52,427 nucleotides of DNA from Sphaerochaetaceae bacterium (GTDB lineage Bacteria > Spirochaetota > Spirochaetia > Sphaerochaetales > Sphaerochaetaceae). A program made the position numbers and the translations under genes. The DNA lies in the NCBI GenBank assembly GCA_028532765.1, contig JAQQAR010000030.1, positions 1 through 52,427 on the forward strand. Reading direction: 5' to 3'. Positions 1 through 52,427 of the stretch are shown in pieces. A model generated the notes under the pieces. The model was not told where the DNA came from and ran no database searches. It worked only from the letters and a program-made list of their open reading frames with translations. The stretch's first letter is position 1. The number at the start of each line of letters is the position of its first letter.

Positions 1-248
1 ACAAGAAGGTTTAGCTGCTCCAGGTCTGAACAGGAATAATTGCGTTTCCCACCTGAGTCTTTTAAACAAACTGTTCCGCTACCGTTCTGATCCATTATGC
101 TTACTTCTAAAACAACCGTACCATCCAGTAAGCAGAAGCGATTTCGATGAGACTGCCCTCCCCCATTCATTTGACAAGCATATTGGTACTCAAGACCGAG
201 ACTGTTCAATATCTCCTGAGTTTTGTCATTTATCCGAAACTTTATCAT
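1..248 (-). CDS. Hypothetical protein, N-terminal part only
   Basis: An open frame starts at ATG 248 behind a good ribosome-binding site (GAGGTGGGG, immediately upstream) and runs off the left edge with no stop, giving about 82 codons. The peptide starts MIKFRINDKTQEIL and is soluble, with no signal peptide or membrane segment; it is mildly polar with several Asn, Gly and Ser residues. I do not recognise the family. It lies to the left of a tRNA-Leu 3' fragment, so it may belong to an integrated element, but nothing in the peptide itself shows that. Confidence 0.6.
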   Translation of the reverse strand, partial: MIKFRINDKTQEILNSLGLEYQYACQMNGGGQSHRNRFCLLDGTVVLEVSIMDQNGSGTVCLKDSGGKRNYSCSDLEQLNLL

Positions 249-478
249 CCCCACCTCGTAAAATAGAATGAATCATATTAGTACCCGATATTCTTCAAGG
301 GAACAAGGATGCACTATTAACTCTTGCTTCAACAATAGTGATGTTGTATATTTTTGGTGTACACAGTTATGGACTCAATAAAACTACATTTAGTGTCATA
401 GCTGTTCATAGGAAAACATAGTAAAGGTTTCCAATATAGGGTTTTATGCAGTATCATACAGTATGCTACATACCCCAT
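249..478. other. Non-coding stretch, nothing recognised
   Basis: This AT-rich stretch lies between the partial left-edge gene and the tRNA fragment. No frame with a start and ribosome-binding site, no strong hairpin and no convincing promoter was seen. If the tRNA fragment is an island junction, this would be the island side. Confidence 0.4.
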
Positions 479-538
479 ATTTGGGTTCAGGTCCTAGCGG
501 TCGTTAAGACTGTGCAAGTTCAAATCTTGTTCTGGGCA
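479..538 (+). pseudogene. 3' fragment of tRNA-Leu(CAG), probable attachment-site remnant
   Basis: The 3' half of a class II tRNA can be folded here. The anticodon stem is 481-485/493-497 around loop TTCAGGT, with anticodon CAG at 488-490. A long variable arm follows at about 498-512. The T arm has stem 514-518/526-530 around TTCAAAT, and the acceptor strand TCTGGGC plus discriminator A is 531-538. The 5' acceptor strand (GCCCAGA expected) and the D arm are absent from the upstream 100 bases, so this is not a working tRNA. A terminator follows directly, as after a real tRNA gene. Such 3' fragments are typical scars of tyrosine-recombinase integration into tRNA genes. No CCA is encoded. Confidence 0.72.
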
Positions 539-539
539 G

Positions 540-580
540 AAAGGCAAATCTTTTAACATAAAGGGTTTGCCTTTTTCTTT
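540..580 (+). terminator. Rho-independent terminator behind the tRNA fragment
   Basis: The arm AAAGGCAAA (540-548) pairs with TTTGCCTTT (566-574), followed by a T-rich tail (TTTTTCTTTT). It begins two bases after the tRNA discriminator base, which suggests it is the original terminator of the tRNA gene. Confidence 0.8.
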
Positions 581-582
581 TG

Positions 583-796
583 TCAAAAACCATCTCCCAT
601 ACCAGTCCTGAACTGAGTACTGTGCACAGTTATTGACACAGTAAGCATTGAAGTTAAGGAATTATCAGAGCGATTGAGGCCACCAAGCACCTACCGTATC
701 ATGAGCATGCAGAAAATTGAATAGCATAAAATCAGGACCAGATGGAACCATATGTGAACACACAGACATTACATGTTCTACGATGTGTCTCTGATC
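583..796. other. Non-coding stretch between tRNA terminator and DUF4256 gene
   Basis: I see no gene here. A plus-strand frame from 773 is only the shadow of the DUF4256 gene. No clear terminator for that gene could be picked out. Confidence 0.4.
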
Positions 797-1363
797 CTAT
801 ACCCTGATCAAACCCCTGAATCCCCTGGAAGCATAGTAGGAGTCTGCTCCGTTGTGATAGATGAATACCCTGTCATAACGACAGTCACCAAAGAGAGCGC
901 CCCCAAGCTTTCTCATAGACTCAGGAGTACGAATCCAACTGGAAGATTTTACATCAAAAACACCCAGCTTCTGGAGATTGCGGTACTGTTCCTCGTCGAG
1001 AAGCTCTATCCCCATTTCTGCTGCAAGAGAACCTGCGCTACCTGTTGGTGGATTCTTTTTCCGGTTCTCAAGGGCTACCTGGTCATAACAGAGACTTCTC
1101 CGGCCAACAGGACTCTCAGCAGAACAATCGACGAATAGGTATACGTCAGAGGTTTCATCGTACCCGATTACATCTGGCTCTCCACCGGTGCGATCCATCT
1201 TAAGGAGCGATGAGAGTTTCTTTGGGTCTTGGGTAAGTCTCTTTTCAATAGCTTTCCAATCAAGATCTTTGTGTCTGGACAAGTTTTCCTCAAATCTTTT
1301 ATGAAGAACAGCAATGAGTGATGTTTTTTGTTCTGAAGTTAACGTAGTCTTAATTATATCCAT
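797..1363 (-). CDS. DUF4256 family protein
   Basis: The 188-residue soluble protein resembles the DUF4256 family over its whole length. Features remembered from that family include a central stretch on a displayed or computed value (DVYLFVDCSAESPVGRRS), a middle segment with GIELLDEEQYRNLQ, and a C-terminal RVFIYHNGADSYYASRGFRG. The biochemical role of the family is not known. The start at 1363 is supported by AGGAG nine bases upstream. It stands alone: the upstream neighbour runs the other way and the downstream side is the tRNA fragment. No signal peptide or membrane segment is present. Confidence 0.8.
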   Translation of the reverse strand: MDIIKTTLTSEQKTSLIAVLHKRFEENLSRHKDLDWKAIEKRLTQDPKKLSSLLKMDRTGGEPDVIGYDETSDVYLFVDCSAESPVGRRSLCYDQVALENRKKNPPTGSAGSLAAEMGIELLDEEQYRNLQKLGVFDVKSSSWIRTPESMRKLGGALFGDCRYDRVFIYHNGADSYYASRGFRGLIRV

Positions 1364-1638
1364 ACAGCATCTCCTATTTCACTTGATCAGCGGTATCAAA
1401 CATAGTGTATCTATATCCTAGCATTTTACTCAAGATACATACCCGTGCCCTGGAATGTAATAAAAACATAGATTGCAAAACAGAATGCAAAACCGGGAAA
1501 GAATAGGCAAACGTCTCTCTCTAGAATTAATCATTCAAAAGAATTGCATCAGAACTGCCCATCAATGTATTGACCGCAATATAATCTAAATGTTAATTTA
1601 GTCTAACAATAGGTGCTATACCTGTACTGGAGGTTCCA

Positions 1639-2280
1639 ATGAAACGAAGCTTATTCCATCTTGGATTTTTCCTCTCCCCTCTCATTCCTGTCATCCTATA
1701 TCTGTACTCTGTAGGTGCGCTTGTCGATTCATATTCAGTGTCAATCATCTTCGGTGTCTACGCTTTCGTCCTCGTCTGTAACCAGTTCTACCTTGCCTCA
1801 CAACCAGCCTGGATGGTCTCCCTGCTGGGAGCAAAGTCGGTTCGCTCATTGCATGGAAGTTCTCCACTGCTCATTATTCTCCTTGCTCTTATCCATGCCT
1901 TGCTCAAGCTCGCCAACGGTTTCACTCTCTCCACTTCACAAGCGCTTATCGGGTTGGTTGCACTTATCCTATTCTTTGTGGGAACGATTGCTGCCTTACT
2001 CTTCTTTGCAAATACCTTGCTTACCAAGCAGAAGAAATTTGCGCAACTGAGAACAAGCACATTTAAAAAAACCGGTCTCACCCATCAGAAAGCCCGTGCA
2101 TTGCACAACCTGATGGTCGTAGCTGGGCTTGTGGTCTTGTTCCATGTCTTACGTGCCTCCACGTCTTCTTTCACCTATAACCCATGGGGGATTGGCATCC
2201 TGGTCGCTTGGATGGCTTTCTCCCTTGTCTCTTATGCGAACTACCGGCTCTCTGGCCGGAAACCAAGGAGAAAATCATGA
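1639..2280 (+). CDS. Ferric-reductase-like b-haem transmembrane protein
   Basis: This 213-residue inner-membrane protein has about six hydrophobic helices. Two of them carry paired histidines: H72 and H86 (14 apart) and H156 and H169 (13 apart). That spacing is the known bis-haem pattern of the ferric reductase/NADPH oxidase transmembrane domain (the family also includes MsrQ). No FAD- or NAD-binding domain follows, so electrons must come from or go to separate partners. The stop overlaps the start of the next gene (ATGA), which encodes an exported DOMON protein, so the two are probably translated together and work as a pair. The start has GGAGG upstream (ACTGGAGGTTCCA). The length is close to the bare domain. 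Direction of electron flow is not shown. Confidence 0.72.
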   Translation: MKRSLFHLGFFLSPLIPVILYLYSVGALVDSYSVSIIFGVYAFVLVCNQFYLASQPAWMVSLLGAKSVRSLHGSSPLLIILLALIHALLKLANGFTLSTSQALIGLVALILFFVGTIAALLFFANTLLTKQKKFAQLRTSTFKKTGLTHQKARALHNLMVVAGLVVLFHVLRASTSSFTYNPWGIGILVAWMAFSLVSYANYRLSGRKPRRKS

Positions 2281-2807
2281 AAAAATTCTCAATAATTCTT
2301 ATCATATCACTGCTCTTCAGCCTGCCACTGGCAGCTCAGATATTCCCAACCTCTCCATCCAATCCAGTGGTTGATGGGTCTTTCGGGACCAATGAATACC
2401 CCGAGATTGTACAACTCAAAGATATGCGCCTCGGGTATGCCCAGAGTCGGGATTCCCGCAATCTGCACTTCATTCTCGAAGCGCCAACCACAGGATGGGT
2501 ATCCGTGGGCCTTGGATCCAATAGGATGCATGGTGCTCATATCATCATAGGCTATGATGCAATTACCAGCCAAGTCATCAGCGAGGAAACTGGCCGTGGA
2601 CACAGCCACAGCCCTTCCTCATCAAAGATGCTTGTACAGAGTAAGATCAAGGAGGCAGGGGGCAAGACTACCCTTGAATTCACTGTACCTACCTCACAGT
2701 TTGATTCAGGAAGAAATCTGCGCCTTATTGTCGCCTATGGTAATCAGGATAATCTCAGGAGCAAGCACGTCACCTATGCAAGCCATACCATCACCTTCCT
2801 GAAATAA
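2277..2807 (+). CDS. Exported DOMON-domain protein, probably haem-binding
   Basis: The 176-residue protein begins with a signal peptide (MKKFSIILIISLLFSLPLAA, likely cut before QIFP). The rest reads as one DOMON beta-sandwich: the core GWVSVGLGSNRMHGAHIIIGY and the closing strand KHVTYASHT are typical. In haem-binding DOMON proteins one Met and one His hold the haem; M84 with H164 or H170 are candidates here. Other family members bind sugars, so the ligand is an inference. The start at 2277 has AAGGAG upstream and overlaps the stop of the b-haem membrane gene, which argues for a periplasmic electron carrier docking on that protein. A strong terminator follows, ending a two-gene operon. Confidence 0.72.
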   Translation: MKKFSIILIISLLFSLPLAAQIFPTSPSNPVVDGSFGTNEYPEIVQLKDMRLGYAQSRDSRNLHFILEAPTTGWVSVGLGSNRMHGAHIIIGYDAITSQVISEETGRGHSHSPSSSKMLVQSKIKEAGGKTTLEFTVPTSQFDSGRNLRLIVAYGNQDNLRSKHVTYASHTITFLK

Positions 2808-2831
2808 CTGTTTTTTATAGACTGACTAGTG

Positions 2832-2871
2832 TATGGGTATGTTTGGAGCAACCAACATACCCATATTTTTT
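2832..2871 (+). terminator. Rho-independent terminator of the DOMON operon
   Basis: A perfect 12-bp stem, TATGGGTATGTT (2832-2843) with AACATACCCATA (2854-2865), is followed by six T residues. Confidence 0.9.
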
Positions 2872-2967
2872 GCTATGTCCTTAGTGGTCCATCCTAGTAT
2901 GTTGTGAACAGGAAGAATGGTACTACATCAAACCCAGACCAACCCTAAGTAGTAAAAATCCAATTCC

Positions 2968-3393
2968 CTAAGATCTCTTGCCTTTGATCAAGTTCCAAGG
3001 AAACAATCCCTCTTTGTACAGCAAGGCAAGAGCTATCAAGCCCTGGACTGCTCCGATGATGAAGAAGAGTACATGAAGAAATACCACTGTCTTAATAATA
3101 AGTACCTGTACCACAATCCACACAATCATGGATCCTCCAAGCAGGCCAGCAACATACCCAAGATACTTGTTCTGCTTTAACAAGAGTATGATACTGAACA
3201 GATTGCCGACTCCAAACAGTCCAAATAGAACAATCCAAGGAATCAGAAACGTAGAGAGCGGGGATCCCTGCAGCATCTCGATTGTGGCACCAAGAGGGGT
3301 TACAGGATCAACCAAGCAAGCATACCCACCAGCAAGCGCACCCAGTCCAACGATCAAATTTATGAGTAACAAAATGATACGAAGTAGTTTCAT
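2968..3393 (-). CDS. Small four-helix membrane protein, unknown
   Basis: This 141-residue protein has about four hydrophobic helices: residues 3-25, 48-72, 78-100 and 105-128, roughly. It lacks a recognisable motif beyond helix-breaking Gly/Pro turns (CLVDPVTPLG). The start at 3393 has GGGAGG upstream. It stands alone between convergent and divergent neighbours. It looks like the generic small integral membrane proteins common in firmicutes and spirochaetes; I cannot name a family or function. Confidence 0.65.
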   Translation of the reverse strand: MKLLRIILLLINLIVGLGALAGGYACLVDPVTPLGATIEMLQGSPLSTFLIPWIVLFGLFGVGNLFSIILLLKQNKYLGYVAGLLGGSMIVWIVVQVLIIKTVVFLHVLFFIIGAVQGLIALALLYKEGLFPWNLIKGKRS

Positions 3394-3632
3394 GATTCAG
3401 GCCTCCCAGACCTGCCAAGGAAAAATACTATCAGTAGAAATTGGTACAAGCTAGAGAATGAACTAGCCAATTATCGAAAAATGTACAAAATCATTCAAGA
3501 AGAATATACTCTTGGAATTATACGCGTGTAATATATTCACCATTTTTAAACAATATTTTTTTAATTTTCCGTAATTTTTGTATCCAAAAGTACCAATATT
3601 TCGCTATTCATACTTTTTTCATAAAAACTGTT

Positions 3633-3661
3633 TTGACATTTGGAAATTCGTCCCGTATGCT
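3633..3661 (+). promoter_or_regulatory. Sigma-70-type promoter of the TRAP operon
   Basis: TTGACA (3633-3638) and TATGCT (3656-3661) are separated by exactly 17 bases, about 75 bases before the dctP start. The rest of the 3394-3735 gap is very AT-rich and holds nothing else I can support. Confidence 0.75.
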
Positions 3662-3735
3662 AAAGAAAAAAGAGTTGTAGAAATTAAGCTTAATTCTGCT
3701 TAATCTTTAACTCAAAATACATTCAGGAGGAAAGA

Positions 3736-4749
3736 ATGAAAAAAGTTCTATTTACCCTATTGGTTCTGGCTCTGGTAGTCATGCCGGTCATGGCCCAAGG
3801 AAGCAAGGAAGCAGCAAGTGGGGACGATTATAAGCTCGTATTGAAAATGAGCCATGTATTCGCACCCAATGAACAGCTGACAAAATCCCTCGACATGGTT
3901 GTCAAGAATATCAGCGATCGCACTAATGGTGCAATTGAGATACAACACTACCCACAGAGCCAGCTGGCTGTCTACAAAGACGGCGTTGAGCAGGTTGCCC
4001 GTGGTGCGGACTTCATCAGTGTTGAAGACCCATCTTACCTTGGTGACTATGTTCCCGATTTCAACGCTTTGGTTGGACCAATGCTCTACAAGAGTTTTGA
4101 CGAGTATGAGTACATGATCCAGACCGATTTGGTGAAAGGCATGCTGAAAGAACTGGAAGAAGAGCACAGAATCAAGGTTCTCGCTCTGGATTACATCTTT
4201 GGTTTCAGGAATATGAAGACCAACAAGGTCATCACCACCCCTGCTGATCTCCAGGGAATGAAAATCAGGACTCCTGGAAGCCAGTTGTTCATCGATACCA
4301 TCAATGCAATGGGTGCAACCGCTACCCCCCTCGGGTTCAGCGAAACCCTGAGCGCAGTACAGCAGGGTGTTGTTGACGGCCTGGAAGGCACCATGGATGC
4401 GTATGGGTCCAATGGTAGTGCTGAAGTTGCCAAGAACATGGCTCTTACCCAGCATTTCCTCGGAACTTGTGGTGTATACATCAATGTTGATGTCTTCAAC
4501 GCAATTCCTGAAGAGTATCAGACCATTATCGAGGAAGAGTTCACCGCTGGTGCAAAGCACATGATCGGTGAGATTTCCAACAATTATGAGGCCACAAAAG
4601 CAAAACTCGAGGCTCAAGGCAACAAGTTCAACGAAGTTGACTCTGCTGCATTTGCTGCCACTGTTACCAGCGTCTACGAGAACATGAAGGGTGTCACTCC
4701 TGGCATCTATCAGATTCTGCAGGACGAATTGGCCAAGATGCCCAAGTAA
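3736..4749 (+). CDS. dctP: TRAP transporter solute-binding protein (DctP family)
   Basis: The 337-residue protein begins with a signal peptide ending near VMAQ and is released to the periplasm. The rest matches the DctP/SiaP solute-receptor family: an N-terminal strand KLVLKMSHVFAPNEQ, a central LQGMKIRTPGS with the conserved substrate-carboxylate arginine (R178), and GVVDGLEGTMD. It would hand an organic acid to the DctQM membrane complex. It is the first gene of an operon with dctQ, dctM and a glycerophosphodiester phosphodiesterase gene, behind a good promoter and the site AGGAGG. The family tells the mechanism but not the substrate; the operon partner hints at a phosphodiester or a product of it, which is only inference. 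Confidence 0.92.
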   Translation: MKKVLFTLLVLALVVMPVMAQGSKEAASGDDYKLVLKMSHVFAPNEQLTKSLDMVVKNISDRTNGAIEIQHYPQSQLAVYKDGVEQVARGADFISVEDPSYLGDYVPDFNALVGPMLYKSFDEYEYMIQTDLVKGMLKELEEEHRIKVLALDYIFGFRNMKTNKVITTPADLQGMKIRTPGSQLFIDTINAMGATATPLGFSETLSAVQQGVVDGLEGTMDAYGSNGSAEVAKNMALTQHFLGTCGVYINVDVFNAIPEEYQTIIEEEFTAGAKHMIGEISNNYEATKAKLEAQGNKFNEVDSAAFAATVTSVYENMKGVTPGIYQILQDELAKMPK

Positions 4750-4845
4750 GTGTATCTGTCCTATACAGGTCGAGGATTGTCGGTGTATGCTACAAAACAC
4801 TGGTCGTCTTCGACCTGTACTTTATCTTCAAGGAGAACGTGATCA

Positions 4846-5331
4846 ATGCACCAAGCCGTAAAGAAAGTGCTATCCAACCTTGAGCTCGTCATCGCCAGTG
4901 CTGCCATTATTGTCACCACTGTCTTGGTCATGCTCAATGTCTTCACGCGCTACTTCCTGAAAACCGGCATTTACTGGTCAGAGGAAGTTGCAACCGCCTG
5001 CTTTGTCTGGTCGGTCTTCATAGGCGCTGCCGCAGGATACAAGCATCGAGCCCATGTAGGTGTCGATATGCTGGTCAATCTCTGCCCCCCTAAAACAAAG
5101 AAAACAATCACCATCATCGTTGATCTTGTCCTACTGTTGATCAATGGATATATAACCTATATTGCAGTCATTTATCTCTCGCTCTCCTATAAGAAACCCA
5201 CACCGGTACTGGGAATTTCGACTGCATACATCAGTTCATCGATTCTCGTCAGCTTTGCACTGACAACCATCTATTCAATCTATTTCCTGGTCAAGGATAT
5301 TAAACAGCCTGCACAAGGAGGTACCACATGA
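4846..5331 (+). CDS. dctQ: TRAP transporter small membrane subunit (DctQ family)
   Basis: This 161-residue protein has four membrane helices (about 13-35, 48-66, 86-108 and 125-150) and the family hallmark FTRYFLKTGIYWSEEVATACFVWSVFIGAA split around residues 29-58, followed by YKHRAHVGVDML. DctQ forms the small subunit that joins DctM in the inner membrane. The start at 4846 has AAGGAGAACGTGATCA upstream. It lies 96 bases after dctP and overlaps dctM by four bases (ATGA). Confidence 0.9.
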   Translation: MHQAVKKVLSNLELVIASAAIIVTTVLVMLNVFTRYFLKTGIYWSEEVATACFVWSVFIGAAAGYKHRAHVGVDMLVNLCPPKTKKTITIIVDLVLLLINGYITYIAVIYLSLSYKKPTPVLGISTAYISSSILVSFALTTIYSIYFLVKDIKQPAQGGTT

Positions 5332-6623
5332 TTGCCTACCTCCCCATCATCCTGGTATTCATCCTGTACTTCTCAAGCATTCCCATCGCCTATGCACTGT
5401 TTGGGTCCTCACTCTTCTACTTTGCGGTAATCGATACCAGCAGTCCGGTTGACTTGATCCTCCAGAAGTTTGTCACCAGCACCCAATCCTTCCCGCTTCT
5501 AGCCATCCCCTTCTTTGTAATGGCAGGATCGATCATGAACTATGCTGGCATCAGCAAGAAATTGATGCAGTTCGCTGATGTCCTTACCGGCCATATGGCA
5601 GGAGGCATGGCGCAGGTCAATGTACTGTTGAGCCTGCTTATGGGAGGGGTTTCCGGTTCAGCAAATGCTGACGCGGCAATGCAGAGCAAGATGCTGGTTC
5701 CCGAGATGGAAAAAAGAGGGTACGACAGGGCATTCTCTACAGCGATTACCGCTGCATCCTCTGCTGTCACTCCGGTCATTCCACCTGGGATCAACCTGAT
5801 CATCTATGCCTTGATCGCCAATGCATCGGTTGGACGGATGTTTGCTGCAGGATATGTCCCTGGCCTGATTATGACCATCAGCTTGATGGTGACTGTCTCC
5901 ATCATCTCAAAGCGTCGTGGCTACCAGCCTGTACGAGAGAAGAAAGCTGGGACAAAGGAAGTTGTTCATCAGCTTCGCGATTCCATATGGGCCCTGCTAT
6001 TCCCCTTTGGTATCATTGCAGGACTTCGAATCGGCATGTTTACTCCTTCCGAGGCTGGAGCAGTAGCAGTGCTGTACTGCATCATCGTAGGAAAGTTTAT
6101 CTACAAGGAACTGAGAAAGGAACACATCATCCCTGTATTAAGAGAAACCATCTTTGGAACCAGCGGTGTAGTTCTGATCATCGTCTCTGCCTCTGTCTTT
6201 GGATACTACCTGAACTGGGAACGCATCCCTCAGGCAATGGCAAGTGGACTGCTTACCATCACCCAGAATAAGTACCTGATGCTGATGATCATCAACGTCC
6301 TCTTCCTTGTAATGGGAATGTTCCTTGAGGGAGGAGCTGCAATGATCATTCTCGCTCCCTTGCTCGTGCCGGTGGTGACCCAGCTCGGTATTGATGTTAT
6401 CCATTTTGGTTTGATCTGCATTGTGAATATCATGATCGGAGGACTTACACCCCCATTCGGTTCAATGATGTTTACCTGCTGCAGCATCACCCGATGCAGT
6501 TTGCAGGATTTCGTGAAGGAGGTCATTCCTTTCATTGTTGCCCTGCTGATCTCACTGATTCTTGTAACGTATATTCCCATTATCACCCTCATCGTGCCTA
6601 ACTTGCTCTATGGGGTTGCCTGA
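5328..6623 (+). CDS. dctM: TRAP transporter large permease (DctM family)
   Basis: The 431-residue protein is the ion-coupled translocation subunit, with about 12 helices. Family signs include PFFVMAGSIMNYAGIS, the Gly/Ser-rich MGGVSGSANADAA and the VIPPGINLIIYA loop, plus FTPSEAGAVAVLY and GGLTPPFG in the second half. Together with DctQ it imports the ligand delivered by DctP using the sodium gradient (family knowledge). It overlaps dctQ by ATGA and is followed 21 bases later by the phosphodiesterase gene, so all four genes appear to be one transcript ending at the terminator near 7403. Confidence 0.93.
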   Translation: MIAYLPIILVFILYFSSIPIAYALFGSSLFYFAVIDTSSPVDLILQKFVTSTQSFPLLAIPFFVMAGSIMNYAGISKKLMQFADVLTGHMAGGMAQVNVLLSLLMGGVSGSANADAAMQSKMLVPEMEKRGYDRAFSTAITAASSAVTPVIPPGINLIIYALIANASVGRMFAAGYVPGLIMTISLMVTVSIISKRRGYQPVREKKAGTKEVVHQLRDSIWALLFPFGIIAGLRIGMFTPSEAGAVAVLYCIIVGKFIYKELRKEHIIPVLRETIFGTSGVVLIIVSASVFGYYLNWERIPQAMASGLLTITQNKYLMLMIINVLFLVMGMFLEGGAAMIILAPLLVPVVTQLGIDVIHFGLICIVNIMIGGLTPPFGSMMFTCCSITRCSLQDFVKEVIPFIVALLISLILVTYIPIITLIVPNLLYGVA

Positions 6624-6644
6624 TTACTATTGGAGGTACCTATT

Positions 6645-7379
6645 GTGAAGATTTTCGCCCACCGAGGGTATAGTGGGTTTTACCCAGAGAACACCATGCT
6701 TGCTTTCCAGAAGGCCTGGGAAGCAGGCAGTGATGGCATTGAACTCGATGTCCAACTGACCAAGGACGGTGAGTTGGTGGTAATCCATGATGAAACCCTT
6801 GATAGAACCACAGACCACACAGGACGCGTTTGTGACTATACACTGGAAGAACTGAAAACGTGTAATGCAGCTGCAAAGAGCCAACTAGCAAATACATTCA
6901 TGACCATCCCCACCTTTGAGGAGTACTGCACATGGGTGGCAACCACAAATCTGGTTACCAACATCGAAATCAAGAGCAGTGTCATTTATTACCCTGAGAT
7001 TGAGGAGAAGACCCTGGAGATGGTAAGCCGTTACCAGCTGGAAGAGAGAACCCTGATCTCCTCTTTCAACCATCTCAGTTTATGTGCCGTGAAGGCTATT
7101 GCCCCTTCCATCCTGTGTGGAGCTCTTGTTCCTGAGACCGGGTTGGTCAATGCAGGTCATGCTGCCCAGAAGTTTGGGTTTGAGTGTTTCCACCCACCTT
7201 ACTGCACCATGAGCAAGGAGGCAGTACAGGAGTGTCACGATCACCAGATTCAGGTTAATGTCTGGACGGTAAACACCATGCATGAACTTATAGACTGCTA
7301 CAATTGGGGATGTGATGGCGTTTTCACCAACTACCCTGATGTGTGCAGGGCGTTTGTGGATGCGCAGGAAAACAGCTGA
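6645..7379 (+). CDS. Glycerophosphodiester phosphodiesterase (GDPD)
   Basis: A cytoplasmic enzyme of 244 residues that would hydrolyse glycerophosphodiesters to glycerol 3-phosphate and an alcohol. The catalytic set of the family is complete: HRG (H6, R7), PENT (E15), the metal pair in IELDV (E33, D35) and HDETLDRTT (H48). It has no signal peptide. I chose the GTG at 6645 because GGAGGT sits seven bases before it; a TTG at 6630 would overlap that site. Being last in a TRAP operon is unusual for this enzyme and suggests that the TRAP system feeds it, or that it acts on lipid breakdown products. It ends just before a strong terminator. Confidence 0.9.
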   Translation: MKIFAHRGYSGFYPENTMLAFQKAWEAGSDGIELDVQLTKDGELVVIHDETLDRTTDHTGRVCDYTLEELKTCNAAAKSQLANTFMTIPTFEEYCTWVATTNLVTNIEIKSSVIYYPEIEEKTLEMVSRYQLEERTLISSFNHLSLCAVKAIAPSILCGALVPETGLVNAGHAAQKFGFECFHPPYCTMSKEAVQECHDHQIQVNVWTVNTMHELIDCYNWGCDGVFTNYPDVCRAFVDAQENS

Positions 7380-7402
7380 ATCTACAATATGTCTAGGATT
7401 GT

Positions 7403-7428
7403 GGGCACATCCAAATGTGCCCCTTTTT
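7403..7428 (+). terminator. Rho-independent terminator of the TRAP-GDPD operon
   Basis: GGGCACAT (7403-7410), loop CCAA, and ATGTGCCC (7415-7422) form a perfect 8-bp stem followed by CTTTTTG. Confidence 0.9.
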
Positions 7429-7518
7429 GTTGAATAGACCTATACCTGATTATATCGTTTCAACACCCGTAGAGCACGGAGGGTTACTTAGGCTGTTCCA
7501 TGTAAACTATGCTGTGCA

Positions 7519-7845
7519 TTAGCAGGAGGGACCATCTTCATTGAGCACTTTGCATAGACATGCATCACCTGGCAAGAATACCGTATCCAAGAACCCTGTG
7601 AGAAGCTTCACCTTCTCCCTGTTGATCCCATAATACATCCATTTGCCCTTTCTCGATGCGGTGATGATTCCTACATTTTTGAGTATGGTTAAATGATGGG
7701 AGAGGGTCGGTTGGCTTATATTGAAATACTTCTGTATCTCACAAACACACAACTCTCCACAACTGAGAATATGGACAATACATATCCTCGTTGGGTCTGC
7801 GATGGCCTTCAATAAATGGGAACCGTTTTCAAAATCGATGTTCAT
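7519..7845 (-). CDS. arsR: ArsR-family metalloregulator
   Basis: A 108-residue winged-helix repressor. The recognition region ISQPTLSHHLTILKNVGI (43-60) is typical, and ELCVCE at residues 31-36 holds the Cys pair (C33, C35) that binds arsenite or antimonite in classical ArsR. A second CxC (C97, C99) and a final Cys (C108) lie at the C-terminus and could add metal ligands. I chose ATG 7845 because AGAGG precedes it; the open frame reaches back to 7914 without a better site. It is divergent from the arsenite efflux gene and very likely represses it until the metalloid binds. Confidence 0.88.
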   Translation of the reverse strand: MNIDFENGSHLLKAIADPTRICIVHILSCGELCVCEIQKYFNISQPTLSHHLTILKNVGIITASRKGKWMYYGINREKVKLLTGFLDTVFLPGDACLCKVLNEDGPSC

Positions 7846-7861
7846 TGCAACCTCTATAAAA

Positions 7862-7890
7862 ATCATGAAATATAAATAGATAGATGTCAA
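7862..7890 (-). promoter_or_regulatory. Candidate arsR promoter
   Basis: On the minus strand TTGACA (7890-7885) and CATGAT (7867-7862) are 17 bases apart, just before the arsR start. The -10 match is only moderate. Confidence 0.4.
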
Positions 7891-8006
7891 TATATATAGC
7901 ATATCACATGTCATGAAGTAACACTTAAAAATTTTTTATTATATTTTAATGTATATATTTGTTTGTAGTATAAATTGATCTACATACTATCTTATTCAGA
8001 GTTATA

Positions 8007-8036
8007 TTGACAAACTTCTATATATAATCCTATAGT
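8007..8036 (+). promoter_or_regulatory. Candidate acr3 promoter
   Basis: TTGACA (8007-8012) and TATAGT (8031-8036) are 18 bases apart, about 35 bases before the acr3 start. A perfect TATAAT at 8023 is too close to that -35 box to be used with it. Confidence 0.5.
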
Positions 8037-8069
8037 TTTGCTAGACATTATTGCGGAGGGGGGTGTTTT

Positions 8070-9128
8070 GTGAGCAACAAGAACAATATAACAGGGATCA
8101 GCTTCTTTGAACGATACCTGACTCTATGGGTGCTTCTTTGCATGGCCACAGGTGTATTGATCGGTGTATATCTTCCCCAGATTCCTCATTTTCTCTCCCG
8201 GTTTGAATATGCAAATGTATCAATTCCTGTAGCTATCCTGATCTGGCTCATGATCTACCCCATGATGCTCAAGGTCGATTTTCATAGCATCAAGCAAGTT
8301 GGGCAAAATCCAAAAGGCCTTATGATTACCTGGATAACCAACTGGCTTATCAAGCCTTTCAGCATGTATGCCATCGCTTTCTTCTTTTTCTTTATCGTGT
8401 ACAAGGCCATCATTCCCGAAAGCCTTGCCAGGGAGTACCTGGCAGGGGCTGTTCTCCTGGGGGCTGCGCCCTGTACTGCAATGGTATTTGTATGGAGCCA
8501 TCTCACCAGAGGTAATCCAGCGTATACCTTAGTTCAGGTTGCAACCAACGATCTCATCATTCTTGCAGCATTCGTACCCATCGTGGGACTGCTACTCGGA
8601 ATAAGTGGCATAAGCATCCCCTGGATGACCCTCTTCCTCTCGGTGGTGCTCTTTGTGGTCATTCCCCTTGGGGCTGGATGGTTCAGTCGTGTGCTGATCA
8701 CACGCAGTCATGGCCTCGAATACTTTGAGAATACCTTCATTCCCAAATTCAGCAATGTGACCATTACCGGCTTGCTTCTTACCCTGATTATCATTTTCTC
8801 ATTCCAAGGTCAGACAATCATAGACAACCCGCTTAATATCGTGTTGATAGCCATACCACTCATCATCCAGACATTCCTCATCTTCTTCATAGCCTATCTT
8901 TGGGCCAAAGCATGGAAATTGCCCCATGATGTGGCAGCACCAGCTGGAATGATTGGGGCCTCGAACTTCTTTGAATTAGCTGTAGCAGTCGCTATCTCAG
9001 TCTTTGGACTACAATCAGGAGCTACCATAGCGACCGTAGTTGGGGTTTTGGTGGAGGTTCCCGTAATGTTGACCTTGGTGGGTATAGCAAACCGAACCAA
9101 GCGCTGGTTTCCTACACCTCAATCCTGA
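8070..9128 (+). CDS. acr3: Arsenite efflux permease, ACR3 family
   Basis: A 352-residue inner-membrane protein with about ten helices. It carries the ACR3 signs YPMMLKVDF in the second helix region, the essential cysteine in GAAPCTAMVFVWS (C135) and the charged VGVLVEVPVML near the C-terminus. It would export arsenite using the proton gradient. The start is GTG 8070 behind GGAGGGGGG; no better ATG exists before the first helix. It is divergent from arsR, giving a minimal arsenic resistance unit without an arsenate reductase in view. Its last ten bases overlap the end of the convergent alkyltransferase-like gene. Confidence 0.93.
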   Translation: MSNKNNITGISFFERYLTLWVLLCMATGVLIGVYLPQIPHFLSRFEYANVSIPVAILIWLMIYPMMLKVDFHSIKQVGQNPKGLMITWITNWLIKPFSMYAIAFFFFFIVYKAIIPESLAREYLAGAVLLGAAPCTAMVFVWSHLTRGNPAYTLVQVATNDLIILAAFVPIVGLLLGISGISIPWMTLFLSVVLFVVIPLGAGWFSRVLITRSHGLEYFENTFIPKFSNVTITGLLLTLIIIFSFQGQTIIDNPLNIVLIAIPLIIQTFLIFFIAYLWAKAWKLPHDVAAPAGMIGASNFFELAVAVAISVFGLQSGATIATVVGVLVEVPVMLTLVGIANRTKRWFPTPQS

Positions 9129-9427
9129 AAACCAGGATTCCACTGATACATTTCCATGGCAATCGTTCCATCAGAGAGAAAGGATATTCCCTCTGACTCA
9201 AGCATTACTCGTTGGAGCTCATAGAAGTCTTTGTTTGCGAGGCTTCCATCTGATCGGATTACCCGATGCCATGGGAGCGCAGAGGAGCACTTTCGCATGG
9301 CCCACCCCACAATTCGGGCATTACTTGGACTACCAAGCATGCAGGCGATCTGCCCATAGGAGGCTACCTTCCCCTCTGGAATTCGGCCTACGATTTCATA
9401 GACTTGGGCAAAGAAGGAGTGGTTCAC
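9119..9427 (-). CDS. Alkyltransferase-like protein (MGMT fold, no catalytic Cys)
   Basis: The 102-residue protein is a bare MGMT DNA-binding domain: FFAQVYEIVGRIPEGKVASYGQIA, the arginine finger region NARIVGWAM, and PWHRVI. In true O6-methylguanine methyltransferases the last motif is PCHRV; here the cysteine is tryptophan (W53), as in ATL proteins that flag alkylated guanine for nucleotide excision repair rather than repairing it themselves. The start is GTG 9427 with GGAGAAGG upstream, overlapping the stop of the upstream lipoprotein gene (GTGA), so the two are translationally coupled. Confidence 0.9.
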   Translation of the reverse strand: MNHSFFAQVYEIVGRIPEGKVASYGQIACMLGSPSNARIVGWAMRKCSSALPWHRVIRSDGSLANKDFYELQRVMLESEGISFLSDGTIAMEMYQWNPGFQD

Positions 9428-9975
9428 GTTGCCTTCTCCCAGAGAGCAACAAGTGTGGAAAGCGTAAGAGAATTCACCTGCCCCTTCACATAGCCTGTAA
9501 TCGTACCATCGGTACTGACTACCACCAGTGTTGGCTCCCCATCGATGGGGATCTCTGCCTGCTCGGCAAATTTCTCTGCTTTGGAGAGAAACAACACACC
9601 ACCTCGCTCTGGGTCAATCAATCCTTCAAAACTTTCAGCAAGCCCCCTGCGGATAGCCCCACGGACAAAGAAGGGAGCTCCTTCTATGACGGAGATGTGG
9701 TAGAACGGGGCATAGCGTAGTGAAGCATCACTCCCTTCAACCGCATCTTGCCAAGCGATTAGCGCTTCTTGCTGTACCTCCCCATTTTCCCTGGAGGTAC
9801 CAATATTCAAGGCAATCAGGACAGGGGAATCTTTGATGAGATCTGCAGGGAATGTAAAATCAACATCAGCAAAACTCTTCACTTTTTCCTCGGGGAAGGT
9901 TCCAGAGAATAGGAACTGGTTGCAACCCAGTAGAAGAAAGAGCACAATAGTGGAAAATATCATCGTTCTTTTCAT
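9424..9975 (-). CDS. Predicted lipoprotein, possibly thioredoxin-like
   Basis: The 183-residue protein has a lipoprotein signal, MKRTMIFSTIVLFLLLGC, so it should be anchored to a membrane through Cys18. The rest looks like an alpha/beta fold: a strand PVLIALNIGTS, a segment IDPERGGVLFLSK, and a late GEPTLVVVSTDGTI that resembles the cis-proline part of thioredoxin-like folds. No CxxC is present, so redox chemistry is unlikely. The ATG at 9975 sets the signal peptide correctly; the frame extends to 10035 but without a signal. Its stop overlaps the next gene. Family and role unknown. Confidence 0.65.
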   Translation of the reverse strand: MKRTMIFSTIVLFLLLGCNQFLFSGTFPEEKVKSFADVDFTFPADLIKDSPVLIALNIGTSRENGEVQQEALIAWQDAVEGSDASLRYAPFYHISVIEGAPFFVRGAIRRGLAESFEGLIDPERGGVLFLSKAEKFAEQAEIPIDGEPTLVVVSTDGTITGYVKGQVNSLTLSTLVALWEKAT

Positions 9976-10071
9976 GGTAGTTCCAAGTATAGTACCAATT
10001 TGCTCATTCCTATAGAGCAAATTTCCGGTAATCACATGGAATGAAAGATTGATGATACTACGGAGGACAGC

Positions 10072-10425
10072 ATGTGGTACTACATCATCAAAATTGGGAT
10101 TTCAGCTCTTACAATCACCCTAGTCAGCGAAATAGCCAAACGCAGTTCCCTATTCGGTGCCTTGATTGCATCTCTCCCATTGACCTCACTCTTGGCAATC
10201 CTCTGGATGCATTTTGAGAAAACCGAGGACACCGCCATAGCGCAGCTTTCCCAGTCAATCTTCTTTCTGGTGCTTCCTTCTCTGGCATTCTTTGCCCTTT
10301 TCCCCTTCTTGCTTCATCGCGGAATGGCTTTCTGGGGAAGTTTCATGCTTGCAAGTGGAGCAACGATTGTGCTCTACTTCCTTCTCATCGCCATTCTCAA
10401 GCACTACAACATTACAGCGCTCTGA
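10072..10425 (+). CDS. DUF3147 family membrane protein
   Basis: The 117-residue protein has four hydrophobic helices and the DUF3147 pattern: SEIAKRSSLFGALIASLPLTSLLAILWM near residues 18-47 and a late hydrophobic pair. The family has no known function. The start at 10072 has GGAGG eight bases before it. It is divergent from the lipoprotein gene and is followed 57 bases later by an acetyltransferase gene on the same strand, so the two may share a transcript. Confidence 0.8.
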   Translation: MWYYIIKIGISALTITLVSEIAKRSSLFGALIASLPLTSLLAILWMHFEKTEDTAIAQLSQSIFFLVLPSLAFFALFPFLLHRGMAFWGSFMLASGATIVLYFLLIAILKHYNITAL

Positions 10426-10482
10426 ATTTCATCTTTTCTCTTGTGTTCCTCATAAAGCTGCTCGATACTACAAAGGGGCTTT

Positions 10483-11250
10483 ATGATGCAGAGACTTGTC
10501 GAAATGAAAAAGGCAGTTCCTCTCTTTCAAGGATGGCATGACACCCTTTTACGTTCATGTATGCAAGGTATCATGGGAGAAATCTATGTAGATGACCAAA
10601 ACGAGCCTCGCTCTGCTTTTGCTCTGCTCGGAGACTTCTGTCTACTCGCTGGCGAGCCGTCAAGAGAACTCTTACTTTTCCAGTATGATCTTGGTCGATG
10701 GCAGACCCGTCTCCTTGTCCCCAAGGGCGAATTGTGGGAACGGGCTATCAGGGAGACCTTTGGACCCAAGGCTAGGGAATTCACCCGCTATGCTCTTAAG
10801 AAGGAGGCTTCGTTTGATAAAGCCCATCTGAGCAGCCTTGTCGATTCTCTCCCCCCGGCATTCCGAATCGTTGAGATAGATGAAATCCTGTACCACTTTC
10901 TCCTTTCAGAGTCTTGGTGCCGTGATCTGGTTGGACAGTTCCCCACGTATGAGCGATTTCGCGACCTGGGACTGGGCTTTGTCATACTCAAGGGCACTGA
11001 GGTTGTAGCAGGAGCCTCTTCGTACTGCAGGTATCACAACGGAATAGAAGTTGAAGTGGATACAAAAACTCCTTATCGAAGAAAAGGTCTTGCATTGGCT
11101 TGCAGTGCAAAGCTCATCCTTGCCTGTATGGAACGTGATCTTTTTCCCTCTTGGGATGCCCACACAGAACTATCACTTCACTTGGCTGAAAAGCTTGGGT
11201 ATACGTTGGACTATCCCTATCAGACATTCGAACTTACGAAGACCAAATAG
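10483..11250 (+). CDS. GNAT-family N-acetyltransferase
   Basis: This 255-residue cytoplasmic protein matches the two-part GNAT acetyltransferase family (PF12746 type). The acetyl-CoA site appears as GIEVEVDTKTPYRRKGLALACSAKLI (about 186-211), with YRRKGLA as the pyrophosphate-binding loop, followed by PSWDAH and LAEKLGYTLDYPYQTFEL. The substrate cannot be told. AAGGGG lies before two possible starts, ATG 10483 and ATG 10486; the choice changes one residue. It follows the DUF3147 gene on the same strand. Confidence 0.82.
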   Translation: MMQRLVEMKKAVPLFQGWHDTLLRSCMQGIMGEIYVDDQNEPRSAFALLGDFCLLAGEPSRELLLFQYDLGRWQTRLLVPKGELWERAIRETFGPKAREFTRYALKKEASFDKAHLSSLVDSLPPAFRIVEIDEILYHFLLSESWCRDLVGQFPTYERFRDLGLGFVILKGTEVVAGASSYCRYHNGIEVEVDTKTPYRRKGLALACSAKLILACMERDLFPSWDAHTELSLHLAEKLGYTLDYPYQTFELTKTK

Positions 11251-11329
11251 ATGCCCAGCAAACCTATTTCCATCTGCCATGTATAATTGTCTTTGTTTAC
11301 TCTTGTAAGCCTCTCCAACAAACCTACAG

Positions 11330-11341
11330 TACGTTAACGCA
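11330..11341. promoter_or_regulatory. Upstream operator-like site of the chvE operon
   Basis: TACGTTAACGCA is the exact reverse complement of the left 12 bases of the stronger operator at 11498. The two sites are about 170 bases apart, a spacing that would allow a tetrameric LacI-type repressor to loop the DNA. Confidence 0.5.
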
Positions 11342-11457
11342 CTCAGATGAAAATCCTTTCATCCTTAAGCTAGGAAAATCATCATCTGTAAGCATGCTTT
11401 ATTTATAGTTATTATTAGTATTTAGTATTGATAATTAAAGATTACCCAATAATTTTC

Positions 11458-11486
11458 TTGACTTCTATACGAAATGATTTAACAAT
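11458..11486 (+). promoter_or_regulatory. Candidate promoter of the chvE operon
   Basis: TTGACT (11458-11463) and AACAAT (11481-11486) are 17 bases apart. The operator-like palindrome begins 12 bases downstream. Confidence 0.5.
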
Positions 11487-11497
11487 AAAGAGTGTGA

Positions 11498-11515
11498 TGC
11501 GTTAACGTAAACGCA
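11498..11515. promoter_or_regulatory. LacI-type operator of the chvE operon
   Basis: TGCGTTAACGTAAACGCA is an 18-bp palindrome with a central CG and a single mismatched pair. It lies just behind the candidate -10 box, where a bound LacI-family protein would block transcription. Confidence 0.68.
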
Positions 11516-11537
11516 GAAAACCTTAAGGAGGCTACAT

Positions 11538-12632
11538 ATGAAAAAGATGCTCGTAGCGGCAATGGTTCTACTCATTGCCATGAACATGGTTTTTGCAGGG
11601 GGGGCTGCTGAAACTTCGTCAAAAGGAATGGTCGGAGTAGTCATGCCTACCAGATCAGAGGAACGTTGGAATAAGGATGGAGCAGCGGTCAAATCTGGTT
11701 TGGAAGAACTCGGTTATGAGGTCGACCTGCAATTCTCAGACGACGACATTCCTACCCAGGTTCGTCAAATTGAAGACCTGATCACCAAGAGAGCAAAAGT
11801 ACTCGTCATTGCTTCCATCGATGGATCGGCCTTGACTGATGTACTGGCAAAAGCTGCGGACGAAGGAATTCCCGTAATTGCTTATGACCGCTTGATCATG
11901 AAATCACCACACGTAGACTACTACCTGTCATTTGACAACTATGCAGTCGGCCAGCAGATGGGTGATATCCTCATCCAGGGAATGAACTTGGACAATCCTG
12001 CTAAGAAGCCCTTGCTCATTGAGTTGTTTGGTGGATCACCTGACGACAACAATGCATATTTCTTCTACAACGGCGCCATGGACAAGCTTAAGCCCTATTT
12101 TGACAATGGCACCCTCAAGATTGGTTCAGGCCAGCAGGGCATGGACACAGTAGGAACACTCCGCTGGAGTAATGAGTTGGCAATGTCCAGAATGGAAAAC
12201 CTCCTCTCTGCCCATTATACAAACCAGACGCTCGACGGAATTCTGTCTCCTTATGATCCAATCAGTCTCTCCACGCTTGAAGCATGCAAGGCTGTCGGTT
12301 ATGGAACACCTGGAAAACCACTGCCGGTCGTCGGTGGACAGGATTGTATTGTAGCTTCCTGTAAGTCAATCCTCGCTGGTGAACAGTATGCAACCGTTCT
12401 CAAGGATACCCGTGTACTCGGTATGGCTACTGTAGAACTCGTTGACACCATCATGCGCGGTGAAGTACCCCAGGGACTGAATACCACCACGTACGATAAT
12501 GACTCCATCAAGAACGGCAAACCCTATATCGTTCCTTCCGTTTTGTTGGAATCAGTCATCGTCACCAAGGACAATCTCGTAGCTGAAGTAGTCGATACCG
12601 GTTACCACTCAGCCGAAGATCTTGGACTGTAA
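11538..12632 (+). CDS. chvE: Monosaccharide-binding protein of ABC importer (ChvE type)
   Basis: The 364-residue protein has a signal peptide ending at VFA and then GGAAETS. The mature part is a periplasmic-binding protein of the ribose/xylose class and is most like ChvE: VGVVMPTRSEERWNKDG, the hinge VIASIDGSAL, IPVIAYDRLI, GQDCIVASCKSI and TVLKDTRVLG. ChvE relatives bind glucose, galactose, arabinose and similar sugars. AAGGAGG precedes the ATG. It heads an operon with the ATPase and permease genes and lies behind LacI-type operators. An intergenic hairpin follows, which may keep this gene's message more abundant than the rest. Confidence 0.9.
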   Translation: MKKMLVAAMVLLIAMNMVFAGGAAETSSKGMVGVVMPTRSEERWNKDGAAVKSGLEELGYEVDLQFSDDDIPTQVRQIEDLITKRAKVLVIASIDGSALTDVLAKAADEGIPVIAYDRLIMKSPHVDYYLSFDNYAVGQQMGDILIQGMNLDNPAKKPLLIELFGGSPDDNNAYFFYNGAMDKLKPYFDNGTLKIGSGQQGMDTVGTLRWSNELAMSRMENLLSAHYTNQTLDGILSPYDPISLSTLEACKAVGYGTPGKPLPVVGGQDCIVASCKSILAGEQYATVLKDTRVLGMATVELVDTIMRGEVPQGLNTTTYDNDSIKNGKPYIVPSVLLESVIVTKDNLVAEVVDTGYHSAEDLGL

Positions 12633-12642
12633 ATGTATTTGC

Positions 12643-12664
12643 CCGGCCTCAGCAGTGAGGCCGG
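12643..12664 (+). other. Intercistronic hairpin between chvE and gguA
   Basis: CCGGCCTC (12643-12650) and GAGGCCGG (12657-12664) form a perfect 8-bp stem without a T tract, so it is more likely an RNA-stability element than a terminator. A second, weaker pairing follows: GAACCCG (12684-12690) with CGGGTTC (12720-12726), enclosing CACC/GGTG. Confidence 0.65.
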
Positions 12665-12751
12665 AATTGTATCGCATGATCTCGAACCCGGTGCCACCTG
12701 CCTACGGGTGATTTGGAATCGGGTTCTAGTCTATATTGTGGGGAGCCATGT

Positions 12752-14299
12752 ATGCCAAACAATTCTATTCTGCTGTCGATGAAGCATATCACCAAGACTT
12801 TCCCGGGGGTGAGAGCGCTTGATGATGTCAGCCTAGATGTAAAACCATCTGAAATTCATGCCTTGGTTGGCGAGAATGGAGCTGGGAAATCAACCTTGAT
12901 GAAAGTTCTCTCAGGTGTGTACCCATACGGAACCTATGATGGGGACATCTTTTTCGAAGGCAATCACTGCAAGTTCTCCAGCATCAGGCAGAGTGAACAA
13001 GCGGGAATTGTCATCATCCACCAGGAGCTGGCATTAAGCCCCTATCTTTCCATTGCTGAGAATATGTTCATTGGTGATGAACGGGCTAAATTCAATATCA
13101 TCAATTGGGATAAGACCCGAGAAGACGCAATAACATATATGAAGCGAATCGGGCTCAATGAAAATCCAAACACTCCGGTAAATAAGCTTGGGGTGGGCAA
13201 ACAACAGATGGTCGAGATCGCCAAGGCATTGGCAAAGCATGCAAAGCTGCTGATTCTCGACGAACCTACTTCAGCACTCAATGAGAGAGATAGCCAACAT
13301 CTACTTGATATTCTCAAGGAGTTGCGTGACAAGAGCAATATTTCCTCTGTCTTGATCTCCCATAAACTGAACGAAGTTGCTTCTGTTGCCGATTCCATTA
13401 CCATCCTTCGGGACGGTAAGACTATTGAGACACTTGATGTAGTACGTAAGAAAAATACCCCCGTATCAATCAGTGAAGAGAGAATCATCAAGGGTATGGT
13501 CGGAAGGGAAATTACCGACATGTTCCCAAAGCGGGACAACCCAGTCGGGGATATCCTATTCGAGGTCAGGGACTGGACGGTTCAGAATCCTGACAATCCC
13601 GAACGAAATAAACTCGAAGGGATAAACATCAATGTTCGCTCTGGAGAAGTTGTCGGCCTAGCTGGTCTGGTTGGTGCTGGACGTACTGAATTCGCTATGA
13701 GTGTATTTGGTCGTGCATATGGGGAAAACATCACCGGAAAAACGTTTCTTGAAGGAAAGGAAGTTGACATCAGTACAATTTCCAAGGCAATCGAAAACGG
13801 TGTTGCCTATGTGCCTGAGGACCGCAAGGAACTGGGTTTGGTATTGATCCAGAACATCAAGGAAAATACCACAATTGCCAAGCTTAAGAAGATTGCAAAT
13901 GCTTCAGTGATCAACGAACATGAAGAGAATATTGTCGCAGAAGATTACTGCAAGCGACTTAACACAAAGACACCGACAATTCTCCAAAAGACGGGGAACC
14001 TTTCTGGAGGCAATCAGCAGAAAGTTGTGTTGTCCAAATGGTTGTTCACTGACCCAAAGGTATTGATTCTCGATGAACCTACGCGAGGTATTGATGTTGG
14101 GACAAAGCATGAAATCTACACAATCATCAATTCACTCGCCAAACAAGGATATGCATGTATCCTGATCTCCAGTGAAATGCCGGAGATTATTGGAATGAGT
14201 GATAGAATCTATGTAATGAGTGAAGGAAAGATTACTGCAGAACTTTCTGGAGAGACCGCGACCCAAGAGGATATTATGCGTAATATCCTCAACAACTAA
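12752..14299 (+). CDS. gguA: Sugar ABC transporter ATPase, two-domain (GguA/XylG type)
   Basis: The 515-residue protein has two fused ABC ATPase halves, as usual for the ribose/xylose importer class. The first half carries Walker A GENGAGKST (40-48), a Q-loop HQELAL and Walker B LLILDEPTSALNE. The second half has the degenerate VGLAGLVGAGRTEFA in place of a Walker A, and the signature LSGGNQQKV with VLILDEPTRGIDVG. It energises uptake with the permease encoded next. I chose ATG 12752 behind GGGGAG; the frame extends to 12713 without support. Confidence 0.92.
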   Translation: MPNNSILLSMKHITKTFPGVRALDDVSLDVKPSEIHALVGENGAGKSTLMKVLSGVYPYGTYDGDIFFEGNHCKFSSIRQSEQAGIVIIHQELALSPYLSIAENMFIGDERAKFNIINWDKTREDAITYMKRIGLNENPNTPVNKLGVGKQQMVEIAKALAKHAKLLILDEPTSALNERDSQHLLDILKELRDKSNISSVLISHKLNEVASVADSITILRDGKTIETLDVVRKKNTPVSISEERIIKGMVGREITDMFPKRDNPVGDILFEVRDWTVQNPDNPERNKLEGININVRSGEVVGLAGLVGAGRTEFAMSVFGRAYGENITGKTFLEGKEVDISTISKAIENGVAYVPEDRKELGLVLIQNIKENTTIAKLKKIANASVINEHEENIVAEDYCKRLNTKTPTILQKTGNLSGGNQQKVVLSKWLFTDPKVLILDEPTRGIDVGTKHEIYTIINSLAKQGYACILISSEMPEIIGMSDRIYVMSEGKITAELSGETATQEDIMRNILNN

Positions 14300-14378
14300 G
14301 ACATCGCTGTCACCCAGCGATGTAGAGACTTGGGATCCGATAATAATTTTACTGAGTACATGCGATAAGGAGTATGGG

Positions 14379-15566
14379 ATGAGTGGCTTGATTGAAATTT
14401 TGAAAAAGAATGTGAGGCAGTATATGATGGTCATCGCCTTGGCTGTGGCGATGATTGCGTTTGGTCTCTTGACGGACGGTATCTTTTTCAGACCAGTGAA
14501 TCTGACGAATCTGGTACTTCAGAACAGCTATGTTTTGATTCTTGCCGTTGGTATGTTGCTGTGTACATTGACCGGTAACATCGACCTTTCTGTTGGATCC
14601 ATGGTCGCTTTCATTGGTGCCCTTTGCGGAGTCATGATGGTAGACCTCCAATGGAATCCGTATCTTGCCATGATTATTGCATTGGCATGTGGCGCTTTAA
14701 TTGGAATGTGGCAAGGGTTCTGGATAGCATTCGTGAATGTCCCACCATTCATTGCCACCCTGGCAGGCATGTTGGTCTTTAGAGGTTTGGGACAGGTCAT
14801 CATGAAAGGCCAGACCAAGGCACCTTTCCCAGAGGCGTTCCAAAAGATTTCAAGCGGCTATATCCCTGATCCATTTGGAGGGGCCACTGTAGGAAATGTG
14901 ACGTTTCACATTTTCACACTCCTTATTGGGTTTGTGATTGTAGGGCTGATTATCTTCGGAGAAATTCAGAAACGAAAAAAACAGAAGAAATATGCCTTTG
15001 ACCTACTCCCTCCTGGAATCTGGCTTGCGAAGGTAATCTTTATTGCTTCTGTCTTGATAGCTTTTACCGTTGTGTTCGCAATCTACAAAGGGTTTCCCAA
15101 TGTCTTGATCCTGCTGGGAGTACTCGTTGTAGGATATCAGTTCGTTGCATCCAAGACAGTCCAAGGTCGTCATATCTACGCCCTTGGGGGAAACAGGAAA
15201 GCCGCTGAGCTGTCCGGTGTAAAAGTAAAATGGGTAATGTTCTGGATTTATACGAATATGGCTATCCTGGCTACGGTTGCTGCAATGGTATTTACCGCAC
15301 GCCTCAACTCAGCCACGCCAAAAGCTGGACAGAACTTTGAAATGGATGCCATCGCAGCTTGTTACGTCGGTGGATCGGCTGTCTCAGGTGGAGTGGGTAC
15401 GGTGATTGGTGCAGTCGTCGGAGGGCTCTTCATTGGAGTCCTGAACAACGGAATGTCAATCATTGGTGTCAGTACGGACTGGCAGCAAGCTATCAAGGGG
15501 TTTGTATTGCTTGCAGCCGTTGCATTCGACCTCTATTCGAAATCAAGGTCATCCAAGGTGGCATGA
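14379..15566 (+). CDS. gguB: Sugar ABC transporter permease (GguB/XylH type)
   Basis: The 395-residue inner-membrane protein has about ten helices. It matches the BPD_transp_2 permeases of ribose/xylose/multiple-sugar importers: GNIDLSVGSMVAFIGALCG, FIATLAGMLVFRGLG, YALGGNRKAAELSGV and AIAACYVGGSAVSGGVGTV. A hydrophilic insert with KRKKQKK (about residue 195) is usual in the longer XylH-like members. ATG 14379 has AAGGAG six bases upstream; an in-frame extension to 14220 overlaps gguA and lacks a signal. A hairpin terminator follows. Confidence 0.92.
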   Translation: MSGLIEILKKNVRQYMMVIALAVAMIAFGLLTDGIFFRPVNLTNLVLQNSYVLILAVGMLLCTLTGNIDLSVGSMVAFIGALCGVMMVDLQWNPYLAMIIALACGALIGMWQGFWIAFVNVPPFIATLAGMLVFRGLGQVIMKGQTKAPFPEAFQKISSGYIPDPFGGATVGNVTFHIFTLLIGFVIVGLIIFGEIQKRKKQKKYAFDLLPPGIWLAKVIFIASVLIAFTVVFAIYKGFPNVLILLGVLVVGYQFVASKTVQGRHIYALGGNRKAAELSGVKVKWVMFWIYTNMAILATVAAMVFTARLNSATPKAGQNFEMDAIAACYVGGSAVSGGVGTVIGAVVGGLFIGVLNNGMSIIGVSTDWQQAIKGFVLLAAVAFDLYSKSRSSKVA

Positions 15567-15593
15567 TTCTCAATTGCAAAAGCTGAAGAGAAT

Positions 15594-15625
15594 CCCCTGT
15601 AGCCCTCTTTGGTTGCAGGGGTTTC
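15594..15625 (+). terminator. Terminator of the chvE-gguAB operon
   Basis: CCCCTGTA (15594-15601) pairs with TGCAGGGG (15614-15621), with one G-T pair, followed by TTTCT. It lies at the end of the convergent zinc-ribbon gene and may serve both strands. Confidence 0.65.
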
Positions 15626-16011
15626 TAGTCTTCCAAGAGAATATCAGCCAAGGCAAGCCTCTCTACTGTAAGCCCGTCACTGATCCTGCTGATACCTCCA
15701 AACCACGACTCTGTACAGATTTTTACAAACTCTGGATCGTGGATTGGAAACCCAGAAGCACTTCCTACCAAACAATCAATACCGCACATGGGACACTGCA
15801 GGGTCTTCTCTTTCGGTTCTCTCTCGGTAATCCAATACAGCTTCTCTTCTGTCTGTGGATTGAACGTATGGCCACAATAAAAACATGTACAGCTGTCACT
15901 TTCCAGAATCTGGCTTTCATTGGCGAAGGTAGCCTTGTGTGCCAGCTGTACATACTCAGGTGGATACTTTTCTGAAACAAAGGGAATGTATGACGATCGT
16001 TTTCTTTTCAT
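15625..16011 (-). CDS. Small zinc-ribbon cytoplasmic protein, unknown role
   Basis: The 128-residue soluble protein carries two Cys pairs: CFYCGHTF and CPMCGID, about 30 residues apart, which would hold one zinc. The stretch from the second pair, CGIDCLVGSASGFPI to the WFGG region, resembles a widespread family of small cytoplasmic proteins with CGIDSVIG and SGYPIT motifs; its function is not known. I place the start at ATG 16011 because GGAAGG precedes it and it overlaps the stop of the upstream gene (ATGA); the frame extends five codons further. Confidence 0.75.
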   Translation of the reverse strand: MKRKRSSYIPFVSEKYPPEYVQLAHKATFANESQILESDSCTCFYCGHTFNPQTEEKLYWITEREPKEKTLQCPMCGIDCLVGSASGFPIHDPEFVKICTESWFGGISRISDGLTVERLALADILLED

Positions 16012-16268
16012 GTACTTACCTTCCATCCATCCTCTATCAATGCATCAAGCGAGTTGTACTCCCCTTCCAGTGCATCACTTTCATAATTGAATACACGATA
16101 GCGGTAGGAAAGCGCATCTTCCATGGTAATATAACCAAACCTTCCGTCCAGGTGATCAAGATAACAACCCTTGTTTGTCCCGATGAGGGAAAAGGTAAAT
16201 GCAATAATGTCTACATTCTCGATGATTTCCCTCGTAATCGCTATCTGGTCCTCTCTCCAAGTTTTCAT
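16008..16268 (-). CDS. Hypothetical 86-residue protein
   Basis: An acidic, soluble protein with no Cys motif, signal or helix pair. It starts MKTWREDQIAITREI and ends SLDALIEDGWKVST, a form seen in small substrate- or target-recognition partners, but I do not recognise it. AAGGAGG lies before the ATG. Its stop overlaps the start of the zinc-ribbon gene, so the two are one translationally coupled pair and probably work together. Confidence 0.7.
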   Translation of the reverse strand: MKTWREDQIAITREIIENVDIIAFTFSLIGTNKGCYLDHLDGRFGYITMEDALSYRYRVFNYESDALEGEYNSLDALIEDGWKVST

Positions 16269-16418
16269 GGGAGCCTCCTTACATCCTTAGGATAAGCCCT
16301 CTGGAGTGACCTATATTGTCACAGTGTAGATTTTCTCAATTCTTTTTCGAAAGACAACCACTTTCCCATCACTCTTTTTCATTGTATGATGGGTACTTGG
16401 AAGAACAGGAGGCACCCA

Positions 16419-16739
16419 ATGGGAACACCCCACACCCTGATTACCTGTATTGTGAACAAAGGTATGGCAGAAACCGTCATGGATGCCGCCAGAAAAGCAG
16501 GAGCCACAGGCGGTACCATTCTCCCTGCACGAGGAACCGGGAAAGAAGAAGACGTCAAGTTCTTCGGTCACCCATTGGTCCCTGAAAAAGACATGTTGCT
16601 TATACTTGTCGGGTCGGGTTTGACAGGAGAAGTATTGGAAACAATCAAGAACCTACCGCTTCTTACCGAACCAGGTTCTGGAATTGCCTTCTGCATTGAT
16701 GTTGAGCGGTTTATTGCCTTTGGCGATTCTCCTGAGTAG
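16419..16739 (+). CDS. PII-like (GlnB-fold) protein
   Basis: The 106-residue protein reads as a PII-family trimer subunit: LITCIVNKGMAETVMDAARKAGATGGTILPARGTG, then a short loop and KDMLLILVGSGLTGEVLETI, then GIAFCIDVERFI. The T-loop region between GTG and FFG is short and lacks the uridylylated tyrosine of GlnB, so it is likely a divergent PII-like sensor rather than the nitrogen regulator. ATG 16419 has AGGAGG six bases upstream. No ammonium transporter or glutamine synthetase gene is near, so its partner is unknown. Its last 29 bases overlap the end of the convergent MFS gene. Confidence 0.75.
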   Translation: MGTPHTLITCIVNKGMAETVMDAARKAGATGGTILPARGTGKEEDVKFFGHPLVPEKDMLLILVGSGLTGEVLETIKNLPLLTEPGSGIAFCIDVERFIAFGDSPE

Positions 16740-17970
16740 GCAATCTTAGCACCAGTCCCAACAGTAAACAGATTCCAGAAACCACCAAGATTCCAAGTCC
16801 AACACCAAGCAAGGTGCTCATCCAACCCAAGAGGAGCGCGATACCTGCTGCAAAAAGGGACTCAGCTTGGGATTCCACCGAGAGCGCACTAGCAAGTGAA
16901 GCTTGATCCATCTGGTCGCTCACATAGTGAATACTCATGGGTTTTCGCAAATTCTCAAGGATATAGATTCCCAAGTACAACACCACTGCCAATGTTGCAT
17001 AGGTTAGGTGCAAGAGCAGGCCACTTACCAAACCAAGGGATATACCGACAACCAATGTGATATTAAGGGGAGATGCAAGCTGGTTGAACCGCTCTGAAAA
17101 CTTACCGGAATTGCTGGATGCAATCGCAGTGGTCGCATAGAGAATTGAATATACAATTCCCACTATCAATGCTGTTCTCTCTTGATCCTCATACGCCAAC
17201 AATATTGGAAGGCTGAGAGCAAATGTTTGCAGTATCGGCTGTAAATAGTCCTTGAATGCCTTGTAGTACCCACTGAAGAGCGCCTGGCTGGAGATAGTGC
17301 GCACCATGGACCAACTCTTCATTGTTTTCGCCAAGGACTGTAGAACTGCAGCAAACTCATCCCTTATTCGCTTATCACTAGTATGTCTGGGTCCATCCAA
17401 GTCCTTTGGATAGCTAACTATCAGAAGCAAGTTCAGGACATAGGGGATAATGGTAAAGAGAAAGATTGGGGCATATGAACCATTGTAGAAAACCAGGAAA
17501 GCAGCGATCAACGCGGAGAGGGCAGCTCCACGTTGTGACCAAGCCCGAGTATTTCCATAGTAGTGGGTTTTCTGGTCTTCCCACCCCCTCATCCTCAGAT
17601 AGTCGAAGATCATGGCCTTGTGGGTACCCGTTCTAAACGCATCACCAAATGCATAGAGAACCATGGCCATAAGCAGAATTCCAAACTCTTGGGCAACAAA
17701 AAAGACAATGAAACTAAAGATGTAGGCAAGAAAAGAGAAGACCATTGTCAGTCTCCTACCCAGACTGTCAGCAAATACCCCGGAGGGAATCTCTGTGATG
17801 TTGATCAATATTTCTCTTACCGCATACAGCGTCCCGATCTCCAGATAGGACAACCCCTTGTCCAAGAACACCAACATCATGAACGGTTCATAGAACCGCA
17901 GATTCTTTAAGAACCCATATGCACTAAACTTGGCGTACTGCAAGTTTCTCTCAAATCCTGTCTTTGCCAT
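16711..17970 (-). CDS. MFS transporter
   Basis: The 419-residue protein has about 12 hydrophobic helices. The A-loop motif of the major facilitator superfamily is visible as GVFADSLGRRLTM near residue 67, and the first helix follows KFSAYGFLKNLRFYEPF. Substrate unknown; this subgroup is often annotated only as MFS. I place the start at ATG 17970, preceded by AGAGAGAGTGGGAAG; a GTG at 18000 lacks a site. It shares a strand with the LacI gene 59 bases upstream, which might regulate it. Confidence 0.82.
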   Translation of the reverse strand: MAKTGFERNLQYAKFSAYGFLKNLRFYEPFMMLVFLDKGLSYLEIGTLYAVREILINITEIPSGVFADSLGRRLTMVFSFLAYIFSFIVFFVAQEFGILLMAMVLYAFGDAFRTGTHKAMIFDYLRMRGWEDQKTHYYGNTRAWSQRGAALSALIAAFLVFYNGSYAPIFLFTIIPYVLNLLLIVSYPKDLDGPRHTSDKRIRDEFAAVLQSLAKTMKSWSMVRTISSQALFSGYYKAFKDYLQPILQTFALSLPILLAYEDQERTALIVGIVYSILYATTAIASSNSGKFSERFNQLASPLNITLVVGISLGLVSGLLLHLTYATLAVVLYLGIYILENLRKPMSIHYVSDQMDQASLASALSVESQAESLFAAGIALLLGWMSTLLGVGLGILVVSGICLLLGLVLRLPTQENRQRQ

Positions 17971-18028
17971 CTTCCCACTCTCTCTTGAGAGATGTACCAC
18001 CGAAAGGGTTAGCTGTCAAACCAGTATA

Positions 18029-19090
18029 CTACTCAGATTTAGGGATACCGGTAGATGCGCGGACGATCAGGCGATTATGATACTCAATTCTGGTTACTCC
18101 ACTCCCCTCAAATACCCGAGACGGCTTCTTGCTCATCTTCTCACAAACCAGTCTCACTGCACTTCTCCCTCCTTGGACGATGAAATGCTCAACACTGGTC
18201 AAGCCTACCCCACCGAAGGAAGATGGATAGATGTTGTCAAACCCACAGACACTGTAATCACCGGGGATTGAAAAACCTCCATCCTTTACTGCATCCATGA
18301 CGCCGTATGCTACCATGTCGTTTATTGCAACCATTGCTGTTACCTCGGGAGCTTCAGCAATACAGCGCTCGGCAAGCACATATCCTGTTTCATGCTCAAT
18401 ATCGATGGTATTCAACTCTGTAAGGGAGGGAATCTCACGCGTAAACAGGGTAAGCTTCGCATTTCCTCCTGCTTGCTTGATCTGAGCTTTCAACCCTTCA
18501 TAGCGGCGTACACGGGCACTATGCTCACTGTTGAGACTGGTACAAAGATAGGCAATATTCCGATGCCCCAATTCAAGAAGATGCCGAGCAACCAAAACAC
18601 CAGCGTTATAGTTATTCACATCGACCGTATCCAGGCCAAGTTCATTCTGCTTGTCCCCTACTGCTACCACGGGCACGGTGGCACTTAACTCCCGCACCAA
18701 TTCCGGTTGCTGGGGGATCATGGCAAAAACAACTCCTCCAACGGTAGGTTCCTTGGCAAATTCACATACCCGCTTCTCCTTCTCTGTATCCCAGTACGTA
18801 GTGCAGAGCATGGTCCCCAGTCCTTGCACATGAGCCTCTTGCTCCATCCCTTGGATGAGCGTAGCAAAGTAAGGATTTATGACCGAGGGGCATACAATTA
18901 GAAGAATACGTCGATCTTTCTTTGCCCGTTTACTTACATACCCAAGCTCCTTGCTTACCCTATAGACAGTATCGATTGTTTCATCAGGAAAGCGTGAAAG
19001 GCTCTTCCCCGCAAGGATCATGGAAACACTTGCCGTCGATAGCCCTACTTTCTCAGCAATATCCTGCAATGTCACGGTTTTTCTTCTCAT
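18029..19090 (-). CDS. LacI-family transcriptional regulator
   Basis: A 353-residue repressor with the N-terminal helix-turn-helix VTLQDIAEKVGLSTASVSMILAG (residues 6-28) and a periplasmic-binding-type effector domain. Typical segments are PYFATLIQGMEQEAH, GHRNIAYLCT, AMVAINDMVAYGVMDAVKD and SVCGFDNI. AGAGG lies before the ATG. The hinge stretch LGYVSKRAKKDRR replaces the usual YxPN...R form. Possible targets are the MFS gene just downstream and the chvE operon, whose operators are LacI-like; neither link is shown by the sequence. Confidence 0.9.
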   Translation of the reverse strand: MRRKTVTLQDIAEKVGLSTASVSMILAGKSLSRFPDETIDTVYRVSKELGYVSKRAKKDRRILLIVCPSVINPYFATLIQGMEQEAHVQGLGTMLCTTYWDTEKEKRVCEFAKEPTVGGVVFAMIPQQPELVRELSATVPVVAVGDKQNELGLDTVDVNNYNAGVLVARHLLELGHRNIAYLCTSLNSEHSARVRRYEGLKAQIKQAGGNAKLTLFTREIPSLTELNTIDIEHETGYVLAERCIAEAPEVTAMVAINDMVAYGVMDAVKDGGFSIPGDYSVCGFDNIYPSSFGGVGLTSVEHFIVQGGRSAVRLVCEKMSKKPSRVFEGSGVTRIEYHNRLIVRASTGIPKSE

Positions 19091-19298
19091 TCATCTGCCT
19101 CTCTTACCAGTGATTCAATATTAAACAGTATTAAGCATTCAATGCAAGAAAAACCGTTGCTTCATCAAATACTTTTTTTAAGCATCTATGAAATAATCCC
19201 ACTATCAGCTGACACCAACCGTACTTCTTACTTTCTTCATATATTCAAGGTGGACAAGAGCACCTCTCGTGAGGTACTCTTTTACAGAGAGGAAGCAA

Positions 19299-20480
19299 GT
19301 GTCTAAAAAACCACTTTTTATCCGCTTGGCCCAACCAACGTATGGGGCCATGATTTTAAAGCGTAATAAGATCCAAGTTGTTGGAATGGAATATTTGTCA
19401 GAACTGAAACCTCCTTTTTTAGTAATGGCAAATCATGCACACACCTTTGACCCATTTTTCATCTCCTCAGCATCCCCGGTTCATATCCGATGGGTAGCGG
19501 GAGCCTATCTCTTCAAAATGAAGGGAATGAGGAGCATGATGGAGAAATGGATTGGAGCCATCGCAAAGCAGCAAGGCAGGAGTGACTTATTCACCATCAG
19601 GGCAATCTCAGAATCCCTGAAACAGGGAGACATCGTCGGTGTATTCCCTGAAGGAACACGTACATGGGATGGAGAGCCCGCTGGTTTTGATGAAGCAATC
19701 GCTAAACTGGTAAAGATATTCAAGGTCCCTATCGTACTCATCAACCTGGAAGGGGTTTATGGACTGAAACCCCGATGGGCGGAAAAGAAAAGAAAGGGAA
19801 CAGCAATTCTCAGGGTTCTCCCCCCAGTTCATACCGATGTGATCGACCAACTCTCGGTGAAAGAGCTCTATGCGTTTCTCAAGGAGAAGCTGTACTATAG
19901 CTACCGTTCCTGGCAGGATGAGATGCAGTTTGACTATATCTCGGGGAAATCGGCTGAAGGAGTGGAGAAAATCCTCTATCTCTGCCCAGATTGTCACGCA
20001 ACCAGTACCATCCATTCCAAGGGGAAGCTGATTACCTGCAGGCAATGCTCACTTACCATGGAGCTGGACAACCATGACAAGCTGCACACAATCAAAGGGA
20101 AGACCAACTTCCTAGATGTCGCTGCCTGGCACTCCTGGGAGAGAGAGTACAGCGCCTCAAGCGAGGGACAATCATTAACATTCCCACCTGATAAGGGGAT
20201 CCTGTTCCAGACAGCTGATGAGCGACATCTCAAGCGGATCTCAAAGGATTTCACCCTCTCTCTGGAACAAGAGGGAATGCGTCTTGTGGAACGAAGCGGA
20301 AAAGAATATCACATGGCTTTTTCTGATATCCAATCCATGATTATCAACGCAAAGAACACGGTGGAACTCTACCATCTTCATACTCTGTACAGGATACGGA
20401 TCCACAAACGAGGTTGTATCCTCAAATACGTGGAAGCGTACCAGCGAAACAAACTGATCCAGAAGGGGGCAACCTTATGA
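19299..20480 (+). CDS. PlsC-type acyltransferase with C-terminal zinc ribbon
   Basis: The 393-residue protein begins with a 1-acylglycerol-3-phosphate acyltransferase domain: NHAHTFD (H46, D51) is the catalytic HX4D box and FPEGTR (116-121) is the phosphate-binding box. After residue 225 comes a zinc ribbon (C229, C232, C247, C250), and the last 100 residues form strands with FSDIQSMIIN that resemble a PH/GRAM-like sheet. Normal PlsC proteins end near residue 240, so this is a fusion. I chose GTG 19299 with GAGAGG before it; the frame begins at GTG 19269 without a site. The stop overlaps the next gene start (ATGA). Confidence 0.82.
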   Translation: MSKKPLFIRLAQPTYGAMILKRNKIQVVGMEYLSELKPPFLVMANHAHTFDPFFISSASPVHIRWVAGAYLFKMKGMRSMMEKWIGAIAKQQGRSDLFTIRAISESLKQGDIVGVFPEGTRTWDGEPAGFDEAIAKLVKIFKVPIVLINLEGVYGLKPRWAEKKRKGTAILRVLPPVHTDVIDQLSVKELYAFLKEKLYYSYRSWQDEMQFDYISGKSAEGVEKILYLCPDCHATSTIHSKGKLITCRQCSLTMELDNHDKLHTIKGKTNFLDVAAWHSWEREYSASSEGQSLTFPPDKGILFQTADERHLKRISKDFTLSLEQEGMRLVERSGKEYHMAFSDIQSMIINAKNTVELYHLHTLYRIRIHKRGCILKYVEAYQRNKLIQKGATL

Positions 20481-21898
20481 ACTGGAACTTCTTTTTCCAT
20501 ATCGGAATCATCTCAGTATCACTTCTGCTTGCAGCGCTCATTCGTGCCCGAGTGCGGTTTTTCCAACGGTTCCTGATCCCCGTGCCCATCCTCTCTGGTC
20601 TCATGCTCCTGGTTTTCTACAACTTCATCGCACCAAGGTGGGGACTGAGAAATGACTTTCTCGGAGAGATAGTCTACCACTTACTGAATATCAGCTTTAT
20701 TTCCATGTTGCTGAGGGTTACGCCAAAAGCTCATACAGAAGGAAGGGCGAAGCGAACCCTGGCAGCAAATGTGACTGCTGTCTTGGCTCAGTATGGCCTG
20801 CAATGTTTCTTCGGTCTCCTTGCAACCGCTTTGATTATCTCTACATTCAAACCAGACCTGTTCCCAGCATTTGGTTTTACCCTCCCCCTCGGGTTCGAGC
20901 TGGGCCCCGGGCAGGCATATTCGATTGGAGTTGGCTGGGAAGCGATGGGATTCAGGGGAGGTTCCTCAGTGGGACTTACCATGGCAGCCATCGGATTTTT
21001 GCTTGGTAGTTTTGGTGGCGTGATCTTGATCAACCAAGGACTCAAGCGTGGCTGGATCGGAAAGGAACAGGCAAAGAACATCAATGACCGAAGTGTAAGA
21101 ACCGGATTTTTCAGTAGAGCACAACATGAGCGCCCTGTAGGGTCATATCTTTCCACCGACGGAGAGTCGCTGGACTCCATGACCTACCACATTGCACTGA
21201 TCATGATGACCTACCTGGTCAGCTGGTCCTTCCTTACCGGTCTATCTGCCCTGCTCGGTCTCATAGGTCCTCTGGGCACTGAACTTGCAGACAGCCTTTG
21301 GGGTATCAACTTTGTTTTCAGCTCATTCAGTGCACTAGGCGTCAAGATGCTCATGAAGCTGTTCAAGGTCGAGACCACCATTGATAACGCAACATGCAAC
21401 CGTCTCAGTGGACTCTCTGTCGACTTGACCGTTGCATCTTCACTCGGTGCGATCAGCTTGGTTGCTATACAGGGATATTGGATCCCTATCCTTATTCTCA
21501 CCCTGGTAGGACTCTTCATCACCGTGGTTATTCTGCCCTGGTACTGTTCAAGGCTCTATGATGACCATCAATTCTTCAGAATGTTGATCATCTACGGTTC
21601 AGCAACAGGAACACTCCCCACCGGGCTGGCACTGCTACGTGTGGTCGATAAGGAGTTTGAGACACCGGTTGCCACAGACTATCTCTATTCGGTAGGAATT
21701 GTCTTTATTCTGGCCATTCCCATCATCCTGAGTATCAACCTTCCTGCATTCAGTGTTACCAAGAATAACCCAATCCTCTTTACATGGGCTATTGTGATCA
21801 GTGGAGTCTACTTGCTCGCTTCATTCCTCTCCTATCTGATCATTGCCAAGAAACGTGCATTCATCAAACCAAAGACCTATTTTTACACCGAAGATTAA
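20477..21898 (+). CDS. gltS: Sodium/glutamate symporter, GltS family
   Basis: The 473-residue protein has about 12 hydrophobic helices. It resembles GltS-type carriers in two inverted halves: FELGPGQAYSIGVGWEAMGFRGGSSVGLTMAAIGF in the first and IIYGSATGTLPTGLALLRVVD in the second, both containing the Gly/Thr-rich re-entrant loops. It would import glutamate or a similar anion with sodium; the subgroup is divergent, so substrate is uncertain. ATG 20477 overlaps the acyltransferase stop, and GGGGG in GAAGGGGGCAACCTT is the binding site. Confidence 0.8.
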   Translation: MNWNFFFHIGIISVSLLLAALIRARVRFFQRFLIPVPILSGLMLLVFYNFIAPRWGLRNDFLGEIVYHLLNISFISMLLRVTPKAHTEGRAKRTLAANVTAVLAQYGLQCFFGLLATALIISTFKPDLFPAFGFTLPLGFELGPGQAYSIGVGWEAMGFRGGSSVGLTMAAIGFLLGSFGGVILINQGLKRGWIGKEQAKNINDRSVRTGFFSRAQHERPVGSYLSTDGESLDSMTYHIALIMMTYLVSWSFLTGLSALLGLIGPLGTELADSLWGINFVFSSFSALGVKMLMKLFKVETTIDNATCNRLSGLSVDLTVASSLGAISLVAIQGYWIPILILTLVGLFITVVILPWYCSRLYDDHQFFRMLIIYGSATGTLPTGLALLRVVDKEFETPVATDYLYSVGIVFILAIPIILSINLPAFSVTKNNPILFTWAIVISGVYLLASFLSYLIIAKKRAFIKPKTYFYTED

Positions 21899-21931
21899 CC
21901 TATTGGGGAGATAATTGATTTCAAGAAGGAT

Positions 21932-21964
21932 GAGGCTTGTACCGTGTACAGGCCTCTCTTTCTG
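21932..21964 (+). terminator. Terminator after gltS-like gene
   Basis: GAGGCTTGTAC (21932-21942) pairs with GTACAGGCCTC (21946-21956), 11 bp with one G-T pair, followed by TCTTTCTG. Confidence 0.75.
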
Positions 21965-22069
21965 TGAGCATTATTTCTCAGGGAGGAGTACTCCAGAATC
22001 ATATCTGTACTTTTCTTTTTACCACCCATGTTCTACAGTAGAGGAAGAATAGTACGGAAGGTGTAATTC

Positions 22070-23761
22070 ATGAAATGTCGTGTTGTAGTACTGATAATTC
22101 TTCTATGTATAGGAATATTCCCCTTGGCTGCGGTATCCCCTGCCCAGATTCCTCTCTCCTCCCCCATCTATGAGGAAATTGATTTACTCTACCAGCTTGC
22201 AGGCCGTGCACTTCCCTCCACGAGTCGTCCATGGAACACCTATGAGGCACTAGCAATCCTAGAGGCAATCGAGGAAGACACCCCCTATCATGACCTATGG
22301 GATACAGCATACCAGAGAATGGAAGGAACTTCATTTCACCAGGTAGATGAGACCTTCTCTTACCGTATGTCCCCTACCATTAATCTTGAATCGTACGTCC
22401 ATTCCAATGACCAGGATTTCACTTCCTACGATGACTGGATCTACAGCTATGATGAAAGGAAACCCTTCCTCGACCTTACCTTTTCCATGCAGTTCTCCTC
22501 CTCCTTCCTCTTCGAGACATCCCTGCAGGCAGGAGTTGGGGCGTATATAGAAGGAGAAGATCCTACCAGTGATTCTGAAATCGAGAGTTGGGGGATTGGG
22601 GCCATCCTCGATTATGGTGATGCTTTCCTTGTTCCCGATGCGACCCTCTACAGAAGAACATTCAGCAGCAACCTCCCATTCTTTGGATCCCCTCTTGAGC
22701 CAGACTTCCCCCGTCACTCCCAGATGACCTATGCAGGTCCCTGGTGGGCCATCAGCCTAGGACGAGGTGCCTACTCCTGGGGAGCAGGTAAGAGTGGCAA
22801 CCTGGTAGTGGGAGACCATATATCCAACCATAGTGGACTCACTGCCTCCTTCTTCAACCAGAAATTCAAGGCTCAATTGCTCTACCTATTCTTTCCCGAT
22901 GTGAGCCAGAGTGGAAAAAGCCCTCGTATCTTCCTCGCACACCGTTTTGAGTTCAACCCAGCATCGTGGGCAAGAATCTCCATCAGTGAGAATGTAATGG
23001 CAAACCAGGATGGACTGAGCCTGCAATATGTTGACCCGACCTATATCTACCACAACCTCTTTCACGTTAAACAGGTAAACTCAATTGCCAGTATCGAAGC
23101 TGACATCACTCCCCTCCCGGGGCTCACCTTCCATGGTCAGTTTGCATTGGACCAGCTTCAACTATCCAGCGAGGGAGCTAATACTGCAAACGCTATAGCA
23201 TACCTGGTTTCTGGGTCATATTCATGGGGTGTGAAAAAGGGATATTTTACATTCGGTCTTGAAGCAGCATCTACAGATCCAGCGATGTATAGAAGACAAT
23301 CCGTCGACTTCTTGGTTGCACGGGATCTGATAAAGAACCAGGCACACCTGCGTCCAGTCATTATAGACTACTTGGGTTACAGTTGGGGTTCTGACAGCAA
23401 GGTCTACCAAGCAAGATTCAACTACCTCCTCCCTGAGAGTGTGAACATTGCAACCTCAGTAACCATTCACCGTCAGGGGGAGCTGGACTATCTTGCAGCC
23501 CACAGTGAAGATACCGACGGAGACGATACCAACAATAATGATGGAGAGCCCAATATCTCTGGTCCCTCTCCTTCCGGGGACACCATCACAGAGCGCTTGA
23601 TCGTTGGCCTTGGCTGCACCTACTATATAGATATTCCAAACCTGGAATTGTTTGGTCAGGTCAATTGGATTGGAAGAAGGACATACGACCGCCCGAGTGG
23701 AAGTGCGAGCGGGTATGCTGATGATTTCCAGATAGTCTTTGGGGTGACCAAACGCTTCTAG
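22070..23761 (+). CDS. Outer-membrane beta-barrel protein
   Basis: The 563-residue protein has a signal peptide (MKCRVVVLIILLCIGIFPLAAV) and then an N-terminal helical part, YEEIDLLYQLAGRALPSTSRPWNTYEALAILEAIE split around residues 33-66, that resembles the start of capsule-assembly Wzi-like barrels. Alternating strands follow and the chain ends in FGVTKRF, with the C-terminal Phe typical of barrel insertion. A low-complexity acidic stretch (DTDGDDTNNNDGEP) near residue 484 is probably an exposed loop. It stands alone. The function is unknown; the Wzi resemblance is weak. Confidence 0.7.
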   Translation: MKCRVVVLIILLCIGIFPLAAVSPAQIPLSSPIYEEIDLLYQLAGRALPSTSRPWNTYEALAILEAIEEDTPYHDLWDTAYQRMEGTSFHQVDETFSYRMSPTINLESYVHSNDQDFTSYDDWIYSYDERKPFLDLTFSMQFSSSFLFETSLQAGVGAYIEGEDPTSDSEIESWGIGAILDYGDAFLVPDATLYRRTFSSNLPFFGSPLEPDFPRHSQMTYAGPWWAISLGRGAYSWGAGKSGNLVVGDHISNHSGLTASFFNQKFKAQLLYLFFPDVSQSGKSPRIFLAHRFEFNPASWARISISENVMANQDGLSLQYVDPTYIYHNLFHVKQVNSIASIEADITPLPGLTFHGQFALDQLQLSSEGANTANAIAYLVSGSYSWGVKKGYFTFGLEAASTDPAMYRRQSVDFLVARDLIKNQAHLRPVIIDYLGYSWGSDSKVYQARFNYLLPESVNIATSVTIHRQGELDYLAAHSEDTDGDDTNNNDGEPNISGPSPSGDTITERLIVGLGCTYYIDIPNLELFGQVNWIGRRTYDRPSGSASGYADDFQIVFGVTKRF

Positions 23762-23834
23762 CCGGTTTTTTTCTTACCCCACTGCTTGGTATTTCTGGCC
23801 TTGTGCCCATACCACTGAATAAACTTAACCGAGA

Positions 23835-23879
23835 AACCAGTACGTCAAGTATTGCATACAAAAACTTGACGTACTGGTT
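23835..23879. repeat. Perfect 16-bp inverted repeat
   Basis: AACCAGTACGTCAAGT (23835-23850) and ACTTGACGTACTGGTT (23864-23879) are exact reverse complements around a 13-base spacer. No T tract follows on either strand, so it is not a classical terminator. The right arm contains TTGACG, which could be the -35 box of the transporter operon starting at 23981, so a protein-binding site over a promoter is a good alternative. Confidence 0.8.
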
Positions 23880-23980
23880 ATCAACGTAAACTATTTCTTT
23901 CCAAATACAGCATTTACACCTTCCTAAACCTTGCCCCTCCCTACCAAAAGGAGGTAGTATCGTCAGAGGAACGTATATTC

Positions 23981-24847
23981 ATGAACAGACGATGGACACA
24001 CAAGGCTCGGCCTTACTTACTCATACTCCCAGCTTTGATCTTGGCGATGGTTTTCAGCTATCGTCCTTTTCTTGTAACCATCCTCAACAGCTTTCATACC
24101 GTATCGATCATGGGAGAGAGACTCAAGTTTGTTGGGCTGGAAAACTATTGCCGGCTCTTCGCCAGTCAATCCTTTCAAGACAGTCTGTCCAACACCCTCC
24201 GGTTTACGCTTTTTTTTGTCCCGGCAAATATGTTCCTCTGCCTTTCTGCAGCCCTGCTTGCAAACAGGAAAGGAAAGCTTGCTACCTTGAATCAGGTATT
24301 TTTCTTCCTCCCCCTTGCAGTCGGGCTCTCCTCTGCCATGATGATTTTCAAGATGATCTTCAATCCCTCGCTTGGTATCGTGAATCATTTACTTGGAGCC
24401 AGTATCCAGTGGTTCAACAACCCCAAAGCTGCAATGGCTCTCTTGGTCATCGCAGGGGTGTATCTTGATTTTGGGTTCAACTTCTTGTTGTTCCATGCTG
24501 CTCTTCGCAATGTCCCCAAGGATTTGATCGAGGTAGCACAGATTGAAGGGGCTTCACCTTTTCAAACCTTTCGCTACCTTATTTTTCCTCTGATCGGCCC
24601 AACTGTGGTATTCGTTTTGATCACCAATATAAAGGATGCCATGCTTATTTCATCCCCTGTGCTCATCCTCACCGAAGGGGGGCCGTTCCGCTCAACACAG
24701 ACGCTGGTCTACCAGATGTATCTTGAGGGCTTCAAGAGCGGAAACTATGCAGTGGGGTCCTCCATTGCAACGGTGGTCTTCCTCCTAACCTTCAGCATCC
24801 TCCTCATCTTGATGCACTTACAACGAAGGAGGGTGTACTACCAATGA
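23981..24847 (+). CDS. ABC sugar permease, UgpA/MalF type
   Basis: The 288-residue protein has six helices and the EAA loop EVAQIEGASPFQTFRYLIFPLIGPT (about 185-209) that contacts the ATPase. It is the first permease of a CUT1-class importer; sequence flavour and the partner binding protein suggest the glycerol 3-phosphate (Ugp) branch. The ATG has AGAGGA about ten bases before it; a stronger AGGAGGT at 23949 has no start codon at a useful distance. It overlaps the next permease gene by four bases. Confidence 0.88.
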   Translation: MNRRWTHKARPYLLILPALILAMVFSYRPFLVTILNSFHTVSIMGERLKFVGLENYCRLFASQSFQDSLSNTLRFTLFFVPANMFLCLSAALLANRKGKLATLNQVFFFLPLAVGLSSAMMIFKMIFNPSLGIVNHLLGASIQWFNNPKAAMALLVIAGVYLDFGFNFLLFHAALRNVPKDLIEVAQIEGASPFQTFRYLIFPLIGPTVVFVLITNIKDAMLISSPVLILTEGGPFRSTQTLVYQMYLEGFKSGNYAVGSSIATVVFLLTFSILLILMHLQRRRVYYQ

Positions 24848-25650
24848 GATTCATCAAAGCAAGCATAGCAACCCTTTTCTCTCTGGTGGTGATATTCCCC
24901 ATCATGTATACCATCAGTGCGTCCTTCTTCACCTATGCAGACTTCACCTCAATCCCAGCAAGACTGCTGCCATCCAGTTTTTATCTGGAGAACTATGTCC
25001 GTGCATTTGCTGAAACCAGTTTGGCACGCTTTCTGGCAAACTCCTTCGTTACAGCAACATTGGGGATGTTGCTCAGGATGGGTATCAGCATAGGGGCAGC
25101 GTATGCATTCACATTCTTCACGTTCAAGGGAAGAGACCTTCTCTTCTTTGTCGTCATTGCAACCATGCTGCTCCCCTCTGATGCCTTGATCCTTGCCAAC
25201 TACTCAACCATCAGGACACTGGGGTTGACCGATACCTATTTGGGAATTATCAGCACCAAGCTGCTTAGCCCAACCCATATATTCATGTTGCGCCAATACT
25301 TCAAGACCATGAGCAGGGAGTACCGTGAGGCAGCCCTTATCGAGGGATGCAACGATGCTCGGTTCATCACCACCCTCCTACTTCCGATCAGCAAAGCCGT
25401 GGTTATTACCTTGGGAATCCACAGCTTCAGCAACATATTCAACGACTATCTCTGGCCTCTTCTGGTTACAAACAAGGAGGGAATGAGAACCGTGCAGGTA
25501 GGACTCACGATGCTTGGTTTCAGTGAGAACCTCGACTACGGTCCTCAGTTTGCTGCCATTGCACTTCTTATGATTCCGATTGTTATTGCATTCATCATAA
25601 TGCATTCACCAATACAAAATAGCGTGAGTTCACGCTTCGCAGGGAGATAA
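24844..25650 (+). CDS. ABC sugar permease, UgpE/MalG type
   Basis: The 268-residue protein has six helices and the EAA loop EAALIEGCNDARFITTLLLPISKAV (about 161-185), followed by FNDYLWPLLV, all typical of MalG/UgpE subunits. Its ATG overlaps the stop of the first permease gene (ATGA), and the binding-protein gene starts four bases after its stop. No ATPase gene occurs in the operon. Confidence 0.9.
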   Translation: MRFIKASIATLFSLVVIFPIMYTISASFFTYADFTSIPARLLPSSFYLENYVRAFAETSLARFLANSFVTATLGMLLRMGISIGAAYAFTFFTFKGRDLLFFVVIATMLLPSDALILANYSTIRTLGLTDTYLGIISTKLLSPTHIFMLRQYFKTMSREYREAALIEGCNDARFITTLLLPISKAVVITLGIHSFSNIFNDYLWPLLVTNKEGMRTVQVGLTMLGFSENLDYGPQFAAIALLMIPIVIAFIIMHSPIQNSVSSRFAGR

Positions 25651-25654
25651 TACC

Positions 25655-26998
25655 ATGAAACGATTACTAGCTTTGTTACTGCTTGTCATGTTGGCTACCC
25701 AGGGGCTTTTCGCTCTTGGTCAGGAGGAGGCCCCAGAGGCCGGAGTGACCACCCTTACCTGGTGGCATTATGGAAGTGGACTTGCCGGAAAAGCAGTCGA
25801 TTCCATTGTGCAGGAGTTCAACGAAACCGTTGGAAAGGAGAAACACATCCAGGTCAATGCAGTCTTCCAGGGAAAGGCAAACGATGTTCTTACCAAGACC
25901 AAGGCCATCTTACAGTCAGGAAGCACGAAGGACCTGCCCGATCTGGCCCAGTTCGATGGATCGGCAGTGTTGGATATCCGCGATGTACCTTCCCTGATTC
26001 CTATGGAAGATCTGGCAGTACAGGACGGGTATGACCTTACCCAACTCCTCGAGGCTGCCCTTCTCTCGGTAACCTATAAGAATAAGATGATAGCCATGCC
26101 ATTCAACAGCTCAACCATTCTTCTTTACTACAACAAGACTGCATTTGAGGAAGCTGGTATAACTACCCCTCCAACAACCCTTGCGGAACTTGGCAATGTT
26201 GCCAAGGCACTGGTGCAGAAGGATGAGAAAGGAAACATCACTCGCTATGGGTTTGCAAATGTCCCAACCACCTATGAGTTGATCGTGTGGCTCGGGCAAC
26301 AAAATGGGCTGAGTTATATCACCGACAATGAAAATGGACACCTCGGCAATCCTACAAAGGTACTCTTTGATGAGAATGGGACCATGGTGAACTTCCTCAC
26401 CCGATGGAAGGAGCTCTACGCCACAGGAGCGGTAGAAAATCTTACCAGTGATGTGAATGGAGCCTTCGCCAGCGGTCGTGTTGCAATGATCGTTGCCTCC
26501 ACCAGTAAGCTTACCACCATCCACTCCATGGTTGCTGACCGGTTTGAGGTAGGAGTTGCCAACTTCCCAGCCGTTGATGAGCAGGCAACCGGAGGGGTGA
26601 ATGTTGGTGGTGGTGCCATCTATGCGTTTGACAATCAGTCAGGCAACGAAGATGCTGCGTGGGAATTTGTAAAGTTTGCTACCAGCCCTGAACAACAGTT
26701 CAATTGGCATATCGCAACCGGGTACTTCCCGGTCCACCATGATACATACGGCATGGAGGCTTTCCAGAACCACATTGAAGAGAATCCTCACTACAGGGTA
26801 GCAATCGAACAACTGATGGAGAGCAATCCAAAAATGCAGGGGATTTGGGTACCCAGTGCTTATCAGATCTACTATGCATTCCAGAGTGGAATACTCAGGA
26901 TGCTGGAAGAGGACCTCTCTCCCGGTGAGACCAGCAAGGCCCTTGCACAAGAGATCAATGGGTATTTTGAAGAGTACCTAAGGATGCAGGGAGAATAA
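25655..26998 (+). CDS. ABC solute-binding protein, UgpB-like
   Basis: The 447-residue protein has a signal peptide ending at LFA, then LGQEEAPE. It resembles UgpB along its length: LTWWHYGSGLAGKAVDSI, the ligand-contacting MPFNSSTILLYYNKTAFEEAGI, VGVANFPAVDE, GGGAIYAF and NWHIATGYFPV. UgpB proteins bind glycerol 3-phosphate or glycerophosphodiesters; the ligand here is inferred. GGGAG precedes the ATG. It is last in an operon after two permeases, the reverse of the usual order. A hairpin terminator follows. Confidence 0.85.
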   Translation: MKRLLALLLLVMLATQGLFALGQEEAPEAGVTTLTWWHYGSGLAGKAVDSIVQEFNETVGKEKHIQVNAVFQGKANDVLTKTKAILQSGSTKDLPDLAQFDGSAVLDIRDVPSLIPMEDLAVQDGYDLTQLLEAALLSVTYKNKMIAMPFNSSTILLYYNKTAFEEAGITTPPTTLAELGNVAKALVQKDEKGNITRYGFANVPTTYELIVWLGQQNGLSYITDNENGHLGNPTKVLFDENGTMVNFLTRWKELYATGAVENLTSDVNGAFASGRVAMIVASTSKLTTIHSMVADRFEVGVANFPAVDEQATGGVNVGGGAIYAFDNQSGNEDAAWEFVKFATSPEQQFNWHIATGYFPVHHDTYGMEAFQNHIEENPHYRVAIEQLMESNPKMQGIWVPSAYQIYYAFQSGILRMLEEDLSPGETSKALAQEINGYFEEYLRMQGE

Positions 26999-27005
26999 AC
27001 AAAAT

Positions 27006-27040
27006 AGGCTGCTTCCTTTTGTGGGGAGACAGCCTTTTCT
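27006..27040 (+). terminator. Terminator of the Ugp-like operon
   Basis: AGGCTG (27006-27011) pairs with CAGCCT (27030-27035), with further pairing inside (CTTCC with GGGAG), followed by TTTTCT. The convergent MerR gene ends just beyond. Confidence 0.75.
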
Positions 27041-27043
27041 CAT

Positions 27044-27493
27044 TTACGATAGTTCCTTGAACCTACATCGTTCCCGGAAGGTGCAGTTCTTGCACATCAG
27101 GCCGGGACATTGCTGGAAGTCATCATTGGTTTCCAGCTGCTGTACATGCCAGGTAAGATCAGAGACACGTTTTTCCAGTGCAGCTTGTCTCTCCAGGGCT
27201 TCACTAAGCTTGCTCCGGTATTGTTTAAGCAACTCATTACGACGCTTCTCTCCAGTTGCGTCATCACTGCCCATAAGGATGATGGAACGAATCTCATTCA
27301 GAGAGAAGTCCAATTCCTTCAACTCTGCAATTCTGTTTAGATACACCACATCTGCATCGGTATAGTAGCGTTGACCACCTTCAGAGCGGGAATTGGTTTT
27401 CAGCAACCCCAGGGACTCATAGTATCTGATGGTCCGTGCGGTAACATTGCATTTTCTAGCCAATTCTCCGATACGATAGGTATTTTCCTGCAT
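27044..27493 (-). CDS. MerR-family regulator with four-cysteine C-terminus
   Basis: The 149-residue protein has the MerR helix-turn-helix and wing: YRIGELARKCNVTARTIRYYESLGLL (6-31) and GGQRYYTDADV. A long dimer helix of about 80-125 follows. The tail holds C129, C134, C137 and C143 (spacing 4, 2, 5), which could bind a metal or an iron-sulphur cluster; SoxR uses a related four-Cys tail with different spacing. The target cannot be told. The start is close to the helix-turn-helix and only a weak site is visible upstream. It is divergent from radC and convergent with the Ugp-like operon. Confidence 0.85.
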   Translation of the reverse strand: MQENTYRIGELARKCNVTARTIRYYESLGLLKTNSRSEGGQRYYTDADVVYLNRIAELKELDFSLNEIRSIILMGSDDATGEKRRNELLKQYRSKLSEALERQAALEKRVSDLTWHVQQLETNDDFQQCPGLMCKNCTFRERCRFKELS

Positions 27494-27561
27494 GCCTTAG
27501 TTGTACCACAGCTCTACCTCAGAGCTCAAGCAAACAAGAGGGTTTTGCATCTTAGCTAAGT

Positions 27562-28245
27562 ATGAAATACAAAATAAACCAACCAACTGATCGACGAATC
27601 AAGGAGATGGCTGTCTGCGACCGGCCAAGGGAGCGACTGATCCAGCGTGGGGCTGAGGCACTCAGCGACCAGGAACTTCTCTCCATTCTCATCGGGAGCG
27701 GGAATCGTGACCGCCCGGTGAACGCGATTGCCAAGGATCTTCTGGAACTCCTGGACCGAAAGCCTATGGCCAACAACGAAGACCTTATGGCCATAGGAGG
27801 ACTTGGTATGGCGAAGGCCACCCTCATAGGGGCAGCCCTGGAGCTTGGAAGGAGAAGGCTCCCTGCCAAACGAAGGCAAATTTCCACTCCAGGGGACATC
27901 TTTCCCCTGATCAGGCACTATGCAGGACGTATGCAGGAACACTTCCTGAGTATCTGTTTGAACGGAGCCCATGAGGTACTCTCGGTGAATGTATGCTCTA
28001 TAGGCTTGGTCAACAGAACACTTGTCCATCCTCGTGAAGTTTTCGGGGAAGCAGTGCGTCAGCGTGCCACGGCCATCCTGGTAGCCCATAATCACCCCAG
28101 TGGCAATCTTGAACCGAGTGTGGAGGATAAGGATGTAACAAGGAGGCTGAAGCAAGCTGGGGATATTCTGGGTATTAAGGTACTGGATCATTTAATCTTC
28201 AGCGAAGAGGGATATTTATCGATGTTGGAGGGTAATCTGTTCTAA
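27562..28245 (+). CDS. radC: RadC/JAB-domain protein
   Basis: The 227-residue protein has the usual RadC layout: a helix-hairpin-helix part with MAIGGLGMAKATLIGAALELG (about 75-95) and a C-terminal JAMM metallo-domain with VAHNHPSGNLEPSVEDKD, where the two His and the Asp bind zinc. The exact role of RadC is unsettled; the old DNA repair label is not well supported. The ATG at 27562 has little upstream complementarity to 16S rRNA. It stands alone, with an unusually long hairpin downstream. Confidence 0.92.
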   Translation: MKYKINQPTDRRIKEMAVCDRPRERLIQRGAEALSDQELLSILIGSGNRDRPVNAIAKDLLELLDRKPMANNEDLMAIGGLGMAKATLIGAALELGRRRLPAKRRQISTPGDIFPLIRHYAGRMQEHFLSICLNGAHEVLSVNVCSIGLVNRTLVHPREVFGEAVRQRATAILVAHNHPSGNLEPSVEDKDVTRRLKQAGDILGIKVLDHLIFSEEGYLSMLEGNLF

Positions 28246-28261
28246 AGAAGAAATGAAAACT

Positions 28262-28335
28262 ACCAGGTGCAAGCTCCTTTCGGTTGCCACAAAACCAAAT
28301 TTTCTCTACTGGTTTTTGGCTTGCACCTGGTTTTC
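28262..28335 (+). terminator. Long hairpin terminator after radC
   Basis: ACCAGGTGCAAGC (28262-28274) and GCTTGCACCTGGT (28319-28331) form a 13-bp perfect stem followed by TTTTCTT. Inside, GCCA-C-AAAACCA can pair with TGGTTTTTGGC, giving a second branch. The 44-base interior is large for a plain terminator. Confidence 0.6.
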
Positions 28336-28436
28336 TTATGAAATGCTCAAAGGTACAGAACAGTCGATAGAAACATTATTAGAGTATAAGGCGATGATTA
28401 TGAAACAACAGTTCTTATCCAAACAAAGCAATAAGA

Positions 28437-28484
28437 TTGACGCTTTTAGGGATGATGTGTGTGATATCTAATATTTATACACAT
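28437..28484 (+). promoter_or_regulatory. Candidate vapBC promoter and operator
   Basis: TTGACG (28437-28442) and TGTGAT (28460-28465) are 17 bases apart. Overlapping the -10 region is an inverted repeat, ATGTGT (28455-28460) with ACACAT (28479-28484), a fitting place for VapB-VapC autoregulation. Confidence 0.45.
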
Positions 28485-28502
28485 ATTACACAGGAGGCTG
28501 CA

Positions 28503-28697
28503 ATGCGGACGAATATCGTCATTGATGATCAGCTGATGAGCGAGGCTTTGATGATTTCAGGCTGCAAAACGAAAAAAGAAGCCGTGGAACAAGCGTTGAA
28601 ACTCCTCATTATCATGAAGAAGCAAGAAAAGATTCGGGAACTCAGGGGTAAGTTATCTTGGGAAGGAGACCTTGCTGCAATGAGGACCGACGTATGA
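28503..28697 (+). CDS. vapB: VapB-type antitoxin
   Basis: The 64-residue protein starts MRTNIVIDDQLMSEAL, a ribbon-helix-helix form typical of VapB (COG5450 type), and its tail RELRGKLSWEGDLAAMRTD is the part that would wrap the toxin. It neutralises the PIN toxin encoded next and represses the pair. ATG 28503 has AGGAGG upstream; an in-frame extension to 28437 is unsupported. Its stop overlaps the toxin start (ATGA). Confidence 0.88.
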   Translation: MRTNIVIDDQLMSEALMISGCKTKKEAVEQALKLLIIMKKQEKIRELRGKLSWEGDLAAMRTDV

Positions 28698-29086
28698 TCG
28701 TCGTAGATACCTCTGTCTGGATTGACTATGTGAATGGAGTGCATACAGCCCAAACTGATATCTTGGACAAAGAATTACAGGAGAGTCGAGTTGTTACAGG
28801 TGATGTGATAATGGTGGAGTTTCTCCAAGGGTTTCGAGACAACAAACAGTTCCAAACTGCCAGGATGCTTATGAACTCACTTGAGTATTATGACTTTGCC
28901 GGAAAGGAGATGGCCATCAAGGCGGCTGAGAACATCCGGTTGCTAAGAAAGAAAGGTATTACCGTTCGTAAGACCATCGATGTTCTTATAGCAACGTTTT
29001 GCATTGAACATGGATTTGAGCTTCTTCATAATGACAGGGATTTTGAACCGATGAAAGAGATTCTTGGTTTGCAAGTAAAACACTAA
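28694..29086 (+). CDS. vapC: VapC PIN-domain ribonuclease toxin
   Basis: The 130-residue protein is a PIN domain with all acidic metal ligands in place: D5 (VVDTSVWID), E42 (MVEFLQGF), D96 (TIDVLIA) and D114/D116 (NDRDF). VapC toxins cleave RNA, often initiator tRNA or rRNA. The ATG at 28694 overlaps the antitoxin stop. The pair appears intact and is complete with a candidate operator. It lies between radC and a broken regulator, in an area with other signs of change. Confidence 0.92.
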   Translation: MIVVDTSVWIDYVNGVHTAQTDILDKELQESRVVTGDVIMVEFLQGFRDNKQFQTARMLMNSLEYYDFAGKEMAIKAAENIRLLRKKGITVRKTIDVLIATFCIEHGFELLHNDRDFEPMKEILGLQVKH

Positions 29087-29239
29087 TGTTGAACCATCAT
29101 GCTCACTACCGATGGTAAGCTGAATGAATTTGGAAACCAGTAACGGTCGCAGCAAGAAAGTGTATACCAAAGCGCACCCATAGCAATCTACTTGAGCATG
29201 TACGCCTGTTGATTGTTATCATACAGCATCCCCTTTTTT

Positions 29240-29259
29240 AACCCAAAAAGGGTTTTCTT
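29240..29259 (+). terminator. Weak candidate terminator after vapC
   Basis: AACCC (29240-29244), loop AAAAA, GGGTT (29250-29254), then TTCTTC. The stem is only five pairs. The rest of the 29087-29328 gap holds nothing I recognise. Confidence 0.35.
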
Positions 29260-29328
29260 CATCAGAACAGAGAGGAAATATCCTCGCTAGCAAGGTACTA
29301 AACCAGCTCCTCTTGTGAGAAAGGGATC

Positions 29329-30266
29329 CTAGTCCGAGCTTTCGTATAAGGTTGCTATACGATGAATCCGACGCTTCATCTCCAATCGGATATGCATGGG
29401 TTCCAAACACTCGCAGGCATCTCCAAAACTGAGTAGGATATTGTAATAGTAATCATTCTCTATGAAGGGGAAATCAACAAGGTAATGCTCTGCCCCATCT
29501 GGTGAAATCTGTTCAGACGTACAAAAATCAAGCACTCGTTCCTTAGCTGATGCATGAATACGTATCTTGATTGGGTTATGCATCATTTCCAAGGTATTTG
29601 AAACATCCAACTGTGGTTCATGATACGCTCGTGGAATAAAGCGCTTTTCAGATATCTGCAAACCAGAAATACGTGATACCCTGAACAGCCGATAGTCATT
29701 TCTTCTATAGCAGTACCCATGGACATACCACCTACTACCCTTCAATACCAATTGGTATGGCTCAGCTGTGCGTGTGGTTGTATTACCATAGCGGTCTGCA
29801 TAGACAAAGGAAAGCAATTTGGTTTCGTGTAAGGCTGTTTTGCTATTTCCAGATATGCTTGTATATTCCTGTTGCCCATCCACGGACTCAAGTCGATGTG
29901 TATCTGATTTGCTTTCAGTGTAATCTCTTTAGCCCTATCGGGAGGTATGAAACTCTTCACCTTCGCAAGGGCACCAACCAGCTCATCACCTCGGATCATG
30001 CCAGAAAGGCTGGATAGCCCCATCAAGATAGAGGAAAGGTCGGTAGTCGAGAAAACCTTCCGATCGACCTTGTATCCCGGCATGATTTCAAAGCCACCAC
30101 CCACTCCCGAAGTTGAACGTACAGGAATACCAGCCATTCCGATTGCCTCAATGTCACGGTAGAATGTTCTAAGCGAAACTTCAAACATATCGGCCAACTC
30201 CTGTGCCCCGATACGATTTTTATCAAGGAGTATCATTATTATGCTTACAAGCCTATCTACTTTCAT
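29329..30266 (-). pseudogene. YafY/WYL-family regulator, frameshifted
   Basis: Two overlapping frames together give one complete protein. The first (from ATG 30266) has the DeoR-like helix-turn-helix RIGAQELADMFEVSLRTFYRDI and runs to HIDLSPWMGNRNIQAYLEIAKQ. The second carries on with ALHETKLLSFVYADRYGN and the WYL ligand-sensing domain to DVPF-like WYL end at 29329. Joining needs one extra A in the run AAAA (plus-strand TTTT at 29838-29841), so a one-base deletion in a homopolymer, or a sequencing error, explains it. If real, the regulator is lost. It is divergent from the isochorismatase-type gene, its likely target. Confidence 0.8.
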
Positions 30267-30379
30267 CTGATTACAATCTTCCTGTAGTTTGTATAGGTAT
30301 TGTGGATTGTCGCCACAGTGTTGTCAACAATTGCATTCTATAGTGATACCAACAAAGCAACCTAACAGGGAGATCCACT

Positions 30380-30859
30380 ATGCAGAAGAAAGCCTTGGTC
30401 GTAATCGATATCCAAAACGACATAACCAAAAACTACAAGCAAGTTATCGGCAATATCAATAAAGTCATTGATTGGGCAGTGAAAACGAATATTCACGTTG
30501 TTTACATACGACATGAAAACCTATCAGACGGAACGAGGACATTTAAAAGAGGAACACGTGGGGCTGAATTGGCTCCAGACTTGCACATAGTATCAGAGAA
30601 TATATTTACCAAAGATAAAGGGAATGCTTTAACCTCTGAAGCTTTTTTAACCTTCATTACTGAAAATGACATAAGAGAGTTCTATATAGCAGGGGCTGAT
30701 GCTGTCGCTTGTGTTAAGTCAACATGCTACAACCTTTGCAAGGCACAGTACGAAGTCAAGATACTATCAGATTGCATAACCAGTTACGAGATGCTGCATT
30801 ACTACGAGAGCAAAGGTTGCACTATCATAAACCTGCATGCTGTACTCTCTGATCAATAG
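30380..30859 (+). CDS. Isochorismatase-family cysteine hydrolase
   Basis: The 159-residue protein has the catalytic triad of the nicotinamidase/isochorismatase fold: D10 in VVIDIQND, K78 in FTKDKGNAL and C111 in GADAVACVKST. Substrates in the family include nicotinamide, isochorismate and other amides, and cannot be told here. AGGGAG lies before the ATG. It is divergent from the frameshifted WYL regulator gene; the 113-base space between them contains GTTG-T-CAAC and other short repeats that may be its operator. Confidence 0.87.
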   Translation: MQKKALVVIDIQNDITKNYKQVIGNINKVIDWAVKTNIHVVYIRHENLSDGTRTFKRGTRGAELAPDLHIVSENIFTKDKGNALTSEAFLTFITENDIREFYIAGADAVACVKSTCYNLCKAQYEVKILSDCITSYEMLHYYESKGCTIINLHAVLSDQ

Positions 30860-30874
30860 CCTTGCATACAACAT

Positions 30875-31390
30875 TCACCACTGCTCAGAGAAGCGGTCCA
30901 CAACCAATACTCCTTGGGGAACATTCAGTTTCAAATATAATCGTCCATGAGCGTTGTAACCGACCAATTTGATTGTATGTTTCCCTGGGCGCAACGTAAG
31001 ATGGCCAGGGGCATCATCGGCTACCTCGGACAGTATCTCGACTTCACCAGTTTCCTCATGGACCAACACCACTTTGTACACCTCTGCCTGTACATCTGCT
31101 CTATCTAGTTCATAGGGTAGCAGAACTGTATGATCGGTAGATATTTCAAATACCGTATCACGACCAAAAAACCCTTTGAAATGAATGGTGATTGAATCAT
31201 CTATGGTATGTGAACTACGGTGCTGGTAGGAGTACGAATCACCCACTTGGGATATCCAAGCAGGATCTTCACATTGTTCTCTCGAGAAGCGTTTCCCAGA
31301 GCCAATGGGAAATAACGAACACGAAAGGCTGAACAGCATCACCACCCCAACAAGAAACACCAGTCTAGATCCTCTTCTATTTTGTTTCAT
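30875..31390 (-). CDS. Predicted lipoprotein, unknown family
   Basis: The 171-residue protein has a lipoprotein signal ending LFSLSC (Cys24). The mature part is mostly beta strand, with TLRPGKHTIKLVGYNAHGRLYLKLNV near the C-terminus resembling the repeated sheet of small surface-associated domains. No catalytic motif is visible. AGAGGT precedes the ATG. It is divergent from a LuxR-type regulator gene, and a perfect 20-bp palindrome lies between them, so the regulator may control it. Confidence 0.7.
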   Translation of the reverse strand: MKQNRRGSRLVFLVGVVMLFSLSCSLFPIGSGKRFSREQCEDPAWISQVGDSYSYQHRSSHTIDDSITIHFKGFFGRDTVFEISTDHTVLLPYELDRADVQAEVYKVVLVHEETGEVEILSEVADDAPGHLTLRPGKHTIKLVGYNAHGRLYLKLNVPQGVLVVDRFSEQW

Positions 31391-31434
31391 ACGATACCTC
31401 TGGTAAATTGATACTGTTAAGATTCACTGATAAC

Positions 31435-31454
31435 CATACGAATATATTCGTATG
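31435..31454. promoter_or_regulatory. Perfect 20-bp palindrome between lipoprotein and luxR genes
   Basis: CATACGAATATATTCGTATG reads the same on both strands. It lies 45 bases before the lipoprotein start and 59 before the luxR-type start, a place for a shared operator of the adjacent regulator. Confidence 0.75.
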
Positions 31455-31512
31455 TTGCTGAAAACACGATACTCATCTTGCTTGACGGCCTCTACGATGG
31501 GATAGTCTTTCC

Positions 31513-32442
31513 GTGAAACATCTGATATTGCTGAGTTACATCATCATTTTCTCAACTGGATTTGGTGCCCTCGCGGTACTTTTGATGCTATCTGTACGAC
31601 TCAAGCAACCGTTCACCAAGTGTATGGCAGTAGTACAGGGACTGTTCATCGCCAGTCTTGCAGTGGTGGCAATCTATTACTATCTTATGCAGGTGTTGGA
31701 GCTGATCGGGCCAAGGCAAACAACAGTGGAGGCCGTATTCGGGGTAATCTCTTCTTTGCTCACCATGGGACTGTATCTTGGATTATGGTGGATATTGGGA
31801 ATACGGGAATTGCAAAAAGGATCAGGGAATCTGTTTCTGTATGCCCGCATAAGCTGCTTTGTTTCTGCTGTACTGATGGTAATCGGGATGGCAGGGTCCC
31901 TGTTATCTACAAGCACGCTAACAACCTCTAGCATCTGGCAAGCTTTCGTGTATATCGTAGTTGCAATTACCCTCTCTCTATTTGCTATTACCCTGGTAAA
32001 AGCTACAATGAAACAACAACATAGTGCATACCGATTTCTGGTTCATGGCATTGGATACAGTTCATTGGCATATGTTCCCCTCAGTCTACTGGAGTTGCTC
32101 TTGAGCAGATCATTGGGAGAAACTCTTCGCCCACTCTCACTCGAGTACTTGTTCTATCTTGGTATCAATGTGGTTGTGCTTATCTCCTCACTCCGCTCAT
32201 TGGGAAAGGACCCTACAAGTACATCGGCTTTTGGACCCATACAGGAATCAACATGGACACGCTTTTCCTTGACTCCGCGAGAACGGGAGATGGCAACCCT
32301 TATCGCACAAGGACAGTCAAACAAGGAGATTGCCCGCAACCTGGGGATTTCTGAAGCTACTGTGCGAACCCACATATACAATCTCTTCCAGAAAGTCGGA
32401 GCCCAAAGCCGGATCGACCTGTTAAACATGCTCCACGACTGA
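31513..32442 (+). CDS. Membrane-bound LuxR-type regulator
   Basis: The 309-residue protein has about seven hydrophobic helices in its first 220 residues and a C-terminal LuxR/GerE helix-turn-helix: LTPREREMATLIAQGQSNKEIARNLGISEATVRTHI (about 252-287). That suggests a one-component sensor which reads the membrane or a small molecule and binds DNA directly. No kinase or receiver domain is present. The start is GTG 31513 with only a weak site (GGGA) upstream. The palindrome upstream is a candidate binding site. Confidence 0.85.
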   Translation: MKHLILLSYIIIFSTGFGALAVLLMLSVRLKQPFTKCMAVVQGLFIASLAVVAIYYYLMQVLELIGPRQTTVEAVFGVISSLLTMGLYLGLWWILGIRELQKGSGNLFLYARISCFVSAVLMVIGMAGSLLSTSTLTTSSIWQAFVYIVVAITLSLFAITLVKATMKQQHSAYRFLVHGIGYSSLAYVPLSLLELLLSRSLGETLRPLSLEYLFYLGINVVVLISSLRSLGKDPTSTSAFGPIQESTWTRFSLTPREREMATLIAQGQSNKEIARNLGISEATVRTHIYNLFQKVGAQSRIDLLNMLHD

Positions 32443-32460
32443 TGCAATATCTTGAACTCA

Positions 32461-32500
32461 GGAGACCTCACTGTAGGATGAGGTAGCTCCTCCTGCTCTT
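32461..32500 (+). terminator. Weak terminator after the luxR-type gene
   Basis: GGAG plus ACCTCA (32461-32470) can pair with TGAGGT and CTCC (32479-32490), with a small bulge, followed by TCCTGCTCTTT. The T tract is poor. Confidence 0.4.
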
Positions 32501-32720
32501 TATCACAAACATATCAATCCAATAAGTCTCAGTCGGTTTGATTTGAACTTTTTCGACAATTTTGATCCTATGTGTCAGTATCTCTTGAAATTTCTGCAAC
32601 TTACGTCATAATACTCCATATAATTGAATACAAATCTGGTTTATTTTGTTCATTGCAATAAGCCCTATTTATATTCTATTTCATTGAATGGAGTTACGAA
32701 ATCAATAGAGAGGAGGACGT

Positions 32721-35405
32721 ATGACACGTGATACCCATGATCTATCAATCAAGACGATTATCATCACGACATTTGTCCTTGTTATCATGATTGCAGTAGC
32801 AGTTATCGCCTATCTCATCTTTTCTCGCTGGTACAGTTCCGCTGAATCCACCGTGATGAAGATTTCCCACAGCATCAACAATCATATCTATGAACAGGTT
32901 GCATCATTCATGGAAAGCCCCGTCTCTATCAACAATGAGAACCATAAACTTATACGTGATGGTATTGTAGACATCCAGAATGAAGAAGAACGAGAGCGAT
33001 ACTTTCTTGGGGCACTGGATTCCTTCAATGAAGAAATCTACAGCTATAGCTATGGAACCGCTGAGGGAGCATACTACGGCGCCCGTCGTAATGAAACGGG
33101 AGATCTGGAGATCATGAGGAATGATCACTCCACTGGTGGTAATTCTTGGTATTTTTCGGTAGATGACGACTACCGTGCAGGAGACATAGCAGTTAAACTC
33201 GGGCAATTCGACCCACGCACTCGTCCTTGGTTCCAAGCGGCAGTAGAGGCCGGGGCACCGGCATTCTCCCCTCTCTATAAGCATTTTGTCATGGACGACT
33301 TAACGGTATCCGTAGCAACACCTGTCTATAGCAGCGAGGGAGTCCTGAAAGGGGTTCTGGGTACACATATGCTTCTCTCAAAGATTGGGTCATTCCTCGA
33401 GAAGACGGTCACGCCCTATGAGGGAATGGCCCTCATCGTAGAGCGGGAGAGCGGATATGTAATCGCAAACTCACAAGGATTACAGAATTTTACAATACGT
33501 CCAGACCGATCGCTGGAAAGACTCCATATAGAGCAAATTACCAATGAAGCCCTGTATAATGCCTTCGAGCAATTCACCTCTACTGGAAAATCCCAATTAA
33601 CCTATAGGCAGGGTATCGAACATATGTTCGCAGACATCCAGGGATTCAAGGCCGAGGGAGTTGATTGGGTTATCATCTCGGCGGTAACCGGGGGATTCCT
33701 TCTCGATGAAGTACAAGAAAGTATCTCCCTTACGATACTACTGATAATTATTACAATCTTGGTAATTGTGCTCATTTATCAACTCATTACTTCCCGACTC
33801 TTCAGACCGATACGGGAACTACTGGATGTATCAAAAGCCATCGCTGAAGGAGATCTTTCCAGACGCGTCACCGTTGCAAGAGACGATGAAATCGGCAGCA
33901 TTGCAAGCAGCCTCAACCATGTGGCTAATAGCCTGCAACAGCTTTTCTTCAACCTTGAAAACAGTGTGGAGAAGCGTACCCATGAACTGCACGAAACCAA
34001 CACCCAATTGGAAGCAAACAGGGATCAGCTCAGCTTGATCCTGAACTCTGCAGCAGAGGGTATCTATGGAATTGACAGTGAAGGAAATTGCACCTTCTGC
34101 AACCGTAGCTCACTGCTTCTATTGGGATATGAGAGAGAAGAAGATTTGCTGGGAAAGAACATGCATGATCTGATCCATCACAGCTATGAGGATGGTTCCA
34201 AATTCCCTTTGGATTCCTGTAAGGTATTTAGAGCAATCCAAACCGGCATTGGATACTCGGAAAATGGAGAAGTGTTCTGGAAAAAGAATGGTTCGAATTT
34301 TCCTGTCTCCTACCATGCTTTTCCACAAATACGCAATGAACAGGTCATCGGAGCAGTCATTACATTTACTGATATAACTGAACGCAGGCAACATGAACAA
34401 CAAATTGAGTATATGCGTTGTCATGATTCCCTTACAGGTCTTCATAACCGTAATTGCTTTGAGGAAAAGCACACAACATTGGACGTGCCTGAAAATCTGC
34501 CGCTTTCCATTATCTTTGCCGATATCAATGCCCTTAAATTAACCAACGATATTTTTGGCCACAGTGCAGGGGATGAACTGATCAAGAAATCAGCAGAAAT
34601 CCTCAAGCATGTATGCAGAGATTCCGGCATAATCGCCCGCCTTGGGGGTGATGAATTCATTATCGTATTACCGAACACAACAACGGATGATGCGGCGAGG
34701 ATTATTGGGCAGATCCAGCTGGAGTTCTCCCAAACGAAAGTGGAAGCCATGCGCTGTAGCATATCACTGGGAAGTTGCACCAAGGTACACCAAGAACAGT
34801 CTCTCAGTGATACCATTGTGACTGCTGAGAATCAAATGTATCAGGATAAGACAAGGAACAGAGGTACGGTTAACAGGGCAATCATCAATGCACTACAGGA
34901 AACTCTGCACACCCGAAGCCCTCGAGAAAAGGACCACGCAGAAAAAGTTAAGGACATTGCAAGTAGGTTTGGCTCTTCACTCCATCTTAATGAGGCAGAG
35001 ATCAGTTCTTTGGAACGCACGGCATACCTACATGACATTGGAAAAATTGTGCTCGACCCACATATCTTGAATGCCAAAGAATTGAGTGACGACGAACGAG
35101 AACAAATGCGCCAACACCCTGCTATCGGGTATCGAATCTTGAATCTTTTTGATGATACGCTTGATATAGCTGAATATGTTTACGGCCATCACGAACGGTG
35201 GGATGGTTCAGGTTATCCTAGGGGCTTGAAACATGATCAAATTCCGTACATCTCCCGCATTCTCTCCATCGCGGAAGCATATGAGCGGATTGTGGAGAGA
35301 AGTCATTCAAGAGAAGAGGCAATCAAAGAAATACAGGAGGGAGCTGGAACACAGTTCGACCCCGAACTTGCCCAAGCATTCCTGGAAATGATAGAGCAAC
35401 AGTAA
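32721..35405 (+). CDS. Sensor with PAS, GGDEF and HD-GYP domains (c-di-GMP turnover)
   Basis: The 894-residue protein has an N-terminal helix (14-36), a periplasmic Cache-like sensor to about 335, a second helix, a HAMP segment (LFRPIRELL to SLNHVANSL), a PAS domain (about 435-565), a GGDEF domain with intact LGGDEFIIV (near 640) and an HD-GYP domain with HDIGK (near 770) and HHERWDGSGYPRGL. GGDEF makes cyclic di-GMP and HD-GYP degrades it, so one protein carries opposing activities. AGAGGAGG lies before the ATG. It stands alone and would answer to an external ligand. Confidence 0.93.
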   Translation: MTRDTHDLSIKTIIITTFVLVIMIAVAVIAYLIFSRWYSSAESTVMKISHSINNHIYEQVASFMESPVSINNENHKLIRDGIVDIQNEEERERYFLGALDSFNEEIYSYSYGTAEGAYYGARRNETGDLEIMRNDHSTGGNSWYFSVDDDYRAGDIAVKLGQFDPRTRPWFQAAVEAGAPAFSPLYKHFVMDDLTVSVATPVYSSEGVLKGVLGTHMLLSKIGSFLEKTVTPYEGMALIVERESGYVIANSQGLQNFTIRPDRSLERLHIEQITNEALYNAFEQFTSTGKSQLTYRQGIEHMFADIQGFKAEGVDWVIISAVTGGFLLDEVQESISLTILLIIITILVIVLIYQLITSRLFRPIRELLDVSKAIAEGDLSRRVTVARDDEIGSIASSLNHVANSLQQLFFNLENSVEKRTHELHETNTQLEANRDQLSLILNSAAEGIYGIDSEGNCTFCNRSSLLLLGYEREEDLLGKNMHDLIHHSYEDGSKFPLDSCKVFRAIQTGIGYSENGEVFWKKNGSNFPVSYHAFPQIRNEQVIGAVITFTDITERRQHEQQIEYMRCHDSLTGLHNRNCFEEKHTTLDVPENLPLSIIFADINALKLTNDIFGHSAGDELIKKSAEILKHVCRDSGIIARLGGDEFIIVLPNTTTDDAARIIGQIQLEFSQTKVEAMRCSISLGSCTKVHQEQSLSDTIVTAENQMYQDKTRNRGTVNRAIINALQETLHTRSPREKDHAEKVKDIASRFGSSLHLNEAEISSLERTAYLHDIGKIVLDPHILNAKELSDDEREQMRQHPAIGYRILNLFDDTLDIAEYVYGHHERWDGSGYPRGLKHDQIPYISRILSIAEAYERIVERSHSREEAIKEIQEGAGTQFDPELAQAFLEMIEQQ

Positions 35406-35523
35406 GTCTTCTCTTTTAATTGATAATGCATGATTACCATATCCATCATTCCATTTAAGCGATTCTCATAGGAATAATCCATTATTCGGACAGCCCATAG
35501 ACTTGCTCAATCCTCGTCCTTTA

Positions 35524-35552
35524 TTGACTGATAGAGCAAAAAGCTCTACATT
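35524..35552 (+). promoter_or_regulatory. Promoter of the LacI-type gene, apparently leaderless
   Basis: TTGACT (35524-35529) and TACATT (35547-35552) are exactly 17 bases apart, so transcription should begin about at the ATG (35559). The spacer holds the hairpin/dyad TAGAGC-AAAAA-GCTCTA (35532-35548), which may be a self-regulatory site. Confidence 0.6.
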
Positions 35553-35558
35553 TTCCCT

Positions 35559-36524
35559 ATGGGCAGGAATAAAATAACGATCGAAGACATTGCCCGTGAA
35601 GCTAATGTAGGAATCGGCACTGTTTCACGTGTTCTCAACAACAGCTCCCATGTTGCAGAAGACACCCGTAAGCGGGTTCTTGATGTGGTTAAGGCTCGAC
35701 AATACTCTCCAAGTGGCGCTGCAAGCCGACTTGCGCGTAATGACGCCATCGAGTCAACAGTGGGATTACTCCTGCCAGATATTGGAAACCACTACTTTTT
35801 TGAAATATTTGAGACCATCTACAGAAAATTCCGGGGGTTGGGAGTGGACCTCCTCATATTCAACTATGAGAAGCATAACCCACAATTTATCCAGAAAGTA
35901 CTGGGAGCCCAACTCTCCGCCCTCCTGATCTTTGCTTTCCAGCTTGATGAAACAGAGAGAGAACTGCTGAGAAGACGCAATGTACCCTACCTATATATCG
36001 ACTACTCTCGTGATGACGAGCACTGCATGTACACAGACAATGAACAGGGAGGGCGTCTTGCCGCCCGATATCTTCTCTCTAAAGGGGTAAAACACCCTGG
36101 ATATATCGCAATGGACCCTCCAGGGCAAACTGACACAGACCGACATACAGGATTTATCAGTGAACTCGCTCTCTATGGTTATAAGGAGTGTGCACTCTAC
36201 AACTCTGAGATATCAGAGGAGATGGGCTACCAAATCGGCATGCAAATCATCGATGAACAAACCTGTGACGGAGTCTTCTGCTACTGTGACGACATAGCCG
36301 TAGGAGTGTATAAGGCAGTGAAAGAGAGGGGAAGCTCAATCCGTATCATAGGATTCGATGGAGTTCGTGCTACTGAGCACCTGGGTATCTCGACGGTTAG
36401 CCAGGAACCGGGAGCCATCGGCACACAAGCCGCCTCCTTTATCGTGAACCTCATGGAGGCTCACCAGGAGCGACCACCCATACATCATCGAATCATTCCT
36501 GTCCTCATTGACCGAAACAGTTAA
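35559..36524 (+). CDS. LacI-family regulator of the alpha-glucoside genes
   Basis: The 321-residue repressor has the helix-turn-helix ITIEDIAREANVGIGTVSRVLNN (6-28), which fixes the start near the first Met, and an effector domain with VGLLLPDIGNHYFFEIFE, LSALLIFAFQ, GVFCYCDDIAVGVYKAVKE and IIGFDGV. No ribosome-binding site precedes the ATG; the message appears leaderless. It lies convergent to the phosphorylase gene, at the end of the alpha-glucoside operon, and the LacI-type site at 42959 is a likely target. Confidence 0.87.
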   Translation: MGRNKITIEDIAREANVGIGTVSRVLNNSSHVAEDTRKRVLDVVKARQYSPSGAASRLARNDAIESTVGLLLPDIGNHYFFEIFETIYRKFRGLGVDLLIFNYEKHNPQFIQKVLGAQLSALLIFAFQLDETERELLRRRNVPYLYIDYSRDDEHCMYTDNEQGGRLAARYLLSKGVKHPGYIAMDPPGQTDTDRHTGFISELALYGYKECALYNSEISEEMGYQIGMQIIDEQTCDGVFCYCDDIAVGVYKAVKERGSSIRIIGFDGVRATEHLGISTVSQEPGAIGTQAASFIVNLMEAHQERPPIHHRIIPVLIDRNS

Positions 36525-39467
36525 TTACCAGAGCAACATATCCACGGTCAGATCAGCAGTTGTAAGTACGTGTTGATCACAAAGATCAGGATCGACAGCA
36601 CTGCCAACCCCAACTGCCTTCATCAACGCCTCCTTGATGGCTGTAATGCCTGCGGGAGCATCCTCTACGCCAGTACACTCCTCTGGATACAAACCCAGCA
36701 TATCAGCAGCACGTCCAAATACCTCTGGATTGGGTTTTCCCAGCACTACCTCACCAGCTGGAACAACTGCATCAAATGAATCTGAAAGACCCAACCTATC
36801 AAGGATGAATAGTGCATTCCGGCTTGCCGATGCGATGGCGGTATGGACTTTTCGTTGCTTCAATTGTTCCAGCAATGCAGGAATACCGGGAAGTATATCC
36901 TCTGGGGTTAATTCCTCCAGCGATTCACGATACCAGGTATTCTTCTGGTCAGTGTATTCTTGCATCTCCTCCTCAGGCACAGTCACCCTGTTGTGGTCAA
37001 GGATTACCTGTAGAGATTGTCTCCTGGAAATACCTCTCAGCTTTTGGTTTATCTCCTCATTAAAAGCCCATTGGTGGGCATCAGAAAGACGTTTCCATGC
37101 CCGATAATGGTACCCATCGGTGGAGGTTATTACCCCATCAAGATCAAAAATAACAGCCTTGCATGCGGCTCGCGTGGGACACTGTACAGCTTCTTTGCCA
37201 ACAATGAGTACATCAGAGCGATGATGCACGGTAAGATTGCCACCCTTGGCTTCATAGGTGGTAATCTCAGGCTCAATCGTAACGGTAAGCACTATTCCCC
37301 TGAAGGTCAGATGGAATTTCAGTCGCTGCAGCTCCTTTGGAAGCTGAGGTCTGAATGTAGGAATTCCATCTTTCATACGGAATCCTCCCAACCCATAGAC
37401 CATAGCCATCCATGAACCAGCCATCGCCGCGGTATGCAAGCCATCCTTGGTATTGTGATGCAGATCTTCAATATCCAAGAGTGCTGTCTGGCGGATATAG
37501 GAACTACCAAGATCCAAGAATCCACAATCGTATGCAACAATTCCCTGAATACATGCAGAAAGGGAACTGTCCCCAGTGGTCAGGGGTTCATAGAACGCAA
37601 AGTTTCTCTTTCTCTGGTACCAGGGGAAGCGATGATGCTGCAGAAGCATACCAAGCACGGTATCGGCTTGCTTGATGACCTGGTGTCGGTAGATTACCAA
37701 CGGATGGTAGTGGAGAAGCATGGGATGGCGTATCTCTCCTCGCTTTTGGGTATCCCACGGTTCCTTGTTGAGGAAATAGTCATCCTGCATATGAATACCC
37801 CGTTTTCTGTCATAGGGGATATACATCTGCTCTGCTGCACGGGCAAAGAGACCCAGCTCTTCATCACGTATGGAAAGTTCTTCAACCAGATGGCTCCATA
37901 GCTTAGGATTCTCGTTTTGCAGACGGGAAGCTAGCTTGGACACCCCCTCCAAGTGATGTTGGACCATGACATTGGTATAGCAATTGTTATCGGAGAGCGC
38001 TGAATACTCATCCGGGCCAGTTACCTCATTGATACAGAACTTACCACCCTTTTCTGGATTGAAAAACCCAAGGTCGAGGAACAGACGTGCAGTCTCTATC
38101 AGCACCTCAGCAGCACCCTCTTCCAGGATGGTGTCATCACCTGTCACCTCCAGGTATTGGAATATCGCATAGGCAATATCTGCATTGATATGGTACTGGG
38201 CCGTGCCGGCAGGAAAGTATGCCGAAGCTTCCAATCCATTGATGGTTCTCCAAGGGTAGAGCGCACCCCTCTGGTTCATCTCCCTGGCTCTTGCACGAGC
38301 TCGGTCGAGTGTAGAGATCCTGTATTTGATCAAGGCGCGTGCGGTATCAGGAAGGGTATGGTTGAAGAGTGCCATTCCATAAATTTCCGTATCCCAGAAA
38401 TAATGGCCTTCATACCCACTTCCAGTCAGTCCTTTGGCAGCTAGTGCGGACTTACCGTCTCTACCGGTGCTCTGCTGGAGCTGGAAAAAGTTGAACCTGA
38501 GGGCCTGCTGGAGTTTCTCTTCCCCGGTAATCTCGATATCGGCATGGGCCCAGAAGGACTCATACCAGGTCCGTTGCATCTCTACCAAGGTTTGCCAACT
38601 GGCGTTTGCCACCTCCTCTCGATACTGCTGGGCCAACTCAAGCGGAAGGGTCTCTCCAGGACGTCCAGAGGTATGATAGTAGAAATACTTCGTGAGACTA
38701 AGATCTGTCCCACTCCATGTGAAGGCCAGTGCCGGGAGATGCCCCTCCTCCAGGTCACCTCGCTCAACCTGAAGCGGTTCTGAACTCTCATGCACAGCAC
38801 CACAGGAGAGATCAAGGGCACTTTCCAAAGTCTTGAAGGTAGCCTGGAATCCTGGGCGTACCTCCTCACCTTCTCCATAATAGCCATAATCTTCACAAAC
38901 CAGGGAGGAGGTGGAGAGTGTACTGCCCATACGGGGATCAAGCTCAGTATTTGCACGCTGAACAGGCATCCCTATGGTAGAGTACAGGTTGGCATGAACC
39001 TCATCAGTACAGTGAATGCGAACCCGCAGGGCTCCTATATGGTGCTGTTGCATGCTGAGCAGGGTCTCCCAGGTAATATGCACCAGCTTACCTTCATCGG
39101 TAAGCCACTGCATATGCTGTTCAAGGATTCCTGTACGGAAATCAAGTCGCCTACGGTAGAACTGCACCCGGCTATCAGCTACATTGACCTGAATACCATC
39201 GATGGTAATCACCAGATACCGGCAGTCGGGAAGATCAAGCATACTCTGGTTGATGCGTGCGAACCCATAGGCATCCTCTCCATAGATAATCGGAGATATC
39301 TCGTAGAATCCGTTGATGAAACATCCACTGTGGTGCGCAGGTTCCCGTTCACAGGGAAACCCACGATAGCCGATATATCCGTTTCCAATTGAGAATAAGC
39401 TCTCACCCTGGGCGATGTGCTCTTCATCAAACCCGGTTTCTTCGAGACTCCAAGTATCCAAAGCCAT
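36525..39467 (-). CDS. GH65 disaccharide phosphorylase fused to beta-phosphoglucomutase
   Basis: This 980-residue fusion has a GH65 part (about 1-765) and a HAD part (about 770-980). The first carries the catalytic acid E481 in INEVTGPDEYSALSDNN and YEPLTTGDSSLS, typical of phosphorylases of maltose, kojibiose, trehalose or nigerose. It would release beta-glucose 1-phosphate. The second has DLDGVITSTDGYHYRAWKRLSD and GVEDAPAGI, the marks of beta-phosphoglucomutase, which makes glucose 6-phosphate. One chain can thus do both steps. AAGGGG, in the end of the permease gene, lies before ATG 39467. It is the last gene of the AglEFG-type operon. Confidence 0.9.
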   Translation of the reverse strand: MALDTWSLEETGFDEEHIAQGESLFSIGNGYIGYRGFPCEREPAHHSGCFINGFYEISPIIYGEDAYGFARINQSMLDLPDCRYLVITIDGIQVNVADSRVQFYRRRLDFRTGILEQHMQWLTDEGKLVHITWETLLSMQQHHIGALRVRIHCTDEVHANLYSTIGMPVQRANTELDPRMGSTLSTSSLVCEDYGYYGEGEEVRPGFQATFKTLESALDLSCGAVHESSEPLQVERGDLEEGHLPALAFTWSGTDLSLTKYFYYHTSGRPGETLPLELAQQYREEVANASWQTLVEMQRTWYESFWAHADIEITGEEKLQQALRFNFFQLQQSTGRDGKSALAAKGLTGSGYEGHYFWDTEIYGMALFNHTLPDTARALIKYRISTLDRARARAREMNQRGALYPWRTINGLEASAYFPAGTAQYHINADIAYAIFQYLEVTGDDTILEEGAAEVLIETARLFLDLGFFNPEKGGKFCINEVTGPDEYSALSDNNCYTNVMVQHHLEGVSKLASRLQNENPKLWSHLVEELSIRDEELGLFARAAEQMYIPYDRKRGIHMQDDYFLNKEPWDTQKRGEIRHPMLLHYHPLVIYRHQVIKQADTVLGMLLQHHRFPWYQRKRNFAFYEPLTTGDSSLSACIQGIVAYDCGFLDLGSSYIRQTALLDIEDLHHNTKDGLHTAAMAGSWMAMVYGLGGFRMKDGIPTFRPQLPKELQRLKFHLTFRGIVLTVTIEPEITTYEAKGGNLTVHHRSDVLIVGKEAVQCPTRAACKAVIFDLDGVITSTDGYHYRAWKRLSDAHQWAFNEEINQKLRGISRRQSLQVILDHNRVTVPEEEMQEYTDQKNTWYRESLEELTPEDILPGIPALLEQLKQRKVHTAIASASRNALFILDRLGLSDSFDAVVPAGEVVLGKPNPEVFGRAADMLGLYPEECTGVEDAPAGITAIKEALMKAVGVGSAVDPDLCDQHVLTTADLTVDMLLW

Positions 39468-39470
39468 GTA

Positions 39471-40379
39471 TTACCCCTTGACTGATCCTGCCATAAGTCC
39501 CTGTACAAAGTACCGTTGCAGGAAGAAAAATACGAGAATTGGGACAATCATGACAATGAAGGCCCCTGCAGTAAGCAAATGCCAGTCCTGTCCACGTGAT
39601 CCCACCATATTCGCCAGACGCTGGGTCAATACAGCTACATCACTGGTACCACCGAGGAAGACCAATGCTACCAGCAGGTCATTCCAAACCCAAAGAAACT
39701 GGAAAATACCCAACGATGCAATAGCAGGAACAGAGAGAGGAAGCACCAGCCGTACGAAGATCACCATTGGCCTTGCTCCATCAAGGAATGCTGATTCAAA
39801 CACATCCCGAGGGATGGTGGAAACATAGTTATAGAGCAGGTAGATTCCAAGCGGCAGACCGAAGCCTGTATGGGCAAGCCATATCCCCAGATAGGAGCCG
39901 GTGAGTCCAATCTTCATGTAATCACGAAGGATAGGAATCAAGGATATCTGCAATGGAACCACCAACAGGGCAACAACAATGGTAAAGAATAGTTTCCTAC
40001 CGGGAAATACCATCCAGGCAAACCCAAAAGCTGCTGCTGTTGCAATAAGAATCGGAATGATCACCGAGGGAATAGTGACAGTAAAACTATTGATGAAGGC
40101 TTGGGAGAGGTTGTCCCCACTTGCGCGAAGAACATTCCCTTCCGCGTCAGTAAATGTGGCTTGTCTACCTCCCAAAACACGTCGATAGTTGTTCAAGGTG
40201 AAATCTCCGTCACCTTTAAAAATTGTCCACCATCCGGTATTCAACACATCATCCTGCGGTCTCAGTGATGAGATAAGTAGGCCTATGATCGGGATACTCC
40301 AGATGATGACCAGTACAATCAGAATGATATTGACCACCATGGTCCACTTGTTTTGTCTTTTTCTTGCAAGGGAAATCAT
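39471..40379 (-). CDS. aglG: Alpha-glucoside ABC permease (AglG/MalG type)
   Basis: The 302-residue protein has six helices with the MalG features: IPIIGLLISSLRPQDDV near the start, an EAA loop FLDGARPMVIFVRLVLPLSVPA, and FLWVWNDLLVALVFLGG. A long periplasmic loop (residues 50-95) is usual for AglG relatives. I chose ATG 40379, with GGGAGG upstream, one base after the stop of the other permease gene; the frame extends further only because it shadows that gene. The enzyme gene follows at three bases. Confidence 0.88.
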   Translation of the reverse strand: MISLARKRQNKWTMVVNIILIVLVIIWSIPIIGLLISSLRPQDDVLNTGWWTIFKGDGDFTLNNYRRVLGGRQATFTDAEGNVLRASGDNLSQAFINSFTVTIPSVIIPILIATAAAFGFAWMVFPGRKLFFTIVVALLVVPLQISLIPILRDYMKIGLTGSYLGIWLAHTGFGLPLGIYLLYNYVSTIPRDVFESAFLDGARPMVIFVRLVLPLSVPAIASLGIFQFLWVWNDLLVALVFLGGTSDVAVLTQRLANMVGSRGQDWHLLTAGAFIVMIVPILVFFFLQRYFVQGLMAGSVKG

Positions 40380-40380
40380 A

Positions 40381-41481
40381 TTAGAAGCCCTCCCTTTTAC
40401 TGAACTGATGCAGGTTGTACCACATGACAGGTATGACGGCCAGAACCAGAACAATGGCGATTGCAGAGCCTCGTCCATAGTGGTAGAAACGGAACATCTG
40501 CTTGTACTGCATGCTTGCAATAACCTCGGTCCCATAGTTACCGTTGGTCATGGTGAATACAATATCGAATATCTTCAACGTAATAATGATAATCGTTGTT
40601 GATACTGTGATAAGGGTGGGAGCAATGAAGGGTATGATAATACTCCTGATAATCCTGAACTCCCCTGCCCCATCAATACGACCTGCTTCAATAATCGTAG
40701 AGGGAACACCCTTGAGTGCAGAGCTGATGATAACCATGGCATAGCCGGTTTGCAGCCATACCAAGATGGCAATCAGGAAGATATTGTTCCAGACCGGCAT
40801 GGTAAACCAGGCTTGTGGTTCACCTCCGAAAAAGGTAACAATCGCATTGAGCAAACCTATCTGATCCTCTCCTGCGGGTTTGTACGAATAAATAAATCTC
40901 CAGATAACACCTGCACCTACGAAGGAGATTGCCATTGGCATGAAAATGATGCTCTTGAATACTTTCTCCATTTTCACTCGATCAGCGAGTAGTGCGATGA
41001 TAAGACCGAAGCCGACTGCCCCGCCGGTTCCGATGATCAACCACAGGAGATTGTTCATGAATGATTCACGCATCTTGGAATCGGTAAAAGCGAACACATA
41101 GTTCGCAAGCCCTACGAAATTCTTCGACTGAGCATCAAAGAAACTCAAATAGAGTGATCTCACGGTAGGGATAAAAAGATACCAAGCGAGGATCAGCAAT
41201 GCTGGTCCTACAAATATGATCGGTTGCAGCTTCTTAGCTGTCGTAACACTGGTTCTATTGATAACCCAATCAGCAACCCAGAACAGAAGAGCAATCCCAC
41301 CAACACCCCACACAATAGCGATGATTGCAATTATTCCTTGTGGAGCATTGCTATCCCGTAAGAAGATAAAACCAACCCACAATACAAAGAACACCCCAAC
41401 AAGCACAAGAACAGAAAATGCTATACGACCAAGTTTTGCGAGGGGTGATGTAGGTTTCCCTTGTCTTTCAATTGTTGTCAT
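40381..41481 (-). CDS. aglF: Alpha-glucoside ABC permease (AglF/MalF type)
   Basis: The 366-residue protein has eight or so helices, two extra at the N-terminus as in AglF, then the six of the permease core. The EAA loop reads EAGRIDGAGEFRIIRSIIIPFIAPT (about 270-294). With AglG it forms the channel. ATG 41481 has AAGGGG upstream; the open frame begins earlier at 41553 with no site. A 10-bp hairpin separates it from the binding-protein gene. Confidence 0.88.
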   Translation of the reverse strand: MTTIERQGKPTSPLAKLGRIAFSVLVLVGVFFVLWVGFIFLRDSNAPQGIIAIIAIVWGVGGIALLFWVADWVINRTSVTTAKKLQPIIFVGPALLILAWYLFIPTVRSLYLSFFDAQSKNFVGLANYVFAFTDSKMRESFMNNLLWLIIGTGGAVGFGLIIALLADRVKMEKVFKSIIFMPMAISFVGAGVIWRFIYSYKPAGEDQIGLLNAIVTFFGGEPQAWFTMPVWNNIFLIAILVWLQTGYAMVIISSALKGVPSTIIEAGRIDGAGEFRIIRSIIIPFIAPTLITVSTTIIIITLKIFDIVFTMTNGNYGTEVIASMQYKQMFRFYHYGRGSAIAIVLVLAVIPVMWYNLHQFSKREGF

Positions 41482-41512
41482 GTACGTTCCCCTTTGAGAG
41501 TACGATACAAGA

Positions 41513-41546
41513 GCACCGGCAGGAAGTACTACTTCTCTGCCGGTGC
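41513..41546 (-). other. Intercistronic hairpin between aglE and aglF
   Basis: GCACCGGCAG (41513-41522) and CTGCCGGTGC (41537-41546) form a perfect 10-bp stem, with GAAGTA/TACTTC able to extend it. No T tract follows, so it may protect the binding-protein message or partly stop transcription. Confidence 0.75.
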
Positions 41547-41560
41547 AACACATCGTCTAC

Positions 41561-42838
41561 TTATTCCGGCCAGGATTTCTGAACATCGTTCAACATGGCA
41601 TCAAGGCTCTTGCCGTTGACCCAGTCAACAATACCAGTCCAGAAAGAGCCCGCTCCAACTTGGCCCGGCATCAGATCGGAAGCATCAAATCTGAAGACCT
41701 TGGCATTCACCAGGGATTCAGCAAGTGAGCGTTCAATCTCGTTCGGGTAGGCATTTATATCCTGATTAAGATAGGGGAAGAGAGCTCCGCCTCTCTTTGC
41801 CCAGATCTCACCAGATTCCCAAGTTGCCAGGAATTCCATGAACTCACGGACTTCAGGGCGGTCATTGAAGACAACAAACTGGTCACCACCACCAAGAATA
41901 GGAATACCAAACTCATCATTGATACCAGGAAGTGGGAATACTCCTACTTCTTCCTCAAGATTTGCCTGAATGTCATCCTGGAGGAACGAGGTGACAAAGT
42001 TACCCTGTCGATGCATCCAAGAGCGTGGAGGATTCTCAAACATGGTTCGTGGGGAATCAGTATAACTCTGGGTAAGAATGGTATTGGTTCCACCATAGAC
42101 ATATTTTGGATTCAACCAAATATCGCCAATTACCTCGAAGGCTTCTCGAACCTCAGGTGCATTGAATGCAATCTCGTGGTTTACCCATTTGTCATACACT
42201 TCAGGACCAGCGGTTCTGAGCATGACATCCTCAACCCAGTCGGTACCAACCCAACCTGTGGCTCCACCGGCTTCAATACCGATTGACCAAGGGGTATGAC
42301 CATTGGCGACCATTTTGTCCATCAGGGCGATCAATTCGTCCCATGTGGTAGGAACTTCATAGCCTTCCCTTGCCCAAGCTTTCTTGGGATACCACACAAA
42401 ACTCTTTGCATTTACACGATGGAATACGCCGTAGGGGGTGCCATCATAGGAACCCAGGTCCTTCCAAACCGGTGCATAGTTTGCTTCGACTGTTTCCAGC
42501 AGGGAGTCCCACATTGGAACCAGATATCCCTGGGAAGCAAAGTTATACATGAGACCAGGCTGGGGAAGTGCAGCGATATCTGGGGGATTACCACCCTCAA
42601 CACGTACACTGATCAGCGTCTCAAAGTCCTTCGATCCTTCGTAGATTACATCGATTCCTGTCCGTTCCTCGAATGGCACAATTGCCTCTTCAAAACGTCT
42701 CAGTTCCTCATCTACGAAAGCTCCAAACACCTGTACGACCTTCTTGTCGTCTTCTTTGGTGTCAGCTTGTCCAGCAGCAAATGCTGATGGTAGAACCACC
42801 AATGCAATGAGTAACACTACTACTACTGCTTTCTTCAT
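41561..42838 (-). CDS. aglE: Alpha-glucoside-binding protein of ABC importer (AglE type)
   Basis: The 425-residue protein has a signal peptide ending at AFA, then AGQADTKEDD. It is a CUT1-type extracellular solute-binding protein: VVQVFGAFVDEELRRFEEAI, GNPPDIAALPQPGLMYNFA, and RVNAKSFVWYPKKAW, with GGGDQFVVFNDRPEV later, all in keeping with AglE. It would catch disaccharides with alpha-linkages for the AglF/AglG channel. AAAGGAGAGGAG precedes the ATG. Divergent from the toroid-protein gene, with LacI-type sites in between. Confidence 0.87.
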   Translation of the reverse strand: MKKAVVVVLLIALVVLPSAFAAGQADTKEDDKKVVQVFGAFVDEELRRFEEAIVPFEERTGIDVIYEGSKDFETLISVRVEGGNPPDIAALPQPGLMYNFASQGYLVPMWDSLLETVEANYAPVWKDLGSYDGTPYGVFHRVNAKSFVWYPKKAWAREGYEVPTTWDELIALMDKMVANGHTPWSIGIEAGGATGWVGTDWVEDVMLRTAGPEVYDKWVNHEIAFNAPEVREAFEVIGDIWLNPKYVYGGTNTILTQSYTDSPRTMFENPPRSWMHRQGNFVTSFLQDDIQANLEEEVGVFPLPGINDEFGIPILGGGDQFVVFNDRPEVREFMEFLATWESGEIWAKRGGALFPYLNQDINAYPNEIERSLAESLVNAKVFRFDASDLMPGQVGAGSFWTGIVDWVNGKSLDAMLNDVQKSWPE

Positions 42839-42852
42839 TCTCCTCTCCTTTT

Positions 42853-42869
42853 GCTTGGTTTTCCCAAGC
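42853..42869 (-). promoter_or_regulatory. Leader hairpin next to the aglE ribosome-binding site
   Basis: GCTTGG (42853-42858) and CCAAGC (42864-42869) form a perfect 6-bp stem that ends two or three bases before the AAGGAG of aglE, where it could affect translation start. Confidence 0.5.
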
Positions 42870-42884
42870 GGTATGATTACCTAT

Positions 42885-42897
42885 TGCGTTAAACGCA
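42885..42897. promoter_or_regulatory. Operator-like palindrome in the aglE leader
   Basis: TGCGTTAAACGCA has perfect half-sites TGCGTT/AACGCA around one base. The same half-sites, with wider spacing, occur in the chvE operator. Confidence 0.55.
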
Positions 42898-42958
42898 TCA
42901 CACACTTCACAGCGATATGAGAGAGCAGAACACTGGGGAAACAAGATACTTCATACCG

Positions 42959-42972
42959 TGGAAGCGTTTCCA
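42959..42972. promoter_or_regulatory. LacI-type operator between aglE and the toroid-protein gene
   Basis: TGGAAGCGTTTCCA is a 14-bp near-perfect palindrome with a central CG, the standard LacI-family form. It lies in the divergent 42839-43133 region. Confidence 0.7.
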
Positions 42973-43133
42973 TACATATATTGTTTCACACCTTTTCATA
43001 TCTGTCAAATGAAAAGTTACATAGAGAACAAAATATCTAACACACTGTTATATAACCATATAGATAAAAACCCTTTGCATAGTACAATGAGAGCAGTACA
43101 CTACATAGAGCCAGCACTCCTCTTGGAGGGTCC

Positions 43134-44042
43134 ATGCAAGATACAGTGATCAGGTGGTTACTGGATGGAGATGTTTCCATTCAATACCTCACCCATACTA
43201 CACTCCTTGACAGTGAAGCCTCAGTGGTCGAATCGCTCCAGAAAAGGATTGAGAGAGAGGGGTACGGAAAAAAACTACTCTCTTGCCAGACCGAAACAGG
43301 GCATTGGGGCCTCAGGTTCTATCAACCAAAATGGACCAGCACACACTACACGCTCTATGCATTGAGACAGCTCGGAATTCACCCTGGAGTAAAAGCTTGT
43401 CAGGAAATGGTAACCAGGACTTTCAATGAATGCATGCTTCCCAGCGGGGGAATGAACCTGGCGAAGAGTATCATGCCAAGTGATATTGCCATCGATGGCA
43501 TGTTCTTGGACTATGCAGCCTACTTCTGCCCAGATGATGATCGAGTTGAAAGCCTTGTCACCTACCTCCTTTCACAGAAAAAACCCCAAGGCGGCTATAG
43601 CTGGAATTATGATTCTCCCATAGGGGATTCACACACAACCATCTGTGTGATCGAGGGATTTCTCTCCTATCTTGAAAATGGATTACAAATTCAACACCAT
43701 CTTGTTCACGAAGCTGTGCAAGAGGCCATAGAGTTTATCCTTGCTCATGACCTATTCTGGGATGATGATAAACGCTATCAGAAACTCACCTATCCTCACT
43801 ATTACCACTATGACATACTTCGCTTCCTCGTTGCTGCCTCACGTTTCAACTACCCCTGTGATAAACATATACGCAATGCTCTTCATTGGTTGAAAACCAA
43901 AGAAAAGGATGGATTCTGGGACCTGGAATATATACATCCGGGTGCAGTCCATTTGGTGTATGAACAGAAACGTGAAAGAAGCCGATTCATCACCTATAAA
44001 GCGCTCTCTGTCCTAAAAAACTATGGAATAGGATGCGAATGA
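43134..44042 (+). CDS. Alpha/alpha-toroid (prenyltransferase-like) protein
   Basis: The 302-residue soluble protein has repeated helical units of the terpene-cyclase/prenyltransferase fold: LSCQTETGHWGLRFYQPKWTSTHYTLYALRQLGI, GGYSWNYDSPIGDSHTTICVIEGFLSYL and LHWLKTKEKDGFWDLEY each hold a QW-like turn. The acid motif DxDD of squalene-hopene cyclases is not seen, so a cyclase role is unlikely. GGAGGG is before the ATG. Its position opposite aglE suggests regulation with the alpha-glucoside genes, but its job is unknown. Confidence 0.68.
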   Translation: MQDTVIRWLLDGDVSIQYLTHTTLLDSEASVVESLQKRIEREGYGKKLLSCQTETGHWGLRFYQPKWTSTHYTLYALRQLGIHPGVKACQEMVTRTFNECMLPSGGMNLAKSIMPSDIAIDGMFLDYAAYFCPDDDRVESLVTYLLSQKKPQGGYSWNYDSPIGDSHTTICVIEGFLSYLENGLQIQHHLVHEAVQEAIEFILAHDLFWDDDKRYQKLTYPHYYHYDILRFLVAASRFNYPCDKHIRNALHWLKTKEKDGFWDLEYIHPGAVHLVYEQKRERSRFITYKALSVLKNYGIGCE

Positions 44043-44121
44043 CTGAGCTTTTCCTGTATTATTTTGCTGTGTGATTGCTCCCATGCTATACTTTCGCCAT
44101 CCACAATGAAGGGGGAAGCAG

Positions 44122-46800
44122 TTGCAAAACCTGGAAAAGAAACCCTATGCATACAGCGAACAAGAGCTCATAGAAACACTCTCTACTGATGCCAAAGAGG
44201 GCCTCTCCCCAGGAGAAGCCCAGAGGCGATTCGATGAGTTTGGCCCAAATACGATTGAGTCAGGAAGCAAGGTCTCTGCTTGGAAAATCTTGCTTTCAAA
44301 CCTGAACAACATCATCGTCTACCTACTCATGGTCGCCGGTGCTGTAGCCTTCATCATGGGAGATACGGTAGAGGGAATCGCCATCATCATCGCAATTCTC
44401 ATTGCAGTACTCTCCGGGTTCATCAGTGAATACAAGGCACAAAAATCTGTGGAATCTCTGCAAAACATGGTAAAAACCACCGCCAAGGTCATTCGCGGTG
44501 GCTCTCTCACGGAAATTGAGTCCTCAGGTCTTGTTATCGGTGACTTGATATATATCGAAGAGGGGGATTCAATCACCATTGATGGCCGCCTGACCAGCAC
44601 GAAAAACTTTGCAACCAATGAATCGGCGTTGACCGGGGAATCAGAGGCAATAGACAAAGATACGCTGACCATAGACGAGCAGGATGTCCCAATCGGGGAT
44701 AGAAAGAACATGGTGCACGCTGGCACCGCAGCCACACGGGGCAATGCCTATGCCATTGTTACCGGTACCGGCATGAACAGCGAGTTGGGACGAATCAGTT
44801 CCATGCTCGAGGAAGAAGAACAGTCCGATACACCATTGGAAAAACAGCTCAACACCCTGGGAAAATCCTTGATGGTGATCTCTTTTGCGGTAGCAGCGAT
44901 TGTGACCATTACAGGGATTATCACCGGCAGAGAGCTTTATGAGATGATCAAGATAGGTATCATTCTTGCCATTGCAGCAGTACCCGAAGCACTTCCTGCT
45001 GTCTCCACCATCACCCTGGCACTGGGAATGAAAACCATGGCAAATCATAATGCCTTGGTAAAAAGTCTCCCTGCAGTGGAGACCTTGGGATCGACCACCG
45101 TAATCTGTACTGACAAGACAGGGACACTCACCGAAAACCAGATGACGGTCACCCATTTGCATCTGAAGGATGGATCTGTCTATACGGTTACAGGCAAAGG
45201 ATATGAACCAGAGGGAACATTCTCAAACGACGATGGTGAAATTGATCCATCAGAACATGATTTCTTGCAGGAGTTTCTGCTCGCTGGCGCCTTTTCCAGC
45301 AACGCAACGCTGGTGAAGGAAGAGACCTACTCCATCGTAGGAGATCCTACCGAGGGGGCATTGGTCGTTTTAGGGAGAAAGGCTTCTATCGACAGGAAGG
45401 AGATGGAAGATGGAGCATGGGAACGTATCGGGGAGATTCCATTCGACTCCAAAGCCAAGTACATGGCAACCGCATACCAACAGGACAATAAAGAGAAAAC
45501 CCTGTTCATCAAGGGTGCTCCCGATGTCCTGATTGATATGAGTGGAATGGACCAGAAAGAGAAACAATTGCTCCAGGAAGCCAATGAAACACTTGCAAGT
45601 GAAGGTCTACGTGTCCTTGCAGTCGGAAAGTTGCCTGGGTATCAGGGAGATGGATCTGAGCAGGCAATGCAAGATGCCCTGCAACAAGGATTCACCATCC
45701 TGGGCCTCGCAGGTATCATCGATCCTCCTCGTGAGGATGTAAAACAAGCGATTCAGGAAGCCAGGGAAGCGGGCATCCGCGTCATTATGATCACCGGTGA
45801 TCATCCAAAGACCGCAGGTATTATCGCGGGGCGTATAGGAATGGATGTTTCAGGTGAGGTTATCACCGGAAAGGAAATGGACCAGATGAGTGAGGATGAG
45901 CTTGCAGAGAAGATCAAAAACACGTCCATCTTTGCCCGGGTCTCTCCGGAGAATAAATTGCAAATTGTCAGGGCCCTGAAGATCGATGAAGAGATAACCG
46001 CAATGACCGGAGATGGGGTGAATGATGCTCCTGCGCTCAATGGTGCTGACATTGGAGTGGCTATGGGAATACGAGGAACCGAGGTCGCGAAGGAAGCATC
46101 GGACATGATCCTTACCGATGACCGCTTCTCTACCATCGTCGATGCAGTGAGAGAGGGGAGAGTTATTTTCGACAATATCGAAAAATTCATCTACTTCCTC
46201 TTCTCCTGCAACTTCATTGAGATTTTCGTGGTCTTCATCTCCATCATGCTGGGACTGCCGATGCCGATTGTTGCCCTGCAAATCCTTTGGCTGAATCTGG
46301 TGGTTGATGTCTTGCCGGCAATGTCACTTGCATGGGAACCAGGGGAGCCAGGAGTGATGAAACGAGAACCAAGGGACCCAAGGCGAGGAATCATGAACCG
46401 TTCATTCGCAATGGGAGTCCTTGGGAATGGAGCCGTGATCAGCTTGGGAGCACTCGCTGTCTTTATGCTCTCCCTTGCTATGGGATGGGAGATACGAGTC
46501 GCACAGACCATCACCTTCACCACCATGGCTTTTGGGCAGCTGGCACATATCTTCAACGTTCGGGAAAAGGAATCCTTTGGTCTCGATAGAGGTATCCTGA
46601 GAAATCGGTTTTTGATCTTTGCGCTCATCATTTCTGTTCTCTTGCAGCTAATTGCTATTTATGTACCATTGTTAAGCAACGCGCTTGGCACCACGGCACT
46701 CAATGCAACACAGTGGCTGCTTGTGCTTGCAGGAGCCGTACTCCCTCTGCTGATCATCCAGGCAGAAAGGGCTATCAAGAGACGTATACGGAAATCGTAG
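44122..46800 (+). CDS. P2-type cation-transporting ATPase
   Basis: The 892-residue protein has the full P-type set: actuator TGES (171-174), PEALP in the fourth helix (288-292), phosphorylated D331 in DKTGTLT, a nucleotide domain with KGAPDVLI and TGDGVNDAP near 630. Length and the PEALP form fit the calcium/sodium group (P2A or PMR1-like); the ion is not sure. It starts at TTG 44122 behind AAGGGGGAAGC. A strong terminator follows. It stands alone on the plus strand. Confidence 0.92.
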   Translation: MQNLEKKPYAYSEQELIETLSTDAKEGLSPGEAQRRFDEFGPNTIESGSKVSAWKILLSNLNNIIVYLLMVAGAVAFIMGDTVEGIAIIIAILIAVLSGFISEYKAQKSVESLQNMVKTTAKVIRGGSLTEIESSGLVIGDLIYIEEGDSITIDGRLTSTKNFATNESALTGESEAIDKDTLTIDEQDVPIGDRKNMVHAGTAATRGNAYAIVTGTGMNSELGRISSMLEEEEQSDTPLEKQLNTLGKSLMVISFAVAAIVTITGIITGRELYEMIKIGIILAIAAVPEALPAVSTITLALGMKTMANHNALVKSLPAVETLGSTTVICTDKTGTLTENQMTVTHLHLKDGSVYTVTGKGYEPEGTFSNDDGEIDPSEHDFLQEFLLAGAFSSNATLVKEETYSIVGDPTEGALVVLGRKASIDRKEMEDGAWERIGEIPFDSKAKYMATAYQQDNKEKTLFIKGAPDVLIDMSGMDQKEKQLLQEANETLASEGLRVLAVGKLPGYQGDGSEQAMQDALQQGFTILGLAGIIDPPREDVKQAIQEAREAGIRVIMITGDHPKTAGIIAGRIGMDVSGEVITGKEMDQMSEDELAEKIKNTSIFARVSPENKLQIVRALKIDEEITAMTGDGVNDAPALNGADIGVAMGIRGTEVAKEASDMILTDDRFSTIVDAVREGRVIFDNIEKFIYFLFSCNFIEIFVVFISIMLGLPMPIVALQILWLNLVVDVLPAMSLAWEPGEPGVMKREPRDPRRGIMNRSFAMGVLGNGAVISLGALAVFMLSLAMGWEIRVAQTITFTTMAFGQLAHIFNVREKESFGLDRGILRNRFLIFALIISVLLQLIAIYVPLLSNALGTTALNATQWLLVLAGAVLPLLIIQAERAIKRRIRKS

Positions 46801-46837
46801 CTCACCTTCAATTCCATATATATGATTGGAGACAACA

Positions 46838-46875
46838 AACCCCCGCTTCATGTTATATTGGCGGGGGTTTTCTTG
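46838..46875. terminator. Strong terminator between the ATPase and his operon
   Basis: AACCCCCGC (46838-46846) and GCGGGGGTT (46861-46869) form a perfect 9-bp stem, followed by TTCTT on the plus strand. It also lies at the end of the convergent hisIE gene and may serve both directions. Confidence 0.9.
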
Positions 46876-46890
46876 GTGGAAGTGGCTGTA

Positions 46891-47499
46891 CTATCTACTA
46901 TGTCTTCCCTTGAGAATCTCAACAACTTCACTCAACCGTACTTCCTTCTGGGTAAGAAGTACTAAAAAGTGGTAGAGAAGGTCTGCAGCTTCCCCGAGGA
47001 ACAGGTCCTTGTTGTCATCCTTGCTTTCAATGATGAGCTCAACTGCCTCTTCCCCTACTTTCTGTGCAATCTTGTTGATGCCTCTACTGAAAAGATGGTT
47101 GGTGTATGAACCTTCCTGGGGGAATTCACGGCGGTCATGGATAACCTGCTCAAGGTAGAATAAGAAGTCGGTTGCTGGAATTTTTTCAGGGTTGTTTTCT
47201 TCTGCAAAACAGGTATCACTTCCAGTGTGGCACACCGGTCCAGTGGGTATTGCCTTGATCAGGAGGGTGTCATGGTCACAATCCTCAATGATATCCCTGA
47301 CCTCAAGATAATTTCCACTGGTCTCGCCTTTCGTCCAAAGCGTATTGCGACTTCTGGACCAGAAGGTGACAAGCCCACGGTCACGGGTAATTTTGAGCGA
47401 CTCATCGCTCATATAACCGAGCATCAACACCTTGTTTGTCACAGAATCCTGGATAATTGCGGGAACCAATCCACCCTGTTTTTCGAAATCAAGAGCCAT
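46891..47499 (-). CDS. hisIE: Bifunctional HisIE, phosphoribosyl-AMP cyclohydrolase/ATP pyrophosphatase
   Basis: The 202-residue protein joins HisI (about 1-105: LMLGYMSDESL, VTFWSRSRNTLWTKGETSGN, and the metal Cys in DCDHDTLL and GPVCHTG) with HisE (about 112-202: KIAQKVGEEAVELIIESK and EAADLLYHFLVLL). It does steps two and three of histidine synthesis. I chose ATG 47499 since AAGGAG is nine bases before it; the ATG at 47508 overlaps that site. It is the last gene of the his operon. Confidence 0.94.
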   Translation of the reverse strand: MALDFEKQGGLVPAIIQDSVTNKVLMLGYMSDESLKITRDRGLVTFWSRSRNTLWTKGETSGNYLEVRDIIEDCDHDTLLIKAIPTGPVCHTGSDTCFAEENNPEKIPATDFLFYLEQVIHDRREFPQEGSYTNHLFSRGINKIAQKVGEEAVELIIESKDDNKDLFLGEAADLLYHFLVLLTQKEVRLSEVVEILKGRHSR

Positions 47500-47518
47500 A
47501 TAATCCATCTCCTTACTA

Positions 47519-48295
47519 CTACTTACGCATAGTTATACCATGTTGTTCAAGAAAAATCTTCAACTCTGGGATATCAATTTCATGAAAATGAAAGATGGAG
47601 GCTGCCAATGCTGCGTCGGCCTTGCCATCGGTGAATACTTCATGGAAATGTTCCATCGTCCCAGCCCCTCCACTCGCGATGACAGGAATTCCCACCGCCT
47701 CAGAGACTCGACGGGTCAGGTCAACAGCAAACCCTCCCTTCACTCCGTCGTGTTCCATGCTGGTAAGCAGAATTTCTCCTGCTCCCCTGCTGTAGGCTTC
47801 CTTCGCCCAGGAGATAACATCTATCCCAGTTCCTTTTCTCCCGCCATGGACGTATACCTCCCAACCTTCCTCAGCTCCATTGTCAAAGGCAGGATTCCTT
47901 CTTGCATCGATGGCACAGACCACACATTGACTGCCAAAACGCAGAGCGAGCTCATCGATGACATCCGGTTTTGCCACGGCCTGGCTATTGATGGAGATCT
48001 TGTCGGCGCCGCTGTCAAGGAGAGAGGCCACGTCTGCCTCATTCCTGATGCCACCACCAACGGTAAAAGGAATGCCGATATGGTCGGCAATACTCCTTAC
48101 CAAGGAACGGAACGTTGAACGGTTCTCCACCGTTGCTGTGATATCAAGGAAGGTAAGCTCATCAGCGCCGCAGCGGCTATAGGCCTGAGCAAGTTCCACT
48201 GCATCCCCCGCATCACGCAAGTTCACGAAGTTGACCCCTTTTACCGTACGTCCATCACGCACATCAAGACAGGGAATGATTCGTTTTGCCAACAT
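47519..48295 (-). CDS. hisF: Imidazole glycerol phosphate synthase, cyclase subunit
   Basis: The 258-residue (beta/alpha)8 barrel has the catalytic aspartates D11 (CLDVRDG) and the one in VVCAIDARR, phosphate loops GGGIRN and ASGGAG. With HisH it makes IGP and AICAR. ATG 48295 has GAGGAA before it and lies one base after the hisA stop; the longer frame to 48397 is only overlap with hisA. Confidence 0.95.
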
Positions 48296-48296
48296 A

Positions 48297-49019
48297 CTAT
48301 TCCTCCCCGAAGGCTGCAAGCTCTTCGATGGTAATTTTGCCTTCATAGATTGCCTTACCGATGATCGCCCCCGATAAGCCTGCTTCCTGTAAGTCATGTA
48401 GGTCCTGCAGGGTGGTTATACCACCTGATGCAATGAGATGAAGATCGTCTCGATCTTTTAAAAGTGTACGATACAGGTCAATTGAGGGGCCACTGAGCAT
48501 TCCATCCTTGGCAATATCTGTACAGATTACCTGATAGAGGCCCTGACTACGGTACAGGTCGATGAAGGCTGCAACTTCCTGGTCACTCCCTTCAGTCCAC
48601 CCCGCACTCTGGACCATTCCATTCTTGGCATCGGCTCCAAGGATCAAGCGATCACAGCCGAATTCCTCAATCCAGGAGATCAACAGAGAGGGATTCTTCA
48701 CGGCAACAGAACCACAGGTAACCTTGCTCGCCCCACTGGAAAATGCTGCTTCAAGGTCCTCACTTCGTTTGATCCCCCCACCAAAGTCGATGATCAGATT
48801 GGTATTGCTGGCAATACGTTCAAGACTCTTCAGATTGACAATGCCTTTCCCCTTAGCCCCATCAAGGTCCACAACATGCAAATAACGAAGATTGGCATCC
48901 TCGAACTGCTTTGCAAGATCAAGTGGATCAGAAGCATAAATCTTTTTCGATGCATAGTCGCCTTGGGTGAGGCGGACTGCTTTTCCATCAATAATATCGA
49001 TAGCAGGGATGATATGCAT
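48297..49019 (-). CDS. hisA: Phosphoribosylformimino-AICAR ribotide isomerase
   Basis: The 240-residue barrel has [15 protein letters not shown], with D8, the second catalytic Asp in TDIAKDGML, and GGGIKR and [11 protein letters not shown] phosphate loops. It does the Amadori isomerisation before HisF. GGAGGAG precedes the ATG. The start overlaps the hisH stop by one base (TAATG). Confidence 0.95.
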
Positions 49020-49612
49020 TAAATCTCCTCCAAAAATGTTCTCAGCAACTGTTCTCCTACATCCCCACTCTTCTCAGGGTGGAACTGGCAACCGTAGTAG
49101 TTATCCTTGTGCAGTACTGAGGAGAACACCTTCCCGCCATACTCCGTGCTTGCAATGGTTGCTTCACAGAGGGGAACATAATAGCTATGTACAAAATAGC
49201 ACCAAGCCTCTTCCTTCAAACCTAAGAACAACCGGTCATCCCTGCACTGGAGTGTATTCCATCCCATGTGTGGAATCTTATACTCAGGGGAAAGGGAAAA
49301 CTTACGCGTTGGTATGGGGAAAATACCAAGTGTCTGGGTGTCATGCTCCTCACTGGTGGCACACATCAGTTGCATTCCCAGGCAAATCCCCAAGAAGGGT
49401 TGTTTCAGGGAGGTAAGGACCGCATCGAGCCCTTTCTCACGAAGGTAAGCCATTGCCGTGGAGGCTTCCCCTACCCCAGGGAATATTACCTTGTCGGCAG
49501 TTGCCAGTCTTGTTGGGTCATCAGTAACCTCTGCTTCATAGCCAAGGCGGTGAAGTGCACAGAGTACTGAGCGGGTATTCCCCGCATTATACTTCACGAT
49601 TGCGATATTCAT
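49019..49612 (-). CDS. hisH: Imidazole glycerol phosphate synthase, glutaminase subunit
   Basis: The 197-residue class I glutamine amidotransferase has the triad: Cys in LGICLGMQLM, and His and Glu in CQFHPEKSG. It feeds ammonia to HisF. It overlaps hisB by four bases (ATGA) at its start and hisA by one at its end. Confidence 0.95.
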   Translation of the reverse strand: MNIAIVKYNAGNTRSVLCALHRLGYEAEVTDDPTRLATADKVIFPGVGEASTAMAYLREKGLDAVLTSLKQPFLGICLGMQLMCATSEEHDTQTLGIFPIPTRKFSLSPEYKIPHMGWNTLQCRDDRLFLGLKEEAWCYFVHSYYVPLCEATIASTEYGGKVFSSVLHKDNYYGCQFHPEKSGDVGEQLLRTFLEEI

Positions 49613-50736
49613 AGCATCCCCTTGGTTGTAGGCAGTTCCATCGAATATGGGTTTCGATGCACTGCCTCTTTGATAGCCCGTGCAAAAGCCTTGAATAGTG
49701 CCTCACACTGGTGGTGAGCGTTTCCATCGCTTACCTTGAGCGAAAGATTACATCCTGCACTATCGCTGAAAGATTTGAAAAAGTGCTCAACCATTTCAGT
49801 GGGGAATGTCCCTATATACTCTCGTTTGAAGGAAACATCCCACTGGAGATACGGTCGTCCGGAAAAATCCATTGCCACCTGGGCAAGCACCTCATCCATG
49901 GGAAGGATCTCAGCACCATAACGATTTATACCCCGTTTATCACCCAAAGCTTCACGGAATGCCCCACCCAAGGCGATACCCACATCTTCCACCGTGTGGT
50001 GTTCATCCACCACAAGATCACCATGTGCGTGGAGGTCCAAGTCACAACCACTGTGGCGTAGTACCTGTTCCAGCATATGGTCAAAGAAAGGAATGTGGGT
50101 GTGGATGGAACCAAGTGATCCTCCATCAAGATTCAGCTTAAGTGAGATCTCCGTCTCTTTTGTTTTTCTTTCCAATCGTGCAGTACGTGGATAGAGATTG
50201 TGCTCATCAAGAAGGAAGGATGCAATGGCAGCCCAGTTGTCGCTGACCAGGATACAGACCTCCTTGAGTTCCTCACCCAACTCATCTGCTCTTGATTCCT
50301 CGGCGAACCAGATTGCCTTGCATCCAAGGTTCTTCGCAAGTTGTACATCCGTAAGTCGATCCCCGATCATAATTGAGTGCTCAAGGTCGTAGCTTCCATC
50401 CATGTACTCAGTGAGCATTCCAATCTCAGGCTTCCTTCCCGGGCAGTTATCCTCAGGTAGTGAGTAATCTATATGCTCGGCATCAAAGGTAATGCCCTCC
50501 CCATTCAGTGTCTCCATGATTCTTTGGTGGGGAATCTCAAAGGCTTCCTTGGGGAAGGAAGGAGTTCCAACCCCATCCTGGTTACTCACCATGGCAAAAT
50601 ACCAGCTCCCATCCTTCCTTAGGCGGGAGAGGGCACCAAACACCCCTGGGATGTAGCGTATCTTCTCCAGGCTATCTACCTGCATTTCCTCAACGATGAT
50701 TCCGTCACGATCCAAAAACAGTACTCGCTTATGCAT
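49609..50736 (-). CDS. hisB: Bifunctional HisB, histidinol-phosphatase/IGP dehydratase
   Basis: The 375-residue protein has an N-terminal HAD phosphatase (FLDRDGIIVEE, D9 and D11; SIMIGDRLTDVQLA) and a C-terminal IGP dehydratase (about 180-375: HIPFFDHMLEQVL and DEHHTVEDVGIALG). This fused type is best known from enterobacteria; many bacteria have separate genes. ATG 50736 has AAGGAG seven bases upstream. It overlaps the hisC end by eight bases. Confidence 0.94.
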   Translation of the reverse strand: MHKRVLFLDRDGIIVEEMQVDSLEKIRYIPGVFGALSRLRKDGSWYFAMVSNQDGVGTPSFPKEAFEIPHQRIMETLNGEGITFDAEHIDYSLPEDNCPGRKPEIGMLTEYMDGSYDLEHSIMIGDRLTDVQLAKNLGCKAIWFAEESRADELGEELKEVCILVSDNWAAIASFLLDEHNLYPRTARLERKTKETEISLKLNLDGGSLGSIHTHIPFFDHMLEQVLRHSGCDLDLHAHGDLVVDEHHTVEDVGIALGGAFREALGDKRGINRYGAEILPMDEVLAQVAMDFSGRPYLQWDVSFKREYIGTFPTEMVEHFFKSFSDSAGCNLSLKVSDGNAHHQCEALFKAFARAIKEAVHRNPYSMELPTTKGML

Positions 50737-51808
50737 CTTCGTGCTCCTTGTATGCTGCCAATGCTGCCAGCAGTCTGTCATTCTCTTTCCTGCTTCCTAT
50801 GGTAACTCTCAGGCAGTTTTCACAGTGCAGTTCTTTACTTCGATTACGTACGATGATACCCAGCCCTGCAAGATAGTGGTAGATTGAAAGGGCATCAGAA
50901 ACCCGCACAAGAAAGAAGTTCGCATCACTGGGAAAGACCGTTCTAACACATGCAAGCGTTTTCAACTTCTCTTCCAAACGTAGCCTCTCTTCCTTGATAA
51001 GACGAAGCCCCTTCTCTACCTCACCAGCATTGCCAAGAGCCTTGAGTGCCAACTCCTGACTCGGAGTTCCGAGGTTATAGGGGTACTTCATACTTCTGAA
51101 GACTGATACCATCTCCTCGTCAGCCACCGCAATACCAACCCTCGCACTGGCAAGAGCCCAGCACTTGGAGAGGGTCCTCAGCACCACCAGATTAGGGAAG
51201 GAATCCAACAACTTGGCCGCACTCTCCTTGTCGCTGAAATCATAATAGGCTTCATCAACCACGGTAATGCCATCAAAAAGTTCACACACCTTCCTCACCT
51301 CGCTGAGGGGGAATGCATTTCCACTGGGGTTGTTCGGGCTGCAGATAAAGAGAACCTTCAGTCTACCAACACCATTTCTGTTCTCCTTCTCCCGCTGCAG
51401 GAACTGAGAGAGTGCAGGAAAATCAATTCCAAAGGAAGGGGTCAAGGGAACGGTGGAGACTCCTACATCATTGATGTCTGCAAATACCTTGTATGCACCA
51501 TAGGTGGGGGGCATGAGCAAGATTGAGTCCTTTCCTGGTTCACAGAAACAGCGTAACAGATTGTCGATCAACTCATCACTGCCATTACCCAAAACAGTCT
51601 TCGAAAAAGGAAGACCAAGCACCTCTTCGACCTTTTTACGCACCGCAACCGAAAGAGGGTCTGGATAGCGGTTGGCATCTGCTTTCTCAACAAAATCCTG
51701 CCAATTCTCGTTCGCATCGAGATAGACTTCGGCGTTCCCGGTAAAATCGTTTCGCGCACAACTGTACGGGGTCAAATTGGCGATATTCTTTCTCAGCAAT
51801 TCTCTCAT
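50729..51808 (-). CDS. hisC: Histidinol-phosphate aminotransferase
   Basis: The 359-residue PLP enzyme has CSPNNPSGN, VVDEAYYDF and the lysine in TLSKCWALASARVG that holds PLP. It makes histidinol phosphate. ATG 51808 overlaps the hisD stop (ATGA); GAGAAGAG is the site. The open frame runs back to 51982 only as a shadow of hisD. Confidence 0.94.
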   Translation of the reverse strand: MRELLRKNIANLTPYSCARNDFTGNAEVYLDANENWQDFVEKADANRYPDPLSVAVRKKVEEVLGLPFSKTVLGNGSDELIDNLLRCFCEPGKDSILLMPPTYGAYKVFADINDVGVSTVPLTPSFGIDFPALSQFLQREKENRNGVGRLKVLFICSPNNPSGNAFPLSEVRKVCELFDGITVVDEAYYDFSDKESAAKLLDSFPNLVVLRTLSKCWALASARVGIAVADEEMVSVFRSMKYPYNLGTPSQELALKALGNAGEVEKGLRLIKEERLRLEEKLKTLACVRTVFPSDANFFLVRVSDALSIYHYLAGLGIIVRNRSKELHCENCLRVTIGSRKENDRLLAALAAYKEHEDA

Positions 51809-52427
51809 TTCTCTTCTCCCAAACGGACTGCTACCGCACCCCGGTGAGCACCCAGCTGTTCCTGTTCTGCCATACAGAGCAGGGTTGGTGCAAGAGAGGC
51901 AAGGCCTTCCTTGCTGATTTTTTGTACGGTGATTTTCTTGATGAATGAATCGGTACTCACCCCGCTGTACGAGCGTGCCCATCCATTGGTGGGAAGGGTG
52001 TGATTTGTGCCGCTTGCATAATCCCCTGCACTCTCACAGGAGTAGGGCCCGAGGAATACCGACCCAGCATTGACCACCTTCTCCAGAAATGCATCATCCG
52101 CTTCTTCTCCCAGATCGATGATCAGGTGTTCAGGGGCATATGCATTGACAATGTGCGCTGAGGCGTCCATATCAGGAACAATAAAGGCCCTGGAACCGGC
52201 AAGACTCTGCTTTAAAAAGGTTGTTCTCTGTAATTTGGTAAGTTGCTTGGCTATCGCTACTTCCACACGATCGATAAAGGCATTCCCTTCCCCATTTTCT
52301 CCCTGTACAACAAGCATCGCCTGGCTATCTCTTCCATGCTCTGCCTGGCTGAGCAAGTCACTAGCTACAAAAGCTGGGTTGGAGGAAGGAGAAGCAACGA
52401 CCATTACCTCACTTGGACCTGCCGGCA
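51805..52427 (-). CDS. hisD: Histidinol dehydrogenase, N-terminal part outside window
   Basis: The C-terminal 207 or so codons are visible. The window edge cuts the gene just before AGPSEVMVVASPSSNP, a HisD hallmark near the NAD site, so the codons do not start at the ATG 52404. Later motifs include YAPEHLIIDLGEEAD and GSVFLGPYSCESAGDYASGTNHTLPTNG with the zinc and substrate residues. It does the last two oxidation steps. It is the first of the his genes in view; hisG is not in the window. The stop overlaps hisC. Confidence 0.95.
   Translation of the reverse strand, partial: PAGPSEVMVVASPSSNPAFVASDLLSQAEHGRDSQAMLVVQGENGEGNAFIDRVEVAIAKQLTKLQRTTFLKQSLAGSRAFIVPDMDASAHIVNAYAPEHLIIDLGEEADDAFLEKVVNAGSVFLGPYSCESAGDYASGTNHTLPTNGWARSYSGVSTDSFIKKITVQKISKEGLASLAPTLLCMAEQEQLGAHRGAVAVRLGEEK

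Follow-up and report, generated by a model that had tools for sequence, protein, structure and literature searches.

The window, which is the whole of contig C30 (52,427 bases) of a spirochaete assembly of 93 contigs and 3.16 Mb (G000), carries a displaced 3′ fragment of a tRNA-Leu(CAG) gene. This fragment is almost certainly the attR that a tyrosine-integrase element left behind when it inserted at that gene. The attR core is placed at 484..538 (+) by its identity to a gene on a second contig, C55, and by alignment with the empty sites of related genomes. Its 55 nt are 100% identical to positions 31-85 of the intact tRNA-Leu(CAG) at G000:C55:734-818(-), i.e., to the 3′-terminal 55 nt of the gene, and the match of the window to this tRNA region has an E of about 1e-30, far outside chance. 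The anticodon CAG is at window 488-490, and of the 5′ strand of this stem no more than GG (484-485) is left, the stem being that of the anticodon. The first-pass annotation had described a 3′ part of tRNA-Leu(CAG) with the 5′ half absent and had called for an intact gene with an identical 3′ end in the same genome, and both are borne out by C55. The start that it gave, 479, has to be moved by five bases: 479-483 are non-tRNA bases and the first tRNA base is 484. ARAGORN called no tRNA over the window, and the C55 gene is the sole intact copy found in genome searches.

The fragment is followed by the rho-independent terminator native to the tRNA-Leu gene (539..583, +), recognized by its hairpin and by a short-loop form common to the empty sites. 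The hairpin spans about 538-577, and the sequence from 479 to 585 folds at -34.8 kcal/mol (z = -5.4, with 0 of 200 shuffles as good), in keeping with the strong terminator originally noted 3′ of the fragment. A search of window 1-3000 against Rfam gave sub-threshold matches only, which come from the terminator hairpin or from chance.

On C55 a tyrosine integrase adjoins the intact tRNA-Leu on the island side, where one had been expected. It starts about 130 bp past the tRNA; its frame, at 1-603, comprises 201 codons up to the contig edge, where it is truncated, and displays phage-integrase SAM-like domains (Pfam). The order on C55 is malQ, CarD, ispD, ispF, intact tRNA-Leu, terminator, integrase, the first four being names that we presume from reading the sequences. 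In the site alignment the C55 terminator is 11 bp longer than the chromosomal type, and the longer form also adjoins homologous integrases in the related genomes G141, G017 and G016. The terminator and right flank of the window are of the chromosomal type, with the short-loop form found in G018, G012, G014 and G001. Thus element-borne and native DNA can be told apart by the two terminator types. The two island ends are on separate contigs, C55 and C30, which are unjoined in the assembly. The remaining integrase sequence and the island interior were sought in G000 with the C-terminal half of the G016 integrase, the first bases of both contigs and the G141 island; nothing was found past C55. The assembly therefore breaks off within the island at either end, at C55:1 and at window position 1. 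The catalytic half, where a lambda-type tyrosine recombinase has R...HxxR...H...Y, is unassembled in G000 and is present in the G141 protein.

The uninterrupted site is found in five related genomes, G018, G012, G014, G001 and G141, of which G141 is from the same species. The first four show the order malQ, CarD, ispD, ispF, tRNA-Leu, terminator, DUF4256, membrane protein, and in G018, G012 and G001 the fetched sequence continues with DOMON, TRAP transporter, GDPD, ArsR, ACR3 and further genes in the order of the window. G141, a one-contig genome, has an uninterrupted tRNA-Leu and then DUF4256. In the window, the first native gene to the right of the island encodes the DUF4256 protein (797..1363, -; Pfam PF14066, E = 6e-83), and in all five genomes this gene is directly downstream of the intact tRNA-Leu. 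By colinearity, native chromosome also occupies 1639..12632, with genes for a membrane protein, a DOMON protein, a TRAP transporter, GDPD, ArsR/ACR3, a methyltransferase-like protein, GNAT and a periplasmic sugar-binding protein, most of these being names that we take from reading the sequence. The same region is colinear downstream of tRNA-Leu in G018, G012 and G001, with 81-100% protein identity.

The comparison with related strains, proposed at the outset as a check, thus shows an empty site that joins exactly both flanks, including in the same species. The proposed orientation, with the island on the left and the native chromosome on the right, also holds, as the terminator of the fragment matches the empty-site type and is unlike that of the island. 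The configuration is the correct one, with the 3′ fragment downstream and on the same strand, as judged from the order and strand of the flanks where the site is empty. From the identity to the C55 tRNA, the adjoining integrase and the empty sites it follows that the far island end (attR) is at window 1-483, that the terminator is chromosomal and that the DNA to the right is native. That a second tRNA-Leu gene was partly duplicated or decayed, with no mobile element involved, is hardly credible in view of these data. tRNA gene fragments can arise through decay, and G005 has two full tRNA-Leu copies, but the fragment here shows full identity over 55 nt, has an abrupt start within the anticodon stem and has kept the native terminator, there is an integrase beside the intact copy, and the empty-site genomes, by joining exactly both flanks, speak decisively against it.

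The integrase-distal (left) end of the integrated island, 1..483, begins at the contig edge. The empty sites of G018, G012, G014, G001 and G141 have nothing that corresponds to it, and the genome has no second copy of it. Its GC content is 0.38, versus 0.43-0.50 over most of the flank. It holds an 84-aa open frame (3..254, -; from the ORF listing), an island gene that runs off the contig edge; this frame belongs to no Pfam or PHROG family and has only one weak 40-aa hit among family genomes. No relative of the integrase or of this frame was found in viral contigs, and a phage collection gave one match only, 28% identical. Further to the right on the same arm, a putative integrase arm-type site, TGTACACAGTTATGGACTCAATAA, is at 358..381 (+). 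It is identical in 21 of 24 bases to a motif between the C55 terminator and the integrase start (a local score of 33, reached by none of 1000 shuffles), so that a 24-bp candidate arm-type site is present on both island arms. This motif bears on a possible assembly artefact, in which the first 483 bases would be misjoined to the rest of the window. The junction is indeed close to a contig end, and the left part is without a match elsewhere in the genome; however, the left part shares the arm-type motif with the integrase-proximal arm and the junction is exactly at the expected core, and we consider a misjoin very improbable.

Insertion of an integrase element at tRNA-Leu(CAG) very probably proceeded as follows. 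The attP of the element, with its copy of the tRNA-Leu(CAG) 3′ half and a terminator, recombined with the anticodon arm of the chromosomal gene. The element-borne 3′ half and terminator complete the intact tRNA beside the integrase on C55 (attL), and the chromosome's own 3′ half and terminator have been moved to the far end of the island, window 484-583 (attR), which is the half-site exchange to be expected. The strands would be exchanged in the 7-bp anticodon loop TTCAGGT, which is flanked by the 5-bp stem repeats CTAGG and CCTAG, and the crossover was probably within the GGTTCAGGT segment of window 484-538. The integrase would also bind the arm-type sites on both island arms. For tRNA-targeting tyrosine recombinases, a core site made up of the 7-bp anticodon loop and its palindromic stem has been described (PMC8371274), and the CTAGG-TTCAGGT-CCTAG core shows the same arrangement of inverted repeats around a 7-bp overlap. 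The fragment itself is a recombination scar without a function of its own, and is likely the partner site for excision.

An intact tRNA gene together with a displaced fragment is the known signature of tDNA islands (Islander, PMC4383910). The plan of class A islands, which are anticodon-centred, is the one seen here, i.e., an intact tDNA by the integrase, a displaced 3′ fragment, and flanks that are joined in island-free relatives (PMC4383910); the basic plan is without difference, and the interior is unassembled in G000. As Islander looks for them, an intact tRNA and its cognate end fragment occur in one genome, a tyrosine integrase lies between the two, represented by the partial C55 frame on the island side, and the site is empty in G018, G012, G014, G001 and G141. 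Islander sets the spacing of fragment and tRNA at 2-200 kb; here the two are on separate contigs.

Homologous integrases are found at the same tRNA-Leu(CAG) in G017 and G016. The elements of these two congeners have a 68-71% identical integrase, the longer terminator type and a related arm motif, but differ in cargo. That of G016 consists of restriction-modification and prophage-like genes; that of G017 includes a DNA methyltransferase and an ATPase, the latter with weak matches to defence families. An internal stop interrupts the integrase of G017. The attR of the G016 and G017 islands was sought, and none was found in the about 32 and 76 kb fetched downstream, respectively. To the right of the window fragment, at about 613..655 (+), is a degenerate second arm-type motif, with a local score of 30 when compared with the C55 arm and of 39 with the G016 arm, neither being reached by any of 1000 shuffles. 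It is on the chromosomal side, and is present in G000, G018 and G001 and absent in G012, G014 and G141. The motif suggests a scar of an earlier related element at the tRNA-Leu site. This motif, and a hot spot with other insertions in G016, G017, G019 and G005, would fit a tandem array in which the window fragment and the C55 integrase come from different elements. Nevertheless searches of the assembly gave only a single fragment and a single intact copy of tRNA-Leu(CAG), and native genes come directly after the fragment, so a tandem array is unlikely.

Two other arrangements were seen at this tRNA. G019 has a 36-bp tRNA-Leu 3′ fragment (L045:13449-13540) 2.3 kb downstream of the intact tRNA, with a PDC-S01-like ATPase gene in between; no integrase was seen there. 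The two full-length tRNA-Leu(CAG) genes of G005 (L046:3949-4033 and 14747-14831) are identical and separated by 10.8 kb that hold transport and signalling genes, as if an element had brought a whole tRNA copy.

The integrase of G141 is 93% identical to that of C55 over the shared 201 residues. At 388 aa this protein is complete; it has a Phage_integrase domain, and matches lambda integrase in the core-binding and catalytic domains (E about 4e-10), with low overall identity. The lambda system has both arm-type and core-type sites; the arm sites here are putative. The attB of lambda itself is not a tRNA gene.

In G141 the tRNA-Leu site is empty, and the integrase is beside a tRNA chimera at L075:4175-4284 (G141:C1, about 30174-30283), which is directly upstream of it. 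In the chimera the upstream region and the initial 50-odd nt of an elongator-type tRNA-Met are followed by the tRNA-Leu 3′ half, and the joint lies in the shared sequence TAGGTTCARGTCCTA. The tRNA-Met T arm, GTAGG-TTCAAGT-CCTAC, and the tRNA-Leu anticodon arm, CTAGG-TTCAGGT-CCTAG, are both dyads with a 5-bp stem and a 7-nt loop, and differ at three positions. An intact tRNA-Met is 1.7 kb upstream of the chimera. The simplest reading is an integrase-mediated entry into a second tRNA-Met copy, but the chimera may be a misassembly in G141; a matching tRNA-Met 3′ fragment, the attR of the G141 element, is absent from about 96 kb fetched downstream. It is somewhat more likely than not that one integrase family targets both genes, entering tRNA-Leu(CAG) at its anticodon arm and the elongator-type tRNA-Met at its T arm. 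Elsewhere, L119 (G001) has a degenerate tRNA-Met 3′ fragment and terminator about 2.9 kb downstream of tRNA-Met, which suggests a second hot spot of integration for the genus at tRNA-Met. A roughly 336-bp repeat at L075:3745-4080, also present at several other places in related genomes, may be a small mobile repeat. Next to the integrase in G141 and G017, the cargo resembles anti-phage defence genes.

A tRNA-split integrase island is a common and well-understood kind of event, and the tRNA-Met/tRNA-Leu chimera is the sole part that a specialist might find new. In the part of the literature covered, no title on a tRNA-Leu/tRNA-Met or anticodon/T-loop switch and no paper on islands in Sphaerochaeta were found. 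For a spirochaete integrase, the sites described here define attL, attR and attB exactly, and tRNA-Leu(CAG) is an integration hot spot in the genus, where relatives carry defence or prophage-like cargo. If confirmed, the chimera would tie two known tRNA sub-sites, the anticodon loop and the T loop, together in one integrase lineage by way of a shared stem-loop sequence.
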